A model generated the notes under the pieces. The model saw only the letters and a list, made by a program, of their open reading frames with translations. It searched no databases and was not told the DNA's origin. 64,000 bases of DNA from Chelativorans petroleitrophicus (GTDB lineage: Bacteria; Pseudomonadota; Alphaproteobacteria; Rhizobiales; Rhizobiaceae). This document shows, piece after piece, positions 1 through 64,000 of this stretch; positions within the stretch are counted from its first letter, which is position 1, and each line of letters opens with the position of its first letter. The position numbers were made by a program, and so were the translations under genes. Location: contig NZ_JAODNV010000013.1 of assembly GCF_025398195.1 (NCBI RefSeq), forward strand, positions 1 to 64,000, given 5' to 3'.

Positions 1-237
1 TCGGTTCGCGGTCGACGACGTCGCGCCATTTCGCCTTTGGTCGAAAGTCCTCCAGCTGGCGCAGTCTCGCCCGATCGTTGGAGGCAGCGCATCGGTCACA
101 CCCGCCCCTCGTCCACACCGGTTGCATAGGCCGCGCCCACACCGGTGACATGGGTTGCCATCCAAACTATGTTGCCGGCGACGGCGCGGTTACGTCCCAA
201 TGCGCTCGCGGGGCCGCGCGAAGGCAATGGTTGGACA

Positions 238-1182
238 ATGGCAAACGACAGTCGGCTTGATGACGCCGCCCGGGCCGGATGGCTCTACTATGTCGCCGGA
301 AACACGCAGGATCAGATCGCTGCGAAGCTCGGCGTTTCCCGGCAGTCGGCGCAGCGGCTGGTTTCGCTCGCGGTGTCGGAAGGTCTGGTAAAGGTTCACA
401 TCGACCATCCGATCGCCCAATGCCTCGATCTCGCGCGGCGGCTGGTGGAGCGCTTCGGCCTGAAGCACTGCGAGGTGGTGCCCACCGACCCCGCCTCCAC
501 TTCCACCACGCTCGGTGTGGCGCAGGCGGCGGCGGCCGAAATCGAGCGGTGGCTGCGCAGGCAGCAGCCGATCGTCATGGCGATCGGCACCGGGCGCACG
601 CTGAAGGCCGCCATCGAGCTTCTGCCGCGCCTGGAATGCCGCCAGCACAAGGTGGTCTCGCTCACCGGCAATATCGCGCCCGACGGCTCGGCCGCCTACT
701 ACAACGTGATCTTCACCATGGCGGACAAGGTCACCGCGCGCTCCTTCCCCATGCCGCTGCCGGTGATCGCCTCCTCGCAGGCCGAGCGCGACACGCTGCA
801 CCAGCAGCCGATGATCCGCTCCACGCTGGCGCTGGCGGGCCAGGCGAATGTCACCTTCGTCGGCGTGGGCGACCTTGGCGACGAGGCGCCGCTCTATCTC
901 GACGGCTTCATCTCGCGCGAGGAGTTGGAGGCGCTGCAGCGCGCCGGGGCGGTAGGCGAGATGGTGGGATGGGCTTTCGATGCCGAGGGGCGGCTGATCG
1001 AGGGCATCACCAATGGCCGTGTGACCAGCTCTCCCATTCCCGATCGCGGGACATCGCTGGTGATCGCCATCGCCAAGGGCAGGCTGAAGCTGCCCGGCAT
1101 CGCGGCGGCGATCCGCGGTGGGCTGATCAACGGCCTCATCACCGACGAGGCTACCGCAACGGAGCTGCTCGGCAAAAGCTGA
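238..1182 (+). CDS. SorC/DeoR-type sugar-binding transcriptional regulator
   Basis: Predicted 314-residue regulator of the SorC family, which binds a phosphorylated sugar and controls a neighbouring sugar operon. The N-terminus carries a helix-turn-helix of the family type (residues near 20-45, with TQDQIAAKLGVSRQSAQRL). A large effector-binding domain follows, with the GTGRTLKAAIE and GVGDLG segments typical of the fold. An in-frame ATG at 145 exists, but the ATG at 238 gives the normal family length and has AAGG just upstream. It lies directly before the polyol operon in the same direction, so it is probably that operon's regulator (SmoC-like). That assignment is inference from position. 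Confidence 0.85.
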   Translation: MANDSRLDDAARAGWLYYVAGNTQDQIAAKLGVSRQSAQRLVSLAVSEGLVKVHIDHPIAQCLDLARRLVERFGLKHCEVVPTDPASTSTTLGVAQAAAAEIERWLRRQQPIVMAIGTGRTLKAAIELLPRLECRQHKVVSLTGNIAPDGSAAYYNVIFTMADKVTARSFPMPLPVIASSQAERDTLHQQPMIRSTLALAGQANVTFVGVGDLGDEAPLYLDGFISREELEALQRAGAVGEMVGWAFDAEGRLIEGITNGRVTSSPIPDRGTSLVIAIAKGRLKLPGIAAAIRGGLINGLITDEATATELLGKS

Positions 1183-1372
1183 CCGCTTTCAGGAAAAGCG
1201 GCTGCCGGTTTTCCGATCCGGCCTTGCGACGAATCAAGAATCTGGTTCATTTCACCGCTCCTCGAAATATTGCAATGGGGCAGGGCAGGGGCCTCTGCTC
1301 TCCTTTTCCCCGCGTCTTCCCGCCTCTCCTGAATACCGCAGGGCTCGTGCTGCGGTGCAGCGACGATTGATG

Positions 1373-1439
1373 TTGACTCGTGAGGCCAAATGAGTAATTG
1401 CTCACTTAATTAGCATTTGCTCACGATTGGGAGGAAATC
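1373..1439 (+). promoter_or_regulatory. Candidate smo operon promoter and tandem operator
   Basis: The 257-base gap before smoE contains a possible -35 box, TTGACT at 1373-1378. It is followed by two related 14-base elements, TGAGTAATTGCTCA at 1391-1404 and TTAGCATTTGCTCA at 1410-1423. The first is an inverted repeat (TGAG/CTCA) and the second starts 19 bases later, about two helical turns. A GGGAGGA ribosome site precedes the smoE ATG. The AT-rich pair in a GC-rich genome is a good candidate operator for the upstream SorC-type regulator. No convincing -10 box was found. Confidence 0.55.
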
Positions 1440-2756
1440 ATGAGATTGAGAACCTGGCTTCTAGGCGCTGCGTCCGTCCTCGCTTTCGGCGGGATTGCCG
1501 GCGCCGAGACCATCACGATCGCCACGGTCAACAATGGCGACATGATCCGCATGCAGGCGCTTTCGGAGGAGTTCACGAAGGAGAACCCGGACATCGAGCT
1601 CGAATGGGTGATCCTCGAGGAAAACGTGCTGCGCCAGCGCGTCACCACCGACATCGCCACGCAGGGCGGCCAGTACGACGTCATGACCATCGGCACCTAT
1701 GAAGTGCCGATCTGGGGCAAGCAGAACTGGCTTCTGCCGCTGGACGGCCTGACGTCCGATGCCGCTTACGACGTGGATGACCTGCTTCCGCCCATCCGCA
1801 ACGGTCTCACCGTGGACGGCAAGCTTTACGCCGCGCCGTTCTATGGCGAAAGTTCCATGACCATGTACCGGACCGACCTTTTCGAGGAGGCCGGACTGGA
1901 AATGCCCGAGGCACCCACCTGGGATTTCATCGCGGAAGCCGCCCGCAAGATCACCGACAAGGACAAGGAAATCTACGGCATCTGCCTGCGCGGCAAGGCC
2001 GGCTGGGGCGAGAACATGGCGTTTCTCAGCGCCATGGCCAACTCCTTCGGTGCACGCTGGTTCGATGAGGAGTGGCGTCCGCAGTTCGACCAGCCTGCAT
2101 GGAAGGAGACGCTCGACTTCTACATCAACCTGATGAACGAGGCCGGACCGCCCGGGGCCTCCTCCAACGGCTTCAACGAGAATCTGGCCCTGTTCCAGAC
2201 CGGCAAGTGCGCCATGTGGATTGACGCCACCGTCGCCGCTTCCTTCGTGACCAATCCCAAGGAAAGTCAGGTGGCTGAGAAAGTTGGCTTTGCGCTTGCG
2301 CCGGACAAGGGGCTCGGCAAGCGCGGCAACTGGCTTTGGGCCTGGTCGCTCGCCATCCCCGCGGGCACGCAGAAGGCGGAAGCCGCGGAGCGCTTCATCG
2401 GCTGGGCGACCAGCAAGGAATATCTGGAGCTGGTCGCCGAGAAGGAGGGCTGGGCCAACGTGCCGCCCGGCACGCGCACCTCGCTCTACGAGAACCCGGA
2501 ATACCAGGCGGCTGCGCCCTTCGCGCAGATCACGCTGGACTCCATCAACGCGGCCGACCCCAACAATCCGACGGTCGATCCCGTGCCCTATGTCGGCGTG
2601 CAGTTCGTGGCCATTCCCGAATTCCAGGGCATCGGCACCTCGGTCGGCCAGCAGTTCTCGGCAGCCCTTGCCGGGCAGGTGAGCGTTGACCAGGCGCTTC
2701 AGAACGCCCAGCAGGTCACAACACGCGAAATGACCCGCGCCGGCTACATCAAATAG
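1440..2756 (+). CDS. smoE: Polyol (sorbitol/mannitol) ABC transporter substrate-binding protein
   Basis: Periplasmic extracellular solute-binding protein of 438 residues, family 1. It begins with a clear signal peptide (basic start, hydrophobic residues 6-22, cleavage near AGA|ETITIA). The mature protein has the usual binding-protein layout, with segments such as YDVMTIGTYEVPIWGK and GKLYAAPFYGESSMTMYR. It is followed by two permeases, an ATPase and a mannitol-type dehydrogenase, the order known from smo/mtl operons of Rhodobacter and rhizobia, so the substrate is most likely mannitol, sorbitol or a related alditol. A strong ribosome site (GGGAGGA) precedes the ATG. Confidence 0.9.
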   Translation: MRLRTWLLGAASVLAFGGIAGAETITIATVNNGDMIRMQALSEEFTKENPDIELEWVILEENVLRQRVTTDIATQGGQYDVMTIGTYEVPIWGKQNWLLPLDGLTSDAAYDVDDLLPPIRNGLTVDGKLYAAPFYGESSMTMYRTDLFEEAGLEMPEAPTWDFIAEAARKITDKDKEIYGICLRGKAGWGENMAFLSAMANSFGARWFDEEWRPQFDQPAWKETLDFYINLMNEAGPPGASSNGFNENLALFQTGKCAMWIDATVAASFVTNPKESQVAEKVGFALAPDKGLGKRGNWLWAWSLAIPAGTQKAEAAERFIGWATSKEYLELVAEKEGWANVPPGTRTSLYENPEYQAAAPFAQITLDSINAADPNNPTVDPVPYVGVQFVAIPEFQGIGTSVGQQFSAALAGQVSVDQALQNAQQVTTREMTRAGYIK

Positions 2757-2835
2757 CAATCGGCCCGGACAGGATGGGAGACGCGGACAGAACCCGCGCC
2801 TCCCGGCCGGGCGTTTCTTTCAGGGCGGTCAGGCG

Positions 2836-3708
2836 ATGGCTACGCTTCATACGCGCGCGAGCGCCAGGCTGATGATGACTCCGGCGGTCGTCCTTCTGCT
2901 TGCATGGATGATCGTGCCGCTCGGCATGACGCTCTACTTCTCGCTCCTGCGCTACAACCTGCTCATGCCGGGCATGGAGGAGTGGACCGGCCTCGACAAC
3001 TACACCTATTTCCTCACCGATCCCGCTTTTACCGCCGCGCTCGTCAACACACTGCTTCTGGTGGGCGGCGTGCTTCTGATCACCGTCGTCGGCGGGCTTC
3101 TTCTTGCCCTTATGCTCGACCAGCCCTTCTGGGGCAGCGGCCTCGTCCGGCTGCTCGTCATCGCCCCGTTCTTCGTCATGCCAACGGTTTCTGCGCTGGT
3201 GTGGAAGAACATGCTGATGCATCCCGTAAACGGGCTTTTCGCCTGGCTTGCGCGTCTCTTCGGGTTGCGGCCGGTGGACTGGTTCGCCGATCTGCCGCTT
3301 TTTTCCATCATTCTCATTGTCGCCTGGCAGTGGCTGCCCTTCGCCACGCTTATCCTGCTGACGGCTCTGCAATCGCTGGACGAAGAGCAGAAGGAGGCGG
3401 CGGAGATGGACGGGGCGGGCGCCGCCTCGCGCTTCATCTACATCGTTCTGCCGCACCTCGCGCGCGCCATCACCGTCGTCATCCTGATCGAGACCATCTT
3501 TCTCCTCTCGGTTTTCGCCGAAATCCTGGTCACCACCAACGGCGGCCCGGGCGTTCAGACGACGACGATCACCTATCTCGTCTACATGCAGGCGCTCCTG
3601 CAGTTCGATGTGGGCGGCGCCTCGGCGGGCGGCATCATCGCCGTCATCCTCGCCAACATCGTCGCCATCTTTCTCATCCGGCTGATCGGCCGGAACCTGG
3701 ACCGCTAG
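2836..3708 (+). CDS. smoF: Polyol ABC transporter permease, MalF-type
   Basis: Inner-membrane permease of 290 residues with about six hydrophobic segments and a short N-terminal cytoplasmic tail. The EAA loop that docks the ATPase is visible as EAAEMDGAGAASRFIYIVLP near residues 193-212. It sits 79 bases after smoE and 11 bases before smoG, as expected for one transcript. It would form a heterodimeric channel with SmoG. Family membership is firm; substrate is inferred from the neighbouring binding protein and dehydrogenase. Confidence 0.9.
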   Translation: MATLHTRASARLMMTPAVVLLLAWMIVPLGMTLYFSLLRYNLLMPGMEEWTGLDNYTYFLTDPAFTAALVNTLLLVGGVLLITVVGGLLLALMLDQPFWGSGLVRLLVIAPFFVMPTVSALVWKNMLMHPVNGLFAWLARLFGLRPVDWFADLPLFSIILIVAWQWLPFATLILLTALQSLDEEQKEAAEMDGAGAASRFIYIVLPHLARAITVVILIETIFLLSVFAEILVTTNGGPGVQTTTITYLVYMQALLQFDVGGASAGGIIAVILANIVAIFLIRLIGRNLDR

Positions 3709-3719
3709 GGGAGGAGGCG

Positions 3720-4550
3720 ATGGCGCGGGCTATTTCCACGAGGCGCAAGGTCACCTTCACCATCCTCGGCTGGACGATCGGCTTCCTCATCTTCTTTCCC
3801 GTTCTGTGGACGGTTCTCACCTCCTTCAAGACGGAGGGTACGGCGATCGCCACGCCGCCACAGTTCCTGTTCTTCGACTGGACGATGGAAAACTACGTGG
3901 CCGTTCAGAACCGGTCCAACTACATGCGCCACATGTCGAACTCCATCGTCATTTCGGTGGGGTCCACCCTGATCGGCCTTCTCGTTGCCATTCCAGCGGC
4001 CTGGGCCATGGCTTTCTCGCCCACCAAGCGCACCAAGGACGTGCTCCTGTGGATGCTCTCCACCAAGATGCTGCCGGCCGTCGGGGTTCTGGTTCCGATC
4101 TATCTCATCTTCCGCGACTGGAGCCTGCTCGACGGGCTTGCGGGGCTCACGGCCGTGCTTACGCTGATCAACCTGCCGATCATCGTGTGGATGCTGTACA
4201 CCTATTTCCGCGAGATTCCGGGCGAGATCCTCGAGGCAGCGCGCATGGACGGCGCCTCGCTCGCCAAGGAGATCGTCTATGTGCTCACGCCCATGGCAGT
4301 CCCCGGCATCGCCTCCACCATGCTGCTCAACATCATCCTGGCGTGGAACGAGGCCTTCTGGTCGCTTAACCTCACCGCCTCGCGCGCGGCTCCCCTGACC
4401 GCCTTCATCGCCGCCTATTCGAGCCCGGAAGGGCTGTTCTGGGCCAAGCTTTCGGCCGCCTCGACGCTAGCCATCGCCCCGATCCTCGTCCTCGGCTGGT
4501 TCGCGCAGCGCCAGCTCGTGCGAGGGCTTACCTTCGGCGCCGTGAAATAG
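3720..4550 (+). CDS. smoG: Polyol ABC transporter permease, MalG-type
   Basis: Second permease of 276 residues with six predicted membrane segments, starting at the ATG preceded by GGGGAGGAGG. The EAA loop reads EAARMDGASLAKEIVYVLTP. A longer reading frame runs upstream through smoF, but it is only an overlapping out-of-frame extension, and this ATG has the strong ribosome site. It pairs with SmoF and docks SmoK. The smoK ATG follows 12 bases after the stop. Confidence 0.9.
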   Translation: MARAISTRRKVTFTILGWTIGFLIFFPVLWTVLTSFKTEGTAIATPPQFLFFDWTMENYVAVQNRSNYMRHMSNSIVISVGSTLIGLLVAIPAAWAMAFSPTKRTKDVLLWMLSTKMLPAVGVLVPIYLIFRDWSLLDGLAGLTAVLTLINLPIIVWMLYTYFREIPGEILEAARMDGASLAKEIVYVLTPMAVPGIASTMLLNIILAWNEAFWSLNLTASRAAPLTAFIAAYSSPEGLFWAKLSAASTLAIAPILVLGWFAQRQLVRGLTFGAVK

Positions 4551-4562
4551 GAACAAAGTGCA

Positions 4563-5561
<999 letters not shown>

Positions 5562-5648
5562 CGGTCCGCCAGGAATTCCGGCCTTCATTCGAGCCGGTGG
5601 CAGCCTCGCTCAAAACCCCAATCTCGACAGCGGCAATGGGATGAACTG

Positions 5649-7169
5649 ATGCGACAGAAACCCGATATGGCGCCGCTGCGGCTTTCCGCCGCCAATCTGG
5701 AGAATCTGGCGGACCGCGCCGCCGTGCCCGCTTACGACCGCGCCGGGCTCAAGGCCGGCATTCTCCATTTTGGCGTCGGCAATTTCCATCGCGCCCACCA
5801 GGCGCTCTATCTGGATGACCTCTTCAACAGTGGGCGCGACCACGATTGGGCCATTCTCGGCGCGGGCGTGCGGCCTGCCGACGAGGACATGCGGCGGGCG
5901 CTCGCCGGGCAGGATTTTCTCACCACCGTTGTCAAACAGTCTGCCGGCGAGAGCACGGCGCGCATAACGGGCCCGATGGCGGGCTTTCTGCGCCCCGGCG
6001 ACGCGGCTGCCATCGTCGATGCGCTGGCCGATCCGGCAATCCGCATCGTCTCGCTGACCATCACAGAGGGCGGCTATTTCATCGATCCGGGCTCCGGCCG
6101 CTTCGATCCCACCCATCCCGAGATCGTCGCGGATGCGCGGCAGCCGCAGGCGCCGAAAACCGTGTTCGGCCTCATCCTGGCGGGCTTGAAGCAGCGCCGC
6201 GCGCGCGGCATCGCCCCCTTTACCGTCATGTCTTGCGACAACCTTCCCCATAACGGCCATGTCACGCGCGAGGCGGTGGCGGGGCTTGCCCGGCTCTCGG
6301 ACCCCGCCTTTGCCGATTGGATCATTGAGGCGGTGGCCTTTCCCAACGGCATGGTCGACCGCATCACCCCGGCCACCGGCGAGCGCGAGCGAAGGGTTCT
6401 CGCCGAAAGCTTCGGCATCGAGGATGCTTGGCCCGTCTTCTGCGAGGATTTCCGCCAATGGGTGCTGGAGGACAACTTCCCCGCAGGCCGCCCGGCGCTG
6501 GAGCGGGTTGGCGTCGAGTTCGTGGCGGATGTTTCCCCCTATGAGGCGATGAAGATCCGCATACTTAACGGCGGCCATGCCGTCATCGCCTATCCGTCCG
6601 GTCTCCTCGACATCCACTTCGTCCACGAGGCGATGGCCAATCCGCTGATCGCCGCCTTCCTCGATAGGATCGAGCGCGAGGAGATCATCCCCGTCGTGCC
6701 GCCGGTGCCCGGGGTCGATCTTCACGCCTACTACCGCCGGGTTGTCGAGCGCTTCGCAAATCCCAAGATCGGCGACACGGTTCGCCGCCTTTGCCTCGAC
6801 GGCTCCAACAGGCAACCCAAGTTCATCCTGCCGACGGTGGCGGACAGGCTGCGGGAAGGCCGTCCCATCGCGGGCCTGGCCCTGGAGGTCGCTCTCTGGT
6901 GCCGCTATTGCTTTGGCGTCACGGAAAGCGGTGCGGCGATCGCGCCCAACGATCCGAACTGGGGGCGCTTGCAGGCGGCGGCGCGGGCGGCGCGCGCTGA
7001 TCCCATGGCATGGCTCGCCATGGAGGACATTTTCGGCGAAGTCGGGCGTTCGAACGTTTTCCGGGCCGCCTTTGCCGAAGCGCTGAAGGCGCTGTGGCGG
7101 GACGGTACGGAGGCCGTGCTGCGCCGTTATGTCGAAGCTCCCGGCACCCCGGGCAATGGCCAGAGCTAG
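5649..7169 (+). CDS. mtlK: Mannitol 2-dehydrogenase (polyol-specific long-chain dehydrogenase)
   Basis: Cytoplasmic NAD-dependent oxidoreductase of 506 residues that oxidises mannitol (often also arabitol or sorbitol) to the ketose. Family marks are the N-terminal FGVGNFHRAHQA nucleotide-binding region and the catalytic Lys-Asn-His pattern in MKIRILNGGHAVIA near residue 300. Length is close to the usual 490-500. It follows smoK by 87 bases and overlaps the downstream HAD gene by 14 bases. Unlike the classical smo operon there is no short-chain sorbitol dehydrogenase (smoS) between smoK and this gene. Confidence 0.92.
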   Translation: MRQKPDMAPLRLSAANLENLADRAAVPAYDRAGLKAGILHFGVGNFHRAHQALYLDDLFNSGRDHDWAILGAGVRPADEDMRRALAGQDFLTTVVKQSAGESTARITGPMAGFLRPGDAAAIVDALADPAIRIVSLTITEGGYFIDPGSGRFDPTHPEIVADARQPQAPKTVFGLILAGLKQRRARGIAPFTVMSCDNLPHNGHVTREAVAGLARLSDPAFADWIIEAVAFPNGMVDRITPATGERERRVLAESFGIEDAWPVFCEDFRQWVLEDNFPAGRPALERVGVEFVADVSPYEAMKIRILNGGHAVIAYPSGLLDIHFVHEAMANPLIAAFLDRIEREEIIPVVPPVPGVDLHAYYRRVVERFANPKIGDTVRRLCLDGSNRQPKFILPTVADRLREGRPIAGLALEVALWCRYCFGVTESGAAIAPNDPNWGRLQAAARAARADPMAWLAMEDIFGEVGRSNVFRAAFAEALKALWRDGTEAVLRRYVEAPGTPGNGQS

Positions 7170-7839
7170 GCTCGTCATCTTCGATTGCGACGGCGTTCTG
7201 GTCGACAGCGAGCCGATCTCCATCCGCGTGCTGCTAGAGGTGGTTGCCGAGGCGGGTGTGAACATTGACGAGGAGGTGGGCTACCGCCGCTTTCTCGGCC
7301 GCTCCATGGCCTCTGTGGCGGCGATGCTGGAGGAGGAGTTCGGCTTGGCCGTGAAGGACCGGCACCTGGCCAAGGCACGTGCGCGGCTCTATGAGAGCTT
7401 CCGCCGCGACCTGAAGCCGACGGCAGGCATTTTCGCGGCGCTGGACGCCCTTGCATTGCCCTATTGTGTCGCGTCCTCCAGCCAGCCTGAGCGCATCCGG
7501 CTTGCGCTTTCGCTGTCCGGCCTACTGGAAAGGTTCGAGCCGCACATATACAGTGCGAGCATGGTGGATAAGGGTAAGCCGGCTCCCGATCTGTTCCTGC
7601 ATGCTGCGCGCTCCATGGGCTTCCGGCCGGCCGATTGCGTGGTGATCGAAGACAGCGCGGCCGGCATCGAGGCGGCGCGGCGGGCGGGCATGCGCGTCTT
7701 CGCCTATACGGGCGCTTCGCACGCGCCGCTCTGCAATCTGCGCGAGACGGTCGCGGCACTCGGCCCCGACTGCATTTTTGACGACATGGCGCAGCTGCCT
7801 GCCCTCATTGCGTCCCTGGACAATGCAACGGGGCACTGA
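7156..7839 (+). CDS. HAD-superfamily phosphatase/phosphomutase, subclass IA
   Basis: Predicted 227-residue hydrolase with the catalytic motif FDCDGVLVDSEP near the N-terminus, a helical cap, motif II SSSQPERI, Lys in KGKPAPDLF, and the acidic motif VIEDSAAGIEAARRAGM. This is the beta-phosphoglucomutase/YieH-like group. The ATG at 7156 overlaps the end of mtlK and places the catalytic aspartate at the normal position; an in-frame ATG at 7129 is less likely. In a polyol operon it probably dephosphorylates a sugar phosphate or a damaged metabolite; the substrate is unknown. Confidence 0.85.
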   Translation: MARARLVIFDCDGVLVDSEPISIRVLLEVVAEAGVNIDEEVGYRRFLGRSMASVAAMLEEEFGLAVKDRHLAKARARLYESFRRDLKPTAGIFAALDALALPYCVASSSQPERIRLALSLSGLLERFEPHIYSASMVDKGKPAPDLFLHAARSMGFRPADCVVIEDSAAGIEAARRAGMRVFAYTGASHAPLCNLRETVAALGPDCIFDDMAQLPALIASLDNATGH

Positions 7840-9419
7840 TGCGCGAGCTCGTCTGTGCTGTGGATGTTGGAACCGGCAGTGCGCGCGCCGGCATCTTCGA
7901 CCGGACCGGCCAGCTCGTCGCACGCGCCGACCGGCCCATCGCGATGCACCGCCCGCTGGCCGACCACGCGGAGCACGATTCCGAGCAGATCTGGCAGGCC
8001 GTGTGCGAGGCGGTGCGCGAGGCGCGGGAGACGGCCGGCGTGGCCCCCGACGCTGTCGCCGGCATCAGCTTCGATGCCACGTGCTCGCTCGTCGTCCGCG
8101 GCAGAGCGGGCGAGCAGGTCAGCGTCTCGGTCACCGGTGAGCCGCGCTGGGACACCATCGTCTGGCTCGATCACCGCGCCCTTGCGGAGGCGGACGAGTG
8201 CACCGCCACCGGCCATCGCGTGCTCGACCATGTGGGCGGCGTCATGTCGCCTGAGATGCAGACGCCCAAGCTCATGTGGCTCAAGCGCAACCGGCCGGAA
8301 AGCTGGGCGGCGGCGCACCTTTTTTTCGACCTCGCCGACTATCTCACCTGGAAGGCGAGCGGCTCGACCGCCCGTTCGCAATGCACGGTGACGGCCAAGT
8401 GGACCTATCTCGCCCATGAGGGTGGCTGGCAGCCGGATTTCTTCGCCCGGGTCGGGCTGGATGACATGCTGGTTCGCGGCGGTCTTCCGCAGGTCGCGAG
8501 CCCCGTCGGCGCCGATCTCGGACCGCTGACGCCCGAGGCGGCGCACGCCCTGGGCCTGGACAGCGGCTGCCGCGTGGGCGTCGGCCTCATCGATGCGTTC
8601 GCCGGCGCGATCGGCCTCATCGGCGGCTATGCGCAGGACGACATTGAGCGCCGGGTGGCGCTGATTGCCGGCACGTCGAGCTGCCTCATGGGGCTGTCCG
8701 GCAAGCCGCGCTATGTGAGTGGTATCTGGGGCCCCTATTTCGGGGCCGGTCTCACCGGCCTCTGGATGTATGAGGGCGGACAGTCCGCCACCGGCGCCCT
8801 GCTGGATCACATCGTGCGCGTCCATGCTGCGGGCGGCGAGCCGGACGCCGCGATGCACCGGAAGATCACCCGGCGCATCTTCGCCCTGCGGGAAGCCGAG
8901 GGCGCCGCCTTCGCCGCCGGTCTTCACGTCCTGCCCGATTTTCATGGCAATCGCTCGCCGCTTGCCGATCCGCACGCACGCGGCGTCGTCAGCGGCCTGT
9001 CGCTCGACGCCTCCTTCGACGGCCTGTGCCGCCTGTACTTCCGCACGGCGGTGGGCATCGCGCTCGGCCTGCGCCACATCCTCGACCATCTCAACGCAAA
9101 CGGCTACCGCATCGACACGCTGCAGGTGACCGGCGGGCACCTCAACAACCCGCTTCTCATGGAGCTTTACGCCGATGCGCTCGGCTGCCAGGTCAATGAG
9201 GCGACTGGCGATGCCATGCTTTTGGGCACCGCCATGGCGGCGGCAAGCGCGGCGGGGCTCTTCCCGGACCTCGCATCCGCCTGCCGCGCCATGCGCCCCG
9301 CCACGCGGGAGCGCCTGCCCAATCCTGCACTCAAGGAAGGCTACGATCGCGAGTATCGCATCTTCCTGAAAATGCTCGAACACCGCCGCGAACTGCGGGA
9401 ACTGACTCAGGCGCCGTAG
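7839..9419 (+). CDS. FGGY-family pentulose kinase
   Basis: Carbohydrate kinase of 526 residues with the N-terminal AVDVGTGSARAGIFD phosphate-binding loop, GISFDATCSLVV, the C-terminal GTSSCLMG adenosine-binding segment and VTGGHLNNPLLMELYADALG. These match the ribulokinase-like FGGY pentulose kinases. The start codon overlaps the HAD stop by one base. Role (inference): phosphorylates the ketose made by MtlK from a pentitol or hexitol, linking uptake to central metabolism. It ends only nine bases from the converging SIS gene. Confidence 0.85.
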   Translation: MRELVCAVDVGTGSARAGIFDRTGQLVARADRPIAMHRPLADHAEHDSEQIWQAVCEAVREARETAGVAPDAVAGISFDATCSLVVRGRAGEQVSVSVTGEPRWDTIVWLDHRALAEADECTATGHRVLDHVGGVMSPEMQTPKLMWLKRNRPESWAAAHLFFDLADYLTWKASGSTARSQCTVTAKWTYLAHEGGWQPDFFARVGLDDMLVRGGLPQVASPVGADLGPLTPEAAHALGLDSGCRVGVGLIDAFAGAIGLIGGYAQDDIERRVALIAGTSSCLMGLSGKPRYVSGIWGPYFGAGLTGLWMYEGGQSATGALLDHIVRVHAAGGEPDAAMHRKITRRIFALREAEGAAFAAGLHVLPDFHGNRSPLADPHARGVVSGLSLDASFDGLCRLYFRTAVGIALGLRHILDHLNANGYRIDTLQVTGGHLNNPLLMELYADALGCQVNEATGDAMLLGTAMAAASAAGLFPDLASACRAMRPATRERLPNPALKEGYDREYRIFLKMLEHRRELRELTQAP

Positions 9420-9428
9420 CCTATGCGG

Positions 9429-10220
9429 TCACTCGCCGCTCATGCGCTGCTTGAAGAAGTTGAGGTGTTTCTCCTGAGCCTTGATCATGCGCTCGCGATA
9501 GACACCGTAGATCTGGTCGGTATCGTGCAGCGTCACGCCGGCGATCGTGGGCGAGGCGAAAGTGGGCAGTTCGATCCCCATCTCGCTAAGCTTGTGTGCG
9601 GTCCGGGCAACAAGCTCGTGCATCATCATCATGGCAAGCACCGTTGAGGAACCCGCCACCGGGCGCGACCAGCCCTGGACTGGCACGATGGCGTCCTCGA
9701 TCGGCGCACAGGTATCGATCACGATATCGGCTGCGTCCGCCAACCTAAGACCGGAAGAATGCGTCGCGGGCTTGTCGAGATTGGCTTTGGCCGTGATCGC
9801 CACCACCGTGATGCCGCGCTTCCTGGCATAGAGCGCCGTATCGATACCCGAAGCATTGCGGCCGCTGTGGCCGAAGATCACGATGCTGTCGCCCGGGTTG
9901 AGCGGCTGGTGGTCGAGAAACTTTTCCGCATAGCGCTCGGTGCGCTCCAGCCAAAGAAGCTCGCGCACGCCGCCTGCGCCCAGCACATTGTGCCACATGA
10001 CGCGGGGATCGGTCAGCGGATTGAAGCCCACATAGCTGCCGTAACGGGGAAAAGTCTCCTGTGCGGGCAGCACCGAGTGGCCCGACCCGTAGAGATGGAT
10101 GAGGCCTTCGTTGCGGAGGGTTTCCGCAAGGGTGGTAGCGGCCTTGTCGAAGGCCTCCTCGTTTTCGGCGGCGGCCCGCTCGGCGAGTTTCAAAAGACGG
10201 CTGATATAGAGAGAGGACAT
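9429..10220 (-). CDS. SIS-domain sugar isomerase (UPF0309/COG4821 type)
   Basis: Protein of 263 residues with one SIS phosphosugar-binding domain; recognisable pieces are IHLYGSGHSVLPAQETF and VIFGHSGRNASGIDTALYARKRG. It resembles the uncharacterised UPF0309 group, whose members bind sugar phosphates. It is the last gene of the leftward amino-sugar operon, 33 bases after the GntR gene. Likely role: isomerase or epimerase on an amino-sugar phosphate, or a regulatory binder. Exact reaction unknown. A separate GlmS-like SIS protein is encoded at 15115. Confidence 0.8.
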   Translation of the reverse strand: MSSLYISRLLKLAERAAAENEEAFDKAATTLAETLRNEGLIHLYGSGHSVLPAQETFPRYGSYVGFNPLTDPRVMWHNVLGAGGVRELLWLERTERYAEKFLDHQPLNPGDSIVIFGHSGRNASGIDTALYARKRGITVVAITAKANLDKPATHSSGLRLADAADIVIDTCAPIEDAIVPVQGWSRPVAGSSTVLAMMMMHELVARTAHKLSEMGIELPTFASPTIAGVTLHDTDQIYGVYRERMIKAQEKHLNFFKQRMSGE

Positions 10221-10253
10221 TTCCGATTACCTTTTTCGTTGGTGTTGGGGAGG

Positions 10254-10994
10254 CTAGAGTTGAAGCCGCGAGCGGATTTCATAGCGATCGCCGCGCATGG
10301 TTGAGACCGTGTACTCGAACGGTCCGCGCGCATCCGATGTTATGCGCTGCACGATGAAGGCTGGGCTGCCCGGCTCCACTTCCAGCAGCGGCGCATCTTC
10401 GGCGGACACGGTTCCAACGCGATAGATTTCCCGCGCCACCCGCGGCGAAATTCCAAAGCGCGTCTTCAGTGTCTCGTAGAGCGAAAGAATGGGTTCCCCA
10501 ATATCGAGAAAGCCCGGAACGCGTGCCGTTGGCAGGAAGGCTGTCTGTATGCCCATCGGCTGATTGTTGCCTGCACGTAACCTTCGTATCTTTATAACCG
10601 GTTCGCCCTCGGCAATCTCGAGGGCGCTGGCCACATCCGGGGAAGCGGGAAACTCCGCGAGTTCGAGAACCCTGGAGCCGACGACGAGGCCCCGCTCAGC
10701 CATCTCCTGCGTGAAGCTGGTCAGCCCGCGGATGCCGGCTGTCACGGTCGAAGTCCGAACGAACGTGCCGCGGCCGTGCTCCCGCCTGAGCAGGCCGGCT
10801 TCCTCGAGATTGCGCAGTGCGTGGCGTATGGTGATGCGGCTGACTCCCAGCAGCCCGCAAAGCCTGCCTTCGTTGGGAAGCTGAGTCCCGTCAGGCCAGG
10901 TGCCATTGGCTATGAGCGAGCGCAGGGTCTGTTCCGCCTGGTGCCAGAGCGGTTCGGGTCGCGAGCGGTCTACGGGCCTTATGTTGATCGTCAT
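10254..10994 (-). CDS. GntR/HutC-family regulator with UTRA domain
   Basis: Regulator of 246 residues. The N-terminal winged helix-turn-helix (residues about 15-80) contains LPNEGRLCGLLGVSRITIRHAL and REHGRGTFV. The C-terminal UTRA effector domain follows (residues about 95-240). This architecture is shared with NagR/YvoA and DasR, which sense glucosamine-6-phosphate or GlcNAc-6-phosphate. Its ATG overlaps the ROK kinase stop (ATGA). It probably represses both the operon containing it and the divergent nagB-like/nagA pair, with the 24-base palindrome at 15007-15030 as a candidate target. Confidence 0.87.
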   Translation of the reverse strand: MTINIRPVDRSRPEPLWHQAEQTLRSLIANGTWPDGTQLPNEGRLCGLLGVSRITIRHALRNLEEAGLLRREHGRGTFVRTSTVTAGIRGLTSFTQEMAERGLVVGSRVLELAEFPASPDVASALEIAEGEPVIKIRRLRAGNNQPMGIQTAFLPTARVPGFLDIGEPILSLYETLKTRFGISPRVAREIYRVGTVSAEDAPLLEVEPGSPAFIVQRITSDARGPFEYTVSTMRGDRYEIRSRLQL

Positions 10995-11860
10995 GGGTTA
11001 CCCCGCCAGATTGGATGACCGCGCGCGGCAAGTCCCGCACCCGTGAGAGCGGCGCGCGGCCCGAAATGCCCTGGCGCAAGCCTGACGTCGCGCAGATGCG
11101 GCGGGAGATGTCTGGTCAAGGCAGGTCGCAAGAGCGGTTCAAGCACCTCGAAACTGTCAGCGACGCCGCCCGTGAAAATGACCAAAGAAGCTCCTGTAAG
11201 CGCCACCGCTCCCGCAAGTGTGGTGCCCAGTGCCGTCATCGGAGCTTCCAGTGCCGTGCGCGCATTGCCGTCACCGCTGCGCGCACGGGAGACAAGGGCT
11301 GCTCCGTCCGGCAAGCCATGGCGTGCCGCTAGCCGGTCGAGTGCGGTTCCTGAAGCCATTCGCTCCAGCCAGCCGTGCGCCGGATGTCCGCCATCGGACG
11401 GGTCGGCGCAGGCCCAGCCAAACGATGTGGCTGCGCCTCCCTGGCCCCGCACAACGCGGCCATCCGCCAGCACCGCCGAGCCGATGCCGGTTCCGATCGC
11501 AAGCAGAATGGCGTTCTCCGCCTGGCTCGCGGCTCCGCCGGCGGCCTCGGCAAGCAGGGAGAAATGGGCATCATTGCCCAATGTCAGGTGGACATCGGGA
11601 AACAGCGCGGCGAAATCGACGCCGTCGAGGTAAGGCAGGTTCGGTACCCACGTGCTGACGGTTCCGCGTGCCAGGCCTGGAATCGCCACTCCCAGCTTCG
11701 TCGCCTCATGCTCGCGGAGCAACGTTTCGACCCTGTCGCGAAATTCCTCGAGTGTCGCCGGCGCCTTCCAATGGCCGACAGGGGAGGGTTCCAGCGCATC
11801 GCCGTCTACGAGGCCGGCGCGCATATTGGTTCCGCCGAGATCGATCGCAAGCACCCTCAT
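10991..11860 (-). CDS. ROK-family sugar kinase (N-acetylglucosamine kinase-like)
   Basis: Predicted 289-residue kinase with the ATP-binding start LAIDLGGTNMRAGLVDG, catalytic Asp in GNDAHFSLLAEA, and LAIGTGIGSAVLADG. The usual ROK zinc site (CxCGxxGCxE) is absent; the corresponding stretch reads DGGHPAHGWLE, so the cysteines are gone while the trailing acidic residue and LERMASG remain. It overlaps the permease gene upstream and the GntR gene downstream by four bases each. Neighbours point to GlcNAc, glucosamine or a related sugar as substrate, but this is inference. Confidence 0.82.
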   Translation of the reverse strand: MRVLAIDLGGTNMRAGLVDGDALEPSPVGHWKAPATLEEFRDRVETLLREHEATKLGVAIPGLARGTVSTWVPNLPYLDGVDFAALFPDVHLTLGNDAHFSLLAEAAGGAASQAENAILLAIGTGIGSAVLADGRVVRGQGGAATSFGWACADPSDGGHPAHGWLERMASGTALDRLAARHGLPDGAALVSRARSGDGNARTALEAPMTALGTTLAGAVALTGASLVIFTGGVADSFEVLEPLLRPALTRHLPPHLRDVRLAPGHFGPRAALTGAGLAARGHPIWRGNP

Positions 11861-12717
11861 CCCTTCACTCCGGAACTGACGATGCTGTCCACGAAGAAAC
11901 GCTGCAGGAAGACGAAGAGCACCAGCGGCGGCAGCACCGCGAGCGTGGCGCCGGCCATCACCAGTCCCGTGTTCATCGCCCCGCGATTGTAGGAAAGCAG
12001 CCGCCCCAGGCTGAGCACGATGGGATAGTCCGCGCTATTGCCCTGAAGCACCGTGAGCGGCCACAGATAGGTGTTCCAGTGATAGACGAAGGCGAACAGC
12101 GCCAGCGCGGCAATCGCCGGCACCACGGCCGGGGCCACCACGGAAAACACGATGCGAAGCTCGGATGCGCCATCGACCCGCGCCGCATCGATCAGCTCGT
12201 CCGGAACACCGGCAATGAACTGGCGCATCAGGAAGATGCCGAAGGCATTGGCCAGATTCGGCACGATCACGCCGATCAGGCTGGCATTGAAGCCCATATA
12301 GGTGACGAGCCGGTAGAGCGGGATCAGCGTGACGATTGGCGGCAGGAACATGGTGGCGATCATCACCGCAAACAGCGTGTCCCGTCCGCGGAACTGGTAT
12401 TTGGCGAAAGCATAGCCGGCCATGAGCGAGGTCACGAGGATACCGGCCGTCGTCGTCGTTGCTATGAGGAACGAATTCCAGAACGACCGCTGCGCATCGA
12501 TTACTTCGGCCACCTCGCGATAGGCGGAAAGATTTGGCGTGGCGGGGAACCAGACCGGCGGTGTCTGCATGCTTTCGGCCGGGGTTTTCAGGCTCGAAAG
12601 CACCATCCACACCAGCGGAAACGCCGCAATCACTGCAATCGCGATGATCAGCAGCAGGATCAGCCCATCTGCCGCGCGCGGGTTCGGTCCGCGGAAAAGG
12701 GTGGAGCCGTCCCGCAT
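11857..12717 (-). CDS. Carbohydrate ABC transporter permease, MalG-type
   Basis: Inner-membrane permease of 286 residues with six hydrophobic segments and the EAA-like docking loop DAARVDGASELRIVFSVVAP near residues 180-199. It follows the MalF-type gene by one base and overlaps the ROK kinase by four, so it is translationally coupled in the amino-sugar operon. It would form a channel with the product of 12719-13609. No ATPase gene lies in this operon. Confidence 0.88.
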   Translation of the reverse strand: MRDGSTLFRGPNPRAADGLILLLIIAIAVIAAFPLVWMVLSSLKTPAESMQTPPVWFPATPNLSAYREVAEVIDAQRSFWNSFLIATTTTAGILVTSLMAGYAFAKYQFRGRDTLFAVMIATMFLPPIVTLIPLYRLVTYMGFNASLIGVIVPNLANAFGIFLMRQFIAGVPDELIDAARVDGASELRIVFSVVAPAVVPAIAALALFAFVYHWNTYLWPLTVLQGNSADYPIVLSLGRLLSYNRGAMNTGLVMAGATLAVLPPLVLFVFLQRFFVDSIVSSGVKG

Positions 12718-12718
12718 G

Positions 12719-13609
12719 TCAGCGCTCCTCCTTCTGCCGTGCCATCGCGAATATCAGCACGATGATCACGATCAGCGAGAGCATCAGCATGACCGCCATC
12801 GCAGAGCCCAGGCCGCCCTGCGCGCGCTCGATGCCGACACGGCGAATGTGAAACGTCAGCACATTTGTGGAGTTGGCCGGCCCGCCTTGCGTAATAAGCA
12901 CCACCGGCTCGAACACCTGAACGGCGTTGATGACGGCTATGACGGAGCTGAACAGCAGCGTGCGGCGCAGCAGGGGAAGCGTGATGCCAAAGAATTCCTG
13001 CATGCGGTTGGCCCCGTCGATGCGCGCCGCCTCGTACAGGGAGAGGGGAATTTGGGTCAGGCCGGCAATCACCAGCACCGTGAAATAGCCTATCTGCTGC
13101 CAGACGTTGAGGATGACGAGCGAGAACAGGGCCGTATCCGGCGATGAAAGCCATGGCTGTGGACCGATGCCGATCCAGGACAGGATCTGGTTTATCGGAC
13201 CCTCGGTCGGCGAGTAGAGCTTCGACCAGACCAACGCCACCGCGATCATCGGGACCATGTAGGTCGAGAAAAGAATTGTCCGCAGCACCTGGCCACCGGC
13301 AACCCGCGTCTGGTGGACAAGCAGTCCGAACAGGACCGACAGCGGCAGGATGATCACGACGGACAGCACGGTGTAGACGGCCGTGTTGAGGAAGGCACGC
13401 CTGAAGTCGCGGCCGACGGAGATTGGTCCGAACAGATCCTCGTAGTTGCGAAGTCCGACGAAACGCGCGGCCCCGAAACCGGTCTGGGTGGACCAGTCGT
13501 GGAACGACAGCCAGACAGTCAGAACGATGGGCACGAGGATGAACACCGAGATCAAGGAGATCGCGGGTGTGAGCATCAGCCAGGGCGAGCCGAAATGAGA
13601 GCGTCTCAT
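12719..13609 (-). CDS. Carbohydrate ABC transporter permease, MalF-type
   Basis: Membrane permease of 296 residues starting at the internal ATG at 13609 (MRRSHFGSPWLMLTPA). A longer in-frame start at 13666 adds 19 residues, has no ribosome site, and would almost touch the preceding stop. The docking loop is EAARIDGANRMQEFFGITLP. It is predicted to import an amino sugar or short chito-oligosaccharide together with the MalG-type partner and the binding protein at 13674-14954. Confidence 0.87.
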   Translation of the reverse strand: MRRSHFGSPWLMLTPAISLISVFILVPIVLTVWLSFHDWSTQTGFGAARFVGLRNYEDLFGPISVGRDFRRAFLNTAVYTVLSVVIILPLSVLFGLLVHQTRVAGGQVLRTILFSTYMVPMIAVALVWSKLYSPTEGPINQILSWIGIGPQPWLSSPDTALFSLVILNVWQQIGYFTVLVIAGLTQIPLSLYEAARIDGANRMQEFFGITLPLLRRTLLFSSVIAVINAVQVFEPVVLITQGGPANSTNVLTFHIRRVGIERAQGGLGSAMAVMLMLSLIVIIVLIFAMARQKEER

Positions 13610-13673
13610 TGGTTCAGGGCCGGGGGACTTAAGGCGCGCCTGCAAGAGGCGAGGCGCGCCCCGCACTGCATCG

Positions 13674-14954
13674 CTACTGCGCCGCGCGCTCGAGGATGGA
13701 GACGGCGTCTGCCTGCGCGTTCGCCTGGGCTTCCTCGGCGGTGATCTGGCCGTACTGGAGCTGTTCGATCACCTGCTGCAGTGCCTCGGAAAATTCCTGG
13801 CCGCCAAGCACGATGGGGAAAGCCTGCGCGTCGGCGAGCGTCGACACGTAGCCTTCGAGGAACGGCCGGTTGAGAGCGTCGCTATAGGCCTCGATATCCG
13901 AGTTGCGCGACGGCAGGATACCCATCGACTGTAGGATGTCGGCCATCGCGGACGCGCCGTTCTTGCCGGATTCCGGCCCATTGAGCCAAACCAGAAAATC
14001 CCAGGCCGCTTCCTGCTCGGCCGGGGTAGCCCCCGCATTCACCACGGTCTGCCAGGAATAGGAGATGGAGCGCGGCGCATCCCCGCTCGGACCCACCGGT
14101 ATCGGTGCGGTGCCGATATTGTCGAAGTCATCCCCCATGCCGCCCTTGAGCGCGCTTTCCCACCAGTTGGCCATGATGATCATGCCCGTCTTGCCGGAAA
14201 CGAAATTGTCCAGGTAAGGGCCGGTGGTATTGGCGTCGGCGGTACCCATCGCCGCGACGGAATAGCCTTCCTTGATCATCGTCTCGTAGAGCTGGAATGT
14301 TTCGAGCGCCTCTTTGCTGTCCAGTAGAGGTTTGCCATCGGCAATGAGCTGACCGCCGTTGGAGACGAGCAGCGAGGCAAATGGGTGGACGACACCCGCG
14401 GCCCAGGAATTGATCATGCCAAAACCTTGCTGGCCGGCCGATAAGTCGGTCAGCTTCGCGGCGGCGTCTTTCAGCTCATCCCAGGTCTTGGGTGGCGCGG
14501 CGATGCCCGCTTCCTCGAAGAGCGCCTTGTTGTAGTTCAGAGCATAGACATTGACCTCGTTCGGAATGCCGTAGATCGCTCCATCCACGCTGGCGGCAGC
14601 GGCGATGCCGGCCGGCCAGTTGTCGGAAACTTCCTTCGCAACATTCTCCGGAGCCGGCGCCACGAGGCCATCCTTCACCAGCGCCGGCAGCCACAGATCG
14701 TAGATGCTGGCGATCGTCGTCCCGTCCGTGCCGCCCGAGCGGATCGTGGTGAGCAGGTCGCCGAAGGGCACCGCACGCACCGAGATCGTCACGCCGGGAT
14801 GCTCCGCGCTGTAGGCGCTCGCGGCCTCTTCGAGCAGTGCCACCGTATCGGGCGCCCAATGCGTCAAATAAGTAAGCTGCACATCCTGCGCGTAGGCGGT
14901 CAGCGGCATCATCGTGGCCGCAGCGGCGATCCAGACTCTGGAAATTGCGTTCAT
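13674..14954 (-). CDS. Extracellular solute-binding protein, amino-sugar ABC transporter
   Basis: Periplasmic binding protein of 426 residues with a signal peptide (hydrophobic residues 6-20, cleavage near AYAQ|DVQ). It has a family 1 solute-binding fold with segments such as YGIPNEVNVYALNYNKALFEEAG and MIIMANWWESALKG. GGGAGAA lies just upstream of the ATG. It is the first gene of the leftward operon and is divergent from the nagB-like gene. GlcNAc, glucosamine or chitobiose are reasonable ligands given the surrounding nagA, kinase and isomerases. This is inference. Confidence 0.87.
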   Translation of the reverse strand: MNAISRVWIAAAATMMPLTAYAQDVQLTYLTHWAPDTVALLEEAASAYSAEHPGVTISVRAVPFGDLLTTIRSGGTDGTTIASIYDLWLPALVKDGLVAPAPENVAKEVSDNWPAGIAAAASVDGAIYGIPNEVNVYALNYNKALFEEAGIAAPPKTWDELKDAAAKLTDLSAGQQGFGMINSWAAGVVHPFASLLVSNGGQLIADGKPLLDSKEALETFQLYETMIKEGYSVAAMGTADANTTGPYLDNFVSGKTGMIIMANWWESALKGGMGDDFDNIGTAPIPVGPSGDAPRSISYSWQTVVNAGATPAEQEAAWDFLVWLNGPESGKNGASAMADILQSMGILPSRNSDIEAYSDALNRPFLEGYVSTLADAQAFPIVLGGQEFSEALQQVIEQLQYGQITAEEAQANAQADAVSILERAAQ

Positions 14955-15006
14955 GATAGTTCTCCCTGGAAAATCGTACCTGGCGGTGGTGCTCGAGTGT
15001 TCCCAA

Positions 15007-15030
15007 ATAGGTTATAACAACATAATCTAT
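15007..15030. promoter_or_regulatory. 24-base palindrome in the amino-sugar divergent promoter
   Basis: Between the divergent binding-protein gene (start 14954) and the nagB-like gene (start 15115) lies ATAGGTTAT, six bases, then ATAATCTAT. The arms are inverted repeats with one mismatched pair. It is AT-rich against a GC-rich background and is the obvious operator candidate for the GntR/UTRA regulator encoded at 10254-10994. It does not match the Streptomyces DasR consensus, so specificity would be lineage-specific. Confidence 0.6.
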
Positions 15031-15114
15031 TCGATGTAAATCGCCGGTCTGTGGGAATGGAATTTTCGGGCCGGTTGTGCCACAGGCGAGGAAATGACAG
15101 TGAAGGAAACGCAT

Positions 15115-16119
15115 ATGCGCCGCGAAGCCGGGGAAGCGGCGTCTGCCGTCGCCCGGCTGCTGGAGCGCGAGCAGGGTACCATCGGTCGCGTTGCGGAGTT
15201 GATCGCCCAGGCGGCTGGCCCGATCACAAGCGCGGCGCGCGGCTCTTCGGACCATGCCGTCACCGCTTTCAAATATGCCTGCGAGATCCTGCTAGGCCGC
15301 CCGGTCGCCTCGGTCGGCCCGTCCGTCGCCTCCGTCTATCAGGCCAGGCTCAGGCTTGATGGCGGCGTGCATCTGACGGTGTCGCAATCGGGCGCAAGCC
15401 CGGACATCGTCGCCCTTCAGGCTGCGGCGGCGCGTGGCGGCGCGACGACCATCGCCGTCGTCAACGTGGCTGACAGCCCGCTCGCCCGCGGCGCCGATAT
15501 TGTTGTGCCGCTGCATGTGGGCGAGGAAAAGAGCGTGGCGGCCACCAAGAGCTATATCGCATCCTGCGCCGCCTTGTTCGCCATCGTGGCCCGGGCGGCT
15601 CAGGATGAAGGGCTGCTTGCGGGGCTGTCGCAGCTTCCGTCTGCCCTCGAAGCGCTGCCGCCGGGCATCGAGGACGAACTGGCGGACGCGATTTCCCGCG
15701 CCGGATCGCTCTACGTCACGGGAAGGGGACCGGCCTTCGGTATTGCGCTCGAGGCCGCGCTCAAGACGAAGGAAACGGCCGGCGTCCACGCCGAAGCCTT
15801 TTCGGTTGCGGAGCTGATGCACGGGCCGCTGCAACTTGTGAAAGGCGGCTTTCCCGTCGTGGCCTTTGTTTCCGATGATGCCTCGCGCCAGAGCACGCTT
15901 GCTGCCATCGACCGGCTGCGGGATCTCGGCGGCAGGGTAACGCCGATCTCGACGCTCGATCTCGCAGGCGGCTTGCGCATACCCTCGACCGGCCACGCCT
16001 TCACGGATGGGCTGGTGGCCGTTCTGGCATGGTATCGCGCGGTGGAACTGGCGGCGCGTCTCAAGGGGCTCGATCCCGACCGCCCGGCCAACCTGAGGAA
16101 AGTGACGGAGACGATATGA
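15115..16119 (+). CDS. GlmS-like SIS protein, probable glucosamine-6-phosphate deaminase (NagB-II type)
   Basis: Protein of 334 residues consisting of two SIS domains like the isomerase half of GlmS, without the glutaminase domain. Motifs include ARGSSDHAVTAFKYACE, VSQSGASPDIVALQ, EEKSVAATKSY and ALKTKETAGVHAEAFSVAELMHGP. This architecture is the NagB-II type, which converts glucosamine-6-phosphate to fructose-6-phosphate and ammonia. The ATG at 15115 has AAGGA seven bases upstream; the ATG at 15094 is poorly spaced. Its stop overlaps the nagA start (ATGATGA), so the two are coupled. Confidence 0.85.
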   Translation: MRREAGEAASAVARLLEREQGTIGRVAELIAQAAGPITSAARGSSDHAVTAFKYACEILLGRPVASVGPSVASVYQARLRLDGGVHLTVSQSGASPDIVALQAAAARGGATTIAVVNVADSPLARGADIVVPLHVGEEKSVAATKSYIASCAALFAIVARAAQDEGLLAGLSQLPSALEALPPGIEDELADAISRAGSLYVTGRGPAFGIALEAALKTKETAGVHAEAFSVAELMHGPLQLVKGGFPVVAFVSDDASRQSTLAAIDRLRDLGGRVTPISTLDLAGGLRIPSTGHAFTDGLVAVLAWYRAVELAARLKGLDPDRPANLRKVTETI

Positions 16120-17261
16120 TGAGCCGGCTGGCGATCTGCGGCGCGCGCCTTTTCGACGGCACTGCGTTTCGGGACGGTCACCATCTCGTCATCGAGGACG
16201 GCCGGGTCGTTGCCGTAAAGCCGGGGGAGCCCGAGGCGGGAATGCCGGTCCGCCACCTCGAGGGCGGCATTCTGGCTCCGGGCTTCATCGACGTGCAGGT
16301 CAATGGCGGCGGGGGCATCCTGCTCAACGACGACCCATCTCCTGGTGGCCTCGCCCGCATAGCCAGCGCTCACCGGCCGCATGGGACGACGGCACTGCTG
16401 CCCACGCTCATCACGGATACGAAGGAACGTCTCCTAGCAGCAATCGAGGCAGTGGCGGGCTCTTCCGTTGCCGGCGTGATCGGTCTCCATCTGGAGGGGC
16501 CGCATCTCGATCCCGCCCGCAAGGGCGCCCATCGGGCCGATCTCATGCGGCCGCTCGGGGATGACGACGTCGCGCTTTACATCGAGGCGAAGGAGCGGCT
16601 GGGCATTCTGCTTTTGACCGTCGCGCCGGCGAACGCACGGCCGGAAGCTGTGCGCAGGCTGACCGAGGCTGGCGTGATCGTGTCGATCGGACACGCGAAC
16701 TGCACCGCTGAGGAGGCTGACGCGCTGTTCGATGCAGGCGCGCACGGCGTCACGCATCTCTTCAATGCGATGAGCGGGCTTACGCATCGCGAGCCGGGGC
16801 TGGTCGGCGCGGCATTGTCGCGCGGCGATGTGTGGGGCGGCTTCATCGCGGATGGCCACCATGTCGATGTGCGCGCACTGAAGATCGCGCTCAATGCCAA
16901 GCAGGGGCCGGGCCGGCTTTTCCTCGTGTCCGACGCGATGGCTCTGGTGGGCAGCGATTCAAATACGTTCCTTCTCAACGGGCGCGTGGTGCGGCGCGAT
17001 CGCACCGGCTATTGTCCGAAACTCACGCTGGAGGACGGAACGCTTGCCGGCTCCGACACGAACATGGCCTTGTCGGTGCGGTTCCTGACTGAATGGGCGG
17101 GCGTACCGTTGGAAGACGCCCTGCGCCGCGCGACGGCCGATCCGGCTGATTTCCTGGGAGTAGGGCACCTGCGCGGCCGCTTCGTTCCCGGTGCCTGCGC
17201 CGACTACGTGCATCTTTCGGAAACGGGCACGGTGCTTGCTGTTTCACGCGGAGAGGCGTAG
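16116..17261 (+). CDS. nagA: N-acetylglucosamine-6-phosphate deacetylase
   Basis: Amidohydrolase-family enzyme of 381 residues that removes acetate from GlcNAc-6-phosphate. Visible marks are APGFIDVQVNGGGG (Gln and Asn in place of the HxH metal pair, as in E. coli NagA), LHLEGPHLDPARKGAH with the metal-binding Glu, IGHANCTAEEAD, THLFNAMSGLTHREPG, and the catalytic Asp in LVSDAMALVG. ATG codons at 16116 and 16119 both overlap the upstream stop. Together with the SIS deaminase, kinase and transporter it completes a GlcNAc catabolic route to fructose-6-phosphate. Confidence 0.93.
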   Translation: MMSRLAICGARLFDGTAFRDGHHLVIEDGRVVAVKPGEPEAGMPVRHLEGGILAPGFIDVQVNGGGGILLNDDPSPGGLARIASAHRPHGTTALLPTLITDTKERLLAAIEAVAGSSVAGVIGLHLEGPHLDPARKGAHRADLMRPLGDDDVALYIEAKERLGILLLTVAPANARPEAVRRLTEAGVIVSIGHANCTAEEADALFDAGAHGVTHLFNAMSGLTHREPGLVGAALSRGDVWGGFIADGHHVDVRALKIALNAKQGPGRLFLVSDAMALVGSDSNTFLLNGRVVRRDRTGYCPKLTLEDGTLAGSDTNMALSVRFLTEWAGVPLEDALRRATADPADFLGVGHLRGRFVPGACADYVHLSETGTVLAVSRGEA

Positions 17262-17293
17262 CGGACACGCCGCCTCGCCGTGTTCCCCCGCAG

Positions 17294-17322
17294 AAAAAAC
17301 CCTTTCGCCGTGGGCGAAAGGG
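17294..17322 (-). terminator. Rho-independent terminator of the FliJ-like gene
   Basis: A perfect 10-base-pair stem, CCCTTTCGCC at 17300-17309 and GGCGAAAGGG at 17313-17322, has a three-base loop. On the minus strand it is followed by six T residues (complement of the A run at 17294-17299). It lies downstream of the leftward FliJ-like gene. On the plus strand no T run follows, so it is mainly a leftward terminator. Confidence 0.8.
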
Positions 17323-17390
17323 GGATTCGATTATGCTGTGAACTCGGTTTCCGCCGCGTCCGACGGTCGCTCGGGTTTCGAGGCGAGAGG

Positions 17391-17759
17391 TCAGCCGGTC
17401 ATCGCCCGGGCGGAGACGCTCTCGCGCTTCGCGTCCCGGGATTCGAGGGCTTCGGCCTTGCGCAGTTCGGCCTCCGCCTCGGCAAGCTCGGTCTTCACCT
17501 GTTCCTTCTGCTGAAGGAGCTCGGCCTTGGAGGTTCTGAGATTGTCGCGGCGCAGCCTGGCGGCCTTGGCGAAGGTCGGATAGGCGAAATGGTTCTGGTC
17601 GGTGATGCCTGACTTTGCCTCTTCGGCGGCGATTTGGGCCTCCAGTTCGGCGGCCATGCGGTCGAACTCGTTGATCATGGCATCGAGTTGAACGATCCGG
17701 CGGCGCTTCTCGTTCACCTGAAACTGTTTCAGCCGGACCATATTCTCTCGTGCTTTCAT
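17391..17759 (-). CDS. fliJ: FliJ-like flagellar export coiled-coil protein
   Basis: Small protein of 122 residues that is almost entirely charged helix (heptad-rich segments VRLKQFQVNEKRRRIVQLDAM and LLQQKEQVKTELAEAEAELRKAEAL). Size, composition and location beside ctrA match the alphaproteobacterial FliJ-like proteins, which act as a chaperone or stalk component of the flagellar type III export ATPase. The start at 17759 has GGAG upstream; longer in-frame extension upstream looks non-coding. No other flagellar gene is nearby, so the name is by family resemblance. Confidence 0.72.
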   Translation of the reverse strand: MKARENMVRLKQFQVNEKRRRIVQLDAMINEFDRMAAELEAQIAAEEAKSGITDQNHFAYPTFAKAARLRRDNLRTSKAELLQQKEQVKTELAEAEAELRKAEALESRDAKRESVSARAMTG

Positions 17760-18187
17760 GCTCCAACTCCCACAAGACGCGGACGCGAAACTCCAGCCCT
17801 GTATCAATGTCCCCCTTCGCGCCATGCACGCCATATGCCCGGATTTGGAAAACAAAATCCTAAGTCCCCATCCGGGCGGTAACCATTCGTTTACGGGCAT
17901 TGTTAATCATAAGACCGATGACTTAAGGCACGGTAAAGATTTCCTGACGGTCACGGGCCTTAAGGCCCGGTTCCGGAAGCGGAAATCGGGCCGCAGGCTG
18001 GGAGTCACGGGAAATGAATCAATTTTTGGATTCAACGATGTATCAAGAGAAGCTGAAAAGCGATCTTAGCGCTTGCAAGGGCGAATCAGGATTTGTTAAC
18101 CATTAGCTGGCAGCTTCCGATTCAGGTGGACACTGCCACGGCCGGAATGCCCGTCAGATGCGGCTCGTCGGCGGAAAGGGGAATAAG
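17760..18187 (+). promoter_or_regulatory. ctrA upstream region with GANTC cluster and CtrA-like boxes
   Basis: This 428-base divergent gap holds no gene. Five GANTC (CcrM methylation) sites fall in its last third, at 18002, 18016, 18029, 18083 and 18119. CtrA-like motifs are GTAA-CCATTCG-TTTA at 17879-17893 (one mismatch in each half of TTAA-N7-TTAA) and a perfect TTAACCAT at 18096-18103. Additional TTAA words occur at 17903 and 17923. In Caulobacter the ctrA promoter is controlled by CcrM methylation, GcrA and CtrA itself, so similar control is likely here. Exact promoter positions were not resolved. Confidence 0.65.
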
Positions 18188-18883
18188 ATGCGCGTTCTGC
18201 TGATAGAAGACGACAGTGCGACCGCACAGAGCATCGAGTTGATGCTGAAGTCCGAAAGCTTCAACGTCTATACGACCGATCTCGGCGAAGAGGGCGTCGA
18301 TCTCGGGAAGCTGTACGACTACGATATCATTCTCCTCGACCTGAACCTGCCGGACATGTCCGGCTACGAGGTTCTGAGGACCCTGCGCCTCTCCAAGGTC
18401 AAGACGCCGATCCTCATCCTCTCCGGCATGGCCGGGATCGAGGACAAGGTGAGGGGGCTCGGCTTCGGTGCCGACGACTACATGACCAAGCCCTTCCACA
18501 AGGACGAGCTGATCGCGCGCATTCATGCCATCGTCCGCCGCTCCAAGGGCCACGCTCAGTCGATCATCACGACTGGCGACCTGGTGGTGAATCTCGACAC
18601 CAAGACGGTCGAGGTGGCGGGCCAGAGGGTGCACCTGACCGGCAAGGAGTACCAGATGCTGGAGCTCCTTTCGCTGCGGAAGGGGACCACGCTCACCAAG
18701 GAGATGTTCCTCAACCATCTCTACGGCGGCATGGACGAGCCGGAGCTGAAGATTATCGACGTGTTTATCTGCAAGCTGCGCAAGAAGCTCGATCTTGCGT
18801 CCGGCGGCCAGAACTACATCGAGACGGTGTGGGGCCGCGGCTATGTACTGCGCGAGCCGGAGGAAATCCGCGAAAGCGCGTAA
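18188..18883 (+). CDS. ctrA: Cell-cycle response regulator CtrA
   Basis: OmpR-type response regulator of 231 residues, the canonical CtrA length. The receiver domain has acidic DD at residues 8-9, phospho-acceptor Asp51 ([12 protein letters not shown]) and Lys in [10 protein letters not shown]. The winged-helix domain includes [37 protein letters not shown] and ends with [13 protein letters not shown]. CtrA controls replication, division and motility genes across alphaproteobacteria and is essential in many. The ATG at 18188 matches the family start; the upstream ATG at 18158 adds ten unlikely residues. Confidence 0.97.
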
Positions 18884-18934
18884 ACGCTGGCAGGCAGGTC
18901 CACGTTATGCACGCCGGCCCGTATGCGGCCGGCG

Positions 18935-19309
18935 TTATGCTGCCGCCCTGGCGTCCAGTTCCCGGAAGCTTTCCAGAAGCTGCAGGCGCGTGAACGGCTT
19001 CATCAGATAGCCGCTCGCGCCCGCACGCTTTGCGCGCGTCAGAAGGCTCACCTCGAACTCGCACACGCAGAAGATGATGTCGGGCTTCCTCTGCGGGTCG
19101 AGCTTCGCCAGCCGGCCGATCAGCTCGATTGAATCCATGTCCGGCAGGCGGTAATCGACGACGACGATTTCCGGCATTTCGTGCGTGCAGATATCGATCG
19201 CCTCGGCAGCGCTTTCAGCCTCCGCCACCAGCATCGTCGGTCCGGCGAGTATCCGCCTCGCGATCTTTCGTATCACGCTCGAGTCGTCAACGATCAGGCA
19301 GCGCTTCAT
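18935..19309 (-). CDS. Single-domain response regulator (CheY/CpdR-like)
   Basis: Receiver-only protein of 124 residues. It has acidic DD at residues 8-9, phospho-acceptor Asp52 in VVVDYRLPDMDS and the conserved Lys in GYLMKPFTRLQ. There is no output domain, and the chain ends in three alanines. It lies between ctrA and chpT, converging on ctrA and in the same direction as chpT, so it may exchange phosphate with ChpT as CpdR does. Identity with CpdR is not established from sequence; a CheY-like protein of another pathway is possible. Confidence 0.85.
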   Translation of the reverse strand: MKRCLIVDDSSVIRKIARRILAGPTMLVAEAESAAEAIDICTHEMPEIVVVDYRLPDMDSIELIGRLAKLDPQRKPDIIFCVCEFEVSLLTRAKRAGASGYLMKPFTRLQLLESFRELDARAAA

Positions 19310-19396
19310 CGCCCCCGCTTCCTTTCTGCCGAGATATCGCCCAAATGGTAATGAAGGCTGGTAAACGGTTGGCAAACAGCCGTGGTAAACCTTCTC

Positions 19397-20035
19397 CTAA
19401 GCGGTGCCGGTGGCGGTGAGCACGATTTCTTCCGCCGTGCCGCGGATCGAGATCGTCATGCCCGCTTCGCGGGCGAGCAGAAGCGTGTAGTAGAACTGCA
19501 CCGAATGGGCGTCGACCGGCCCGTCCAGGGGCTGTCCGGCATGCAGCTGAAGGAATGCGGGCGGCACCCGGACCATGGGGCCATGCGCGGTGATCGTGAA
19601 TTTGGCGGCCGTCTCCAGATCGCTGAGCGCCACCGTGAGCCGTCCTCCGCGCGGAATGGCGGCGTTGGCCACCAGTATCAGGTTCAGCAGCAGCTTCACC
19701 TGGTTCTTAGGCAGGAGCGCGCGTCCGCCCTGCCATTCGAATTCCGGCTTCTCGTTGCGCATGAAGGCGCACGCCACCGCTTCGGCGTCCCCCGTGTCGA
19801 TCTGCATCCCGGCGGAACCCGCCGCGCCGAAAGCGATACGGGCGAACTGCAGCCTTGCCGAGGCATTGGCCGCGCTGGCACGGATCAGCCGCATCGCGTC
19901 TTCGTCGGCGCCTCCCTCGTCCAACAGCTCAAGCCCGTTATTGATCGCGCCTACCGGAGAGATGATATCGTGGCACACGCGGCTGCAAAGAAGTGCTGCC
20001 AGGTCGGGCGCGCTGAGCGAGAAAATGTCCGTCAT
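19397..20035 (-). CDS. chpT: Histidine phosphotransferase ChpT
   Basis: Protein of 212 residues resembling a histidine kinase core that lost ATP binding. The dimerisation helix carries the phospho-acceptor His22 in LLCSRVCHDIISPVGAI, followed by NGLELL. The C-terminal half is a degenerate ATPase-like domain. ChpT relays phosphate from CckA to CtrA and CpdR. The start at 20035 (MTDIFSLSAPDLAALL) fits the family; the 40-residue upstream extension does not look coding. It is placed with ctrA, as in Brucella. Confidence 0.92.
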   Translation of the reverse strand: MTDIFSLSAPDLAALLCSRVCHDIISPVGAINNGLELLDEGGADEDAMRLIRASAANASARLQFARIAFGAAGSAGMQIDTGDAEAVACAFMRNEKPEFEWQGGRALLPKNQVKLLLNLILVANAAIPRGGRLTVALSDLETAAKFTITAHGPMVRVPPAFLQLHAGQPLDGPVDAHSVQFYYTLLLAREAGMTISIRGTAEEIVLTATGTA

Positions 20036-20233
20036 GTTTTGAACCGTCCCCACATAGGTCAATCCAGACAAGCAGAGCGAAATGAACGCGTATCGCTTCG
20101 CCCGCGGAAGGCTCGCGAATCGCAGTCCCCTGCCACGGCTTTCTTGGTTGCACATGAAGACCGATGGGGCAACAAAACGCGGCCATGCGAGACGGCGGAA
20201 GTCCGCGGACGGGGAATGCAGCGTTCGATAGGC

Positions 20234-20279
20234 TTAACGGGTCCATAAGGTTAATGGTTGAAAAACGATTACGCTTTAA
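20234..20279 (+). promoter_or_regulatory. Possible CtrA-regulated promoter region of eipA
   Basis: Upstream of the DUF1134 gene there are three TTAA words at 20234, 20251 and 20276. On the minus strand, 20251-20261 reads TCAACCATTAA, one mismatch from the TTAACCAT CtrA half-site. The Brucella homologue eipA is reported to be activated by CtrA, so these boxes may serve that role. Spacing does not give a perfect TTAA-N7-TTAA site. Confidence 0.4.
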
Positions 20280-20354
20280 TCTCAAATCATCATGATGTCG
20301 GGGAGCGGGGCCGCCGGGCGCAAGGCGGGGCCGCTTACCAAGGAGACGGGACCG

Positions 20355-20942
20355 ATGCTATCGAGCTTCTTCAGTCGCGCGCGTGCGTGTCTTTTCGTCC
20401 TCAGCCTGGCGGTGCTGTGTGCCGCAGCAGTCTTGCCGACGCCTTCCGCCCGCGCGCAGGACGGCTACACCATGGACGAGATCATCGAGGCCGGGAGCAA
20501 TTTCTTCGGTGCCACCACCGGTGGGCTGGCCCAGGTGGTGGAGAAGATCTTTTCCTCCTACGGCCTGCCGAATGGCTACGTGCTGGGCCAGGAGGGCTCC
20601 GGCGCGATCGTCGGCGGGCTCACCTATGGCGAGGGCACCCTGTACACCAAGAACGCTGGCGACCACGCCGCCTACTGGCAGGGTCCTTCGCTCGGCTGGG
20701 ATTTCGGCGCGCAGGGCTCGCGGGTCATGATCTTGGTCTACAATCTCGACAGCGTAAACAGCCTTTATCGCCGCTATGCGGGCGTGGCGGGCTCGGCCTA
20801 TGTCGTTGCGGGGCTTGGCTTCAATGTCCTGAAAAACGGACCCGTGCTCATCGTGCCGATCCGCACCGGCGTGGGCGCGCGTCTCGGCGTCAATGTCGGC
20901 TATCTGAAGGTGACGCCGCGGCCCACCTGGAACCCCTTCTGA
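20355..20942 (+). CDS. eipA: DUF1134 periplasmic envelope protein (EipA family)
   Basis: Protein of 195 residues with a signal peptide (hydrophobic residues about 10-28, cleavage near ARA|QDGYT) and a mature domain matching DUF1134. Marks are TMDEIIEAGSNFFGATTGGLAQVVEKIF, GQEGSGAIVGGLTYGEGTLYTKNAG and GWDFGAQGSRVMILVYNL. The Brucella homologue EipA is a small beta-barrel needed for envelope stress resistance. AGGAGA precedes the ATG at 20355; upstream in-frame ATGs lack a ribosome site. It is divergent from chpT, in keeping with CtrA-linked control. Confidence 0.85.
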   Translation: MLSSFFSRARACLFVLSLAVLCAAAVLPTPSARAQDGYTMDEIIEAGSNFFGATTGGLAQVVEKIFSSYGLPNGYVLGQEGSGAIVGGLTYGEGTLYTKNAGDHAAYWQGPSLGWDFGAQGSRVMILVYNLDSVNSLYRRYAGVAGSAYVVAGLGFNVLKNGPVLIVPIRTGVGARLGVNVGYLKVTPRPTWNPF

Positions 20943-21013
20943 CCGCGCGGTCCATCAGCCGGCAAAGAGCAGGGTAGCAGGCCTCTGGATTTGTTGCCGC
21001 CTGCCGTGGCACA

Positions 21014-22267
21014 GTGAAACCGTCAACGGATGTGCCCCCTGTGATTCAAAGTGTGCTGGTTTTCGCTCTGGGTTTTCTGGTTGCCGCCGCGCTGGCGCTG
21101 ATGGCGGCGCCCGCGCTGTGGCGGCGAGCCGGCAGGCATGAGCGAAAGCGCATCGAGGCCTCCATGCCGCTTTCGCGGGAGGAACTGCAGGCCGAAATCG
21201 ATGCTGTGCGCGCCGAATACGCCATGGCGATGCGGCGGCTGGAGATGAAGGCCGAGGCCGTAAAGAAAAAGGCGGCGCAGGATCTGGTCGAGATCAATCT
21301 CCTGCGGGAGCAGGTCCATTCCCTTGAAATGCGCTGCGCTGAAAGCGACGAAGCGCTCGCCGGGCTCAACGCCGAGCGGGCCGATCTTTTGGCCCGTCTA
21401 AAGGACGCGGAGTTGGAGCTCAGGGAGCAGACCGCTCGGCTCAGGGAAGTCGAGGAAAAGCTTGCCGAGCGCGAGCGCGAGGTGGAGGAGCTGTCGCGGC
21501 GCTATGAGGAAGCCAGTCTCACCGCGAGCAGCCGGCAGATCGAGCTTGTGGCGCGCGAATCCGAAATTGACAATCTCAACGAGATGCTTGGCATATTGCG
21601 CAGCCAGCGCAAGGAAGCCGACCGGATGATGCGCGAGGCGGTCTCCGAGAAGGTTCAGGCCGACAAGGCGCTTCAGCTGGAGCGCGAGCGGGTGGAGGAA
21701 CTGGCGCACAAGGTGGAGCGTCTGATGACGGATTTGTCCACGCGCGAGGACCGGCTGGAGCGGCAGGAATCGGAGATCACACGGCTCAAGCAGAAGCTCA
21801 GGGAGTCGGCCGGCAGGCGAAAGGGCCGGGAGCCCGACGCGGATGAGGAGCGCGTGCGGCTGGAGGCGCAGGTCGCCGAGCTTTCCCAGAAGCTTTCCAC
21901 GCTTCTTGCCGGCGGCGATGCGACAGCCCCGAAGGACGAGGCGTCCGCCCTGCGCAAGCCGGAGATGGAGCGGCTGCAGGCGCGGCTCGCCGCGCTCCTG
22001 CGGGAGAACAAGAAGCTACGCGCCGAGCTTGCGGCAAGTGCCGCGGCCCAGCAGGAGGCGGGCGACGAGATGCTGCGCGAGCGGATCTCCAATCTAGCCG
22101 CGGAGGTGGTCAGCATGGCTGCGGCGCTGCAGGGGCCGGACTCTCCCATCGAGAAGGCGCTCGCCGGCCCGCCGGCAGAAACCGGCGGCAAAGGCAAGGA
22201 CCGCCGCATGAGCCTTGCCGAGCGCGTGCGTGCTCTCAGAAAGGCGTCCGTCGAAGCGGAACGTTGA
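21014..22267 (+). CDS. Membrane-anchored coiled-coil protein of unknown function
   Basis: Protein of 417 residues starting with GTG. One N-terminal membrane helix (residues about 11-33) is followed by a long heptad-rich coiled coil from about residue 55 to 265, then a second helical stretch to about 370 and a basic tail. Composition is dominated by Glu, Arg, Ala and Leu. No enzymatic motif is visible. Similar conserved proteins occur in rhizobia; a structural or envelope-spacing role is possible but not shown. The start is uncertain because no good ribosome site precedes it. Confidence 0.75.
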   Translation: MKPSTDVPPVIQSVLVFALGFLVAAALALMAAPALWRRAGRHERKRIEASMPLSREELQAEIDAVRAEYAMAMRRLEMKAEAVKKKAAQDLVEINLLREQVHSLEMRCAESDEALAGLNAERADLLARLKDAELELREQTARLREVEEKLAEREREVEELSRRYEEASLTASSRQIELVARESEIDNLNEMLGILRSQRKEADRMMREAVSEKVQADKALQLERERVEELAHKVERLMTDLSTREDRLERQESEITRLKQKLRESAGRRKGREPDADEERVRLEAQVAELSQKLSTLLAGGDATAPKDEASALRKPEMERLQARLAALLRENKKLRAELAASAAAQQEAGDEMLRERISNLAAEVVSMAAALQGPDSPIEKALAGPPAETGGKGKDRRMSLAERVRALRKASVEAER

Positions 22268-22291
22268 TTGCCGTCAGACGCGGTAATCGGT

Positions 22292-23104
22292 TCAAAGTGT
22301 CGGCGGCCGCCACAGGCGGTGCAAGGCGATGGCGGCGGCGGTCGCCACGTTGAGACTGTCGAAATCTGCACGCATCGGAATGCGCACGGACGGCAGCCGG
22401 GACAGAAGAGCTTCCGGAAGGCCCGGGCCCTCCGCGCCCAATAGAAGTGCGCACCGGGGCGCCCGCTCCACATCTTCGATTGCCTGTTTGCCCGACGGGC
22501 TCAGCGCCAGCACCTGAAAGCCCTGCGCTTCCAGCGTGTCCGCAACCGCATCGGCGCTGCCGCCGCGGGCGAAAGGCACCTTCAGCGCCGCGCCGACCGA
22601 AACGCGGATCGCCTTGCGATAGAGCGGATCGCAGCAGGTTCGGTCCATGATGACGGCGTCGGCTCCGAAGGCGGCGGCATTGCGGAAGATCGCGCCCATA
22701 TTGTCGTGATCGCTGATGCCCGCCAGCGCGACCACCAGCGCCTCCGAGGGCAGGCGGGCAAGCAGCGCCTCGGCCGGCTCTTCCTCGCTGCGCAGGCCGA
22801 TCGCCAGCACGCCGCGGTGCATGGGAAAGCCCGCGATGGCATCCATCAGATCGCCGCTTGCCACATAGACCGGCACCTCGGGCGGGATGCGGTCGATGAT
22901 GTGTGTCATTCCCGGCACCCGGTTTTCCCGCAGCAGCACCGATTCGGCGGCAAAGCGTGCCGTGGAAAACAGCACGTTCAGAACCACCTTGCCCTCGGCC
23001 ACGAAGCGGCCTTTCCGCCCGACCAGATCGCGTTCGCGAATGTCACGATAGGCGGCGATCCGTGGGTCTTCGAGGTCGTCGATGCGGATCAGCGTGTGTG
23101 GCAT
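22292..23104 (-). CDS. SpoU/TrmH-family RNA 2'-O-methyltransferase
   Basis: Predicted 270-residue SPOUT methyltransferase. The N-terminal substrate-binding region (FVAEGKVVLNVLFST) is followed by the knotted catalytic domain with motifs GISDHDNMGAIFRNAAAFGADAVIM, LLLGAEGPGLPEALLS and the final SLNVATAAAIALHRL. These are the SpoU motifs for S-adenosylmethionine binding. The target (23S rRNA or tRNA position) cannot be told from sequence. It sits four bases downstream of the HugZ-like gene on the same strand, so they are likely co-transcribed. Confidence 0.9.
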   Translation of the reverse strand: MPHTLIRIDDLEDPRIAAYRDIRERDLVGRKGRFVAEGKVVLNVLFSTARFAAESVLLRENRVPGMTHIIDRIPPEVPVYVASGDLMDAIAGFPMHRGVLAIGLRSEEEPAEALLARLPSEALVVALAGISDHDNMGAIFRNAAAFGADAVIMDRTCCDPLYRKAIRVSVGAALKVPFARGGSADAVADTLEAQGFQVLALSPSGKQAIEDVERAPRCALLLGAEGPGLPEALLSRLPSVRIPMRADFDSLNVATAAAIALHRLWRPPTL

Positions 23105-23108
23105 GTCT

Positions 23109-23858
23109 TCAGCCGCCGCGCGCCTTTTTCGCCATGGCGATCAGGGTAGGGCGAAGTTCGGAGGCCTCTTTCAGAGGGGAGTCGAAAAGCACCCTGCGCA
23201 CCTCGTCGCCATTGGCAAGGTCGATGCCTTCCGGATCGATGCCGGTGAGCCGCCATTTGCCGGGCGCGGCGCGGACCAGATGGACGGCGTAGTTTTCCAC
23301 CGCGTCCGCGTGGTCCGCGTTCATGTGGTCGATCGCGTGCTGCTCCGTTTCGAGGAAGGAATCGAGCGGCTCCTCGATGATGAGATCGCTGCTCTTCAGC
23401 CGATAGGCACGCGCGAAGCCGCCGTTGAGCAGCCCCCCCTGAGCTTCCAGCCGGAAAAAGGCGAAGTCCGCGAAGCCGGCATAAAGCTTCGCCTTGGGAT
23501 GGCGGTTGAGATAGCGCCGCTCGGCGTGGGCATGGGTTTCGGTGCCACGCTCGATCTTCTCCGCCCGAGCCTTTACCGTCAGACGCGGATGGGCGAGTGG
23601 ATCGCCCCTTCCGGGCTCTCCGACCAGCAGCGCGCAGCGCGGGTCGGCTTCGAGCGCCTGCCGGTGGAGCGAGAGGGCCGAGACGAGAATGACGGGCGTG
23701 CCATCCATGTCAGTCGCCACCGCCACGCGGGTGGCAAGAGGCGCGCCATCGGCGGGATCGAGCGTCGCCAGCGCGCCGAACCGGGCCGTGCGCAAGAGGG
23801 TTCTTGCCAGCCGGATTGCCTCGGCGTCAGGCTCGAGAAAGGGGTCGGTTTTCGCCAT
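23109..23858 (-). CDS. HugZ-like FMN-binding split-barrel protein with DUF2470 domain
   Basis: Protein of 249 residues. The N-terminal half is a pyridoxamine-5'-phosphate oxidase-like split barrel (LLRTARFGALATLDPADGAPLATRVAVATD, VSALSLHRQALEADPRCALLVGEPGRGDPLAHPRL). The C-terminal half is DUF2470 with IDHMNADHADAVENYA. This fusion is found in HugZ-type heme-degrading proteins and related proteins of unknown role. Heme oxygenase activity is a reasonable but unproven suggestion; no iron-uptake gene lies nearby. Confidence 0.82.
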   Translation of the reverse strand: MAKTDPFLEPDAEAIRLARTLLRTARFGALATLDPADGAPLATRVAVATDMDGTPVILVSALSLHRQALEADPRCALLVGEPGRGDPLAHPRLTVKARAEKIERGTETHAHAERRYLNRHPKAKLYAGFADFAFFRLEAQGGLLNGGFARAYRLKSSDLIIEEPLDSFLETEQHAIDHMNADHADAVENYAVHLVRAAPGKWRLTGIDPEGIDLANGDEVRRVLFDSPLKEASELRPTLIAMAKKARGG

Positions 23859-23914
23859 GGGCAGCGTAAAGGCCTCTTTTCACCTGCTTCGCCCTTCGCA
23901 TAGAAGATGGCGCC

Positions 23915-24119
23915 ATGACGCTCAACCTGCCAAGGCATATTCTCATCCTGACCGGGTCGCCCGGCGCGGGAAAGACGACGGTTGCGAAATCCCTTGCGAC
24001 CTTTTCGGAATGCCCAGCGGTCCATCTTCACGCCGACGATTTCTGGCGCTTCATCGTCAAGGGCGTGATCCTGCCCTATCTTCCGGCCGCCGGCGGCAGA
24101 ACGAGGTGGGCGTCCAGCC
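23915..24119 (+). pseudogene. Truncated, frameshifted P-loop kinase/AAA gene
   Basis: The frame opens with a normal start and Walker A loop, HILILTGSPGAGKTTVAKSLA, and a helical stretch HLHADDFWRFIVKGVILPYLP, as in small P-loop kinase-like proteins of about 170 residues. After residue ~57 homology continues only in the +1 frame (RRQNEVGV). The sequence then runs into the 3' end of the opposing choV gene at 24120. The open frame technically continues to 24142 antisense to choV. The rest of the protein, including Walker B, is missing, so the gene is judged dead. Confidence 0.7.
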
Positions 24120-25304
24120 TCAGCGCCGCACCACCGCCTTGAGCACGTCGCGCACGCCGATGGAGCCGACGAAGCGGGACGCCTCGTCGAACAGCGCCAC
24201 GGGCGCCGTCTGCGACTGGTGCATCGCGTGCATGACGGTTCTCAGCGGCGTGCCGGCCCGCGCCCAGTAGACGATCGACGGATCGTCGGGTGCGCCGAGG
24301 TCGTCGCAGGAGACCCAGACCGCCGGCTTGCCGTTGCGCTCCGCGCTGATCACCAGCATGTTCTCGTCGAACTTGAACCGGGTGGTGCGCCTGCGGTCGA
24401 GCCACAGCCAGCCTTCGCCTGCCGGCTCCAGGTCGCGCGCATCCCGCATCACGTTCCACGCCGTCAGAACCGACATGGGATTCACATTGGCGATGAAGTC
24501 CCGCACATAGTCGTTTTCAGGCTTCAGAACGATGTCTTCCGGCGCCCCGGTCTGCACGATCCGCCCGCCCTCCATGATGGAGATGCGGTTGCCGATCTTC
24601 AGCGCCTCCTCGAGGTCGTGGCTGACAAAAAGGATGGTCTTCTTGAGGCGTGCCTGAAGCTCCAGAAGCTCGTCCTGCAGCTTGGTGCGGATGAGCGGAT
24701 CGAGGGCCGAGAACGGCTCGTCCATGAGCAGGATGGGCGCTTCGGTGGCGAAGGCGCGGGCAAGACCCACCCGCTGCTGCATGCCGCCGGAAAGCTCATG
24801 GGCGTATTTGTCCACCCAGTCCTGCAGATGCACGAGCTGGAGCTGCGTCATCACGCGCTCATGCCGCTCCTTCGGCGGCACGCCTGCAAGCTCGAGCCCG
24901 AATCCGACATTCTCCGCCACCGTGCGCCAGGGCAGGAGCGCGAATTGCTGAAAGACCATGGCCACGCACTCGCGGCGGATCTTCCGCAATTCGCTGTCGG
25001 AGCAGTTGACGACGCTCGCCTCCCAATCGCCGTCGCGCACGATGACGTCTCCGCGCGCCACGCGATTGAGCCGGTTGACCGCGCGCAGCAGCGTCGATTT
25101 GCCCGAGCCTGAAAGTCCCATCAGGACGGAGATTTCGCCCTTCTCCACGGTGAGGTTTGCGCCCGCACAGCCGATCACCGCACCCGTGCGCTCAAGGATT
25201 TCGGCCCGGCTCGCGCCCGCATCCACCATCTTGAGCGCCTCGGCCGTCTCCTTGGCGGAGCCGAAGATGATATCGACGTTCCTGAACTCGATCGCCGGCT
25301 TCAT
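24120..25304 (-). CDS. choV: Choline/betaine ABC transporter ATP-binding protein
   Basis: ATPase of 394 residues, the ProV/ChoV type. Walker A is GLSGSGKST (near residue 62), the glutamine loop is in VFQQFALLPWRTVAENV, the signature is LSGGMQQRVGLARA, and Walker B is ILLMDEPFSALDPL. The C-terminal part from about residue 290 is a CBS-like regulatory module, as in osmolyte importers. Its ATG overlaps the choW stop (ATGA). It energises choline or glycine-betaine uptake. Its 3' end abuts a broken P-loop gene, suggesting a past rearrangement there. Confidence 0.9.
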   Translation of the reverse strand: MKPAIEFRNVDIIFGSAKETAEALKMVDAGASRAEILERTGAVIGCAGANLTVEKGEISVLMGLSGSGKSTLLRAVNRLNRVARGDVIVRDGDWEASVVNCSDSELRKIRRECVAMVFQQFALLPWRTVAENVGFGLELAGVPPKERHERVMTQLQLVHLQDWVDKYAHELSGGMQQRVGLARAFATEAPILLMDEPFSALDPLIRTKLQDELLELQARLKKTILFVSHDLEEALKIGNRISIMEGGRIVQTGAPEDIVLKPENDYVRDFIANVNPMSVLTAWNVMRDARDLEPAGEGWLWLDRRRTTRFKFDENMLVISAERNGKPAVWVSCDDLGAPDDPSIVYWARAGTPLRTVMHAMHQSQTAPVALFDEASRFVGSIGVRDVLKAVVRR

Positions 25305-26155
25305 CGATCCTGCTCCCGGCCGATACGGGCCATGCGGTCGAGAATGATGGCAAGCACGACGATTGCAAGCCCCGCTTCGAGCCCAAGCGGGATGTTCACC
25401 GTATTGAGCGCGCGAACCACGGGCTTGCCGAGGCCATCGGCACCGATCAAAGCCGCGATCACCACCATGGATAGCGAAAGCATGATGCACTGGGTGAGCC
25501 CCGCCATGATGGAGGGCAGGGCGGCTGGCAGTTCCACCTTCCGCAGGAGCTGAAACTTAGTGGCCCCGAAGGCCAGGCCCGCCTCCAGCATGGGCTTCGG
25601 CACGGAGGTGACGCCCAGATAGGTCAGCCTTATGGGCGCGGGCGAGGCGAAGATAACGGTGACGATCATTCCGGGCGCCGCCCCGAGCCCGAAAAGGATA
25701 AGCACCGGAATCAGATAGACGAAGGTCGGCAGAGTCTGCATCAGGTCGAGAACCGGCCGCAGCACCTGATAGACCCGCGCGTTATGCGCCGCCCATATGC
25801 CGACCGGCACGCCGATGGCCATGGATACCGCCGTTGATGCCACCACCAGCACCAGAGTCTCGATCGTCTCCCGCCACAGGCCCTGATTGACGATGAAGGC
25901 CAATCCCACAACGACAAGCACCGCCAGCTTCCAGGATCGCTGGAGCGCGTAGGCGAGCGCCGCCAGCGCGAGGATGACGATGGTCGGCGGCAGCCAGAGC
26001 AGGAGATCCACCATGCCGTCGAGAGCCGCGGCAAGGCTGTCCGCCAAAGTGTTGAAGAAAAGCGCGAAATCCGTGGTCAGAAAATCAAAGAATGCGCGGC
26101 CCCACTGACCTATGGGGATTTTCCGGGCGGCGATCCATTCGGTGAGAAAGTCCAT
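25301..26155 (-). CDS. choW: Choline/betaine ABC transporter permease
   Basis: Integral membrane protein of 284 residues with about six to seven hydrophobic segments of the ProW type. Typical regions are VGIWAAHNARVYQVLRPVLDLMQTLPTFVYLIPV and the docking loop GLAFGATKFQLLRKVELPAALPSIMAG. It lies between the binding protein (152-base gap) and the ATPase (4-base overlap), giving choXWV order. The substrate is inferred from ChoX. Confidence 0.9.
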   Translation of the reverse strand: MDFLTEWIAARKIPIGQWGRAFFDFLTTDFALFFNTLADSLAAALDGMVDLLLWLPPTIVILALAALAYALQRSWKLAVLVVVGLAFIVNQGLWRETIETLVLVVASTAVSMAIGVPVGIWAAHNARVYQVLRPVLDLMQTLPTFVYLIPVLILFGLGAAPGMIVTVIFASPAPIRLTYLGVTSVPKPMLEAGLAFGATKFQLLRKVELPAALPSIMAGLTQCIMLSLSMVVIAALIGADGLGKPVVRALNTVNIPLGLEAGLAIVVLAIILDRMARIGREQDR

Positions 26156-26307
26156 GAGGTCGATGCTTGAAAGTGGAGGTTCAAAGCTTGGGAAAGCTGC
26201 TTTCCGGGAACCCGGCTAGGGAAACTCTTTGCCTGGCCGGAACCGGGCGGAGAGGGAACGCCGCAGCAGACATGCCGGAATACCGCGCCGCACTTTGTGG
26301 ACTCGGT

Positions 26308-27273
26308 CTAAAGCCCCAGATGCGCTTTCACGGCCGCCAGCCCGTCCTCACCGTCGAAGGTGGTGACGTTCGCGAGCCAGCCTTCAAGCACTTCGGGGTT
26401 CTCCTTGATCCAGGCGGTTGCCGCGGCCTGCGGGTCCTGCCCCTCATCCAGAATGGCGCCCATGATCTCGTTCTCCATTTCGAGGGAGAAGACGAGATTC
26501 TTCAGGAACTGGCCGAGATTGCCGCATTCCTCGGTGAAGCCCGCCCACACATTTGTGTGAACGGTCGCGCCGCCGTAATTCGGGCCGAAAACCTCATCGC
26601 CGCCCGAAAGGTACGCCATGTCGATATTGGCGTTCATGGGGTGCGGCTCCCAGCCGAGGAAAACGATATGCTGCTCGCCCTGCACCGCGCGGCGCACCTG
26701 GGAGAGCATACCCGCTTCGGAGCTTTCCACGAGCTCGAAATCCCCCAGGCCGAACATGTCGTTCTCGATCATGTCGAGAATCAGCCGGTTGCCGTCGTTT
26801 CCGGGCTCGATACCATAGATCTTGCCGCCCAGCTCGTCGCGGAACTTCGCAATGTCCTGAAAGCTCTGCAGCCCGGCGTCATAGGTGTATTGCGGCACGG
26901 CGAGCGTGTATTTCGCGCCCTCCAGATTGGTGACGATGGTCTCCACCGAGCCGTTCTCGCGGTACGGTGCGATATCGGCCTCCATGGTCGGCATCCAGTT
27001 GCCGAGAAAGATGTCGATATCCTTGTTCTTGAGCGAGGCGTAGGTGACCGGCACCGAAAGCACCTGCACCTCGGGGCTGTAGCCGAGCCCTTCCAGCAGG
27101 ACCGTCGCGGTCGCGGTCGTGGCGGTGATGTCGGTCCAGCCGACATCCGAAAAGGTTACCGAGCGGCAGGATTCGGGCTCGGCAGCCACCGCCGCACTTG
27201 CGGCAAGCATCGCGGCCAGGCTGGCACCAGCGCCGATGCTTCTGATGAGCGGCGTGCGTGCTCCCTTGTTCAT
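26308..27273 (-). CDS. choX: Choline/glycine-betaine-binding periplasmic protein
   Basis: Solute-binding protein of 321 residues from the OpuAC/ChoX group. A signal peptide occupies residues 1-30 (cleavage near AVAA|EPES). Ligand-pocket regions of the family are recognisable: VGWTDITATTATATVLLEGLGY, IDIFLGNWMPTM, GIEPGNDGNRLILDMI and FLGWEPHPMNANIDMAYLSGG, the last providing aromatic residues for quaternary-amine binding. It heads the leftward choXWV operon. Choline is the preferred guess over betaine because of overall resemblance to rhizobial ChoX. Confidence 0.9.
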   Translation of the reverse strand: MNKGARTPLIRSIGAGASLAAMLAASAAVAAEPESCRSVTFSDVGWTDITATTATATVLLEGLGYSPEVQVLSVPVTYASLKNKDIDIFLGNWMPTMEADIAPYRENGSVETIVTNLEGAKYTLAVPQYTYDAGLQSFQDIAKFRDELGGKIYGIEPGNDGNRLILDMIENDMFGLGDFELVESSEAGMLSQVRRAVQGEQHIVFLGWEPHPMNANIDMAYLSGGDEVFGPNYGGATVHTNVWAGFTEECGNLGQFLKNLVFSLEMENEIMGAILDEGQDPQAAATAWIKENPEVLEGWLANVTTFDGEDGLAAVKAHLGL

Positions 27274-27540
27274 GCATTCTCCCCTGTTGTTCTCGTGCCT
27301 GCTGTCAGGTCTTTCTTATCCGGTTCAAAGCCTTTTTCAAAGGCAAGCACCAATCGAGGGTCTCCGCAAGCGGAAAGCGAAGGCGGGTGCGGCTGATTGC
27401 GTCGGCTCTTCCACAGGCGATGCTTCCCGCGCCTCGAAACTTGCCCCGCTCACAGCAACAGTTGTGCCCATCCCGCCGGTAACCTATGTCATTGCAGGCG
27501 CAGGGCTGCGCGCCGGTCGTTCCGCTGAGGGAAGCGCAAG

Positions 27541-28665
27541 GTGCTCAATTCCATTGTCGATGTCTTCACCCGCATATTCGGGACGATCGGACGGGGTATC
27601 GGCTGGCTCGCCGTTTGGCTGGCCTGGCCGTTCGCAGCGCTCGGCCGTTGGCTGATGCGCCGCGGCTGGATCGCGCGCTGCGTCGTCGGGGGGATCATTC
27701 TTCTCGTTCTCGGGCTCTATGCCTATTTCTTTTGGCAGACCCAGCTCTGGACAGGTTTCAATCCGGACTACGTGCAGGCCTACCGCGTAGAGGGCCGCGA
27801 CGTCTCGGCAGGCAGCCAGATGGCCGCAACCGGGCAGGGCGCGGGCGCGCCTGTGTGCAACCGCTCGGCCATTGCCGACGTGGCCGCCGACCTGACGGAC
27901 TTCAACGTCAACCAGAACGCATGGATCTCGTCCATGCTGCTCTACAAGCTCGGCTTTTTCGGCCTGTCCTGGGACGATACGCCCTTCTTCGACAACAAGG
28001 CCTCCTTCCAGCGCGGCGTTAATCAGGCCGTGCGCCGCACGGCGGTGGAACTGGTCGATGCGCTCGGTCGCGTCCGCGGCACGTCCCAGATCGACCGCGA
28101 CCTTCAGAAGGCGCGCGAAAGCATCCAGTTCTCCGAGGATGCCTGGTATTTCGGCCTTTCGCCTTTCGGCCCCAAGACGCCTACACCCAGCTTCTACCGA
28201 ACGGCGATCACCTCGCTGCGTGCCTTCAACGACCGGCTGGAGCGCTGCGAAGCCGTGTTCGACGCGCGGGCCGACAACCTGATCCAGTTCCTCGGCCGCA
28301 TCGCCAGCGATCTGGGATCCACTTCAGCAATCCTGCGTGAGCGGTCCGAGAACTTCAACGGCGGCTGGTTCGATACTCGCGCCGATGACCGCTTCTGGTT
28401 CGCCTATGGCCAGCTCTATGGCTATTATGGCCTGCTGCATGCCGCGCGCGCGGACTTTTCCGAGGTCGTCACACAGCGGTCGCTGGGCTCGCTGTGGGAT
28501 GCGACGGAGGAACAGTTCCGCGCTGCCCTTGACATCACACCGGCGATCGTCTCCAACGGCCGCGAGGATGGCTGGATCATGCCGACGCATCTGGCCACCA
28601 TGGGTTTCTACATCCTGCGTGCGCGGTCGAATCTGGTGGAGCTCAGGCAGGTGCTCGACCGGTAG
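27541..28665 (+). CDS. DUF2333 family membrane-anchored protein
   Basis: Protein of 374 residues with a hydrophobic N-terminal region (residues about 18-62, probably one true membrane anchor at 47-65) and a large soluble domain matching DUF2333. Conserved-looking stretches are DFNVNQNAWISSMLLYKLGFFGLSWDDTPFFDNKASFQRGVNQAVRRTA and FAYGQLYGYYGLLHAARADF. Function is unknown; members are found across proteobacteria and are probably periplasmic. It stands alone between choX (divergent) and a broken ATPase gene. Confidence 0.8.
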   Translation: MLNSIVDVFTRIFGTIGRGIGWLAVWLAWPFAALGRWLMRRGWIARCVVGGIILLVLGLYAYFFWQTQLWTGFNPDYVQAYRVEGRDVSAGSQMAATGQGAGAPVCNRSAIADVAADLTDFNVNQNAWISSMLLYKLGFFGLSWDDTPFFDNKASFQRGVNQAVRRTAVELVDALGRVRGTSQIDRDLQKARESIQFSEDAWYFGLSPFGPKTPTPSFYRTAITSLRAFNDRLERCEAVFDARADNLIQFLGRIASDLGSTSAILRERSENFNGGWFDTRADDRFWFAYGQLYGYYGLLHAARADFSEVVTQRSLGSLWDATEEQFRAALDITPAIVSNGREDGWIMPTHLATMGFYILRARSNLVELRQVLDR

Positions 28666-28700
28666 ACCGTCGGGCGCCGGCGGGTATCAGAGAGGCGCGA

Positions 28701-29256
28701 ATGCTTTTGACGCTCGCCGTTTCCGGCCATCGCTCGCTGCGCGATCTCGTGCTGCCGCTCGACCGGCTGAACGTCGTGTCCGGCGCGAATGGCAGCGGCA
28801 AGTCGAGCCTATACAAGGTCATCCGCCTTCTCGCGACGATCGAGGATGCCTTTCCGGGCAGCAGCGTCGTCATCGGCATCAGCGACAGCGGGTTTTTCGA
28901 GGTGCAGATGCGGCAAGCCGGGGCTGCTCAGGCCGCTGACGGCGGCGGAGTTTTCCGACGGCACGCTGCGCTACCTGCTGCTGGTGGCGGCGCTTCTTTC
29001 GCCGCGACCGCCGTCGCTTCTGGTGCTGAACGAGCCCGAGACGAGCCTGCATCCGTCTCTGATCGCGCCGCTCGGGCGGCTGATCGGACGCGCGGCGGAA
29101 CAATCGCAGCTGATCGTGATCACCCATTCGCAGGCGCTGGCCGAGGCGTTGGCGGCAGATCGGGATGCGATATCCTTCACCCTCGCCAAGGAGCTCGGGG
29201 AAACGGTCGTCCTCGATGACCATCCGCGGCCGCGATGGGCGTGGCCGTCCCGCTGA
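28701..29256 (+). pseudogene. Degraded AAA (OLD/SMC-like) ATPase gene
   Basis: The first frame gives the start and Walker A of an AAA-type ATPase, LNVVSGANGSGKSSLYKVIRLLA, then jumps directly to EVQMRQ. The C-terminal half is only in another frame: GLLRPLTAAEFSDGTLRYLLLVAALLS, Walker B LLVLNEPETSLHPSL and VITHSQALAEAL. Intact relatives are about 350-400 residues, so roughly half the middle is missing. There is also a one-base shift around 28914-28918 (CAAG instead of a three-base codon). Both lesions together argue for a decayed gene rather than a sequencing slip alone. Confidence 0.75.
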
Positions 29257-29474
29257 AACTGTCGCTCGGATGATAATGATCGGCCAGCCGCGTGCGACCC
29301 TGATCTCAGAGCCAAGCCCATTGCTGCGCACGGCGCAGGCGGACATATTGGCGTGGCGCTGTCGCAATTGGTGCATTAGGCGGCAGATTCGAAACAGCGG
29401 AGCCGCACGGGCGGATGCTTCTTGTGCGGCGGGGGTTCGTTAAGGGCACCCCTTTTCCGGAGCCGGAGGAGATT

Positions 29475-31154
29475 ATGGCCGAAGTGAAGTCCGATATCGA
29501 AATTGCGCGTGCGGCAAAAAAGAAGCCGATCCAGGAGATCGGCGCAAAGATCGGTATTCCACCGGAGCATCTGCTTCCTTACGGTCATGACAAGGCGAAG
29601 GTCTCGGCGGAATTCATCGCCGAGGCGCGGAAGAGGCCGGACGGCAAGCTGATCCTCGTCACCGCCATCAATCCGACGCCGGCCGGTGAGGGCAAGACCA
29701 CCACCACGGTGGGCTTGGGCGACGGGCTCAATCGCATCGGCAAGAAGGCCATCGTTTGCATCCGCGAAGCCTCGCTCGGTCCCTGCTTCGGGATGAAGGG
29801 CGGTGCCGCCGGCGGCGGCTACGCGCAGGTCGTTCCCATGGAAGACATCAACCTGCATTTCACCGGCGATTTCCACGCCATCACGTCGGCCCACAACCTG
29901 CTTTCGGCCCTCATCGACAATCACATCTATTGGGGCAACGAGCTGGGCATCGATACCCGCCGTATCACCTGGCGGCGCGTCATGGACATGAACGACCGGG
30001 CGCTGCGCCAGATCGTCACTTCGCTCGGCGGCGTGGCCAACGGCTTCCCGCGCGAGGCCGGATTCGACATCACGGTTGCCTCGGAGGTGATGGCGATCCT
30101 GTGCCTGGCCACCGATCTGCGCGACCTGCAAAAACGCCTGGGCGACATCATCATCGGCTACCGCCGCGACAAGAGCCCGGTCTTCGCCCGCGATCTCAAG
30201 GCCGACGGGGCCATGGCGGTTCTTCTCAAGGATGCGCTTCAGCCCAACCTCGTGCAGACGCTGGAGAACAACCCCGCCTTCGTGCATGGCGGGCCCTTCG
30301 CCAACATCGCCCACGGCTGCAACTCGGTCATGGCGACGACCACCGCGCTCAAGCTCGCGGACTATGTGGTCACGGAAGCCGGTTTCGGCGCCGATCTCGG
30401 CGCGGAAAAGTTCTTCGACATCAAGTGCCGCAAGGCGGGGCTCAAGCCCGCCGCCGCGGTCATCGTGGCAACCGTGCGCGCACTGAAGATGAATGGTGGC
30501 GTGAAGAAGGAGGACCTCGGCATCGAGAATGTCGCCGCGCTGGAAGCGGGCTGCGCCAATCTCGGCCGCCACATTGAGAACGTGAAGCAGTTCGGCGTGC
30601 CGGCCATCGTCGCCATCAACCACTTCCACACCGACACGCCCGCCGAGATCGAGGCGGTGAAGCGCTATGTGGCCGCCCAGGGCGAGGAAGCCGTGGTCTG
30701 CCGTCACTGGGCGCTGGGTTCGGCCGGTACCGAAGAACTGGCGCACAAGGTGGTGGAGCTCGCCGAAAGCCGCGCCTCGCAATTCGCGCCTCTTTATCGC
30801 GATGACATGCCGCTGTTCGAGAAGATCGACACCATCGTCAAGCGCATCTACCGGGGCTCAGGCGCCATTGCGGACAAGTCGGTCCGCGCTCAGCTCAAGC
30901 AGTGGGAGGAGCAGGGTTACGGCCATCTGCCCGTCTGCATGGCCAAGACGCAGTATTCGTTCTCAACCGACCCGAACCTGCGTGGCGCGCCGGTCGATCA
31001 CGCCGTGCCGGTAAGGGAGGTTCGCCTTTCCGCCGGGGCGGGCTTCGTGGTGGCCATCTGCGGCGAGATCATGACCATGCCGGGCCTGCCGCGGGTGCCG
31101 GCGGCCCAATCAATCTTCCTCAATGAACAGGGATACATAGAGGGGCTTTCTTAA
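29475..31154 (+). CDS. fhs: Formate-tetrahydrofolate ligase
   Basis: Enzyme of 559 residues that joins formate to tetrahydrofolate with ATP to give 10-formyl-THF. The P-loop region [20 protein letters not shown] lies near residue 70. Other family segments are [56 protein letters not shown] and [24 protein letters not shown] at the very end. GGAGGAG precedes the ATG at 29475. Length is normal for the family. It stands alone and ends near a hairpin at 31192-31214. Confidence 0.97.
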
Positions 31155-31185
31155 GAGGAGATTCAGCCTCTTCACAAATGGATTC

Positions 31186-31219
31186 AAAAAAGGGGCCGTC
31201 AAATCTTCGGCCCCGTTTC
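31186..31219 (-). terminator. Terminator between fhs and the rnk-like gene
   Basis: GGGGCCG at 31192-31198 pairs with CGGCCCC at 31208-31214 around a nine-base loop. On the minus strand the stem is followed by six T residues (A run at 31186-31191), giving a good intrinsic terminator for the leftward rnk-like gene. On the plus strand only GTTTC follows, so it may act weakly for fhs as well. Confidence 0.75.
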
Positions 31220-31256
31220 AGCACGACTGCAGATCTGAGAACGTTCCTGAACGCGC

Positions 31257-31667
31257 CTATTCCGCGCCGTTCGCGGGATCGCGGATTTCCGTCACGGTCA
31301 GCCGGTGCGTACGTCCGTCGCGCGCGGTCCAGTCGATCGACTGGCCAGCCGAAAGGCCGATCAGCGCCGTGCCCACCGGCGTCGTCACCGAAACCTTTCC
31401 TTGGGTGATGTCGGCCTCGGCCGGGAAGACGAGGGTGACGGTGTGGGACGTTCCGTCTTCGGTCGTATAGGTGACGGTCGATCCCATGCGTGCCACTGTC
31501 TTCGGCAGCGCGGCGTCTTCCACGACGCGCGCCCGTTCGAGCTCGGCAATCATCGTTTCCGCAAAGACCGGGTCACGCTCCTCCATCGCTTCCGCCAGTC
31601 CAAGCAGCCGGTCGTGATCGGTTTGGGATAGTGTGATCGCAGGCTTGCGTCCTGTCTTCTTCTGCAT
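31257..31667 (-). CDS. rnk: Rnk-type nucleoside diphosphate kinase regulator (GreA/B C-terminal fold)
   Basis: Protein of 136 residues: a short helical N-terminus (ITLSQTDHDRLLGLAEAMEERDPVFAETMIAELERA) and a GreA/GreB-like C-terminal domain (GSTVTYTTEDGTSHTVTLVFPAEADITQGKVSVTTPVGTALIGLSAGQSIDW). Rnk proteins bind RNA polymerase like Gre factors but lack the long cleavage coiled coil. The ATG at 31667 gives the family length; the upstream extension is not coding-like. Confidence 0.87.
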   Translation of the reverse strand: MQKKTGRKPAITLSQTDHDRLLGLAEAMEERDPVFAETMIAELERARVVEDAALPKTVARMGSTVTYTTEDGTSHTVTLVFPAEADITQGKVSVTTPVGTALIGLSAGQSIDWTARDGRTHRLTVTEIRDPANGAE

Positions 31668-31906
31668 GGCTTCAGTCCCGTTGTATCCGGCCAACGCCGG
31701 TTTTCGTTGTTTCTGAGAATTTGGGATTTGCGCCTGGGAAAGCCGCGAACTGAACTGTAGCGGCCTGATGAGCGCCCCGTGGTCCGGAGGCGCACGGCAC
31801 CGAACCCCGGGGTCAGTGTCCCGTGGCTGGACACATCCGCAGCGGACGCGTGGTGGGGTTCTCCTGCCGTACCATGGTAGAAAAGTGGTGCAGGTTGCCG
31901 CCGATG

Positions 31907-33037
31907 TCAAGAACGGTGCACGAAAGGCATCCGCCCTCCCGGGCGGCGGATGCGGAAGGCGTCCGGCATGGCCGCGCGCACCATCATCATCTCCCCGATC
32001 GTCTCATGGGTGAGCAGGCCGACGAGCCGCCCGTCGCTGTCCACTACCGCCACCGCCGGTACGGCCTTTTCCTGCATCAGCCGGAAACCCTCTATCAGGC
32101 TCTGGCGCCGGTGAATCACGGGAATGTCCGTGCGCATCGCGCCCACCACCGGCGCGTTCGGTCCGGTCTCCTTCAGCGCCACGATCATGTCGTTGCGTGT
32201 CAGAAGCCCTTCGAGACGCCCGTAGGGATCAAGCACCGGAAACTCGCTCTGCGTCGTGGCCAGCAGCCGGTCTATGGCTTCCGCGATCGTGGAGGACCGG
32301 TCGAGCGCGGCGAACTCTGTCACCATCACGTCGCCGGTCAGCAGGCTGTTGGATATGTCGCGGATTTGCGCGGTCTGCGCCTCCGCTGCCGCCGCCAGAT
32401 AGACGAAAATGGCGATGAAGATCAGCAGCGGATTGTAGAACAGGCCGAGAAACCCGAACAGGAAGGCGAGGCCCTGGCCGATATTGGCCGCGATCTGGGT
32501 CGCCCTTGCCCAGCTCAGCCGGGTGGCCAGCAGCGCCCGCAGCACGCGCCCGCCGTCCATCGGGAAAGCGGGGATCATGTTGAACAGAACCAGAAACACG
32601 TTCACGCCGGCAAGGCGCACCAGAAAGTCGGCGCGCGGATTCTCCACCTGCATCATCTCCTCGATGCCGGCCCAGCCGCCCAGCCCGATGAAGATGATCG
32701 CCGCGATTACCACATTGACCATCGGCCCCGCCACGGCGATGACGAATTCCTGACCGGGCTCTTCCGGCATCCGCTCCAACCGCGCAAGGCCGCCGATCGG
32801 CAGCAGCGTGATGTCCGGCGTCTTGATGCCGTAGCGGCGCGCGGCCAGCGCATGGCCGAACTCGTGCAGCACCACGCAGGCGAAGATGGCCAGGATGAAG
32901 GCGACGCCTTCCCACGCCGCCGCCGCGCCGCCGATGCGGTAGTGCATGAACCAGATCCAGATAAGCAGCAGGAAAAAGGTCACATGGATGCGCACCACGG
33001 TCCCGGCGAATTTCCCGATACTGAATGACCACGTCAT
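31907..33037 (-). CDS. M50 (site-2-type) metalloprotease with CBS domains
   Basis: Membrane protease of 376 residues. The zinc motif HEFGHALAARRYG lies near residue 57, and the third metal ligand is in FNMIPAFPMDGGRVLRALLA. About five to six membrane segments span residues 10-215. Two CBS domains follow (residues about 235-360: VMVTEFAALDRSSTIAEAIDRLL and VPAVAVVDSDGRLVGLLTHETIGEM). This is the FtsH-independent SpoIVFB-like group with nucleotide-sensing CBS pairs. The substrate is unknown. The ATG at 33037 is preferred over 33064. Confidence 0.9.
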   Translation of the reverse strand: MTWSFSIGKFAGTVVRIHVTFFLLLIWIWFMHYRIGGAAAAWEGVAFILAIFACVVLHEFGHALAARRYGIKTPDITLLPIGGLARLERMPEEPGQEFVIAVAGPMVNVVIAAIIFIGLGGWAGIEEMMQVENPRADFLVRLAGVNVFLVLFNMIPAFPMDGGRVLRALLATRLSWARATQIAANIGQGLAFLFGFLGLFYNPLLIFIAIFVYLAAAAEAQTAQIRDISNSLLTGDVMVTEFAALDRSSTIAEAIDRLLATTQSEFPVLDPYGRLEGLLTRNDMIVALKETGPNAPVVGAMRTDIPVIHRRQSLIEGFRLMQEKAVPAVAVVDSDGRLVGLLTHETIGEMMMVRAAMPDAFRIRRPGGRMPFVHRS

Positions 33038-33133
33038 GGCAAAACCTGCTCCCCATCGGATCAAAAAAGACGCGAACGCTTTGCCGGTTCATTGCTGCGG
33101 CGCGGGCCCGTGCAATGAAGGGCGGCGTATTCT

Positions 33134-33931
33134 ATGAGAGACATTTGTCGCGCCGGTTCCATTTTCAAGCTTCTGCAGGTAAGTGACGTCGAAATGCCAT
33201 TGAAGGACCGACCGGTAGTGAAAGGCTTGACGGGGCTGGTGGAAGGCATGAAAACGCGCCGCCGCGCCGTGGGGCCGGCCGCCATCCTGGCCATCCTGGC
33301 GCTGGGCGTCAGCGCTTTCCTGGCCATTGCCGATGAGGTTGCCGAGGGAGAGATCCGGGCGCTCGACAGTCAGCTTTTTCTCCTTCTGCGCGATCCGGCC
33401 GATCCCTCCCGTCCGCTGGGGCCGCCCTGGCTGCAGGAGACGGCGCTGGAGATCACGGCGCTCGGCGGCTACGCGCTTATCATTCTGGCGCTTGGCGTGC
33501 TGACGGGTCTGCTTGTCGTCACGCGCCGCTACGGGCCTGCGCTCTATGCGGTCCTTTCGGTCGCGCTCGGGGCGCTGGTGTCGCATGGGTTCAAGCAGTA
33601 TTACGCGCGCCCGCGGCCCGATCTGGTCGACCATCTGGATACCGTTCACACGGCCAGTTTCCCGAGCGGCCACGCCATGATCACCACGGTCGCCTATCTC
33701 ACGCTTGCGGCGCTTGTCGTCCGCTTCTTTGATGACCTCAGGGTGCGCATCTATGTGGTCTGCGTGGCCCTTTTCATCGCCGTTCTCGTCGGCCTTAGCC
33801 GAGTCTATCTCGGGGTCCACTGGCCGAGCGACGTCGCAGCCGGCTGGGCGCTCGGCATCGCCTGGGCCTGCGTTACCTGGCTTGCCGTGGCCGCACTTCA
33901 GTTCTGGCGCTCAAGGGCGAGCGGACCGTGA
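33134..33931 (+). CDS. PAP2-family membrane phosphatase
   Basis: Integral membrane phosphatase of up to 265 residues with five to six hydrophobic segments. The three catalytic motifs of the PAP2 superfamily are visible: KQYYARPRP, FPSGHAMITTVAY (catalytic His) and SRVYLGVHWPSDVAAGW (His nucleophile). Such enzymes dephosphorylate phosphatidic acid, undecaprenyl diphosphate or lipid A. Start choice is open: ATGs at 33134, 33194 and 33248 are in frame. It ends 44 bases before the trp leader peptide. Confidence 0.85.
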   Translation: MRDICRAGSIFKLLQVSDVEMPLKDRPVVKGLTGLVEGMKTRRRAVGPAAILAILALGVSAFLAIADEVAEGEIRALDSQLFLLLRDPADPSRPLGPPWLQETALEITALGGYALIILALGVLTGLLVVTRRYGPALYAVLSVALGALVSHGFKQYYARPRPDLVDHLDTVHTASFPSGHAMITTVAYLTLAALVVRFFDDLRVRIYVVCVALFIAVLVGLSRVYLGVHWPSDVAAGWALGIAWACVTWLAVAALQFWRSRASGP

Positions 33932-33940
33932 CGAATGCGG

Positions 33941-33969
33941 TTGCGCTTCCGCCCGATCGGCGGTATGGA
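33941..33969 (+). promoter_or_regulatory. Predicted promoter of trpL-trpE(G)
   Basis: TTGCGC at 33941-33946 and TATGGA at 33964-33969 are separated by exactly 17 bases. The -10 box ends six bases before the trpL ATG at 33976, so the predicted transcription start coincides with the start codon and the leader message would be leaderless. Prediction only. Confidence 0.6.
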
Positions 33970-33975
33970 GGCGGC

Positions 33976-34020
33976 ATGAGAACGGTTCTTGTCGCAAAGC
34001 TTTGGTGGTGGGCCCGCTGA
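33976..34020 (+). CDS. trpL: trp leader peptide
   Basis: A 14-residue peptide, MRTVLVAKLWWWAR, with three consecutive TGG codons followed by the stop at 34018. It lies 111 bases upstream of trpE(G). Rhizobial trpE(G) genes have the same type of leader, a short peptide with WWW, which senses charged tRNA-Trp. In Sinorhizobium the attenuated leader transcript and the peptide also have trans-acting roles. No ribosome site precedes the ATG, which fits leaderless translation. Confidence 0.88.
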   Translation: MRTVLVAKLWWWAR

Positions 34021-34021
34021 C

Positions 34022-34092
34022 AGCGGCCAGTCGGAGCGTTTGCGCTTGAAACTTGATGAATGGCCGCAGGTGACAGCCGGGCGGCCATTTTT
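34022..34092 (+). terminator. trp attenuator with competing antiterminator
   Basis: The terminator hairpin is ATGGCCGC at 34060-34067 pairing with GCGGCCAT at 34081-34088, followed by a T run through 34092. The competing arm AGCGGCCA at 34022-34029, just after the trpL stop, can pair with TGGCCGC at 34061-34067 and would break the terminator. This is the classical layout of ribosome-mediated attenuation: stalling at the Trp codons frees the first arm and allows read-through into trpE(G). Confidence 0.85.
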
Positions 34093-34131
34093 GTGCGGGC
34101 TTCCCGGCGGCGCCTTGAGAGGGAGCACAGC

Positions 34132-36321
34132 ATGAGCGTGGAAGTCCTGGAAAGCGGAGCCGAACGCTTCGTCACGGCGGGTGGAATCGCAATAACCCGC
34201 ACCCGCAGCGAGACGGCGTATCAGGGTGCCATCGACGCCTATATCGATGCCTTGGACGGGCGCCGTGGCGCCGTTTTCTCCTCCAACTACGAATATCCCG
34301 GCCGCTACACGCGCTGGGACACGGCCATCGTCGATCCTCCCGTCGCCATTTCCGCGCGCGGCCGCGCCATGCGGATCGAGGCGCTCAACAAGCGCGGGGA
34401 GGTGATGCTGCCGGCGATCGCGGCGGCGATTGAGCCCCTTGCCGAGGTCACCATCACCGGCCGTGCCGCGCGCCTTCTGGAGCTTCAGGTGGCGGAACCC
34501 ACGGAGATCGCCACCGAGGAAGAGCGTTCGCGCGTGCCTTCGGTCTTCACGGTGCTCAGGGCCGTCACGCATCTCTTTCATACACAGGAGGACAGCAATC
34601 TCGGCCTTTACGGCGCGTTCGGCTATGATCTCGCCTTCCAGTTCGATCCGGTGAAGCTGAGGCTGGAAAGGCCGCAGAGCCAGCGCGATCTCGTGCTTTA
34701 CCTACCGGACGAGATACTCGTCGTCGATCATTACGCCGCAAAGGCCTGGCACGACCGCTACGACTATGCCGGCCCTGGCTTTTCCACCGCCGATCTCCCC
34801 CGCGAAGGCCGTGTGGAACCCTTCACGCCCGGCACGCAGGTTCCGCCGCGCAGCGACCATGAGCCTGGCGAATATGCAAGGCTGGTCGAGAAAGCGAAGG
34901 AAAGCTTCCGGCGCGGCGACCTGTTCGAGGTGGTGCCCGGACAGATGTTCTTCGAGCGCTGCCAGAGCCGACCGTCGGAAATCTGCCGCCGGCTGAAGCG
35001 GATCAATCCCTCTCCCTATTCCTTCTTCATCAATCTCGGCAGCCAGGAATATCTGATCGGCGCCTCGCCGGAGATGTTCGTGCGCGTCTCGGGACGGCGG
35101 GTCGAGACCTGCCCCATCTCTGGCACCATCAAGCGCGGCGACGACGCCATCTCGGATTCAGAGCAGATCCTGAAGCTGCTCAACTCCAAGAAAGATGAAT
35201 CGGAGCTCACCATGTGCTCCGACGTGGACCGGAACGACAAGAGCCGCGTGTGCGAGCCGGGCTCCGTGCGCGTCATCGGTCGCCGGCAGATCGAGATGTA
35301 TTCGCGCCTCATCCACACCGTGGATCACATCGAGGGCCGCTTGCGCGAAGGTATGGACGCCTTCGACGCCTTCCTGTCCCACGCTTGGGCGGTCACGGTC
35401 ACAGGCGCGCCGAAGCTCTGGGCCATGCGCTTCATCGAGGAGAATGAAAAAAGCCCCCGCGCCTGGTATGGCGGCGCTGTGGGCATGGTGCATTTCAACG
35501 GCGACATGAACACCGGCCTCACGCTCCGCACCATCCGCATCAAGGATGGCATTGCGGAGGTGCGCGCCGGTGCTACCCTTCTCTTTGACTCCAATGGCGA
35601 GGAAGAGGAAGCCGAAACGGAGCTGAAGGCCTCCGCGATGCTGGCGGCCATTCGCGAAGCAGGGAAGACGGATATGGCGGACGAGGTAAGGGCCGCGGCG
35701 AGAGTGGGCGAGGGGACCCGCATCCTGCTGGTGGACCACGAGGATTCTTTCGTGCACACGCTGGCGAACTATTTCCGCCAGACGGGCGCGCATGTGACGA
35801 CCGTGCGCGCTCCCGTCGCCGACCAGATCTTTGACCGCGTCAACCCGGACCTTGTGGTGCTTTCTCCCGGGCCCGGCACGCCGGATGACTTCAACTGCAC
35901 GGCCACCATCCGTAAGTCGAGAGCGCGCGATCTGCCCATCTTCGGCGTGTGCCTCGGGCTGCAGGCGCTGGTGGTCGCCTATGGTGGCGAGCTGCGCCAT
36001 CTGCGCGAGCCCATGCACGGCAAACCCTCCCGCATCCGCATCTCCGGCAACAGCCTAGTCTTTGCCGGCCTGCCGCGCGAGGTGACCGTCGGGCGCTACC
36101 ATTCGATCTTCGCCGACCCGGCGAGCCTGCCTGCATCCTTCACCGTCACTGCCGAGACCGATGACGGGGTGATCATGGCGATCGAGCACGAAAGCGAGCC
36201 GATCGCCGCCGTGCAGTTCCACCCCGAGTCCATCATGACGCTGGGCCAGAATGCCGGCATGCGCATGATCGAGAACGTGGTGGCGCATCTGCCGCGCAAA
36301 GCCAGGGTGAAGGCGGCGTGA
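34132..36321 (+). CDS. trpE(G): Anthranilate synthase, fused TrpE(G)
   Basis: Fusion enzyme of 729 residues, the length typical of rhizobial TrpE(G). Residues 1 to about 515 are the chorismate-using TrpE part ([67 protein letters not shown]). From about residue 527 the glutamine amidotransferase TrpG part begins ([19 protein letters not shown]), with catalytic Cys607 in [11 protein letters not shown] and HPESIMT near the end. It makes anthranilate, the first tryptophan intermediate. GAGAGGGAG precedes the ATG. Expression is controlled by the upstream attenuator. Confidence 0.97.
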
Positions 36322-36342
36322 CGGCCACTTGCGGCAACATTG

Positions 36343-36364
36343 CCCCCGGCGCGTGGGCCGGGGG
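36343..36364 (+). terminator. GC-rich hairpin after trpE(G)
   Basis: CCCCCGGC at 36343-36350 pairs with GCCGGGGG at 36357-36364 around a six-base loop, 22 bases after the trpE(G) stop. It lacks a T run, so it may be a transcript-end stabiliser or a weak terminator rather than a canonical intrinsic one. Confidence 0.4.
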
Positions 36365-36429
36365 AGGGTCGGCGCGTCTTCAGTCGGCCTGAACTTAACT
36401 GATAGTAAAGCCGGGTAGGCTCGAAACTC

Positions 36430-37350
36430 ATGCCTTCTACCACTGCCCGCGTCCGGCGCCTGTCCTTCTGGTCCATCATTGTCGGCGTGGCCATCCTCGC
36501 GCTGAAATTCATCGCCTGGTGGCTAACGGGCTCGGTGGCGCTGTTCTCGGATGCGATGGAATCCATCGTCAACATCGTCGCCTCGGGCATCGCCTGGTAC
36601 GCCATCCGGCTTTCGGCCAAGCCTGCTGATGCGGGCCACCCCTTTGGTCACCACAAGGCGGAATATTTCTCCGCGGTCCTTGAAGGCGTGCTGATCGTCG
36701 TGGCCGCGCTTCTGATCCTGCATGAGGCCGCGCTGGCATTTCTCGTCCCGCGCGCCATATCCGCTCCCGGCCCGGGGTTAGCCGTCACCGCGCTCGCCGC
36801 CGTTGCCAACGGCGCCTGGGCCGCCGTGCTGATCCGCGAGGGCCGCCGGGCGCGCTCGCCTGCTCTGGTTGCGGACGGGCGGCACCTATGGAGCGATGTG
36901 GTTACCTCCGCCGGCGTGATCGCGGGGCTTTTGCTTGCGCTGGCCACCGGCTGGCTATGGCTCGATCCGCTTCTGGCGATGCTGGTCGCCCTCAGCGTCC
37001 TCTGGCACGGCTGGCATCTGGTGCGTTCTTCCGTGCAGGGGCTGATGGATGCCGCCGTCGATCCCGTGGACCTGGCGGAAATCGAGCGCGTCATCGCCAC
37101 CAACAGCGAAGAAGCGCTGGAGTTTCACGACCTGAAGACCCGGGAGGCGGGCCGCGTCCGCTTCATAGAGTTCCATCTGGTGCTGCCGTCGCAGATGACG
37201 GTCGAGCACTCGCACAGGATCTGCGACCGTATCGAGCATGCGCTGGCGAAGGAGATTCCCGGCGCGCGCGTGACCATTCACGTGGAACCCGCGCACAAGG
37301 CCAAAAACGGAGCCGCGAAGAACGGAAACGGGGTTGGACGTCCTGTTTAG
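36430..37350 (+). CDS. Cation diffusion facilitator (CDF) family efflux protein
   Basis: Membrane transporter of 306 residues with four to six hydrophobic segments followed by a cytoplasmic domain from about residue 205. The metal-site region in TM2 reads LFSDAMESIVN, the linker motif is GHPFGHHKAEYFSAVLEG, and TM5 has DGRHLWSDVVTS. The C-terminal domain (HDLKTREAGRVRFIEFHLVLP, EHSHRICDRIE) is the usual CDF dimerisation fold. It likely exports zinc, iron or manganese by proton exchange; the metal cannot be assigned with certainty. Confidence 0.9.
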   Translation: MPSTTARVRRLSFWSIIVGVAILALKFIAWWLTGSVALFSDAMESIVNIVASGIAWYAIRLSAKPADAGHPFGHHKAEYFSAVLEGVLIVVAALLILHEAALAFLVPRAISAPGPGLAVTALAAVANGAWAAVLIREGRRARSPALVADGRHLWSDVVTSAGVIAGLLLALATGWLWLDPLLAMLVALSVLWHGWHLVRSSVQGLMDAAVDPVDLAEIERVIATNSEEALEFHDLKTREAGRVRFIEFHLVLPSQMTVEHSHRICDRIEHALAKEIPGARVTIHVEPAHKAKNGAAKNGNGVGRPV

Positions 37351-37536
37351 AGATCCGGTTGCGAAGGTGCCACCGGTTGAAACCCTAAGAGCACGAGGCT
37401 ACAAGGTTTCGGCTGTTCTGGAGTGAACATGGCTGACCAGTCCGGCATTTGATCGACGCTGAGAGCGTTTTGGAACCGGGCCACCCGGCGCAAAAGCCCG
37501 GCGGTTCTTTGCGGTGTATTTACCTGAAAGCATGTC

Positions 37537-37852
37537 ATGAAACTTCATTTCGGCCTGACCGGCAGAAGCTATCTCGTCACTGGCGCAAATTCAGGTATCG
37601 GCCGGGCGATTGCGATGGCACTCGCCGAGCAGGGTGCCAACGTTGCCGTCCATTATCTTCATGCTTCCGCCAAACCGTCCGGAGCGGCACATACTGTTCT
37701 TGGTGAGGAGGCGGCCGCTGAGGTTGCCGAACATATACGCCGGCTTGGAGGGCCCGGAGGACATAGCCGATGCCGTGTTGTTTCTGTTGAGCGACGCCTC
37801 ATCGTGGATTACGGTGCAAGTCATACAGGTCGCTGGCGGTCACGCGCTTTGA
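37537..37852 (+). pseudogene. Short-chain dehydrogenase remnant
   Basis: The first 40 codons encode a classical SDR N-terminus with nucleotide-binding loop YLVTGANSGIGRAIAMALAEQGANVAVHY. The C-terminal SDR tail, GPEDIADAVLFLLSDASSWITVQVIQVAGGHAL, appears in a different frame up to a stop at 37852. Everything between, including the catalytic YxxxK region, is missing. An intact SDR is about 250 residues; here about 105 codons remain. The gene has thus lost its middle and its reading frame. Confidence 0.8.
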
Positions 37853-37884
37853 GAGGACCATTATCCCGCTGCCCGCCAAGCCGC

Positions 37885-38799
37885 TCACGGCCACTTCACC
37901 ACCGGAGGCAGGCTGGAAAGGATGGAGGCGACGTTGCCTCCGGTCTTCAGCCCGAACACCGTGCCCCGATCGTAGAGCAGGTTGAACTCCACGTAGCGGC
38001 CGCGCCGCACGAGCTGCTCCTCGCGGTCCGCCTCCGTCCAGTTCGTGTTGAAGTTCTTCCGTACGAGATGCTGGTAGACCACCAGGAAGCCGCGTCCGAC
38101 GTCCTGCGTGAACGCGAAATCCGCGTCCCAGCCGCCCTTCTCCTCGGGGCTCTTTAGCCAGTCATAGAAGATGCCGCCGATGCCGCGCGGCTCTCCGCGG
38201 TGCGGCAGGAAGAAATATTCGTCGCACCAGCGTTTGAATTTCTCGTAATCGGCCACCGCAGCATGCTTTTCGCACACGAAGCGCATCGCCTTGTGGAAGG
38301 CGATAGTGTCCGCATCATCCTGGGTGCGACGCCGGTCAAGCACCGGCGTCAGGTCCGCGCCGCCACCAAACCACTGCCGCGTCGTCACCACCATGCGCGT
38401 GTTCATGTGGACGGCGGGGACGTTCGGGTTCTGCGGATGGGCGATCAATGAGATGCCGGAAGCCCAGAAACGCGGGTCTTCCTCCCCGCCCGGAATCTGT
38501 TTGCGGAAATCCGGCGAGAACTCACCGAACACGGTGGACGTATGCACGCCCACCTTCTCGAAAACGCGGCCGTGCATAATCGACATCACGCCCCCGCCGC
38601 CCGCGCCCCCCTCGCGCTGCCAGGGCGTTCGCTCGAAACGGCCGGGCTGGCGGTCTGAAAGCGGCCCGGAAAGTTCATCCTCGAGCTGTTCGAAGGCGGC
38701 GCAGATGCGGTCGCGCAGCGTTTCGAACCAGATTCGCGCCTTTTCCTTCTTCGCCTCGATATCCTCCGGCAGGCCGGCCGGTATGTCGGGTCGCTCCAT
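37885..38799 (-). CDS. hemF: Oxygen-dependent coproporphyrinogen III oxidase
   Basis: Enzyme of 304 residues that oxidatively decarboxylates coproporphyrinogen III in heme synthesis. Family segments are [85 protein letters not shown] and [35 protein letters not shown]. The ATG at 38799 has AGGAAG upstream and gives normal length; the 49-residue upstream extension is not used. It is divergent from a small conserved gene. Confidence 0.96.
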
Positions 38800-38921
38800 G
38801 ACTTCCTGCAGTTTGAACTCCGGTTGTGGCGAGTGCGCCAAACTTTGCTTAAGGACATAGGACTCGCAATTTTCCCCCGCGATCCCTAATCTCCTTGTCT
38901 GTCGGGTCAAGGAGTTCTTTT

Positions 38922-39182
38922 GTGCGTGTGCCCGCCAAACCACCACTGGAAGCGCTGAAGCGCAGCCTGGAGAAAAGGCGCGCCAGAGACGGCGAGCGCC
39001 TGCCGCGCGACGGTTTTGTGCGCGAAACCTTCTCGCTGCCGCGCGAACAGGCCCGCGCCAAGGCGCGCGAATGGCTGGAGCGCTGGCCCAAGCAGGCCTA
39101 CTGGACCGAGATCGAAAGCTGGGCCGAACGCCCCGGCGATGTCATCGAGTTCACCATGCGCCGCCTGCCCAGCGCGGACTGA
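38922..39182 (+). CDS. Small conserved protein of unknown function
   Basis: Protein of 86 residues starting at GTG 38922, which has AAGGAG seven bases upstream (38909-38914). A TTG start at 38895 would add nine residues without a ribosome site. The sequence is basic and helical, with a Trp-rich end ([35 protein letters not shown]). It is divergent from hemF and lies upstream of the converging trmL. Similar short proteins are found in rhizobia; no function is known. Confidence 0.7.
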
Positions 39183-39313
39183 CCGCTGCCGCCTATTGAG
39201 CCAACAGCGCCGTTTCCCTCTTGACCTCAACTTAGCTTGAGGATGTAGCCGCTTGCCTTCCAACAGAAGGGTGCGCCATGATCCTCGGCACGGATGGTTT
39301 TTCCTCCACCGTC

Positions 39314-39775
39314 TCAGCCCAGCTGCCGCAGCGCTTCGCCGCAGGCCATGGCGGCCGTCAGCGAGACGTTGAGGCTGCGTGCCTCCTCCCGCATGGGGAT
39401 CACAAGCCGGTAGTCGGCGGCATTGTGCACGTGTTCCGGCACGCCGGCCGACTCGCGGCCGAAAAGCAGGATGTCGCCCTCGCGGAAGTTGAAGGCCGTG
39501 TAGGGCACGGAAGCGGCCGTCGTGAACAGGATGACCCGGCGCTCCTCCTCGCGTCGCCAGCGCTCGAAATCCTCCCAAGACGCGTGGCGGTGCAGCGCGG
39601 CCCGTTCGATATAGTCCATGCCCGCCCGTTTCAGCGCCCTGTCGGACAGGTCGAAGCCGGCCGGCTCGATGAGATCGACGTCTACGCCGAGACAGGCGGC
39701 CAGCCGCAGGATCGCGCCCGTATTGCCCGGGATGTCGGGTTGGTAAAGCGCGATGCGGAGCCGGTGCTTTCTCAT
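39314..39775 (-). CDS. trmL: tRNA (cytidine(34)-2'-O)-methyltransferase
   Basis: Minimal SPOUT methyltransferase of 153 residues, the normal length for TrmL. Motifs are IALYQPDIPGNTGAILRLAACLG at the N-terminus, LFGRESAGVPEHV in the middle and IPMREEARSLNVSLTAAMACGEALRQLG at the C-terminal knot. TrmL methylates the wobble base of tRNA-Leu isoacceptors. The ATG at 39775 starts the conserved region; upstream extension to 39850 is excluded. Confidence 0.93.
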   Translation of the reverse strand: MRKHRLRIALYQPDIPGNTGAILRLAACLGVDVDLIEPAGFDLSDRALKRAGMDYIERAALHRHASWEDFERWRREEERRVILFTTAASVPYTAFNFREGDILLFGRESAGVPEHVHNAADYRLVIPMREEARSLNVSLTAAMACGEALRQLG

Positions 39776-40344
39776 CCTGCCTCTTACTGTGACGTTACGG
39801 AAACGGCGCCATCGGAAACGCGGACAAAGCCTCTGGTCAGACGAGGCCAATATGGATATAACGCGCGCGTCTTCAACTGTAACCGCCGGAGAGCGACATG
39901 GATAATCCAGTGTTCGTTTCCATTGTGCGGCCCTGGCTTGCGGCCGGGCTCATGGCATGACGGCGGTTTTCGTTCCGAAGCCTCTCTTTTCCCAGTAAAC
40001 GACGAGCCGAGCGAATCCGCCGGAACCATTTTCCGGAATTCTGCGAGGATTCGCTCGATGTCTGCCAGGTTCCCAAAGGGGCGCGTCGCCTCCGTTACAG
40101 GCGTTTCTGCCAAAACCGCGCTTCGGCTGCCGGCTGACAAGGCTGCCACGGCCATGCGGCAAGCTTTCGCCGCCGCGCTTGGCGCAAGACCGCAACCGGG
40201 TCATCCGGGAGATTTACTTCGGAAAGATGCGGCCGGCACGAGGCCGCCGGGCGCGGAGCCGCTGGCTCTCCGCATGAAGAACCGCGCCCGGGCGCCCAGC
40301 GGCGCCGCACAAGGGACATCGCTGAATCGGATTCTTGAGGACTG
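39776..40344. other. Gene-poor gap between trmL and the ABC exporter
   Basis: These 569 bases hold no convincing gene on either strand. A 123-codon leftward frame (39784-40155) and part of a rightward frame exist, but neither has a family signature or a ribosome site. In many rhizobia the cytochrome bc1 genes (petABC) lie next to trmL and hemF; they are not present here. No terminator-like structure with a T run was seen. The region may be the scar of a deletion or rearrangement. Confidence 0.5.
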
Positions 40345-42198
40345 ATGATGTTTAGCTGGTTTGAAAGAAGACTGCCGCCGTTTCCGGCGGAGGAGCCCGT
40401 GGAGCCGCCGAAAACGCTGGTGGCGTTCTGCCTCCATTTCACGCGCGGCGCATGGCCGTATATCGCTGTCGCCGCATGCTCCGCGGCGGTGGTGGCCGTG
40501 CTCGAGGTGTGGCTGTTCTCCTTCCTCGGCAACATCGTCGATTGGCTGGCCGACAAGGACCGCGCGACCTTCCTTCAGGAGGAGGGCTGGCGGCTTGCCG
40601 GCATGGCCTTCGTCATCCTGGTGCTTCTGCCGGGCGCGGTGCTCTTCCATTCGCTGGTGATGGACCAGGTGCTCATGGGCAACTATCCCATGCGCATCCG
40701 CTGGCAGGTCCACCGCTACCTGCTCAAGCAGTCGATGAGCTTCTATCAGGACGAGTTCGCCGGCCGCATCGCCACCAAGCTGATGCAGACCGCGCTTGCC
40801 GTGCGGGAGGTCGTGCTGAAGCTCGTAGACGTCCTGAACTATGTCATCGTCTATTTCATCGGCGTGCTGGTGATCGCAAGCTCGGCGGATATGCGCCTGG
40901 CCGCGCCCCTCATCGCATGGCTGGTGGGCTACATCTGCCTTCTGCGCTACTTCATTCCGCGTCTCGGGCGCGTTTCGCAGGAGCAGGCGGATGCGCGCTC
41001 CGTCATGACCGGCCGCGTGGTCGACAGCTATACCAACATCCAGACGGTGAAGCTTTTCTCCCATGCCCGCCGCGAGAGCGCATTCGCGCGGGAGAGCATG
41101 GTCGGCTTCCTTGGCACCGTCTACCGGCAGATGCGGCTGATCACGGGCCTGAACGGCATGCTCTACCTGCTCAATTCGCTCTGCCTGTTCACGGTGGGCG
41201 CCGTCTCCATATGGCTGTGGCTCGGCGAGGCCGTCAGTGTCGGCGCCGTCGCCGTGGTGCTCGGCCTGGTGCTAAGGCTGTGGGGCATGTCGCAGTGGAT
41301 CATGTGGGAGATGACGATGCTGTTCGAGAACATCGGCACCGTTCAGGACGGCATCGGCTCCATCTCCCTGCCGCGGCTTGTCGAGGACAAGCCCAATGCC
41401 AGGGAACTCACCGTTACGAAGGGCGAGATCGTCTTCGACCGCATCCGCTTCCACTACGGTAAGAAGGGCGGTGTGATCGAGGATCTTTCGCTCGTGATCA
41501 AGCCCGGCGAGAAGGTGGGACTCGTCGGCCGCTCGGGTGCGGGCAAGTCCACGCTCGTCAACCTGCTTCTGCGCTTCTACGACCTCGAGGGCGGGCGCAT
41601 CCTCATCGACGGCACTGACATCGCCGACGTGCAGCAGGACAGCCTGCGCGCCCAGATCGGCATGGTCACGCAGGACACCTCGCTCCTTCACCGCTCCGTC
41701 CGTGACAACATCCTTTACGGGCGGCCGGATGCGACCGACGATATGGTGATCGAGGCGGCTCGGCGCGCCGAGGCTCTGGACTTCATCAAGGACCTGCACG
41801 ACATAAAGGGACGCAGAGGCCTCGACGCGCATGTGGGCGAACGCGGCGTGAAGCTGTCCGGTGGCCAGAGGCAGCGTATCGCGATCGCCCGTGTCATGCT
41901 GAAGGACGCGCCGATCCTGATCCTCGACGAGGCGACTTCGGCGCTCGATTCGGAAGTGGAAGCGGCCATTCAGGAGAACCTGTACCGCCTCATGGAGGGC
42001 AAGACAGTGATCGCCATCGCCCACCGCCTGTCGACCATCGCCGCCATGGACCGGCTGGTGGTGATGGATCAGGGCCGCATCGTCGAGGAAGGCACTCACG
42101 ACGAGCTCATCGCCAGAGGCGGGCTTTATGCGCAGCTCTGGCAGCGCCAGTCGGGCGGCTTCCTGGACGTGGAGCATACAGCGGAGGCTGCCGAGTGA
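40345..42198 (+). CDS. ABC exporter half-transporter 1 (permease fused to ATPase)
   Basis: Protein of 617 residues. Six membrane segments span about residues 30-320 with the family loop MSFYQDEFAGRIATKLMQTALAVREVV. The nucleotide-binding domain begins about residue 360, with Walker A GRSGAGKST, signature [16 protein letters not shown], Walker B ILILDEATSALDSE and switch His in AHRLSTIAAMD. ATG codons at 40345 and 40348 are both possible. Its stop overlaps the next gene's GTG by two bases. The pair probably forms a heterodimeric exporter; substrate unknown. Confidence 0.88.
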   Translation: MMFSWFERRLPPFPAEEPVEPPKTLVAFCLHFTRGAWPYIAVAACSAAVVAVLEVWLFSFLGNIVDWLADKDRATFLQEEGWRLAGMAFVILVLLPGAVLFHSLVMDQVLMGNYPMRIRWQVHRYLLKQSMSFYQDEFAGRIATKLMQTALAVREVVLKLVDVLNYVIVYFIGVLVIASSADMRLAAPLIAWLVGYICLLRYFIPRLGRVSQEQADARSVMTGRVVDSYTNIQTVKLFSHARRESAFARESMVGFLGTVYRQMRLITGLNGMLYLLNSLCLFTVGAVSIWLWLGEAVSVGAVAVVLGLVLRLWGMSQWIMWEMTMLFENIGTVQDGIGSISLPRLVEDKPNARELTVTKGEIVFDRIRFHYGKKGGVIEDLSLVIKPGEKVGLVGRSGAGKSTLVNLLLRFYDLEGGRILIDGTDIADVQQDSLRAQIGMVTQDTSLLHRSVRDNILYGRPDATDDMVIEAARRAEALDFIKDLHDIKGRRGLDAHVGERGVKLSGGQRQRIAIARVMLKDAPILILDEATSALDSEVEAAIQENLYRLMEGKTVIAIAHRLSTIAAMDRLVVMDQGRIVEEGTHDELIARGGLYAQLWQRQSGGFLDVEHTAEAAE

Positions 42199-44090
42199 AG
42201 AATGCGGTCAAAGAGGGGGATGACATCAGGCTGAGCATCGGCGAGCGCCTGTGGCGGCGTGCCGAAGGCGTCATCGACCCCTTCGGCGACACCGAGCGGG
42301 AGGTGCTGCCGACGGAGGCCTTCAGGTTCATCCTCTTCTTCGCGCGGCAGGCGAAAGGACCCTTCATCCTTCTGCTCGTCATCGGCGGTCTGGCCGGCCT
42401 GGTGGATGCCGGGCTCTATTGGGGGCTGGGCAAACTGATCGACATTCTCGATGCATCCACCCCCGCCACCCTCCTTGAGGATCACTGGCCGATGCTCGCG
42501 GGCCTTGCCTTCCTCGTGCTCTTCGCGCGGGCGGCGGTTATGCTCGCCAATACGGTGCTTGAGGAGCAGGTCATCGCTCCATCCTTTTATCAGCGCGTGC
42601 GGTGGCAGTCCTTCCGCCGCGTGATGGACCAGCCCTACGAGTTCTATCAGAACGATTTTGCCGGCCGCATAGCCACCAAGATCATGCAGGGAGGCGAGGC
42701 GACGGGCGATTTCATCGTCTCGGCGCTCCAGACGATGTGGAGCTTTCTCACCTTCCTGCTGCTTACGGGCACGATCCTCACCGCGCTCGATCCGCTGCTC
42801 GGGCTGGTGCTCGCCCTCTGGTTCGCCGCGTTTGTGGTGGCTGCGCGCTATCTTCTGCCGCCGCTACGCGAGGCGGGTCGGCGCCGCGCGGACGAACGCT
42901 CGATCCTCAACGGCCGCATGGTGGACGCCTTCACCAACATCATGGCCGTGAAGCTTTACGACAGCGGCAAGCGCGAGCACGCCTATGTGCGCGAGGGCAT
43001 GGCCCGGCTGCTCGCAGCGGTGCGCAATCTCGCGCGCGCCATCACCCGCGTGCGCGCCACGGTCTTCATTCTGAACGGCATCATGATGACGGCCGTCGGC
43101 ACCCTCGCTGTGATGAGCTGGATGAACGGAACCGCCACAACCGGCGAGATCGCCGCCGCGTTGGGGCTCGTCTTCCGCCTCAACCAGTCGTCCGGATACA
43201 TCATGTTCTCCGTCAACGGTCTGATACGGGCCTATGCCACCGTACAGGACGCCACGGGCGTGATCTCGCGCAGGCCGGCCATTCGGGACGCGCCGGACGC
43301 GCGCGTGCTGGAGAAGGGCAGGGGCGACATCCGATTCGAGAACGTCTCGTTCCACTACGGCCGTGAAGGCGGCATCATCGAAAATCTCAGCCTGCACATC
43401 AGGCCGGGCGAACGGGTGGCGCTTGTCGGCCCCTCCGGTGCGGGCAAGACCACGATCGTCAATCTCATGCTCCGGCTGTTCGATGTGGAGGAGGGCCGCA
43501 TCCTCTTCGACGGGCACGACATTCGCGAGGTGACCCAGGCGTCGCTGCGCGCCCAGTTCGGCGTCGTCAGCCAGGAGCCGATGCTGATGCACCGCTCCAT
43601 CCGCGACAACATCGCCTACGGAAAGCCCGGTGCGAGCGAGGAGGAGATCATCGCCGCGGCCAAGCGTGCCTCCGCGCATGATTTCATCCTTGAGGTGAGG
43701 GACCCGAAAGGCCGCACGGGCTACGATGCGCATGTGGGCGAGCGCGGGGTCAAGCTCTCGGGCGGCCAGCGCCAGCGCATCGCGATCGCCCGCATGATGC
43801 TGAAGGACGCGCCCATCCTCATCCTGGACGAAGCGACCTCTTCGCTGGATTCGGAGATCGAGGCGGCGATTCAGGAGAACCTTGCCAAGATGATGGAAGG
43901 CAAGACGGTGATAGCCATCGCCCATCGCCTCTCCACCATCGCTGCGCTTGATCGCGTGATCGTGCTCGACCGCGGCCGCATCGTCGAGGAAGGTACGCAT
44001 GAGGAGCTGACGCGCCGCGGCGGCCTTTACGCCGATCTGTGGAAACGCCAGTCCGGCGGCTTTCTGGAGAAAAGGCTCGCGGCGGAATAG
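42195..44090 (+). CDS. ABC exporter half-transporter 2 (permease fused to ATPase)
   Basis: Protein of 631 residues starting with GTG in the overlap GTGA with the upstream gene. It is clearly a paralogue of the preceding protein: same loop (YEFYQNDFAGRIATKIMQGGEATGDF), Walker A GPSGAGKTT, signature [16 protein letters not shown], Walker B ILILDEATSSLDSE. Both nucleotide sites look complete, so the dimer need not have one degenerate site. The family exports lipids, peptides or drugs. Tandem paralogues and coupled translation support a heterodimer. Confidence 0.88.
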   Translation: MKNAVKEGDDIRLSIGERLWRRAEGVIDPFGDTEREVLPTEAFRFILFFARQAKGPFILLLVIGGLAGLVDAGLYWGLGKLIDILDASTPATLLEDHWPMLAGLAFLVLFARAAVMLANTVLEEQVIAPSFYQRVRWQSFRRVMDQPYEFYQNDFAGRIATKIMQGGEATGDFIVSALQTMWSFLTFLLLTGTILTALDPLLGLVLALWFAAFVVAARYLLPPLREAGRRRADERSILNGRMVDAFTNIMAVKLYDSGKREHAYVREGMARLLAAVRNLARAITRVRATVFILNGIMMTAVGTLAVMSWMNGTATTGEIAAALGLVFRLNQSSGYIMFSVNGLIRAYATVQDATGVISRRPAIRDAPDARVLEKGRGDIRFENVSFHYGREGGIIENLSLHIRPGERVALVGPSGAGKTTIVNLMLRLFDVEEGRILFDGHDIREVTQASLRAQFGVVSQEPMLMHRSIRDNIAYGKPGASEEEIIAAAKRASAHDFILEVRDPKGRTGYDAHVGERGVKLSGGQRQRIAIARMMLKDAPILILDEATSSLDSEIEAAIQENLAKMMEGKTVIAIAHRLSTIAALDRVIVLDRGRIVEEGTHEELTRRGGLYADLWKRQSGGFLEKRLAAE

Positions 44091-44174
44091 GCGGCTGTCG
44101 GCCTACCCTTCACGCTGCTTGCAGCGGACAATTATGGCTGCTGCCGTCCTTTCGCCTGCAAGTCAACCCCACTG

Positions 44175-44366
44175 TCACCGGCATCCCCCCCGTGCCGGAC
44201 CGATAGGCAAATCCGCCAGCTGCCGCTCGTTCATGTGCCGCAAGGCAGGATGGGAGAGCGGATCGCAACGCCATCTTTTCTCTTCCTCGGCATGATCCTC
44301 AGAGGCCCGCCGCGTGCCCGCGAGTCCGCGCATATATCTCAAGGTACGCAAGAAAATGTGTATCAT
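44175..44366 (-). CDS. Small DUF1127-like protein
   Basis: Frame of 63 codons starting at ATG 44366, which has a strong GGAGG nine bases upstream; the ATG at 44375 directly abuts that site and is unlikely. The basic N-terminus (MIHIFLRTLRYMRG) and C-terminal stretch DPLSHPALRHMNERQLADLP resemble DUF1127 proteins, short basic proteins with RNA-related roles in several alphaproteobacteria. It is divergent from the LysR-type gene. Assignment is tentative given the short length. Confidence 0.5.
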   Translation of the reverse strand: MIHIFLRTLRYMRGLAGTRRASEDHAEEEKRWRCDPLSHPALRHMNERQLADLPIGPARGGCR

Positions 44367-44461
44367 GGTGAGCATCCTCCGAGCGTTCGACCCGAAGAAT
44401 TCTCAGCCAATCCCTGGTTTTTACAATGGAGAATGAATGGCGATTGTTTTAGAAAAACTAT

Positions 44462-45361
44462 ATGCAGAGTCTCAACCGTGTCCATCTCAATGCTCTTCGC
44501 GCGGTCGAAGCGGTACTGCGACTCGGGTCGCTTTCGGCGGCGGCTGATGAGCTCGGCGTCACTCCCGGAGCGGTGAGCCAGCACATCATCCGCTGTGAGC
44601 AGCAGCTTGGTCGCAGCCTTTTCGAGCGCACGTCCCGTGGGCTGGCGCCCACCGCCTTTGGGCGGGAGATTGCCGGCTTGCTGTACGAAGGCTTTTCCAG
44701 ATTGGAACAGGCCGTCGCCCTGTCGCGCCGGCACGCCGACACGCTGCTTACCATTTCCGTCGCACCGGTCTTCGCGGCCAAGTGGCTGGTGCCGCGGCTC
44801 GCCCAATTCTCCGCGCGGCATCCCGAGTTGCGCCTGAGGCTCGACGCCTCGGTCGGCCTCGTCAACCCGGACACGTCCGACATCGATCTTGCGATCCGCG
44901 TCGGCGAGGGTGGGTGGTCGGGGGTCAAGGCGGAGTTCGTACTGCCTCTAGAGGTCTTTCCCGTCTGCACGCCGGCGCTCGCCGGACGGCTCAGGACGCC
45001 GCGCGATCTTCTGTCGGCACCCATCGTCCGAGACGCCAACTCCACAATAAGCTGGGACGTATGGCTTTCTCCTTTCGGGCTCAGCGAGAAGGACCTGCCT
45101 GCCGGTGACAGTTTCACCGATGCCGCGCTGGCGCTCGATGCGGCGATCGCCGGGCAGGGCGTGCTGCTCGCCTGGCCGTTTCTTGCGGACTATGCCCTTT
45201 CCACCGGTCTCCTCGTGCGACCGTTCGAGGAGATCGCGCGCACCGGAGACAGTTATTGGCTGGTGACGTCGCAAAACCGCCCGGAACCCAAGCGGGTGAG
45301 GGACTTCAAGGACTGGTTGAGGCAGGAGATCGCCGCCACTGCCGCGAAGTACAAATCGTGA
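44462..45361 (+). CDS. LysR-family transcriptional regulator (GcvA-like)
   Basis: Regulator of 299 residues. The N-terminal winged helix-turn-helix reads LNALRAVEAVLRLGSLSAAADELGVTPGAVSQHIIRCEQQLGRSLFERTSRGLAPT (residues 9-64). The substrate-binding domain follows from about residue 90 (VAPVFAAKWLVPRLAQFSARHPELRLRLDASVGLVNPDTSDIDLAIRVGEG), resembling GcvA-type members. No clear ribosome site precedes the ATG, but the N-terminus aligns with the family. The target is unknown; the divergent small gene at 44175 is the nearest candidate. Confidence 0.88.
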   Translation: MQSLNRVHLNALRAVEAVLRLGSLSAAADELGVTPGAVSQHIIRCEQQLGRSLFERTSRGLAPTAFGREIAGLLYEGFSRLEQAVALSRRHADTLLTISVAPVFAAKWLVPRLAQFSARHPELRLRLDASVGLVNPDTSDIDLAIRVGEGGWSGVKAEFVLPLEVFPVCTPALAGRLRTPRDLLSAPIVRDANSTISWDVWLSPFGLSEKDLPAGDSFTDAALALDAAIAGQGVLLAWPFLADYALSTGLLVRPFEEIARTGDSYWLVTSQNRPEPKRVRDFKDWLRQEIAATAAKYKS

Positions 45362-45440
45362 GCGCCCGCCTTGTCTTGGCACGACATGGCTCCACATATC
45401 CGTGCTATGGTAAACCTGCTGCGAAAGAGAGGAGGAACGG

Positions 45441-45629
45441 ATGATGAAAGAATTTCATTGCGGTTCGCTCGTTCCCGGGTGCGACTGGCATACGCGCGCC
45501 GAGGAGGAGGCGGAGGTGATCCGCAGGGCGGTTGAGCATATGCGCCAGGCCCATGGCGAGACCATCATCCGCGAAAGCATGATAGAGGCGATCCGTTCGC
45601 GCATTGTGGAGGCAAGGGACGCCGCCTGA
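45441..45629 (+). CDS. DUF1059 family small protein
   Basis: Protein of 62 residues matching DUF1059: EFHCGSLVPGCDWHTRAEEEAEVIRRAVEHMRQAHGE. The Cys at residue 7 and the CDWH segment followed by AHGE look like the paired metal-binding residues typical of the family. GAGGAGG precedes two adjacent ATG codons (45441, 45444). Function unknown. It lies 79 bases after the LysR gene and converges on cca. Confidence 0.85.
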   Translation: MMKEFHCGSLVPGCDWHTRAEEEAEVIRRAVEHMRQAHGETIIRESMIEAIRSRIVEARDAA

Positions 45630-45687
45630 CCGGCGCCCGCCCAAGATGGCGAGGAGGAGCGCCGGGGCGTCGTGCAGCGGTGCCAGA

Positions 45688-46962
45688 TTAACGCCGCTCT
45701 TCGTCAAGTATGTTCAAAAGTTCCTCGCGTCCAAGCTTGAAGCCGGATGCGATCCAGGCCTCTTCCAGCCGGTTGAGCGTGGCACCCATGGCTTCGCCGG
45801 GCGCCAAGCCATGGGCAAGCAGGTCTTTGCCGCGCAAGGGGAAGACGGGCCGTTGCCATCGGCCCAGGATGTCGAGCAGCCGCTGATAGCCGGCCGCCGC
45901 CATGAGCGCGTCATCGTTCTGGGCGGCCTGAGCGCGCGCGGCGGCCAGAGCGAGCTTGAGGCGCCGCTCGATTCCGTCGCCTCCCGCCCGGTAAAGCAGC
46001 CTTTCAAACTCGGCCTCCTCGAGCGCGGGGGAGGGCGCAGGCGCCTCCGCCCAGCCCGTCAACGCCTCGGCTTCGGCTCGTGAGAAGCGAAGCCGCCGTG
46101 CAAGCGCCGCCGCGCGCTCCGCGTCCGGCGGCAGAATGGCCGCGAGCCTGAGCAGCGGGTCCACCTCCCAGCCGAGATCCCGTTCGGCCCGGACCAGCCC
46201 GTGAATGGCGTCGATGCCCCATTTGTCCCCTTCCGGCAGCACCGCCGCCAGAACGCCCGTCTGCCGCATCCACAGCAGCGCGCGGGAGGGATCGGGCGCG
46301 CTGAAGAGCTTTTTCAGTTCGTTCCACACGCGCTCGGCCGAAAGGTTGGCGAGTCCGTCCTTGAGCCGGGCGCAGGCCTTCAGCCCTTCCGCGTCCGGCC
46401 GCCCGCAACCGTACCAGGCGAAGAAGCGGAAGAAGCGCAGGATGCGCAGATAGTCCTCCCGAATCCGCTCTTCCGCAACGCCGATGAAGCGCAGCGTGCG
46501 CGACTGCAGATCGGGCAGTCCGCCCACGAGATCGATGACGCGCCCGTCCGCTTCCGCGTAAAGCGCGTTGATGGTGAAGTCGCGCCGCTCGGCGTCCGCC
46601 TTCCAGTCGCGGCCGAAGACAACCCGGGCGCGGCGGCCGAAGGTTTCCACATCGGCCCTTAGCGTCGTCACCTCATAGGCCTTGCCTTTCGCTACCACCG
46701 TGATGGTTCCATGCTCGTAGCCGGTGGGAACGGCCTTGAACCCCGCCCCCTGCGCCCGCCTTATGGTTTCGTCCGGTAATGTCGTCGTGGCGATGTCGAT
46801 ATCCGACACCGCCTGGCCCAGAAGCGCGTTGCGCACCGCGCCTCCGGCGATGCGCGCCTCCTCGCCGTCTTCGTTGAGGGCCGCGAGAAGCTTCTGCAAC
46901 CCGCCTTCACGAAGCCAGGGTGCGGCGGCGATGCTGGCTTCCTCGGGCGAAGCATCGGTCAT
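45688..46962 (-). CDS. cca: CCA tRNA nucleotidyltransferase/poly(A) polymerase family
   Basis: Enzyme of 424 residues that adds or repairs the CCA end of tRNA. The class II head has ARIAGGAVRNALLGQAVSDIDIATTTLPDE (catalytic DID), RVVFGRDWKADAERRDFTINALYAEADGRVIDLVGG and the neck RFIGVAEERIREDYLRILRFFRF. Rhizobial relatives are of this length. Its ATG overlaps the NUDIX gene stop by four bases (ATGA), so it is the third gene of the DUF1285-NUDIX-cca operon. Confidence 0.92.
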   Translation of the reverse strand: MTDASPEEASIAAAPWLREGGLQKLLAALNEDGEEARIAGGAVRNALLGQAVSDIDIATTTLPDETIRRAQGAGFKAVPTGYEHGTITVVAKGKAYEVTTLRADVETFGRRARVVFGRDWKADAERRDFTINALYAEADGRVIDLVGGLPDLQSRTLRFIGVAEERIREDYLRILRFFRFFAWYGCGRPDAEGLKACARLKDGLANLSAERVWNELKKLFSAPDPSRALLWMRQTGVLAAVLPEGDKWGIDAIHGLVRAERDLGWEVDPLLRLAAILPPDAERAAALARRLRFSRAEAEALTGWAEAPAPSPALEEAEFERLLYRAGGDGIERRLKLALAAARAQAAQNDDALMAAAGYQRLLDILGRWQRPVFPLRGKDLLAHGLAPGEAMGATLNRLEEAWIASGFKLGREELLNILDEERR

Positions 46963-47600
46963 CGGGCATACAGCCTTTCATAGAGCATGTGGAGAATTCC
47001 GGCGGTAATGCCCCAAATGAAGCGCTCGCCATAAGGCATTGTATAGTAGAATCGTTCCCGCTCCTTCCAGATGCGGCTTTCCCGTATGTGGTTGGCCGGA
47101 TCCATAAGGAAGGAAAGCGGCACTTCGAAGATGTCCTCCACTTCGTCGGCATTGAGCACCGGCAAGAAGTCGGGCCGGACGACGGAAAGCACCGGCCGGA
47201 TGCGATAGCCACTCCCGGTCACATAGTCGGGCATACGCCCCACCACCTCGACCAGCGAGCGGTCAAGACCAATCTCCTCTTCCGCCTCGCGCAGGGCCGC
47301 ATGCTCGGGCGAGAGGTCCGTCGGGTCGATGCGCCCGCCCGGAAACGCGATCTGGCCGGAATGGCTGCGCAGGCTCGTCGTGCGCTGGGTCAGTATGACA
47401 GTGGCCTTGTCGCCGCGGTCCACCACAGGCACAAGCACGGCGGCATCGCGCAGGCGCGCCTGCAGGATGAGGTCCTTCAGGTCCGGGTTCAGCCTGTGGT
47501 CGCCGTAATCGTCCGGCGCGAAGTGCGGGTTCTGCGCGGCGGCGCGACGGCGGAACTCCGCGGCGGAAAAGAGCGATCCGGTTGCGGCCTCGGTGGTCAT
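46959..47600 (-). CDS. NUDIX hydrolase, probable CoA pyrophosphatase
   Basis: Protein of 213 residues. The NUDIX box is GGRIDPTDLSPEHAALREAEEEIGLD, preceded by the CoA-pyrophosphatase signature VILTQRTTSLRSHSGQIAFPGG. These enzymes cleave coenzyme A or its oxidised derivatives to 4'-phosphopantetheine and ADP. The gene overlaps DUF1285 upstream and cca downstream by four bases each, giving tight translational coupling. Confidence 0.9.
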   Translation of the reverse strand: MTTEAATGSLFSAAEFRRRAAAQNPHFAPDDYGDHRLNPDLKDLILQARLRDAAVLVPVVDRGDKATVILTQRTTSLRSHSGQIAFPGGRIDPTDLSPEHAALREAEEEIGLDRSLVEVVGRMPDYVTGSGYRIRPVLSVVRPDFLPVLNADEVEDIFEVPLSFLMDPANHIRESRIWKERERFYYTMPYGERFIWGITAGILHMLYERLYAR

Positions 47601-48241
47601 CGCGTGGCGGCCTCCAGCACGTCCACCGGCATAATTGGGAAAACCGCCCCGCGTGAACGCACGGCAAACATGCGCCGGCCCTCCAGTTCCACCTCCTCGC
47701 CGAGATTCATCAGCTCATAGGTGACCGGCCGCGCCAGGAGCGCCTCCAGCCGCCCGCGCACGAGCACGTAAGGCTTCGTTCCGGCCGTCTTTTCCTCCTC
47801 CGTAAAGCGGATCGGGTGATCGGGGCCTGCCTCCACCACGTCGCCGACATTGGTGCGGAAGGTGATGACCTGCTCCTCGCCCTGACCCGTCACGGCCATC
47901 TCGACCGCGATGAAGGGCGCGTCCTCGACGCGAATGCCCGCTTTTTCCACCGGTGTGACGAGATAGGTCCGGCCGTCCTCGTCCTTGCGCAGCACCGAGG
48001 AAAACAGCTCGACGAGAGCCTGGCGGATGATCGGTGTGCCCTGGTAGAACCAGGTGCCGTCGGCCTTGATCTCCATGTCGATGTCGCCGCAGAAGGGCGG
48101 ATTCCAGCGCTCCACGGGCGGCGCTCCCTTGCCGGCGCGCGCAGCCCTGGCGATCAGGGCGGAAAGCCCGGCGGCATCGCCAGCTCGCAAAAGCGTGTCC
48201 GTTCCTTCCTGAATCCCTGCCTCCTGTCGGCCCATGGTCAC
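47597..48241 (-). CDS. DUF1285 family protein
   Basis: Protein of 214 residues matching DUF1285 by the segments PPVERWNPPFCGDIDMEIKADGTWFYQGTPIIRQALVELFSSVLRKDEDGRTYLVTPVEKAGIRVEDAPFIAVEM and YLVTPVEK. Function is unknown. In alphaproteobacteria it commonly precedes the NUDIX and cca genes, as here. A second ATG at 48235 is possible. Divergent from moxR with a 145-base gap. Confidence 0.87.
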   Translation of the reverse strand: MTMGRQEAGIQEGTDTLLRAGDAAGLSALIARAARAGKGAPPVERWNPPFCGDIDMEIKADGTWFYQGTPIIRQALVELFSSVLRKDEDGRTYLVTPVEKAGIRVEDAPFIAVEMAVTGQGEEQVITFRTNVGDVVEAGPDHPIRFTEEEKTAGTKPYVLVRGRLEALLARPVTYELMNLGEEVELEGRRMFAVRSRGAVFPIMPVDVLEAATR

Positions 48242-48386
48242 GAAATAGTCACTGTTGTTCGGCTTGTCAGCCTTATGATCTCATCTAATTTTCCAATCAG
48301 GTGAGACATAGCGATAATCAGGTAGAACTTAGCGATTCCTGTATCGCAACGGCAGCCGCTTCGGCAAAGCGCAAGGGACAAGCCGC

Positions 48387-49409
48387 ATGAGCATTATCGC
48401 CAGGGAACATGACACCGGCGCCCGGCGCCTCGACGAGAAGGAGATGGTGGCCGCGGCCGAAGCTGCCCTGGCCGACATCGCGCGCGTGCGCGAAGGTGTG
48501 GGGCGCGTGATCTTCGGTCAGGAGGCCGTGGTCGAGCGCGCCCTGGTCGCCCTTCTCGCCGGCGGGCATGCGCTGCTGGTCGGCGTGCCAGGGCTTGCCA
48601 AGACCAAGCTCGTGGAAACGCTCGGCATCGTCCTCGGCCTCGACACCGGGCGTATCCAGTTCACGCCGGACCTCATGCCATCCGACATCCTGGGCTCGGA
48701 GGTCATGGAGCAGGACGAGAAGGGACGCCGCTCCTTCCGCTTTATCCCGGGTCCGATTTTCGCCCAGCTTCTGATGGCCGACGAGATCAACCGGGCAAGC
48801 CCGCGCACGCAGTCGGCGCTTCTGCAGTCCATGCAGGAATATCATGTCACCGTCGCGGGCAAGCGCTACGACCTACCGTCGCCTTTCCATGTGCTCGCCA
48901 CGCAAAACCCGCTCGAGCAGGAAGGCACCTATCCGCTGCCAGAAGCGCAGCTCGACCGCTTCCTGATGCAGATCGACGTCTCCTACCCCGAACTGGACGC
49001 GGAGCGGCGCATTCTTCTGGAAACCACGGGCGTGGAGGAAGCGCGCCCGGCAAACGTGCTTGCGGCGGAGCGGCTGAAGGAGATCCAGATGCTGATCCGG
49101 CGCATGCCCGTTCCCGAAAGCGTGGTCGAGGCGATCCTGAAGCTTGTCCGCTCGGCCCGTCCTGGTTTCGGCCATGCCGATACCGACCGGCACGTGGGCT
49201 GGGGGCCGGGGCCACGGGCTAGCCAGGCGCTCACCCTGTGCGCCAGGGCGCGGGCGCTTTACGACGGCAGGCTGGCCCCGTCGGTGGATGATGTACGCGC
49301 GCTTGCGGAGCCGGTTCTGCAGCACCGCATGGCGCTCACCTTCGCCGCACGCGCGGAGGGGATGAGTGTGCGCGGCGTGATTGCCCGGCTGGTCGAGGCG
49401 CTGGAATGA
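48387..49409 (+). CDS. MoxR-type AAA ATPase
   Basis: Chaperone-like ATPase of 340 residues. The P-loop is GVPGLAKTKLVETL (near residue 67), Walker B LLMADEINRASPRTQSALLQSM, and the sensor region FHVLATQNPLEQEGTYPLPEAQLDRFLM. MoxR proteins activate vWA-domain partners by inserting metals or remodelling complexes. It heads the operon moxR-DUF58-DUF4159-membrane protein, a combination widespread in alphaproteobacteria; its client is unknown. Confidence 0.92.
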   Translation: MSIIAREHDTGARRLDEKEMVAAAEAALADIARVREGVGRVIFGQEAVVERALVALLAGGHALLVGVPGLAKTKLVETLGIVLGLDTGRIQFTPDLMPSDILGSEVMEQDEKGRRSFRFIPGPIFAQLLMADEINRASPRTQSALLQSMQEYHVTVAGKRYDLPSPFHVLATQNPLEQEGTYPLPEAQLDRFLMQIDVSYPELDAERRILLETTGVEEARPANVLAAERLKEIQMLIRRMPVPESVVEAILKLVRSARPGFGHADTDRHVGWGPGPRASQALTLCARARALYDGRLAPSVDDVRALAEPVLQHRMALTFAARAEGMSVRGVIARLVEALE

Positions 49410-49428
49410 TCGTGCGAAAGCGAGGCCT

Positions 49429-50334
49429 ATGGCGCGCATAGGTGAGGCCACCGCTCCCGTAGAAGTGCAGGACGCATTGGTCCGCGCGCGCACGCGCGCC
49501 TCCTTTGTGCCCGACCTCTTGGTGGAGGCGCGCCGCGTCGTCAACAATGTTATCGCCGGGTGGCATGGCCGCCGCAGGCGCGGCATCGGCGAGAATTTCT
49601 GGCAGTTTCGGCCCTATGTGGAAGGCGAGGCCGTCGCCCGCATCGACTGGCGGCGCTCCGCGCGCGACGATCATATCTACGTACGTGATCGGGAATGGGA
49701 GGCCGCGCACACGGTTTGGCTATGGGCCGACCGGTCGCCCTCCATGCTCTTCCGCTCCTCCTTGGCGGAGGTGTCGAAGGAATCGCGTGCGCTGGTGCTC
49801 GTTCTCGCTCTGGCCGAACTGCTTTCGCGCAGCGGCGAGCGCATCGCCTGGCCCGGCCTTTCCGATCCCTTTGCCGCCCGCAACGGGGCCGAGCGGTTGG
49901 CCCAGTATGTCGCCCATGCCGAAAAGGTGCCCGCGCGTCCGGACCTTGCGCCAGTGCGCCGCTTTTCGGACGTCGTGATTGCAAGCGACTTCCTGGACGA
50001 GCCGGAGGAAACCATGGCCTGGCTCGACCGATTGGTGCGCATCGGGGCGCGCGCTCATCTGATCGAGGTGGCGGACCCGGCCGAGGAGACCTTCCCCTAT
50101 TCGGGCCGCACCGAATTCCACGACCCCGAAACCGGGGAACGGCTGACGGCCGGCCGCGCGGAGACCTTCGGCGAGGACTATCGCCGGCTCTATCTCGCCC
50201 GGCGGGAGACGCTTGCCCGCTGGTGCAAGAAACTCGGCTGGAGCTACACGGTCAATCATACCGACCGGCTTGCTTCCGAAGCGCTGATCCGCGTGCACAC
50301 CGCGATGACGGCGGAGCTGGATACGGGCCGATGA
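49429..50334 (+). CDS. DUF58 domain protein
   Basis: Protein of 301 residues with the DUF58 signature GRRRRGIGENFWQFRPYVEGEAVARIDWRRSARDDHIYVRDREWE near residue 40-85, which extends into a vWA-like fold (WLWADRSPSMLF with the metal-site DxSxS). The ATG at 49429 follows GAGG; a TTG at 49381 overlapping moxR is unlikely. Together with MoxR it resembles the BatA-like activation systems. The stop overlaps the next ATG (ATGA). Confidence 0.88.
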   Translation: MARIGEATAPVEVQDALVRARTRASFVPDLLVEARRVVNNVIAGWHGRRRRGIGENFWQFRPYVEGEAVARIDWRRSARDDHIYVRDREWEAAHTVWLWADRSPSMLFRSSLAEVSKESRALVLVLALAELLSRSGERIAWPGLSDPFAARNGAERLAQYVAHAEKVPARPDLAPVRRFSDVVIASDFLDEPEETMAWLDRLVRIGARAHLIEVADPAEETFPYSGRTEFHDPETGERLTAGRAETFGEDYRRLYLARRETLARWCKKLGWSYTVNHTDRLASEALIRVHTAMTAELDTGR

Positions 50335-53156
50335 ACTTTCTTCCGCTCTCCTTCGGCGCACCGATGGTGCTTTGGGGTCTGATCGCCCTGCCGGTAATCT
50401 GGTGGCTTCTGAGGCTCACGCCGCCCCGGCCGCAGCAGGAAACCTTCCCGCCGCTTGCGATCCTGGCGCGCATCGTCCGGCGCGAGGAAACACCGCACAA
50501 GAGCCCCTGGTGGCTGACCCTCTTGAGGCTGGTGCTTGCCGCACTCGTCATCCTTGCGCTGGCCGATCCCGTCGTCAATCCGCGCGAGAGGGTAGCGGTC
50601 TCCGGCGAAGGGCTCGCCATCGTTCTCGACAACGGATGGTCGAGCGCGCCCGACTGGGACCGCCGCGTGGCGACCGCGGAACGGCTCATCGAAGACGCCC
50701 GTGAAAACGGCCAGCCGGTCATCCTGGCCCTGACCGCCGAGCGGCCGGCGCAGGAGATCGGACCGTTCGATGCCGATAGTGCGCTTCAGCGGCTGAACGC
50801 GGCCGAGCCGCGCCCTGTGCCGACCGACCGGCCCGCGATCTATGCTCGCGTCGCAGATGCGCTCGTCGAGTTGCCCGGTGCCTCGCTGGCGATTTTGACG
50901 GACGGGCTTGCCGCGCCCGGCGACGAGGCCGCCTTTGCCGAACTTCTCGGCCAGAACCTCTCCGAAGTCTTGTGGATCGAGCCGGACTCTCTCTCCTTCG
51001 TGGCGCTGGCCGACAGCGCGAACGAGCCCGAGCGTTTCACCGTTACCGCCGTCCGCCCTGAGGGGCAGAACGCACCGCGCCAGGTAGTCGCCTACGCATC
51101 CGACGAGCAGGGGCGGCGCATTGCCGAAACGGTGATCAGCTTCGGGCCGGGCGAAGCGCGCGCCACCGGACGGATGCAGGTGCCCTTCGAGCTGCGCAAC
51201 GACTTCGCCTCCATCGGCATCGACGGTGAAAGCCATGCCGGCGCCCTGAGGCTGCTCGATGAGAATGCGCGCCGGCGGCGTGTTGGATTGATAGCCCAGT
51301 CCGAGGCGGACGGGGCGCAGCCGCTTCTCTCGCCGCTCTACTATATCCGGCGCGCGCTGGGTCCCTATGCCGACCTTGTCGAACCCTCGCATCCGGAGCT
51401 GACGGAAGCCATTCCGGAACTTCTGGAGCAGAAGCCCGCGGCGATCGTCATGGCGGATGTCGGCACGCTGCCCGACTCCGTTCGCGATTCCCTTGTGGAA
51501 TGGATGCACGCGGGCGGAACGCTTATTCGCTTTGCCGGGCCGCGCATGGCGGCTGCGGAGCATGACGAGGAGCTGATGCCCGTCCGCCTGCGCGGCGGCG
51601 AGCGCTCGCTGGGCGGTGCGCTCTCCTGGTCCGAACCGCAGCCGGTGACGGATTTTCCCCCGAACGGCCCCTTCTCTGATCTTTCGCCTCCGCGCGAGGT
51701 GACCGTCAGCCGACAGGTGCTGGCGGAGCCTTCCGCAGACATCGTGGAGCGGACCTGGGCCAGTCTCGCGGACGGAACCCCCCTCGTCACAGGCGCGCCG
51801 CGCGGCGAGGGCAGGGTGATCCTGTTCCACGTCACTCCGGAGGCGACATGGTCCACCCTGCCGATCTCCGGCACTTTCGTGGAAATGCTGCGGCGCATCG
51901 TGCAGCTTTCGCGAAACCAGGGCAATCTCGCCGCGGAAGCGCAGGATTCGGCCCAGCGGCTTGCGCCTTATCGTATGATTTCCGCCACCGGAACGCTGGT
52001 GCCGCCGGGGCCGGAGGCGGAGCCGCTCACCCCCTCGGACGACGCGCCGGTGACGCTTGCAAACCCGCCCGGGTATTACGGCTCGGAGGAGGGCGTGGTG
52101 GCGCACAATCTTCTGGAGCCTGACGTGGAATTGGCGCCGCTTGCGCGCCCAGAAATTCCGGTGCCGGTGGCCGAGGCGGCCTACGCCTTTGATGAATCGC
52201 GCCCGCTCAAGGGTCCGCTGATACTTGCCGCGCTCGCTCTTCTTGCCCTCGACACTCTGGCCGTCCTGTGGCTCGGCGGGCAGCTGCGGCGGCGCCGGCT
52301 CCGGCGGGCGGCAACTGCGGCTTCTGTTCTCGCCGCCGTTTTGCTGCTGCCCCTTATGGTGCCGGACCGGGCGCTTGCGCAGTCGGATGAGCCGCAGCCC
52401 GGCGATGCCGAGGCGATCGCAGCGACCTCGGTTACGCGGATAGCCTATGTGATTACCGGCGTCTCCTCCCTCGATGCCGTCAGCCGCGCCGGTATCCGCG
52501 GCCTGTCGCAGTTTCTGGCGGAAAAGACGGCGCTGGAGCCCGGCGAGCCGGCCGGTGTCGACATCGCCACCGACGAGCTTTCCTTCTATCCCCTGATCTA
52601 CTGGCCCATCGACGCCGGCGCGCCGATGCCCTCCGAGCAGGCGATTGCCCGCATCGACGCCTATATGCAGCAGGGCGGCACGGTGCTCTTCGACACGCGG
52701 GACCAGTACTCCGCCGGCTTCGGCGCCCAGGGGGCGGTAAGCCCCGAGACGCAGCGCCTGCGCGACATCCTCTCCGGGCTCAACGTGCCCCCGCTGGAAC
52801 CGGTGCCGGAGGACCATGTGCTCACCAAGGCCTTTTACATCCTCGATGAGTTTCCCGGCCGCTACCGGGGCGCGCCTCTGTGGGTCGAGGCCTCGATCAC
52901 GGCCGAAAGCCGGGCCGACAGGCCGGTGCGGACCGGTGACGGCGTCACACCGATCATGATCACAGGCAACGATCTGGCCGGAGCCTGGGCGATCGACAAC
53001 AGCGGGGAGCCGCTGCTTCCCACCGTTCCGTCCGATCCGATGCAGCGGGTCTATGCCTACCGCGCGGGCGTCAACATCATGATGTACATGCTGACCGGCA
53101 ACTACAAGTCGGACCAGGTGCACGTGCCGGCCATTCTCGAAAGACTTGGGCAGTAG
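50331..53156 (+). CDS. BatA/DUF4159 membrane protein
   Basis: Protein of 941 residues. Two N-terminal membrane helices (about residues 8-25 and 60-80) precede a vWA-like region (GLAIVLDNGWSSAPDWDRR), then a large periplasmic part, two more membrane helices near residues 628-680, and a C-terminal DUF4159 domain from about 700 (YPLIYWPIDAGAPMPSEQAIARIDAYMQQGGTVLFDTRD). This fusion is common beside moxR and DUF58 genes. Function unknown, likely envelope-related. The start overlaps the DUF58 stop. Confidence 0.87.
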   Translation: MNFLPLSFGAPMVLWGLIALPVIWWLLRLTPPRPQQETFPPLAILARIVRREETPHKSPWWLTLLRLVLAALVILALADPVVNPRERVAVSGEGLAIVLDNGWSSAPDWDRRVATAERLIEDARENGQPVILALTAERPAQEIGPFDADSALQRLNAAEPRPVPTDRPAIYARVADALVELPGASLAILTDGLAAPGDEAAFAELLGQNLSEVLWIEPDSLSFVALADSANEPERFTVTAVRPEGQNAPRQVVAYASDEQGRRIAETVISFGPGEARATGRMQVPFELRNDFASIGIDGESHAGALRLLDENARRRRVGLIAQSEADGAQPLLSPLYYIRRALGPYADLVEPSHPELTEAIPELLEQKPAAIVMADVGTLPDSVRDSLVEWMHAGGTLIRFAGPRMAAAEHDEELMPVRLRGGERSLGGALSWSEPQPVTDFPPNGPFSDLSPPREVTVSRQVLAEPSADIVERTWASLADGTPLVTGAPRGEGRVILFHVTPEATWSTLPISGTFVEMLRRIVQLSRNQGNLAAEAQDSAQRLAPYRMISATGTLVPPGPEAEPLTPSDDAPVTLANPPGYYGSEEGVVAHNLLEPDVELAPLARPEIPVPVAEAAYAFDESRPLKGPLILAALALLALDTLAVLWLGGQLRRRRLRRAATAASVLAAVLLLPLMVPDRALAQSDEPQPGDAEAIAATSVTRIAYVITGVSSLDAVSRAGIRGLSQFLAEKTALEPGEPAGVDIATDELSFYPLIYWPIDAGAPMPSEQAIARIDAYMQQGGTVLFDTRDQYSAGFGAQGAVSPETQRLRDILSGLNVPPLEPVPEDHVLTKAFYILDEFPGRYRGAPLWVEASITAESRADRPVRTGDGVTPIMITGNDLAGAWAIDNSGEPLLPTVPSDPMQRVYAYRAGVNIMMYMLTGNYKSDQVHVPAILERLGQ

Positions 53157-53157
53157 G

Positions 53158-55230
53158 ATGACCTGGTCGCTGAGCTTCGAGCCGCTCTTTTCCTGGCCTG
53201 TCCTGGCGGCGCTCCTTGTTCCGCTCGCCCTGCTGATGGCTGTCAGCCTGTTTCTGGGGCGGCGCGGGGCTCTGCTCCGGCTCGCCGCCCTTGCCGTCCT
53301 TGCGCTGGCGCTTTTCAATCCGGTCCTCCTCGATGAGCAGCGCGAGCCGCTCAAGAGCGTCGTCGCCGTCGTCGTCGATGAAAGCCAGAGCCAGGATATC
53401 GGCGAGCGCGCGGCGGAGACGCGGGAGGCGGCGGAGGCGCTAGTGCAGCAGCTTTCCCGCCTGGATGAATTCGAGGTACGGGTGGTCGAGGCGGGCCGAG
53501 ACGGCGCCGCCGACGAACGCACCGAGACGCGCCTCTTTGGCGCGCTCGAGGCTGCGTTGCGCGACGTGCCGCCCTCGCGCGTGGGCGGCGCCATCATGAT
53601 CACCGACGGGCAGGTGCACGATACGCCGGCCGATGCCAGCGGGTTTGCCGGTCCGTTGCACGCCCTTATCACCGGCGAGGAAGGCGAGCGCGACCGGCGC
53701 ATCCGTTTCGAGCGCGCGCCGCGCTTCGCCATTGTGGACTCACCCGTGGAGCTTACCTATCGCGTTCTTTCCACGGAGGAGGAAAGCGGTCCGATCGATG
53801 TGGAGGTTTTCGTCAACGGCGAGCTGGCCGCCATGGAGCGTGCCACGATCGGCCGCGAAATGCCGGTCGAAATAACCGTTCCCAATGCCGGCAGGAATAT
53901 TGTCGAGCTCAGAATCCCGACGGAGGAGGGGGAACTGACGCAGACGAACAACCGCGCCGTCGCCCTGATTGACGGAATACGCGAAAACCTTCGCGTGCTG
54001 CTGGTCTCGGGCGAACCGCATTCGGGGGAGCGCACCTGGCGCAACCTGCTGAAATCCGACGCGGCGGTTGACCTCGTCCACTTCACCATCCTGCGCCCGC
54101 CGGAAAAGCAGGACGGCACGCCCATCAACGAACTGTCGCTGATCGCCTTCCCGACGCGCGAGCTGTTCGTGGAGAAGATCAATGATTTCGACCTGATCAT
54201 CTTCGACCGCTATCAGCACCGGGATGTGCTGCCGATCCTCTACTACGACTACATCGCCGAATATGTGGAGAACGGCGGCGCGCTGCTGATCGCCGCCGGT
54301 CCGGAATTCGCGGGCGAGCAGTCGATCGCGCGCACGCCGCTGATCGCGGCCCTGCCTGCTCTTCCTAACGGGCAGGTGGTGGAGGCGGGCTTCTATCCCC
54401 GCCTGAGCGAGACGGGCAAGCGCCACCCCGTTACGCGGGCTCTGGACGGCTCGGCATCCGACCCGCCGGACTGGAGCCGCTGGTTCCGCGCCATTGGCAT
54501 CGACCGTCCGGAGGGCCAAGTGGTCATGGAGGGGCCCAACGGCATGCCGCTGCTGCTTCTGGCACGCGAGGGCGAAGGTCGTGTCGGCATGTTCTTGTCC
54601 GACCAGGGCTGGCTCTGGGCGCGCGGCTTCGAGGGCGGCGGCCCTTATGTGCCGCTCTACCGCCGCATCGCTCATTGGCTCATGAAGGAGCCGGAACTGG
54701 AGGAAGAGCGGCTGACGGCTCAGGGTCGCGGCATGACGCTTGAGATCGTCCGCCAGACCATGGCGGATGAGGCCGCTCCCGCCCTCGTCACCTCGCCGTC
54801 CGGCCAGACCCGCGAAGTGCAGCTGGAGGCTGAGGATCCCGGTCTTTTCCACGGAACGCTTCAGGTCGATGAGATCGGGCTCTACCAGGTCGAAAATGGC
54901 GACCTTTCGGCGCTTGCCCATGTGGGGCCGGTCAACGCGCCCGAATTCGCGGACACGGTTTCGACCGAAGAGAAGCTGCGGCCCGTTGCGGAGGAAAGCG
55001 GCGGCAGCGTGCGCCGGCTGGCGTCACGCCTGGGCGGGCCGAACCTGCCCAACATCGTGTCGGTGCGACCGAACGCCTCGTCCGCGGCCGGCCGCGATTG
55101 GATCGGGCTCCGCACCACCAATGACAGCGTGCTGAAGTCCGTGCGCCGCGTGCCCCTCTTCGCTGGTTTCCTGGGGCTGGGCCTGCTTCTGCTCGCCCTC
55201 GGCTCGATGTGGTACCGCGAAGGACGGTAG
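53158..55230 (+). CDS. Large membrane protein of the moxR operon
   Basis: Protein of 690 residues with two N-terminal membrane helices (about residues 9-30 and 36-55) and one C-terminal (about 665-683). The middle has a vWA-like start (VVAVVVDESQSQDI), an ITDGQVHD segment, and a class-I glutamine-amidotransferase-like domain (LIIFDRYQHRDVLPILYYDYIAEYVENGGALLIAAG) without a clear catalytic Cys. Such proteins close the moxR-DUF58-DUF4159 operon. ATG at 53158 begins one base after the upstream TAG; an in-frame TTG at 53146 overlaps it. Confidence 0.85.
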   Translation: MTWSLSFEPLFSWPVLAALLVPLALLMAVSLFLGRRGALLRLAALAVLALALFNPVLLDEQREPLKSVVAVVVDESQSQDIGERAAETREAAEALVQQLSRLDEFEVRVVEAGRDGAADERTETRLFGALEAALRDVPPSRVGGAIMITDGQVHDTPADASGFAGPLHALITGEEGERDRRIRFERAPRFAIVDSPVELTYRVLSTEEESGPIDVEVFVNGELAAMERATIGREMPVEITVPNAGRNIVELRIPTEEGELTQTNNRAVALIDGIRENLRVLLVSGEPHSGERTWRNLLKSDAAVDLVHFTILRPPEKQDGTPINELSLIAFPTRELFVEKINDFDLIIFDRYQHRDVLPILYYDYIAEYVENGGALLIAAGPEFAGEQSIARTPLIAALPALPNGQVVEAGFYPRLSETGKRHPVTRALDGSASDPPDWSRWFRAIGIDRPEGQVVMEGPNGMPLLLLAREGEGRVGMFLSDQGWLWARGFEGGGPYVPLYRRIAHWLMKEPELEEERLTAQGRGMTLEIVRQTMADEAAPALVTSPSGQTREVQLEAEDPGLFHGTLQVDEIGLYQVENGDLSALAHVGPVNAPEFADTVSTEEKLRPVAEESGGSVRRLASRLGGPNLPNIVSVRPNASSAAGRDWIGLRTTNDSVLKSVRRVPLFAGFLGLGLLLLALGSMWYREGR

Positions 55231-55296
55231 ACATCCATGCGGTCTTCCGTTCGGGCCGTTTGAATTAAACGCCGCGCGCCTCTTAACCTAACCGGC

Positions 55297-55854
55297 TCAG
55301 GAAATCTTCTCCGGCGCAGCTGTCAGGGCAGGGGCTTCGTCGATGCGTTCCGCGGCGGCTGCGTGCATCACCATGCCTTGCAGAGCCGAAAGCGCCCCCT
55401 CGGTCAGCTCGCAGGCGAGCAGCCTTTTGGGGTTGACTGGGCGCGGCATCAGCAGTTGCCCCGGCGGCACCTGCTTGAAGCCAAGCGGTCCGTAATAAGG
55501 CTCGTCGCCCACCAGAAGCACCACGCCCCATCCCGCTTCGCGCGCGGCCTCCACCGAAATTCGAACCAGGTTTTTCCCGATGCCCCGGTTCTTGTAGTCC
55601 GGGCGGACGGCGAGGGGACCGAGCAGGAGGCCGCGGCCTTCACCTGCTATGATCCGCGTCAGTCGCACGGACGCCACCACCTTGCTCCTGTGCAGCGCCA
55701 CGAAGGAAAGCGCGCGCTCGTGCGGGCCGCCCTCGCGAATGCAATGTGCTGCGCGGGTGAAGCGGGCTGGCCCGAACGCCTCGGCGTTGATCTCCTCGAT
55801 TTCAGGGTCGTGCGCCGGGTCCTCCGGCTGGAATACGACGTCGGAAAGAAGCAT
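55297..55854 (-). CDS. GNAT-family N-acetyltransferase (YhbS-like)
   Basis: Acetyltransferase of 185 residues. The acetyl-CoA loop reads LAVRPDYKNRGIGKNLVRISVEAAREAGWGVVLLVGDEPYYGPLGF, a pattern shared with YhbS-type proteins. The ATG at 55854 is favoured; the in-frame ATG at 55896 adds 14 residues. Substrate unknown. It converges on the moxR operon and has its promoter in the gap before the GST gene. Confidence 0.85.
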   Translation of the reverse strand: MLLSDVVFQPEDPAHDPEIEEINAEAFGPARFTRAAHCIREGGPHERALSFVALHRSKVVASVRLTRIIAGEGRGLLLGPLAVRPDYKNRGIGKNLVRISVEAAREAGWGVVLLVGDEPYYGPLGFKQVPPGQLLMPRPVNPKRLLACELTEGALSALQGMVMHAAAAERIDEAPALTAAPEKIS

Positions 55855-56133
55855 GGCAAACGGTCCGGTGGTCTGAAAAGGACAGGAAGGCGGCATGTCG
55901 CCGCGATAGCCGCGCCACTGGCGCGTCAGCCCTTTCGTCGTCGCTCCACCCGGAAAAGCATCATCGCGTCGTTGCTCCGCAGTCGCGCCCCGCTAGCACC
56001 AAATGCGCCCGCCGTCCACCAGTTTGATGCGAATTGAGCCCGAACCGGAATTGTTGACGATGCGTTCAGGTTCGCGCCCTTGGGAATGGATCCGCCCCGT
56101 CCTAGATGTGTCTGCAACAGAAGGAGTATCACG

Positions 56134-57126
56134 ATGGGCCTGCTTGTTGACGGCAAATGGCATGACGAATGGTATGACACCTCCCGGACAGGCGGGCGCT
56201 TTGAGCGGTCCAGGTCGCAGTTCAGGGATTTCGTGACGAAGGACGGCCGCCCCGCCGAAGGGCGCGAGCGCGGCTTCAAGGCCGAACCCGGGCGCTATCA
56301 CCTTTACGTCTCCTACGCCTGTCCCTGGGCCCACCGCACGCTTATCTTCCGCAAGCTCAAAAGGCTGGAGGACGTCATCTCGGTCTCGGTGGTGCACCAT
56401 TTTATGGGCGAGAGCGGCTGGACCTTCCTGAAGGAGGACGGCGCTACGGGAGACGGCCTCTACGGCTTCGACTATCTCCACCAGATCTACACCAAGGCCG
56501 ATCCCCATTATTCGGGGCGGGTGACGGTTCCTGTTCTCTGGGACAAGAAGACGGAGACGATCGTCAACAACGAATCCTCCGAGATCATTCGCATGTTCAA
56601 CGAGGCGTTCGACGAGTGGGGCGACGCGTCAGTCGATTTCTATCCTGCCGAACTGCGCGCCGAAATCGATGCGATCAACGAGCTCGTCTATGAGAATGTC
56701 AACAACGGCGTCTATCGCGCGGGCTTCGCAACCACGCAGGAAGCCTACGAGGAGGCCTTCCGGGCTCTGTTCGACACGCTGGACGAGCTGGAGAAGCGGC
56801 TGGGTCGTCAGCGATATCTCGCCGGCGGCCGCCTGACGGAAGCCGACTGGCGCCTTTTCACCACGTTGGTGCGGTTCGATCCGGTCTATGTGGGCCATTT
56901 CAAGTGCAATCTGCGCCGCATTGCCGACTATCCGAACCTGTCAAACTATCTGCGCGAGCTTTACCAGGTGAAGGGCGTGGCCGAGACAGTGAACCTGCAT
57001 CACATCAAGGCCCATTATTATGGCAGCCACGCCACCATCAACCCGACCCGGATCGTTCCGCTCGGCCCCGAGATCGACTATATGGCGCCGCACAATCGCG
57101 ACCTGCTGGCGAAAGCGGAGATGTAG
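56134..57126 (+). CDS. Xi-class glutathione S-transferase, glutathionyl-hydroquinone reductase-like
   Basis: Protein of 330 residues with the YqjG/ECM4 architecture. The catalytic motif YVSYACPWAHRTLIFRKLK carries the active Cys near residue 58. The C-terminal helical domain includes NNGVYRAGFATTQEAYEEAFRALFDTLDELEKRLGRQRYLAGGRLTEADWRLFTTLVRFDPVYVGHFKCN. These enzymes reduce glutathionyl-hydroquinones. AAGGAG precedes the ATG at 56134. Six bases separate its stop from the converging NUDIX gene. Confidence 0.92.
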   Translation: MGLLVDGKWHDEWYDTSRTGGRFERSRSQFRDFVTKDGRPAEGRERGFKAEPGRYHLYVSYACPWAHRTLIFRKLKRLEDVISVSVVHHFMGESGWTFLKEDGATGDGLYGFDYLHQIYTKADPHYSGRVTVPVLWDKKTETIVNNESSEIIRMFNEAFDEWGDASVDFYPAELRAEIDAINELVYENVNNGVYRAGFATTQEAYEEAFRALFDTLDELEKRLGRQRYLAGGRLTEADWRLFTTLVRFDPVYVGHFKCNLRRIADYPNLSNYLRELYQVKGVAETVNLHHIKAHYYGSHATINPTRIVPLGPEIDYMAPHNRDLLAKAEM

Positions 57127-57131
57127 CCACG

Positions 57132-57632
57132 CTACCACTCCGTGCTGACGGGCGCGCCCTCGAATATTTCGGCGAGCCGCCGCCGCGTGCCCGCCGTTAT
57201 TCCTTTCGGCAGGTCGGCAAGCATGAAGAAGTGCGATTCGGCGATCTCCCTGTCCGGCTGGCGCTGTCCATCCTGGCGGAAGCGCGTCACCAGATAGACG
57301 GCGACGTGATCGCGCCGGCTTGCTTGGCGATTGAGGTGAATGGACCGCAGCTCCGGCGCGCCGGTGAGCTGGATGTTGCCTTCCTCGGCCAGCTCGCGGG
57401 AAAGTGAAGTTTCCATCGTCTCGCCCGGCTCCACGCCCCCGCCGGGGAGGTGCCACCCGTCCACATAGGTGTGGCGAACGAGCAGCACCGCGCGGCGTTC
57501 GGCATCGAAGACAACCCCGCGCACGCCCAGCGTCATGGGGCGCCGCAGCAGGTGGTAAAGGTGGAAAAGCCGCACCCTGAGGCGTGTAGGCCGGTTCGCT
57601 GCGGCAGGCATGATATGCTCGTCCCCGCTCAT
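57132..57632 (-). CDS. NUDIX hydrolase
   Basis: Protein of 166 residues with a NUDIX box GGGVEPGETMETSLSRELAEEGNIQL. At the box end the usual Gly is replaced by Asn (EEGNI), though the Glu residues for metal binding are kept. An N-terminal aromatic helix (LRVRLFHLYHLLRRPMTLGVRGVVFD) precedes it. Substrate unknown. It is divergent from the metallophosphoesterase by about 50 bases. Confidence 0.82.
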   Translation of the reverse strand: MSGDEHIMPAAANRPTRLRVRLFHLYHLLRRPMTLGVRGVVFDAERRAVLLVRHTYVDGWHLPGGGVEPGETMETSLSRELAEEGNIQLTGAPELRSIHLNRQASRRDHVAVYLVTRFRQDGQRQPDREIAESHFFMLADLPKGITAGTRRRLAEIFEGAPVSTEW

Positions 57633-57685
57633 GAGCGGTAGTCCGAGGGCTGGAAAGGCAGGCGCACCTGCACTACAGACGGATC

Positions 57686-58609
57686 ATGTTTCGGCTGGCG
57701 CATTTCTCCGACATCCATTTGGGGCCGCTCCCCGACATAACCTATCGTGACCTTCTGTCGAAGCGGATCACCGGTTTCATCAACTGGCACCGCCACCGGC
57801 GGGTGAGCCTCGACAACGGCATCATCGACCAGCTGAGCGATGACCTGCTCAGGGCCGCGCCCGATCATATCGCGCTCACCGGCGACCTGGTGAATCTCGC
57901 CCTAGATAAGGAGATCGAGATGGCGCGCCTGTGGCTGGAAGGCCTCGGAAAGCCCTCCGATATTTCCGTGGTGCCGGGCAATCACGATGCCTACGTGCCT
58001 GGCGCGATCGAAAAGATATGCGCCGCCTGGGGCGCCTATATGACGGGCGACGACACAGCCAGCCCCGCCACGCGCCATCATTTCCCCTATCTGAGACTGC
58101 GCGGACCGGTGGCGCTCATCGGTGTGTCCTCGGCGCGTGCCACCGCCCCCTTCCTCGCCAGCGGCTATTTCACCAGAATGCAGGAAAGGAAGACGGCCGA
58201 ACTTCTGGAAGAGACGGGCAAGCGCGGCCTTTTCCGCATCATTCTCATCCACCATCCGCCTGTCCGCGGCGCCACGGGAACCCACAAGCGCCTCCTCGGC
58301 ATCGGGCGTTTCCAGGATATGGTGCGGCGGCACGGTGCCGAGCTGGTGCTGCACGGGCATACGCATCTGGCGACCGTGCATCGCATCGAGGGTTATGGCG
58401 GCGCGACTGTGCCTGTGGTCGGCGTGGCTGCGGCCGGTCAGTCCCATGACGGCGGAAAGACGCCCGCGCACTACAATCTGCTGGAGATCGTGGGTTCGCC
58501 CGGCGCTTGGCAGGTGCAGCTCAAGAGGCGAGGGCCCGCCGAACCGGGCGGGCCGGTGGTCGAACTCTCCACACAATGGCTGGTCTCGACCGATCGCACC
58601 CCCGCATGA
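57686..58609 (+). CDS. Metallophosphoesterase of the 3',5'-cyclic nucleotide phosphodiesterase type
   Basis: Enzyme of 307 residues with the full dimetal signature: HFSDIHLG, LTGDLVN, VPGNHDAY, ILIHHPP and LVLHGHTHLA. This is the calcineurin-like fold of cAMP phosphodiesterase CpdA-like proteins, but its real substrate is unclear. The start follows a weak ribosome region; GTT upstream is not a start. It stands alone on the plus strand. Confidence 0.88.
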   Translation: MFRLAHFSDIHLGPLPDITYRDLLSKRITGFINWHRHRRVSLDNGIIDQLSDDLLRAAPDHIALTGDLVNLALDKEIEMARLWLEGLGKPSDISVVPGNHDAYVPGAIEKICAAWGAYMTGDDTASPATRHHFPYLRLRGPVALIGVSSARATAPFLASGYFTRMQERKTAELLEETGKRGLFRIILIHHPPVRGATGTHKRLLGIGRFQDMVRRHGAELVLHGHTHLATVHRIEGYGGATVPVVGVAAAGQSHDGGKTPAHYNLLEIVGSPGAWQVQLKRRGPAEPGGPVVELSTQWLVSTDRTPA

Positions 58610-58640
58610 GGGGACTCATGCGGACGGAACCGGGCAAGGT

Positions 58641-59267
58641 CTACTGAAGCTCCAGCAGCCGCTGCAGTTCCGGAAAGCGGTCGGACAGGAAGAAAAGAAC
58701 GCTCGCCACGCCGACGACACCGCCCGCCAGCACCAAGACGATCGCTCCGAGGAAGGCCTTCCACACGCTGGGGCGCCCCTCCGCTGGCGCGGCCTTTTCC
58801 TGCCCGTCCTCCGAATGCGCCTTCGGCCCGCGGGGCAGCGCCACCACCTCGCCCTCCACCATGCGCTGGCGCTCCACTAGCCGCTCCGCGATGTAGCGGG
58901 TGACCTGATCGGCGATGGGCTTGATTTCGGTGGATTCGGCAAGCACCACCCGGCCAAGCCGGGTGTCCCGCAGAAAACGGTAGGTGCGCCGGTCGTGCCC
59001 CAGCGTCACATGCGCCACGGCATCGATCCAGAGGCGCGGCTGCTGGCCCGAGGAGACCGCAAAATCGAAGATGGGATCGTCTTCCGGCACCTCGGCAAAG
59101 ACGGGCTGAAGCTCCTGTGCGAGAAGTTCCAGACGCGTGCGGCTGGCCTCGCGCATTTCCACAACCACGTCCTCGCGGTCGGCGGCGGCCGTCTTCACTT
59201 CCCGTACGACGTCGGCGAGCCGGCGTACATTGCCCACGCTCGCCGCGCTCTGACCGGCTTCGCTCAT
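58641..59267 (-). CDS. Conserved protein with C-terminal membrane anchor
   Basis: Protein of 208 residues, starting at ATG 59267 with GGAGG nearby. The N-terminal 140 residues are soluble (VEMREASRTRLELLAQELQPVFAEVPEDDPIFDFAVSSGQQPRLWIDAVAHVTLGHDRRTYRFLRDTRLGRVVLAEST) and the C-terminus has one strong membrane helix (about residues 172-194) with a short tail. No enzymatic motif visible. Similar rhizobial proteins are uncharacterised. It resembles a tail-anchored inner-membrane protein. Confidence 0.78.
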   Translation of the reverse strand: MSEAGQSAASVGNVRRLADVVREVKTAAADREDVVVEMREASRTRLELLAQELQPVFAEVPEDDPIFDFAVSSGQQPRLWIDAVAHVTLGHDRRTYRFLRDTRLGRVVLAESTEIKPIADQVTRYIAERLVERQRMVEGEVVALPRGPKAHSEDGQEKAAPAEGRPSVWKAFLGAIVLVLAGGVVGVASVLFFLSDRFPELQRLLELQ

Positions 59268-59370
59268 GGGCGGTCCTCCAGAGACTGTAGCTAACGTATC
59301 GTTAACACGTCGCGGAAGGAAAATCATCCTGTGAGTGAAGGGGAAAGGCGGGAAACCCGGGAAAAGCGAA

Positions 59371-59388
59371 GCAGGCAGAATTGCCTGC
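59371..59388 (-). terminator. Probable leuA terminator hairpin
   Basis: GCAGGCA at 59371-59377 pairs with TGCCTGC at 59382-59388 around a four-base loop, 30 bases downstream of the leftward leuA stop. On the minus strand it is followed by TTCGCTTTTCC, a poor T run, so it may be a weak intrinsic terminator. Confidence 0.45.
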
Positions 59389-59417
59389 CTGCCTTCAGCC
59401 TGGTCTTTCCGGCGCGT

Positions 59418-61136
<1,719 letters not shown>

Positions 61137-61238
61137 TCACTCCCGGGCGGCTTCCGGCTGCGGCGAAGCAACCGTCTGCCTGTCAAGAATTCTCTTAGAT
61201 CGGTGCGGGAAGGAGCGGGCCGGTGCTCGCGGCGACAT

Positions 61239-61275
61239 CGATCGCCGGGTGCTCCTTCAACGGACCCGGCGATCG
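61239..61275 (-). promoter_or_regulatory. Hairpin downstream of the leu leader
   Basis: On the minus strand a perfect 12-base-pair stem forms between CGATCGCCGGGT (61264-61275) and ACCCGGCGATCG (61239-61250) with a 13-base loop that contains the leader stop codon. An alternative long-range pairing, AAGGAGC (61251-61257) with GCTCCTT (61210-61216), uses the loop of the first hairpin, so the two are mutually exclusive. No T run follows either, so termination may be Rho-dependent or the effect may be on translation. Confidence 0.6.
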
Positions 61276-61376
61276 CCGATAAGGCCGAGAAGAAGGAGGC
61301 CGGAAGCAAGCGCGTGCGCCGCCGCGCAGGGGCGGGCGGTGGAAGCATAGCCGACGCAGCGTGCTCTCGTGATCAT
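61257..61376 (-). CDS. Predicted leucine leader peptide of leuA
   Basis: A 39-codon frame starts at ATG 61376 and stops at TGA 61257, on the leuA strand, about 120 bases before leuA. Residues 26-34 are GLLLLGLIG: four consecutive Leu codons (61298-61287), a Gly codon, and another Leu (61281-61283). They are followed within about six bases by the 5' arm of a 12-base-pair hairpin. The layout matches ribosome-mediated attenuation. No ribosome site precedes the ATG, but a good -10 box ends six bases before it, implying a leaderless message, as for trpL. I do not know a published name for this peptide. Confidence 0.7.
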   Translation of the reverse strand: MITRARCVGYASTARPCAAAHALASGLLLLGLIGDRRVR

Positions 61377-61382
61377 GGCGGC

Positions 61383-61411
61383 TTGATAGCGAAGAGGTGG
61401 GCGTGTTGCAA
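61383..61411 (-). promoter_or_regulatory. Predicted promoter of the leu leader and leuA
   Basis: On the minus strand TTGCAA (61411-61406) and TATCAA (61388-61383) are 17 bases apart. Six bases separate the -10 box from the leader ATG at 61376, the same spacing as at trpL, so transcription would start at or next to the A of the start codon. Confidence 0.6.
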
Positions 61412-61590
61412 GCCGTTATCGATGCATACTGTGTCCGGCATCCGGATACTCGACAGGACCAGCTTGATCTTGCATCCAAATTTTCTCCTTCCCAGATGCT
61501 CCCCGCGAGGAAGGGGACGGCTGACCGGGAAGCCGGACAGCCTGCCGCCCGATCTATTCCAGTGAAATGCAGCCGAAAGGAGCGAAGTGA

Positions 61591-62184
61591 ATGAAGCTGT
61601 ATTTTTCGCCTGGTGCCTGCAGTCTTGCCGACCACATCGCGCTGCGTGAAGCCGGCCTCGACTTCGAGACCGTCCGGGTGGACTTGCGCGCGAAGACGAC
61701 GGAAGCCGGCGAGGATTTCAACCGGGTGAATCCCAAGGGCTACGTGCCGGCACTGGTTTTCAAAGACGGCACGCTTCTTACGGAAAACGTGGCCATCCTC
61801 TCCTGGATTGCCGAGCAGGCGCCGCATCTGAAGCCGCAGGACACGATGGCGCGCACGCGCCTCATTGAAATGCTCGCCTTCATCAGTACCGAAGTGCACA
61901 AGCCCTTTGGCCGGCTGATGTTTGCACAGAACGAGGAGGACAAGGCCGCGCTTAAGGCACAGATCACAAGACGTCTGAAATTCCTCGCCGATGGGCTGAA
62001 GAGCGATTATCTGCTCGGCTCCGAATTCAGCACCGCCGACGCCTATCTTTACGTCATGCTTCGCTGGGCGAAGCGCCTCGGTGTCGAATTTCCGGCGCCG
62101 CTGGAGGCCTATTACGAGCGGATGGAAGCGCGGCCCGCGGTCAAGGCGGTCCTTGAGGAAGAAGGGCTCGCCAAGGCCGCCTGA
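61591..62184 (+). CDS. Glutathione S-transferase, beta-like class
   Basis: Enzyme of 197 residues. The N-terminal thioredoxin-like domain begins MKLYFSPGACSLADHIALREAGLDFE with Cys10 at the position of the beta-class catalytic cysteine, and has the glutathione-site YVPALVFKDGTLLTENVAILSWIAE. The helical C-terminal domain follows from about residue 85. Such enzymes conjugate or protect against electrophiles. AGGAG precedes the ATG. It is divergent from the leu leader and converges on the HxlR gene. Confidence 0.9.
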   Translation: MKLYFSPGACSLADHIALREAGLDFETVRVDLRAKTTEAGEDFNRVNPKGYVPALVFKDGTLLTENVAILSWIAEQAPHLKPQDTMARTRLIEMLAFISTEVHKPFGRLMFAQNEEDKAALKAQITRRLKFLADGLKSDYLLGSEFSTADAYLYVMLRWAKRLGVEFPAPLEAYYERMEARPAVKAVLEEEGLAKAA

Positions 62185-62209
62185 ATCATCCCGGCTTATG
62201 CGCCGCTGC

Positions 62210-62749
62210 CTATGAAGTGGCGGCGGTGCTCCGCGCCATCACCTCTTCAAAAGCCGCCTGCAACCTTTCGCGCACACCGGGGCCGGTTTTCGGTTTTGCG
62301 GGCGGGATGCCGAGATGCTCCTCGCGCAGCTCTTCCATGAACTCCTCCCAGAGCGGCGGCCCGCCTTCCTCCAAGAGCTGCGCGCGGATGGACAGCGCCT
62401 CGGTCACCGGCAGCCATTTGCGGCCCCAGGCGCCGATCATCGCAAAGACGGGCAGAAGCTCGATGCCCTTTTCCGTCAGGCTGTAGATCGCCTTCTGCTT
62501 GTGGCTCGGATCGTCCCTTTTCGAGATGACGCCTTCGGCCACCAGGCGGCGCAGGCGGTCTGCGAGGATATTGGACGCGATGCCTTCCTCGTTCAGCGAA
62601 AGCAGTTCGCGAAAATGCCGCCGGTTCCCGAACATCATGTCGCGCACCACGATGAGGGACCATTTGTCTCCCAGCACCTCAAGGGTGAGGTTGATCGGGC
62701 AGCCCGAGCGGTGAGCCTCCGCGTTCTCCAATTTTCCCGCCAATCCCAT
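62210..62749 (-). CDS. HxlR-family transcriptional regulator
   Basis: Winged-helix regulator of 179 residues. The HxlR signature is CPINLTLEVLGDKWSLIVVRDMMFGNRRHFRELLSLNEEGIASNILADRLRRLVAEGVI (Cys17 and the DKW segment), then the wing KQKAIYSLTEKGIELLPV. Several HxlR proteins sense electrophiles through the N-terminal Cys. It is divergent from a DHFR-like reductase gene with a palindromic operator candidate between. Confidence 0.9.
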   Translation of the reverse strand: MGLAGKLENAEAHRSGCPINLTLEVLGDKWSLIVVRDMMFGNRRHFRELLSLNEEGIASNILADRLRRLVAEGVISKRDDPSHKQKAIYSLTEKGIELLPVFAMIGAWGRKWLPVTEALSIRAQLLEEGGPPLWEEFMEELREEHLGIPPAKPKTGPGVRERLQAAFEEVMARSTAATS

Positions 62750-62758
62750 TCTCCAGAA

Positions 62759-62809
62759 ACCGGTTGCAAAATAAGATCAGTTCATCTACCGTGCAACCAG
62801 TTGCAAAAT
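62759..62809. promoter_or_regulatory. Operator candidate between hxlR-type and reductase genes
   Basis: The divergent gap holds a perfect 14-base palindrome with two central bases, TGCAAC-CA-GTTGCA, at 62792-62805. It also has a 14-base direct repeat (13 of 14 matches) at 62759-62772 and 62796-62809 (ACCGGTTGCAAAAT, ACCAGTTGCAAAAT), 37 bases apart. These are likely binding sites of the HxlR regulator encoded next to them. Confidence 0.6.
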
Positions 62810-62883
62810 GCAATCACATTGAGGCGGCTGACACCCCCGAGAGAATCGAACGATCGCGCCGGGAACCGCATGAGGAGAGCGCA

Positions 62884-63414
62884 ATGGCCAAGCTTGTCTT
62901 CGCAATGAACCTGTCGCTGGACGGCTATATCGATCACGAGCACTTCGCACCGGGGCCGCAGCTTTTCCGTCACTGGATCGACTATGAGCGCAGCATTGCC
63001 GGCTCCGTGTATGGCCGCCGCATGTACGAGATCATGAGTTATTGGGACGAGGAGCGTCCCGAATGGACGGAGGATGAGCGCGAGTTCGCCGAAGCATGGC
63101 GGCGCCAGCCGAAATGGGTCGCTTCGCGCACGCTGCAGTCGGTCGGCCCGAACGCCACCCTCATCGGCGAAGATGTCGAGGCGGCGATACGGGACCTCAA
63201 GGACCAGCATTCAGGCGAAATCGCCATCGCCGGGGCCAGGCTCGCAGGAAGCCTCGCGAACCTCGGCCTGATCGACGAATACCGCCTCTACTTCCACCCC
63301 GTCGTGCTCGGCGGCGGCCAGCCCTTCTTCGACGGAGCGCGCCCGAAGCTGCGCCTCGAAGCGCGCGACCTGATCGGCGAGGACATTGTCAGGCTGACCT
63401 ACGTGCCTGCCTGA
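62884..63414 (+). CDS. RibD C-terminal/DHFR-like reductase
   Basis: Protein of 176 residues from the dihydrofolate-reductase-like RibD C-terminal family. Marks are MAKLVFAMNLSLDGYIDHEHF at the start, GSVYGRRMYEIMSYW and EIAIAGARLAGSLANLGLIDEYRLYFHPVVLGGGQPFFDG at the end. These proteins bind NADPH; their physiological substrate is often unknown. GAGGAG lies just upstream of the ATG at 62884. The gene is divergent from and probably controlled by the HxlR regulator. Confidence 0.88.
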   Translation: MAKLVFAMNLSLDGYIDHEHFAPGPQLFRHWIDYERSIAGSVYGRRMYEIMSYWDEERPEWTEDEREFAEAWRRQPKWVASRTLQSVGPNATLIGEDVEAAIRDLKDQHSGEIAIAGARLAGSLANLGLIDEYRLYFHPVVLGGGQPFFDGARPKLRLEARDLIGEDIVRLTYVPA

Positions 63415-63501
63415 CCGGCCCCTCCGGATCGTCCGAATTCACCGGCAGCTCCGGCTGACCGGAGAAGGAACAACGCAGACTTGTCAGAAGGAAAGACAAA
63501 G

Positions 63502-64000
63502 ATGAGACGTTTGGTTGCCTGGAACCTGATGACCCTCGACGGCTATTTCGAGGGCAAGACCCTGTGGGCCCTCGACTTTCACGAGACTGTCTGGGGAGAC
63601 GAGTTGCACGACTTCTCCCTGGAACAGGGCAGGGAGGCCGGCACGTTGCTTTTCGGCCGGCGCACCTATGAGGGCATGGCCGATTACTGGACCAAGGCGA
63701 CCGGTGACATCGCCGACATGATGAATTCGATCGACAAGGCGGTGGCGACCCGCACGCTCGATGAGGCGACGTGGAACAACACCCGGCTTCTCAAGGGTGA
63801 GGCCGTCGAAGCGGTCAGGGCGCTGAAGGCCGAGGACGGCAAGGACATTTTCGTATTCGGCAGCGCCAATCTGCTCGATTCGCTGCTTACCGCCGGGCTC
63901 GTCGATGAATACCGCATCTGTCTCGCGCCGGTGGTGCTGGGCGGTGGCAGCCCGCTGTTCAAGCCGCGGGAGAGTGAGCTGAGGATGCGCCTCGAAAGCA
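63502..64000 (+). CDS. RibD C-terminal/DHFR-like reductase, partial at the window end
   Basis: Partial protein, 166 residues in the window, same family as the preceding gene (MRRLVAWNLMTLDGYFEGKTLWALDF, TLLFGRRTYEGMADYW, DIFVFGSANLLDSLLTAGLVDEYRICLAPVVLGGGSPLF). It continues past the end of the window. AGAAGGAAAG precedes the ATG. It lies 87 bases after its paralogue, so they are probably co-transcribed. This frame is not complete here, and its C-terminus cannot be judged. Confidence 0.85.
   Translation, partial: MRRLVAWNLMTLDGYFEGKTLWALDFHETVWGDELHDFSLEQGREAGTLLFGRRTYEGMADYWTKATGDIADMMNSIDKAVATRTLDEATWNNTRLLKGEAVEAVRALKAEDGKDIFVFGSANLLDSLLTAGLVDEYRICLAPVVLGGGSPLFKPRESELRMRLES

Follow-up and report, generated by a model that had tools for sequence, protein, structure and literature searches.

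A predicted leucine-responsive leader upstream of leuA in Chelativorans petroleitrophicus and other Alphaproteobacteria

leuA commits carbon to leucine. In enterobacteria, leuA is preceded by the leu leader (leuL; Rfam Leu_leader, RF00512), which combines a leader frame carrying Leu codons with competing stems; the control codons of leuL are CUA. The actinobacterial LEU element also has a leader frame containing a Leu run ahead of leuA. According to the passages of PMC1262725 that concern it, this element is defined by a pseudoknot and a base stem, pairing between the Leu run and the leuA Shine-Dalgarno sequence was proposed, and Streptomyces work at odds with classical attenuation is cited. 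In the Alphaproteobacteria, the trp leader of S. meliloti is described as leaderless in PMC10117765, a source that also refers to ribosome-profiling and start-site data for this species, and a passage of PMC1273637 cites Vitreschak et al. 2004 for an ilvB leader peptide. Among the matches listed, the open-access titles and abstract openings held no description of a leuA leader in Alphaproteobacteria, and the word leuA is absent from the main text of PMC10117765, PMC2965389, PMC2573895, PMC1273637 and PMC4833913. An earlier prediction for leuA, e.g. in Vitreschak et al. 2004 or Lopatovskaya et al. 2010, is possible.

We analysed a stretch of 64,000 nt from Chelativorans petroleitrophicus (assembly GCF_025398195.1, contig NZ_JAODNV010000013.1, positions 1 to 64,000), hereafter the window. 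Its leuA (59418..61133, minus strand) encodes a 2-isopropylmalate synthase of the yeast type (TIGR00970 of NCBIfam, scoring 776.8 bits against a cut-off of 697.4). The features described next lie upstream of it on the same strand. A 39-codon leader frame, MITRARCVGYASTARPCAAAHALASGLLLLGLIGDRRVR, occupies 61257..61376, with its ATG at 61376 and a TGA stop codon at 61259-61257, 123 nt from the leuA start. The frame has a Leu-rich end, GLLLLGLIGDRRVR, and its last residues are SGLLLLGLIGDRRVR. The Leu codons (61281..61298) comprise CTC CTT CTT CTC at 61298-61287 and a conserved CTT at 61283-61281. The -35-like hexamer TTGCAA (61411-61406) is separated by 17 nt from the -10-like hexamer TATCAA (61388-61383), which ends 6 nt before the ATG. 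Stem A:B consists of 12 perfect pairs between arm A (61275-61264), built from the last leader codons, and arm B (61250-61239), and the stop codon sits in its loop. The frame, this stem and the promoter-like pair are all present as described in the first-pass annotation. That annotation had also named a competing second pairing of 7 bp; the pairing exists, but it is 8 bp long, joining an outer 5′ arm GAAGGAGC (61258-61251), which begins within the stop codon, to arm C GCTCCTTC (61216-61209). The second stem, B:C, further contains an inner 6-bp hairpin (61230..61247) formed by CGGCGA (61247-61242) and TCGCCG (61235-61230). Folded in isolation, the two window hairpins gave -25.3 and -22.6 kcal/mol, and neither was followed by a T-run. 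The conservation profile of the genus (16 genomes) marked a block CTTGACAGG at 61179..61187, between arm C and leuA; it is possibly the -35 element of a second promoter, with no clear -10 after it.

Single-sequence folding of the window leader region showed no excess stability over shuffled sequences (z = 0.15), and fold statistics of this kind were therefore left out of the evidence. A generic sigma-70 scan of the same region found no site under the stricter rule. Both results make the window alone compatible with chance, so that conservation in relatives decides. A search with LeuA yielded all 16 genomes of the genus, together with 80 named loci that were nearest by LeuA similarity and are not a random sample. 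A paralog (L002) and a locus with no upstream DNA (L089) were dropped from the 97 loci collected, which left 95: the window, 15 congeners and 79 named relatives. The leader form of the window is present in two Sinorhizobium/Ensifer loci (L033 and L034).

A Leu-rich leader frame was found upstream of leuA in all 95 loci with usable upstream DNA, with a mean of 5.05 Leu among the last 15 codons. When the start was chosen blind to the promoter, the same 95 loci had such a frame, often with a longer start. In the N-terminal, stem-free part of the frame, ahead of the Leu run, differences at codon positions 1, 2 and 3 were 0.154, 0.168 and 0.273, respectively (109 pairs). Codons with a single change were synonymous/non-synonymous in 473/416 cases in frame, versus 207/700 and 192/710 in the shifted frames of the same pairs. 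Comparison among relatives shows the frame to be coding; its translation is predicted. The N-terminal peptide sequence differs between genera. Two leader peptides gave no match in NCBIfam or Pfam, and the leader peptide used as a protein query against 61 genomes of the family returned 5 matches, its own included; because this search loses short peptides, these matches were not used as a distribution.

The leader favours particular Leu codons. In its last 16 codons (524 Leu codons), CTT accounted for 57%, CTC for 27% and CTG for 10%, so that CUU and CUC together made up 84%; in leuA of the same loci (3642 Leu codons), CTG accounted for 59%, CTC for 24% and CTT for 4.7%. CUU and CUC are presumably read by one isoacceptor with anticodon GAG. 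Theory on which codons render attenuators sensitive is outlined in PMC1183508, and the bias would fit it; alternatively, a pyrimidine run could be maintained for pairing. The conservation of CUUA could likewise reflect a structural need of the RNA, or its pairing with the Shine-Dalgarno region of leuA, instead of decoding.

The promoter-like pair is shared by most relatives. A strict pair (hexamers with TTG and TA, 17 nt apart, the second 6-8 nt before the ATG) was found at 82 of 95 leader ATGs and at 0 of 7342 other ATGs of these loci; the counts are partly selected, because the promoter entered the score by which the leader ATG was picked. The 175 in-frame ATG candidates included exactly these 82, one per locus, and the choice of ATG therefore cannot account for the difference. 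The strict pair was absent in 13 of the 95 loci. A looser pair (TTGC, 16-18 nt, TA, 5-9 nt to the ATG) marked 84 of 95 loci versus 15 of 7342 other ATGs. The gap between the -10 hexamer and the ATG was 6 or 7 nt in 85 loci, and a Shine-Dalgarno 4-mer preceded the leader ATG in one. This promoter spacing with no Shine-Dalgarno sequence is the layout expected of a leaderless mRNA, whose transcription start we infer from the spacing.

Both stems were then scored in an alignment (A1) of 94 distinct rows, aligned without regard to structure. Stem A:B was paired in 99.6% of 1128 cells (12 pairs) and showed changes on both sides at 4 of the 12 pairs, one pair being A-U in 44 rows, G-C in 41 and G-U in 9; kinship among the rows inflates these counts. 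Paired cells and covariation score were above all 500 shuffles, and slid versions of the stem reached at most 52%. The outer part of B:C (AGGAGC:GCTCCT) was paired in 94.7-96.0%, with one pair A-U in 66 rows, G-U in 15 and G-C in 7. The inner part was weaker, with 77.4% of cells paired, and the number of double-changed pairs in B:C was not above shuffles (252 of 500 reached it). Predicted stem B:C is thus well supported, but below A:B. The check in relatives that the first-pass annotation proposed was favourable for both the frame and the stems, and its reading of the locus as a leucine leader is supported.

The conserved frame, the compensatory changes in A:B and the promoter pair, taken together, exclude chance as the source of the predicted element. 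An ordinary intergenic palindrome next to a chance ORF would agree with the unremarkable single-sequence fold; it is contradicted by conservation, covariation, coding signature and codon bias, and is almost certainly wrong.

Intrinsic terminators, defined as a stem with 5 or more U among the next 8 nt, were sought between the leader end and leuA. Scanning with loops of up to 9 nt missed the trp leader used as a control, whereas loops of up to 17 nt, as used here, detected it. None of the 95 loci had a U-run terminator in this interval by the scan, where shuffled sequences predict 2.2, and the best B:C stem was followed within 8 nt by at least 5 U in only one locus. In the trp leaders of the genus, a U-run terminator was found in 4 of 4, each upstream of trpE. 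The window itself contains one of these trp leaders on the plus strand, with its ATG at 33976, the sequence MRTVLVAKLWWWAR, a stop codon ending at 34020, stems extending to about 34095 and a TTTTT tail after the last stem. Its promoter-like pair, TTGCGC-N17-TATGGA, ends 6 nt before the ATG, as in the layout of the leuA leader. The ORF behind it (34060 or 34132 to 36321) encodes anthranilate synthase (trpE; TIGR01815, 1266 bits). This genome evidently builds an ordinary attenuator of similar style, from which the leuA leader departs at the terminator. The first-pass annotation had listed every part of a ribosome attenuator except a T-run; the leaderless layout, the frame and both stems hold, but the missing T-run is not a local gap, as none of the 95 loci showed a U-run terminator. 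Given 0 of 95 against 4 of 4, ordinary attenuation by an intrinsic terminator is doubtful for the leuA leader, and a Rho-dependent or translational output would be needed.

The distance between the Leu run and stem A:B was nearly invariant. By script, 94 of 95 loci had a CTTA whose C lies exactly 8 nt before the first pair of the helix; the remaining locus (L032), inspected by eye, had CTTC at the same offset. A ribosome footprint reaches about 12 nt from the first base of the A-site codon, and a ribosome with CUU in the A site would accordingly cover the base of A:B. In partition-function folding of 91 loci, which describes equilibrium and not co-transcriptional folding, the mean P(A:B) was 0.46 and fell to 0.20 when a ribosome with CUU in the A site was masked, while B:C rose from 0.45 to 0.58. 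Under masks placed 9 or 15 nt upstream of CUU, the mean P(A:B) was 0.46 and 0.51, respectively. In the window, P(A:B) was 0.88 in the free RNA, 0.63 under the CUU mask and 0.98 and 0.95 under the upstream masks, with B:C at or below 0.04 throughout. Because A:B of the window persists under the CUU mask, the family average does not hold for every species.

The conserved CUU lies so near A:B that a waiting ribosome would open this stem, and the direction of the switch may for this reason be opposite to the classical one. Classical attenuation is the main rival on this point. In that scheme, stalling on the Leu run frees arm A and A:B antiterminates; with leucine, arm A is hidden by the ribosome that has reached the stop codon, and B:C terminates. 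Three arms with mutually exclusive pairing are indeed the architecture of a three-segment attenuator, and the folding in which stalls 9 or 15 nt upstream of CUU leave A:B intact agrees with it. However, the terminator that B:C would have to form lacks its U-run, as the scans against the trp control indicate, and the outer B arm, too, would lie beneath a ribosome that has reached the stop codon: under a stop-codon mask in the window, neither A:B nor B:C forms. We consider classical attenuation of this kind unlikely.

A programmed frameshift at CUU-A that would fuse leader and LeuA was rejected, as CTT-to-leuA distances modulo 3 were even (33, 32 and 29 of 94 loci).

We propose that the leader is a ribosome-mediated RNA element that measures leucyl-tRNA and sets leuA expression, and as a whole this is probably the best explanation of the comparative data. 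Its parts differ in strength. Sensing of leucine by the translating ribosome is very likely, and a switch between A:B and B:C is likely; on direction, the folding model leads us to lean towards low expression with A:B formed and high expression with B:C formed. Transcription would begin at or beside the A of the leader ATG, as the spacing suggests, giving a leaderless mRNA on which ribosomes would translate the 39 codons ending in the CUU/CUC Leu run. The conserved CUU, the last Leu codon of the frame, has its first base 8 nt before the start of stem A:B. With ample leucine, ribosomes would move on to the UGA within the loop and dissociate, and A:B could then close. When leucyl-tRNA is scarce, a ribosome halted with its A site on CUU would cover the foot of A:B, and B would pair with C. 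The output would probably be a premature end of transcription with no U-tract, most likely through Rho, or else control of leuA translation; the chances of a Rho-type output over a translational one seem about even. The 40 nt after arm C showed only a mild A+C excess (A+C above 50% in 71 of 92 loci). For a Rho output, the model does not account for the RNA escaping Rho while the ribosome stalls.

A different form of translational control would need no terminator. By analogy with the LEU base stem of Actinobacteria, the Leu run would pair with the leuA Shine-Dalgarno sequence, and a stalled ribosome would free leuA. Across 94 loci, the duplex between the Leu run and the Shine-Dalgarno sequence of the same locus had a mean of -12.6, versus -11.5 for permuted partners, and beat all 20 permutations; means were -11.4 with recoded Leu codons and -8.5 for random leuA stretches. 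However, a pyrimidine run pairs with any purine-rich Shine-Dalgarno sequence, and permutation leaves relatedness in. The mask of the CUU footprint raised mean Shine-Dalgarno accessibility from 0.30 to 0.46 (up in 63 and down in 12 of 91 loci), but the window value was unchanged by masking (0.27 to 0.26). The distance from leader stop to predicted leuA start is also variable (80-246 nt across loci), and this scheme assigns no role to the stem fixed 8 nt after CTT. Pairing of the Leu run with the Shine-Dalgarno sequence is thus a weak hint of translational control, with no effect in the modelled fold of the window, and we regard this mechanism as rather improbable.

Arm C as an anti-Shine-Dalgarno element was rejected: its duplex (-8.1 versus -6.6 shuffled) was too weak, and by reasoning its sign would be wrong.

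A covariance model of the window form (R1) found one strong site of 83 bits in its own genome, the next match having 24 bits. In 150 genomes of the order, matches above 80 bits occurred in 5, all of the window's own family, and the others had 23-31 bits. In 240 genomes of the class, the own genome alone gave a strong match, and there was one match of 35 bits (L124). The weak matches of 23-35 bits in other families and the 24-bit match in the own genome (L099) were treated as noise. A bacterial-type LeuA (TIGR00973, E≤1e-100) was found in 55 of 61 genomes sampled in the rest of the order.

Outside the family, a second leader form was found. Its frame ends in LLLL[IT]SP or similar (LLLLISP*), and CTT is followed after 8 nt by a hairpin, CCCCUGAG/CUCAGGGG, with the stop codon within the 5′ arm. 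The 8-nt offset was found in 30 of 34 loci outside the family, and ten other offsets in 3 to 20 loci; hits at 9-11 nt can be sub-stems of one hairpin, and the hits in L151 and L153 look doubtful. In 26 rows, 92.9% of stem cells were paired and 6 of 12 pairs had double changes. The CCCC:GGGG foot of the stem was invariant in 26 of 26 rows and lies where it would be covered by a ribosome on CUU. Of 56 second-form leaders, only L216 (1501-1567) reached the threshold of 5 U in the 8 nt following its hairpin, with 5 U. The leaderless promoter pattern occurred in 3 of 56, and leaderlessness therefore looks like a trait of the own family's form. Since the second form has no evident C arm, B:C is not general.

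A model of the second form (R2) matched 129 of 150 genomes of the order at E≤0.01. Five genomes of the own family were listed with no R2 match, and the same five had strong R1 matches. Of 60 leuA loci outside the own family, 53 had an R2 match on the same strand within 600 nt upstream: 50 of the 55 with a bacterial-type enzyme and 3 of the 5 with a yeast-type one. The second form thus precedes both LeuA types, and leader form does not track enzyme type. The loci with yeast-type leuA behind the second form, L145, L146 and L147, belong to other families of the order; leader and LeuA enzyme seem to have been exchanged there. In the class sample, R2 matched 49 of 230 genomes at E≤0.001, and most genomes of the sample had no match. 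All 30 class-wide R2 matches that were fetched had leuA downstream on the same strand at 33-417 nt, one of them (L206) being from the own order.

A distant yeast-type leuA locus (L148, 1299-1340) has a leader that matches neither main form: it ends in LRTLRLIGSRRD and has its own hairpin sequence, 8 nt after CTT.

For the two main forms, the simplest common reading most likely is that the first hairpin is the low-expression state and is opened by the waiting ribosome, and that in the window's family B:C traps arm B. We tentatively suggest, at somewhat less than even chance, that one design of leuA regulator serves many families of Alphaproteobacteria: CUU, 8 nt, then a U-tract-free hairpin opened by a waiting ribosome, with a Rho-dependent or translational output. 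Under this suggestion, two unrelated stem sequences and two LeuA types would mean that leader and enzyme were exchanged independently.

The distribution also bears on action in trans. The leader RNA or peptide might act mainly in trans, like the trp leader of S. meliloti, with cis control of leuA being minor; the trp leader in the window shares the promoter layout, and its S. meliloti counterpart is described in PMC10117765 as a dual-function RNA with a functional peptide. However, the variation of the N-terminal peptide between genera argues against it, and so does the element's staying before leuA: among the cross-checked R2 matches, only G091 was not upstream of a listed leuA. Action mainly in trans is very unlikely.

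The leader lies outside the described RNA families as represented in Rfam 15, which gave no match in the window at gathering score and, at E up to 1, nothing over leader frame or stems in 13 loci of the window form and 10 loci outside the family. BASRCI27 was considered as the leader in a Mesorhizobium locus (L022) and rejected, since its match of 36 bits is below the cut-off of 59.8 and ends at 1184, upstream of the leader ATG at 1210. It was absent from the three named Brucella/Ochrobactrum leuA loci scanned, which makes it a neighbour and not the leader. The sub-threshold BASRCI27 match in L022 (1042-1184) lies directly upstream of the leuA leader and could represent a dispersed repeat. A leader that occurs in many families and has no match in the family libraries searched would offer a model for how ribosome position could control a hairpin that has no textbook U-tract, and the fixed 8-nt offset and the CUU bias together give sharp predictions for single mutations.

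Among known systems, the predicted leuA leader resembles ribosome-mediated attenuators in its frame and exclusive stems, but it has no U-tract terminator. It differs from enterobacterial leuL in its CUU/CUC control codons, absent U-run, leaderless layout and lack of an Rfam match. Its constant part is the hairpin 8 nt after CUU, in contrast to the pseudoknot and base stem of the LEU element. With the S. meliloti-type trp leader (trpL/rnTrpL/peTrpL) it shares a short frame rich in cognate codons and, in the window, a -10 hexamer 6 nt before the ATG. Unlike the leuA leader, the trp leaders of the genus carry the U-run terminator, are built on Trp instead of Leu and are unrelated in sequence.
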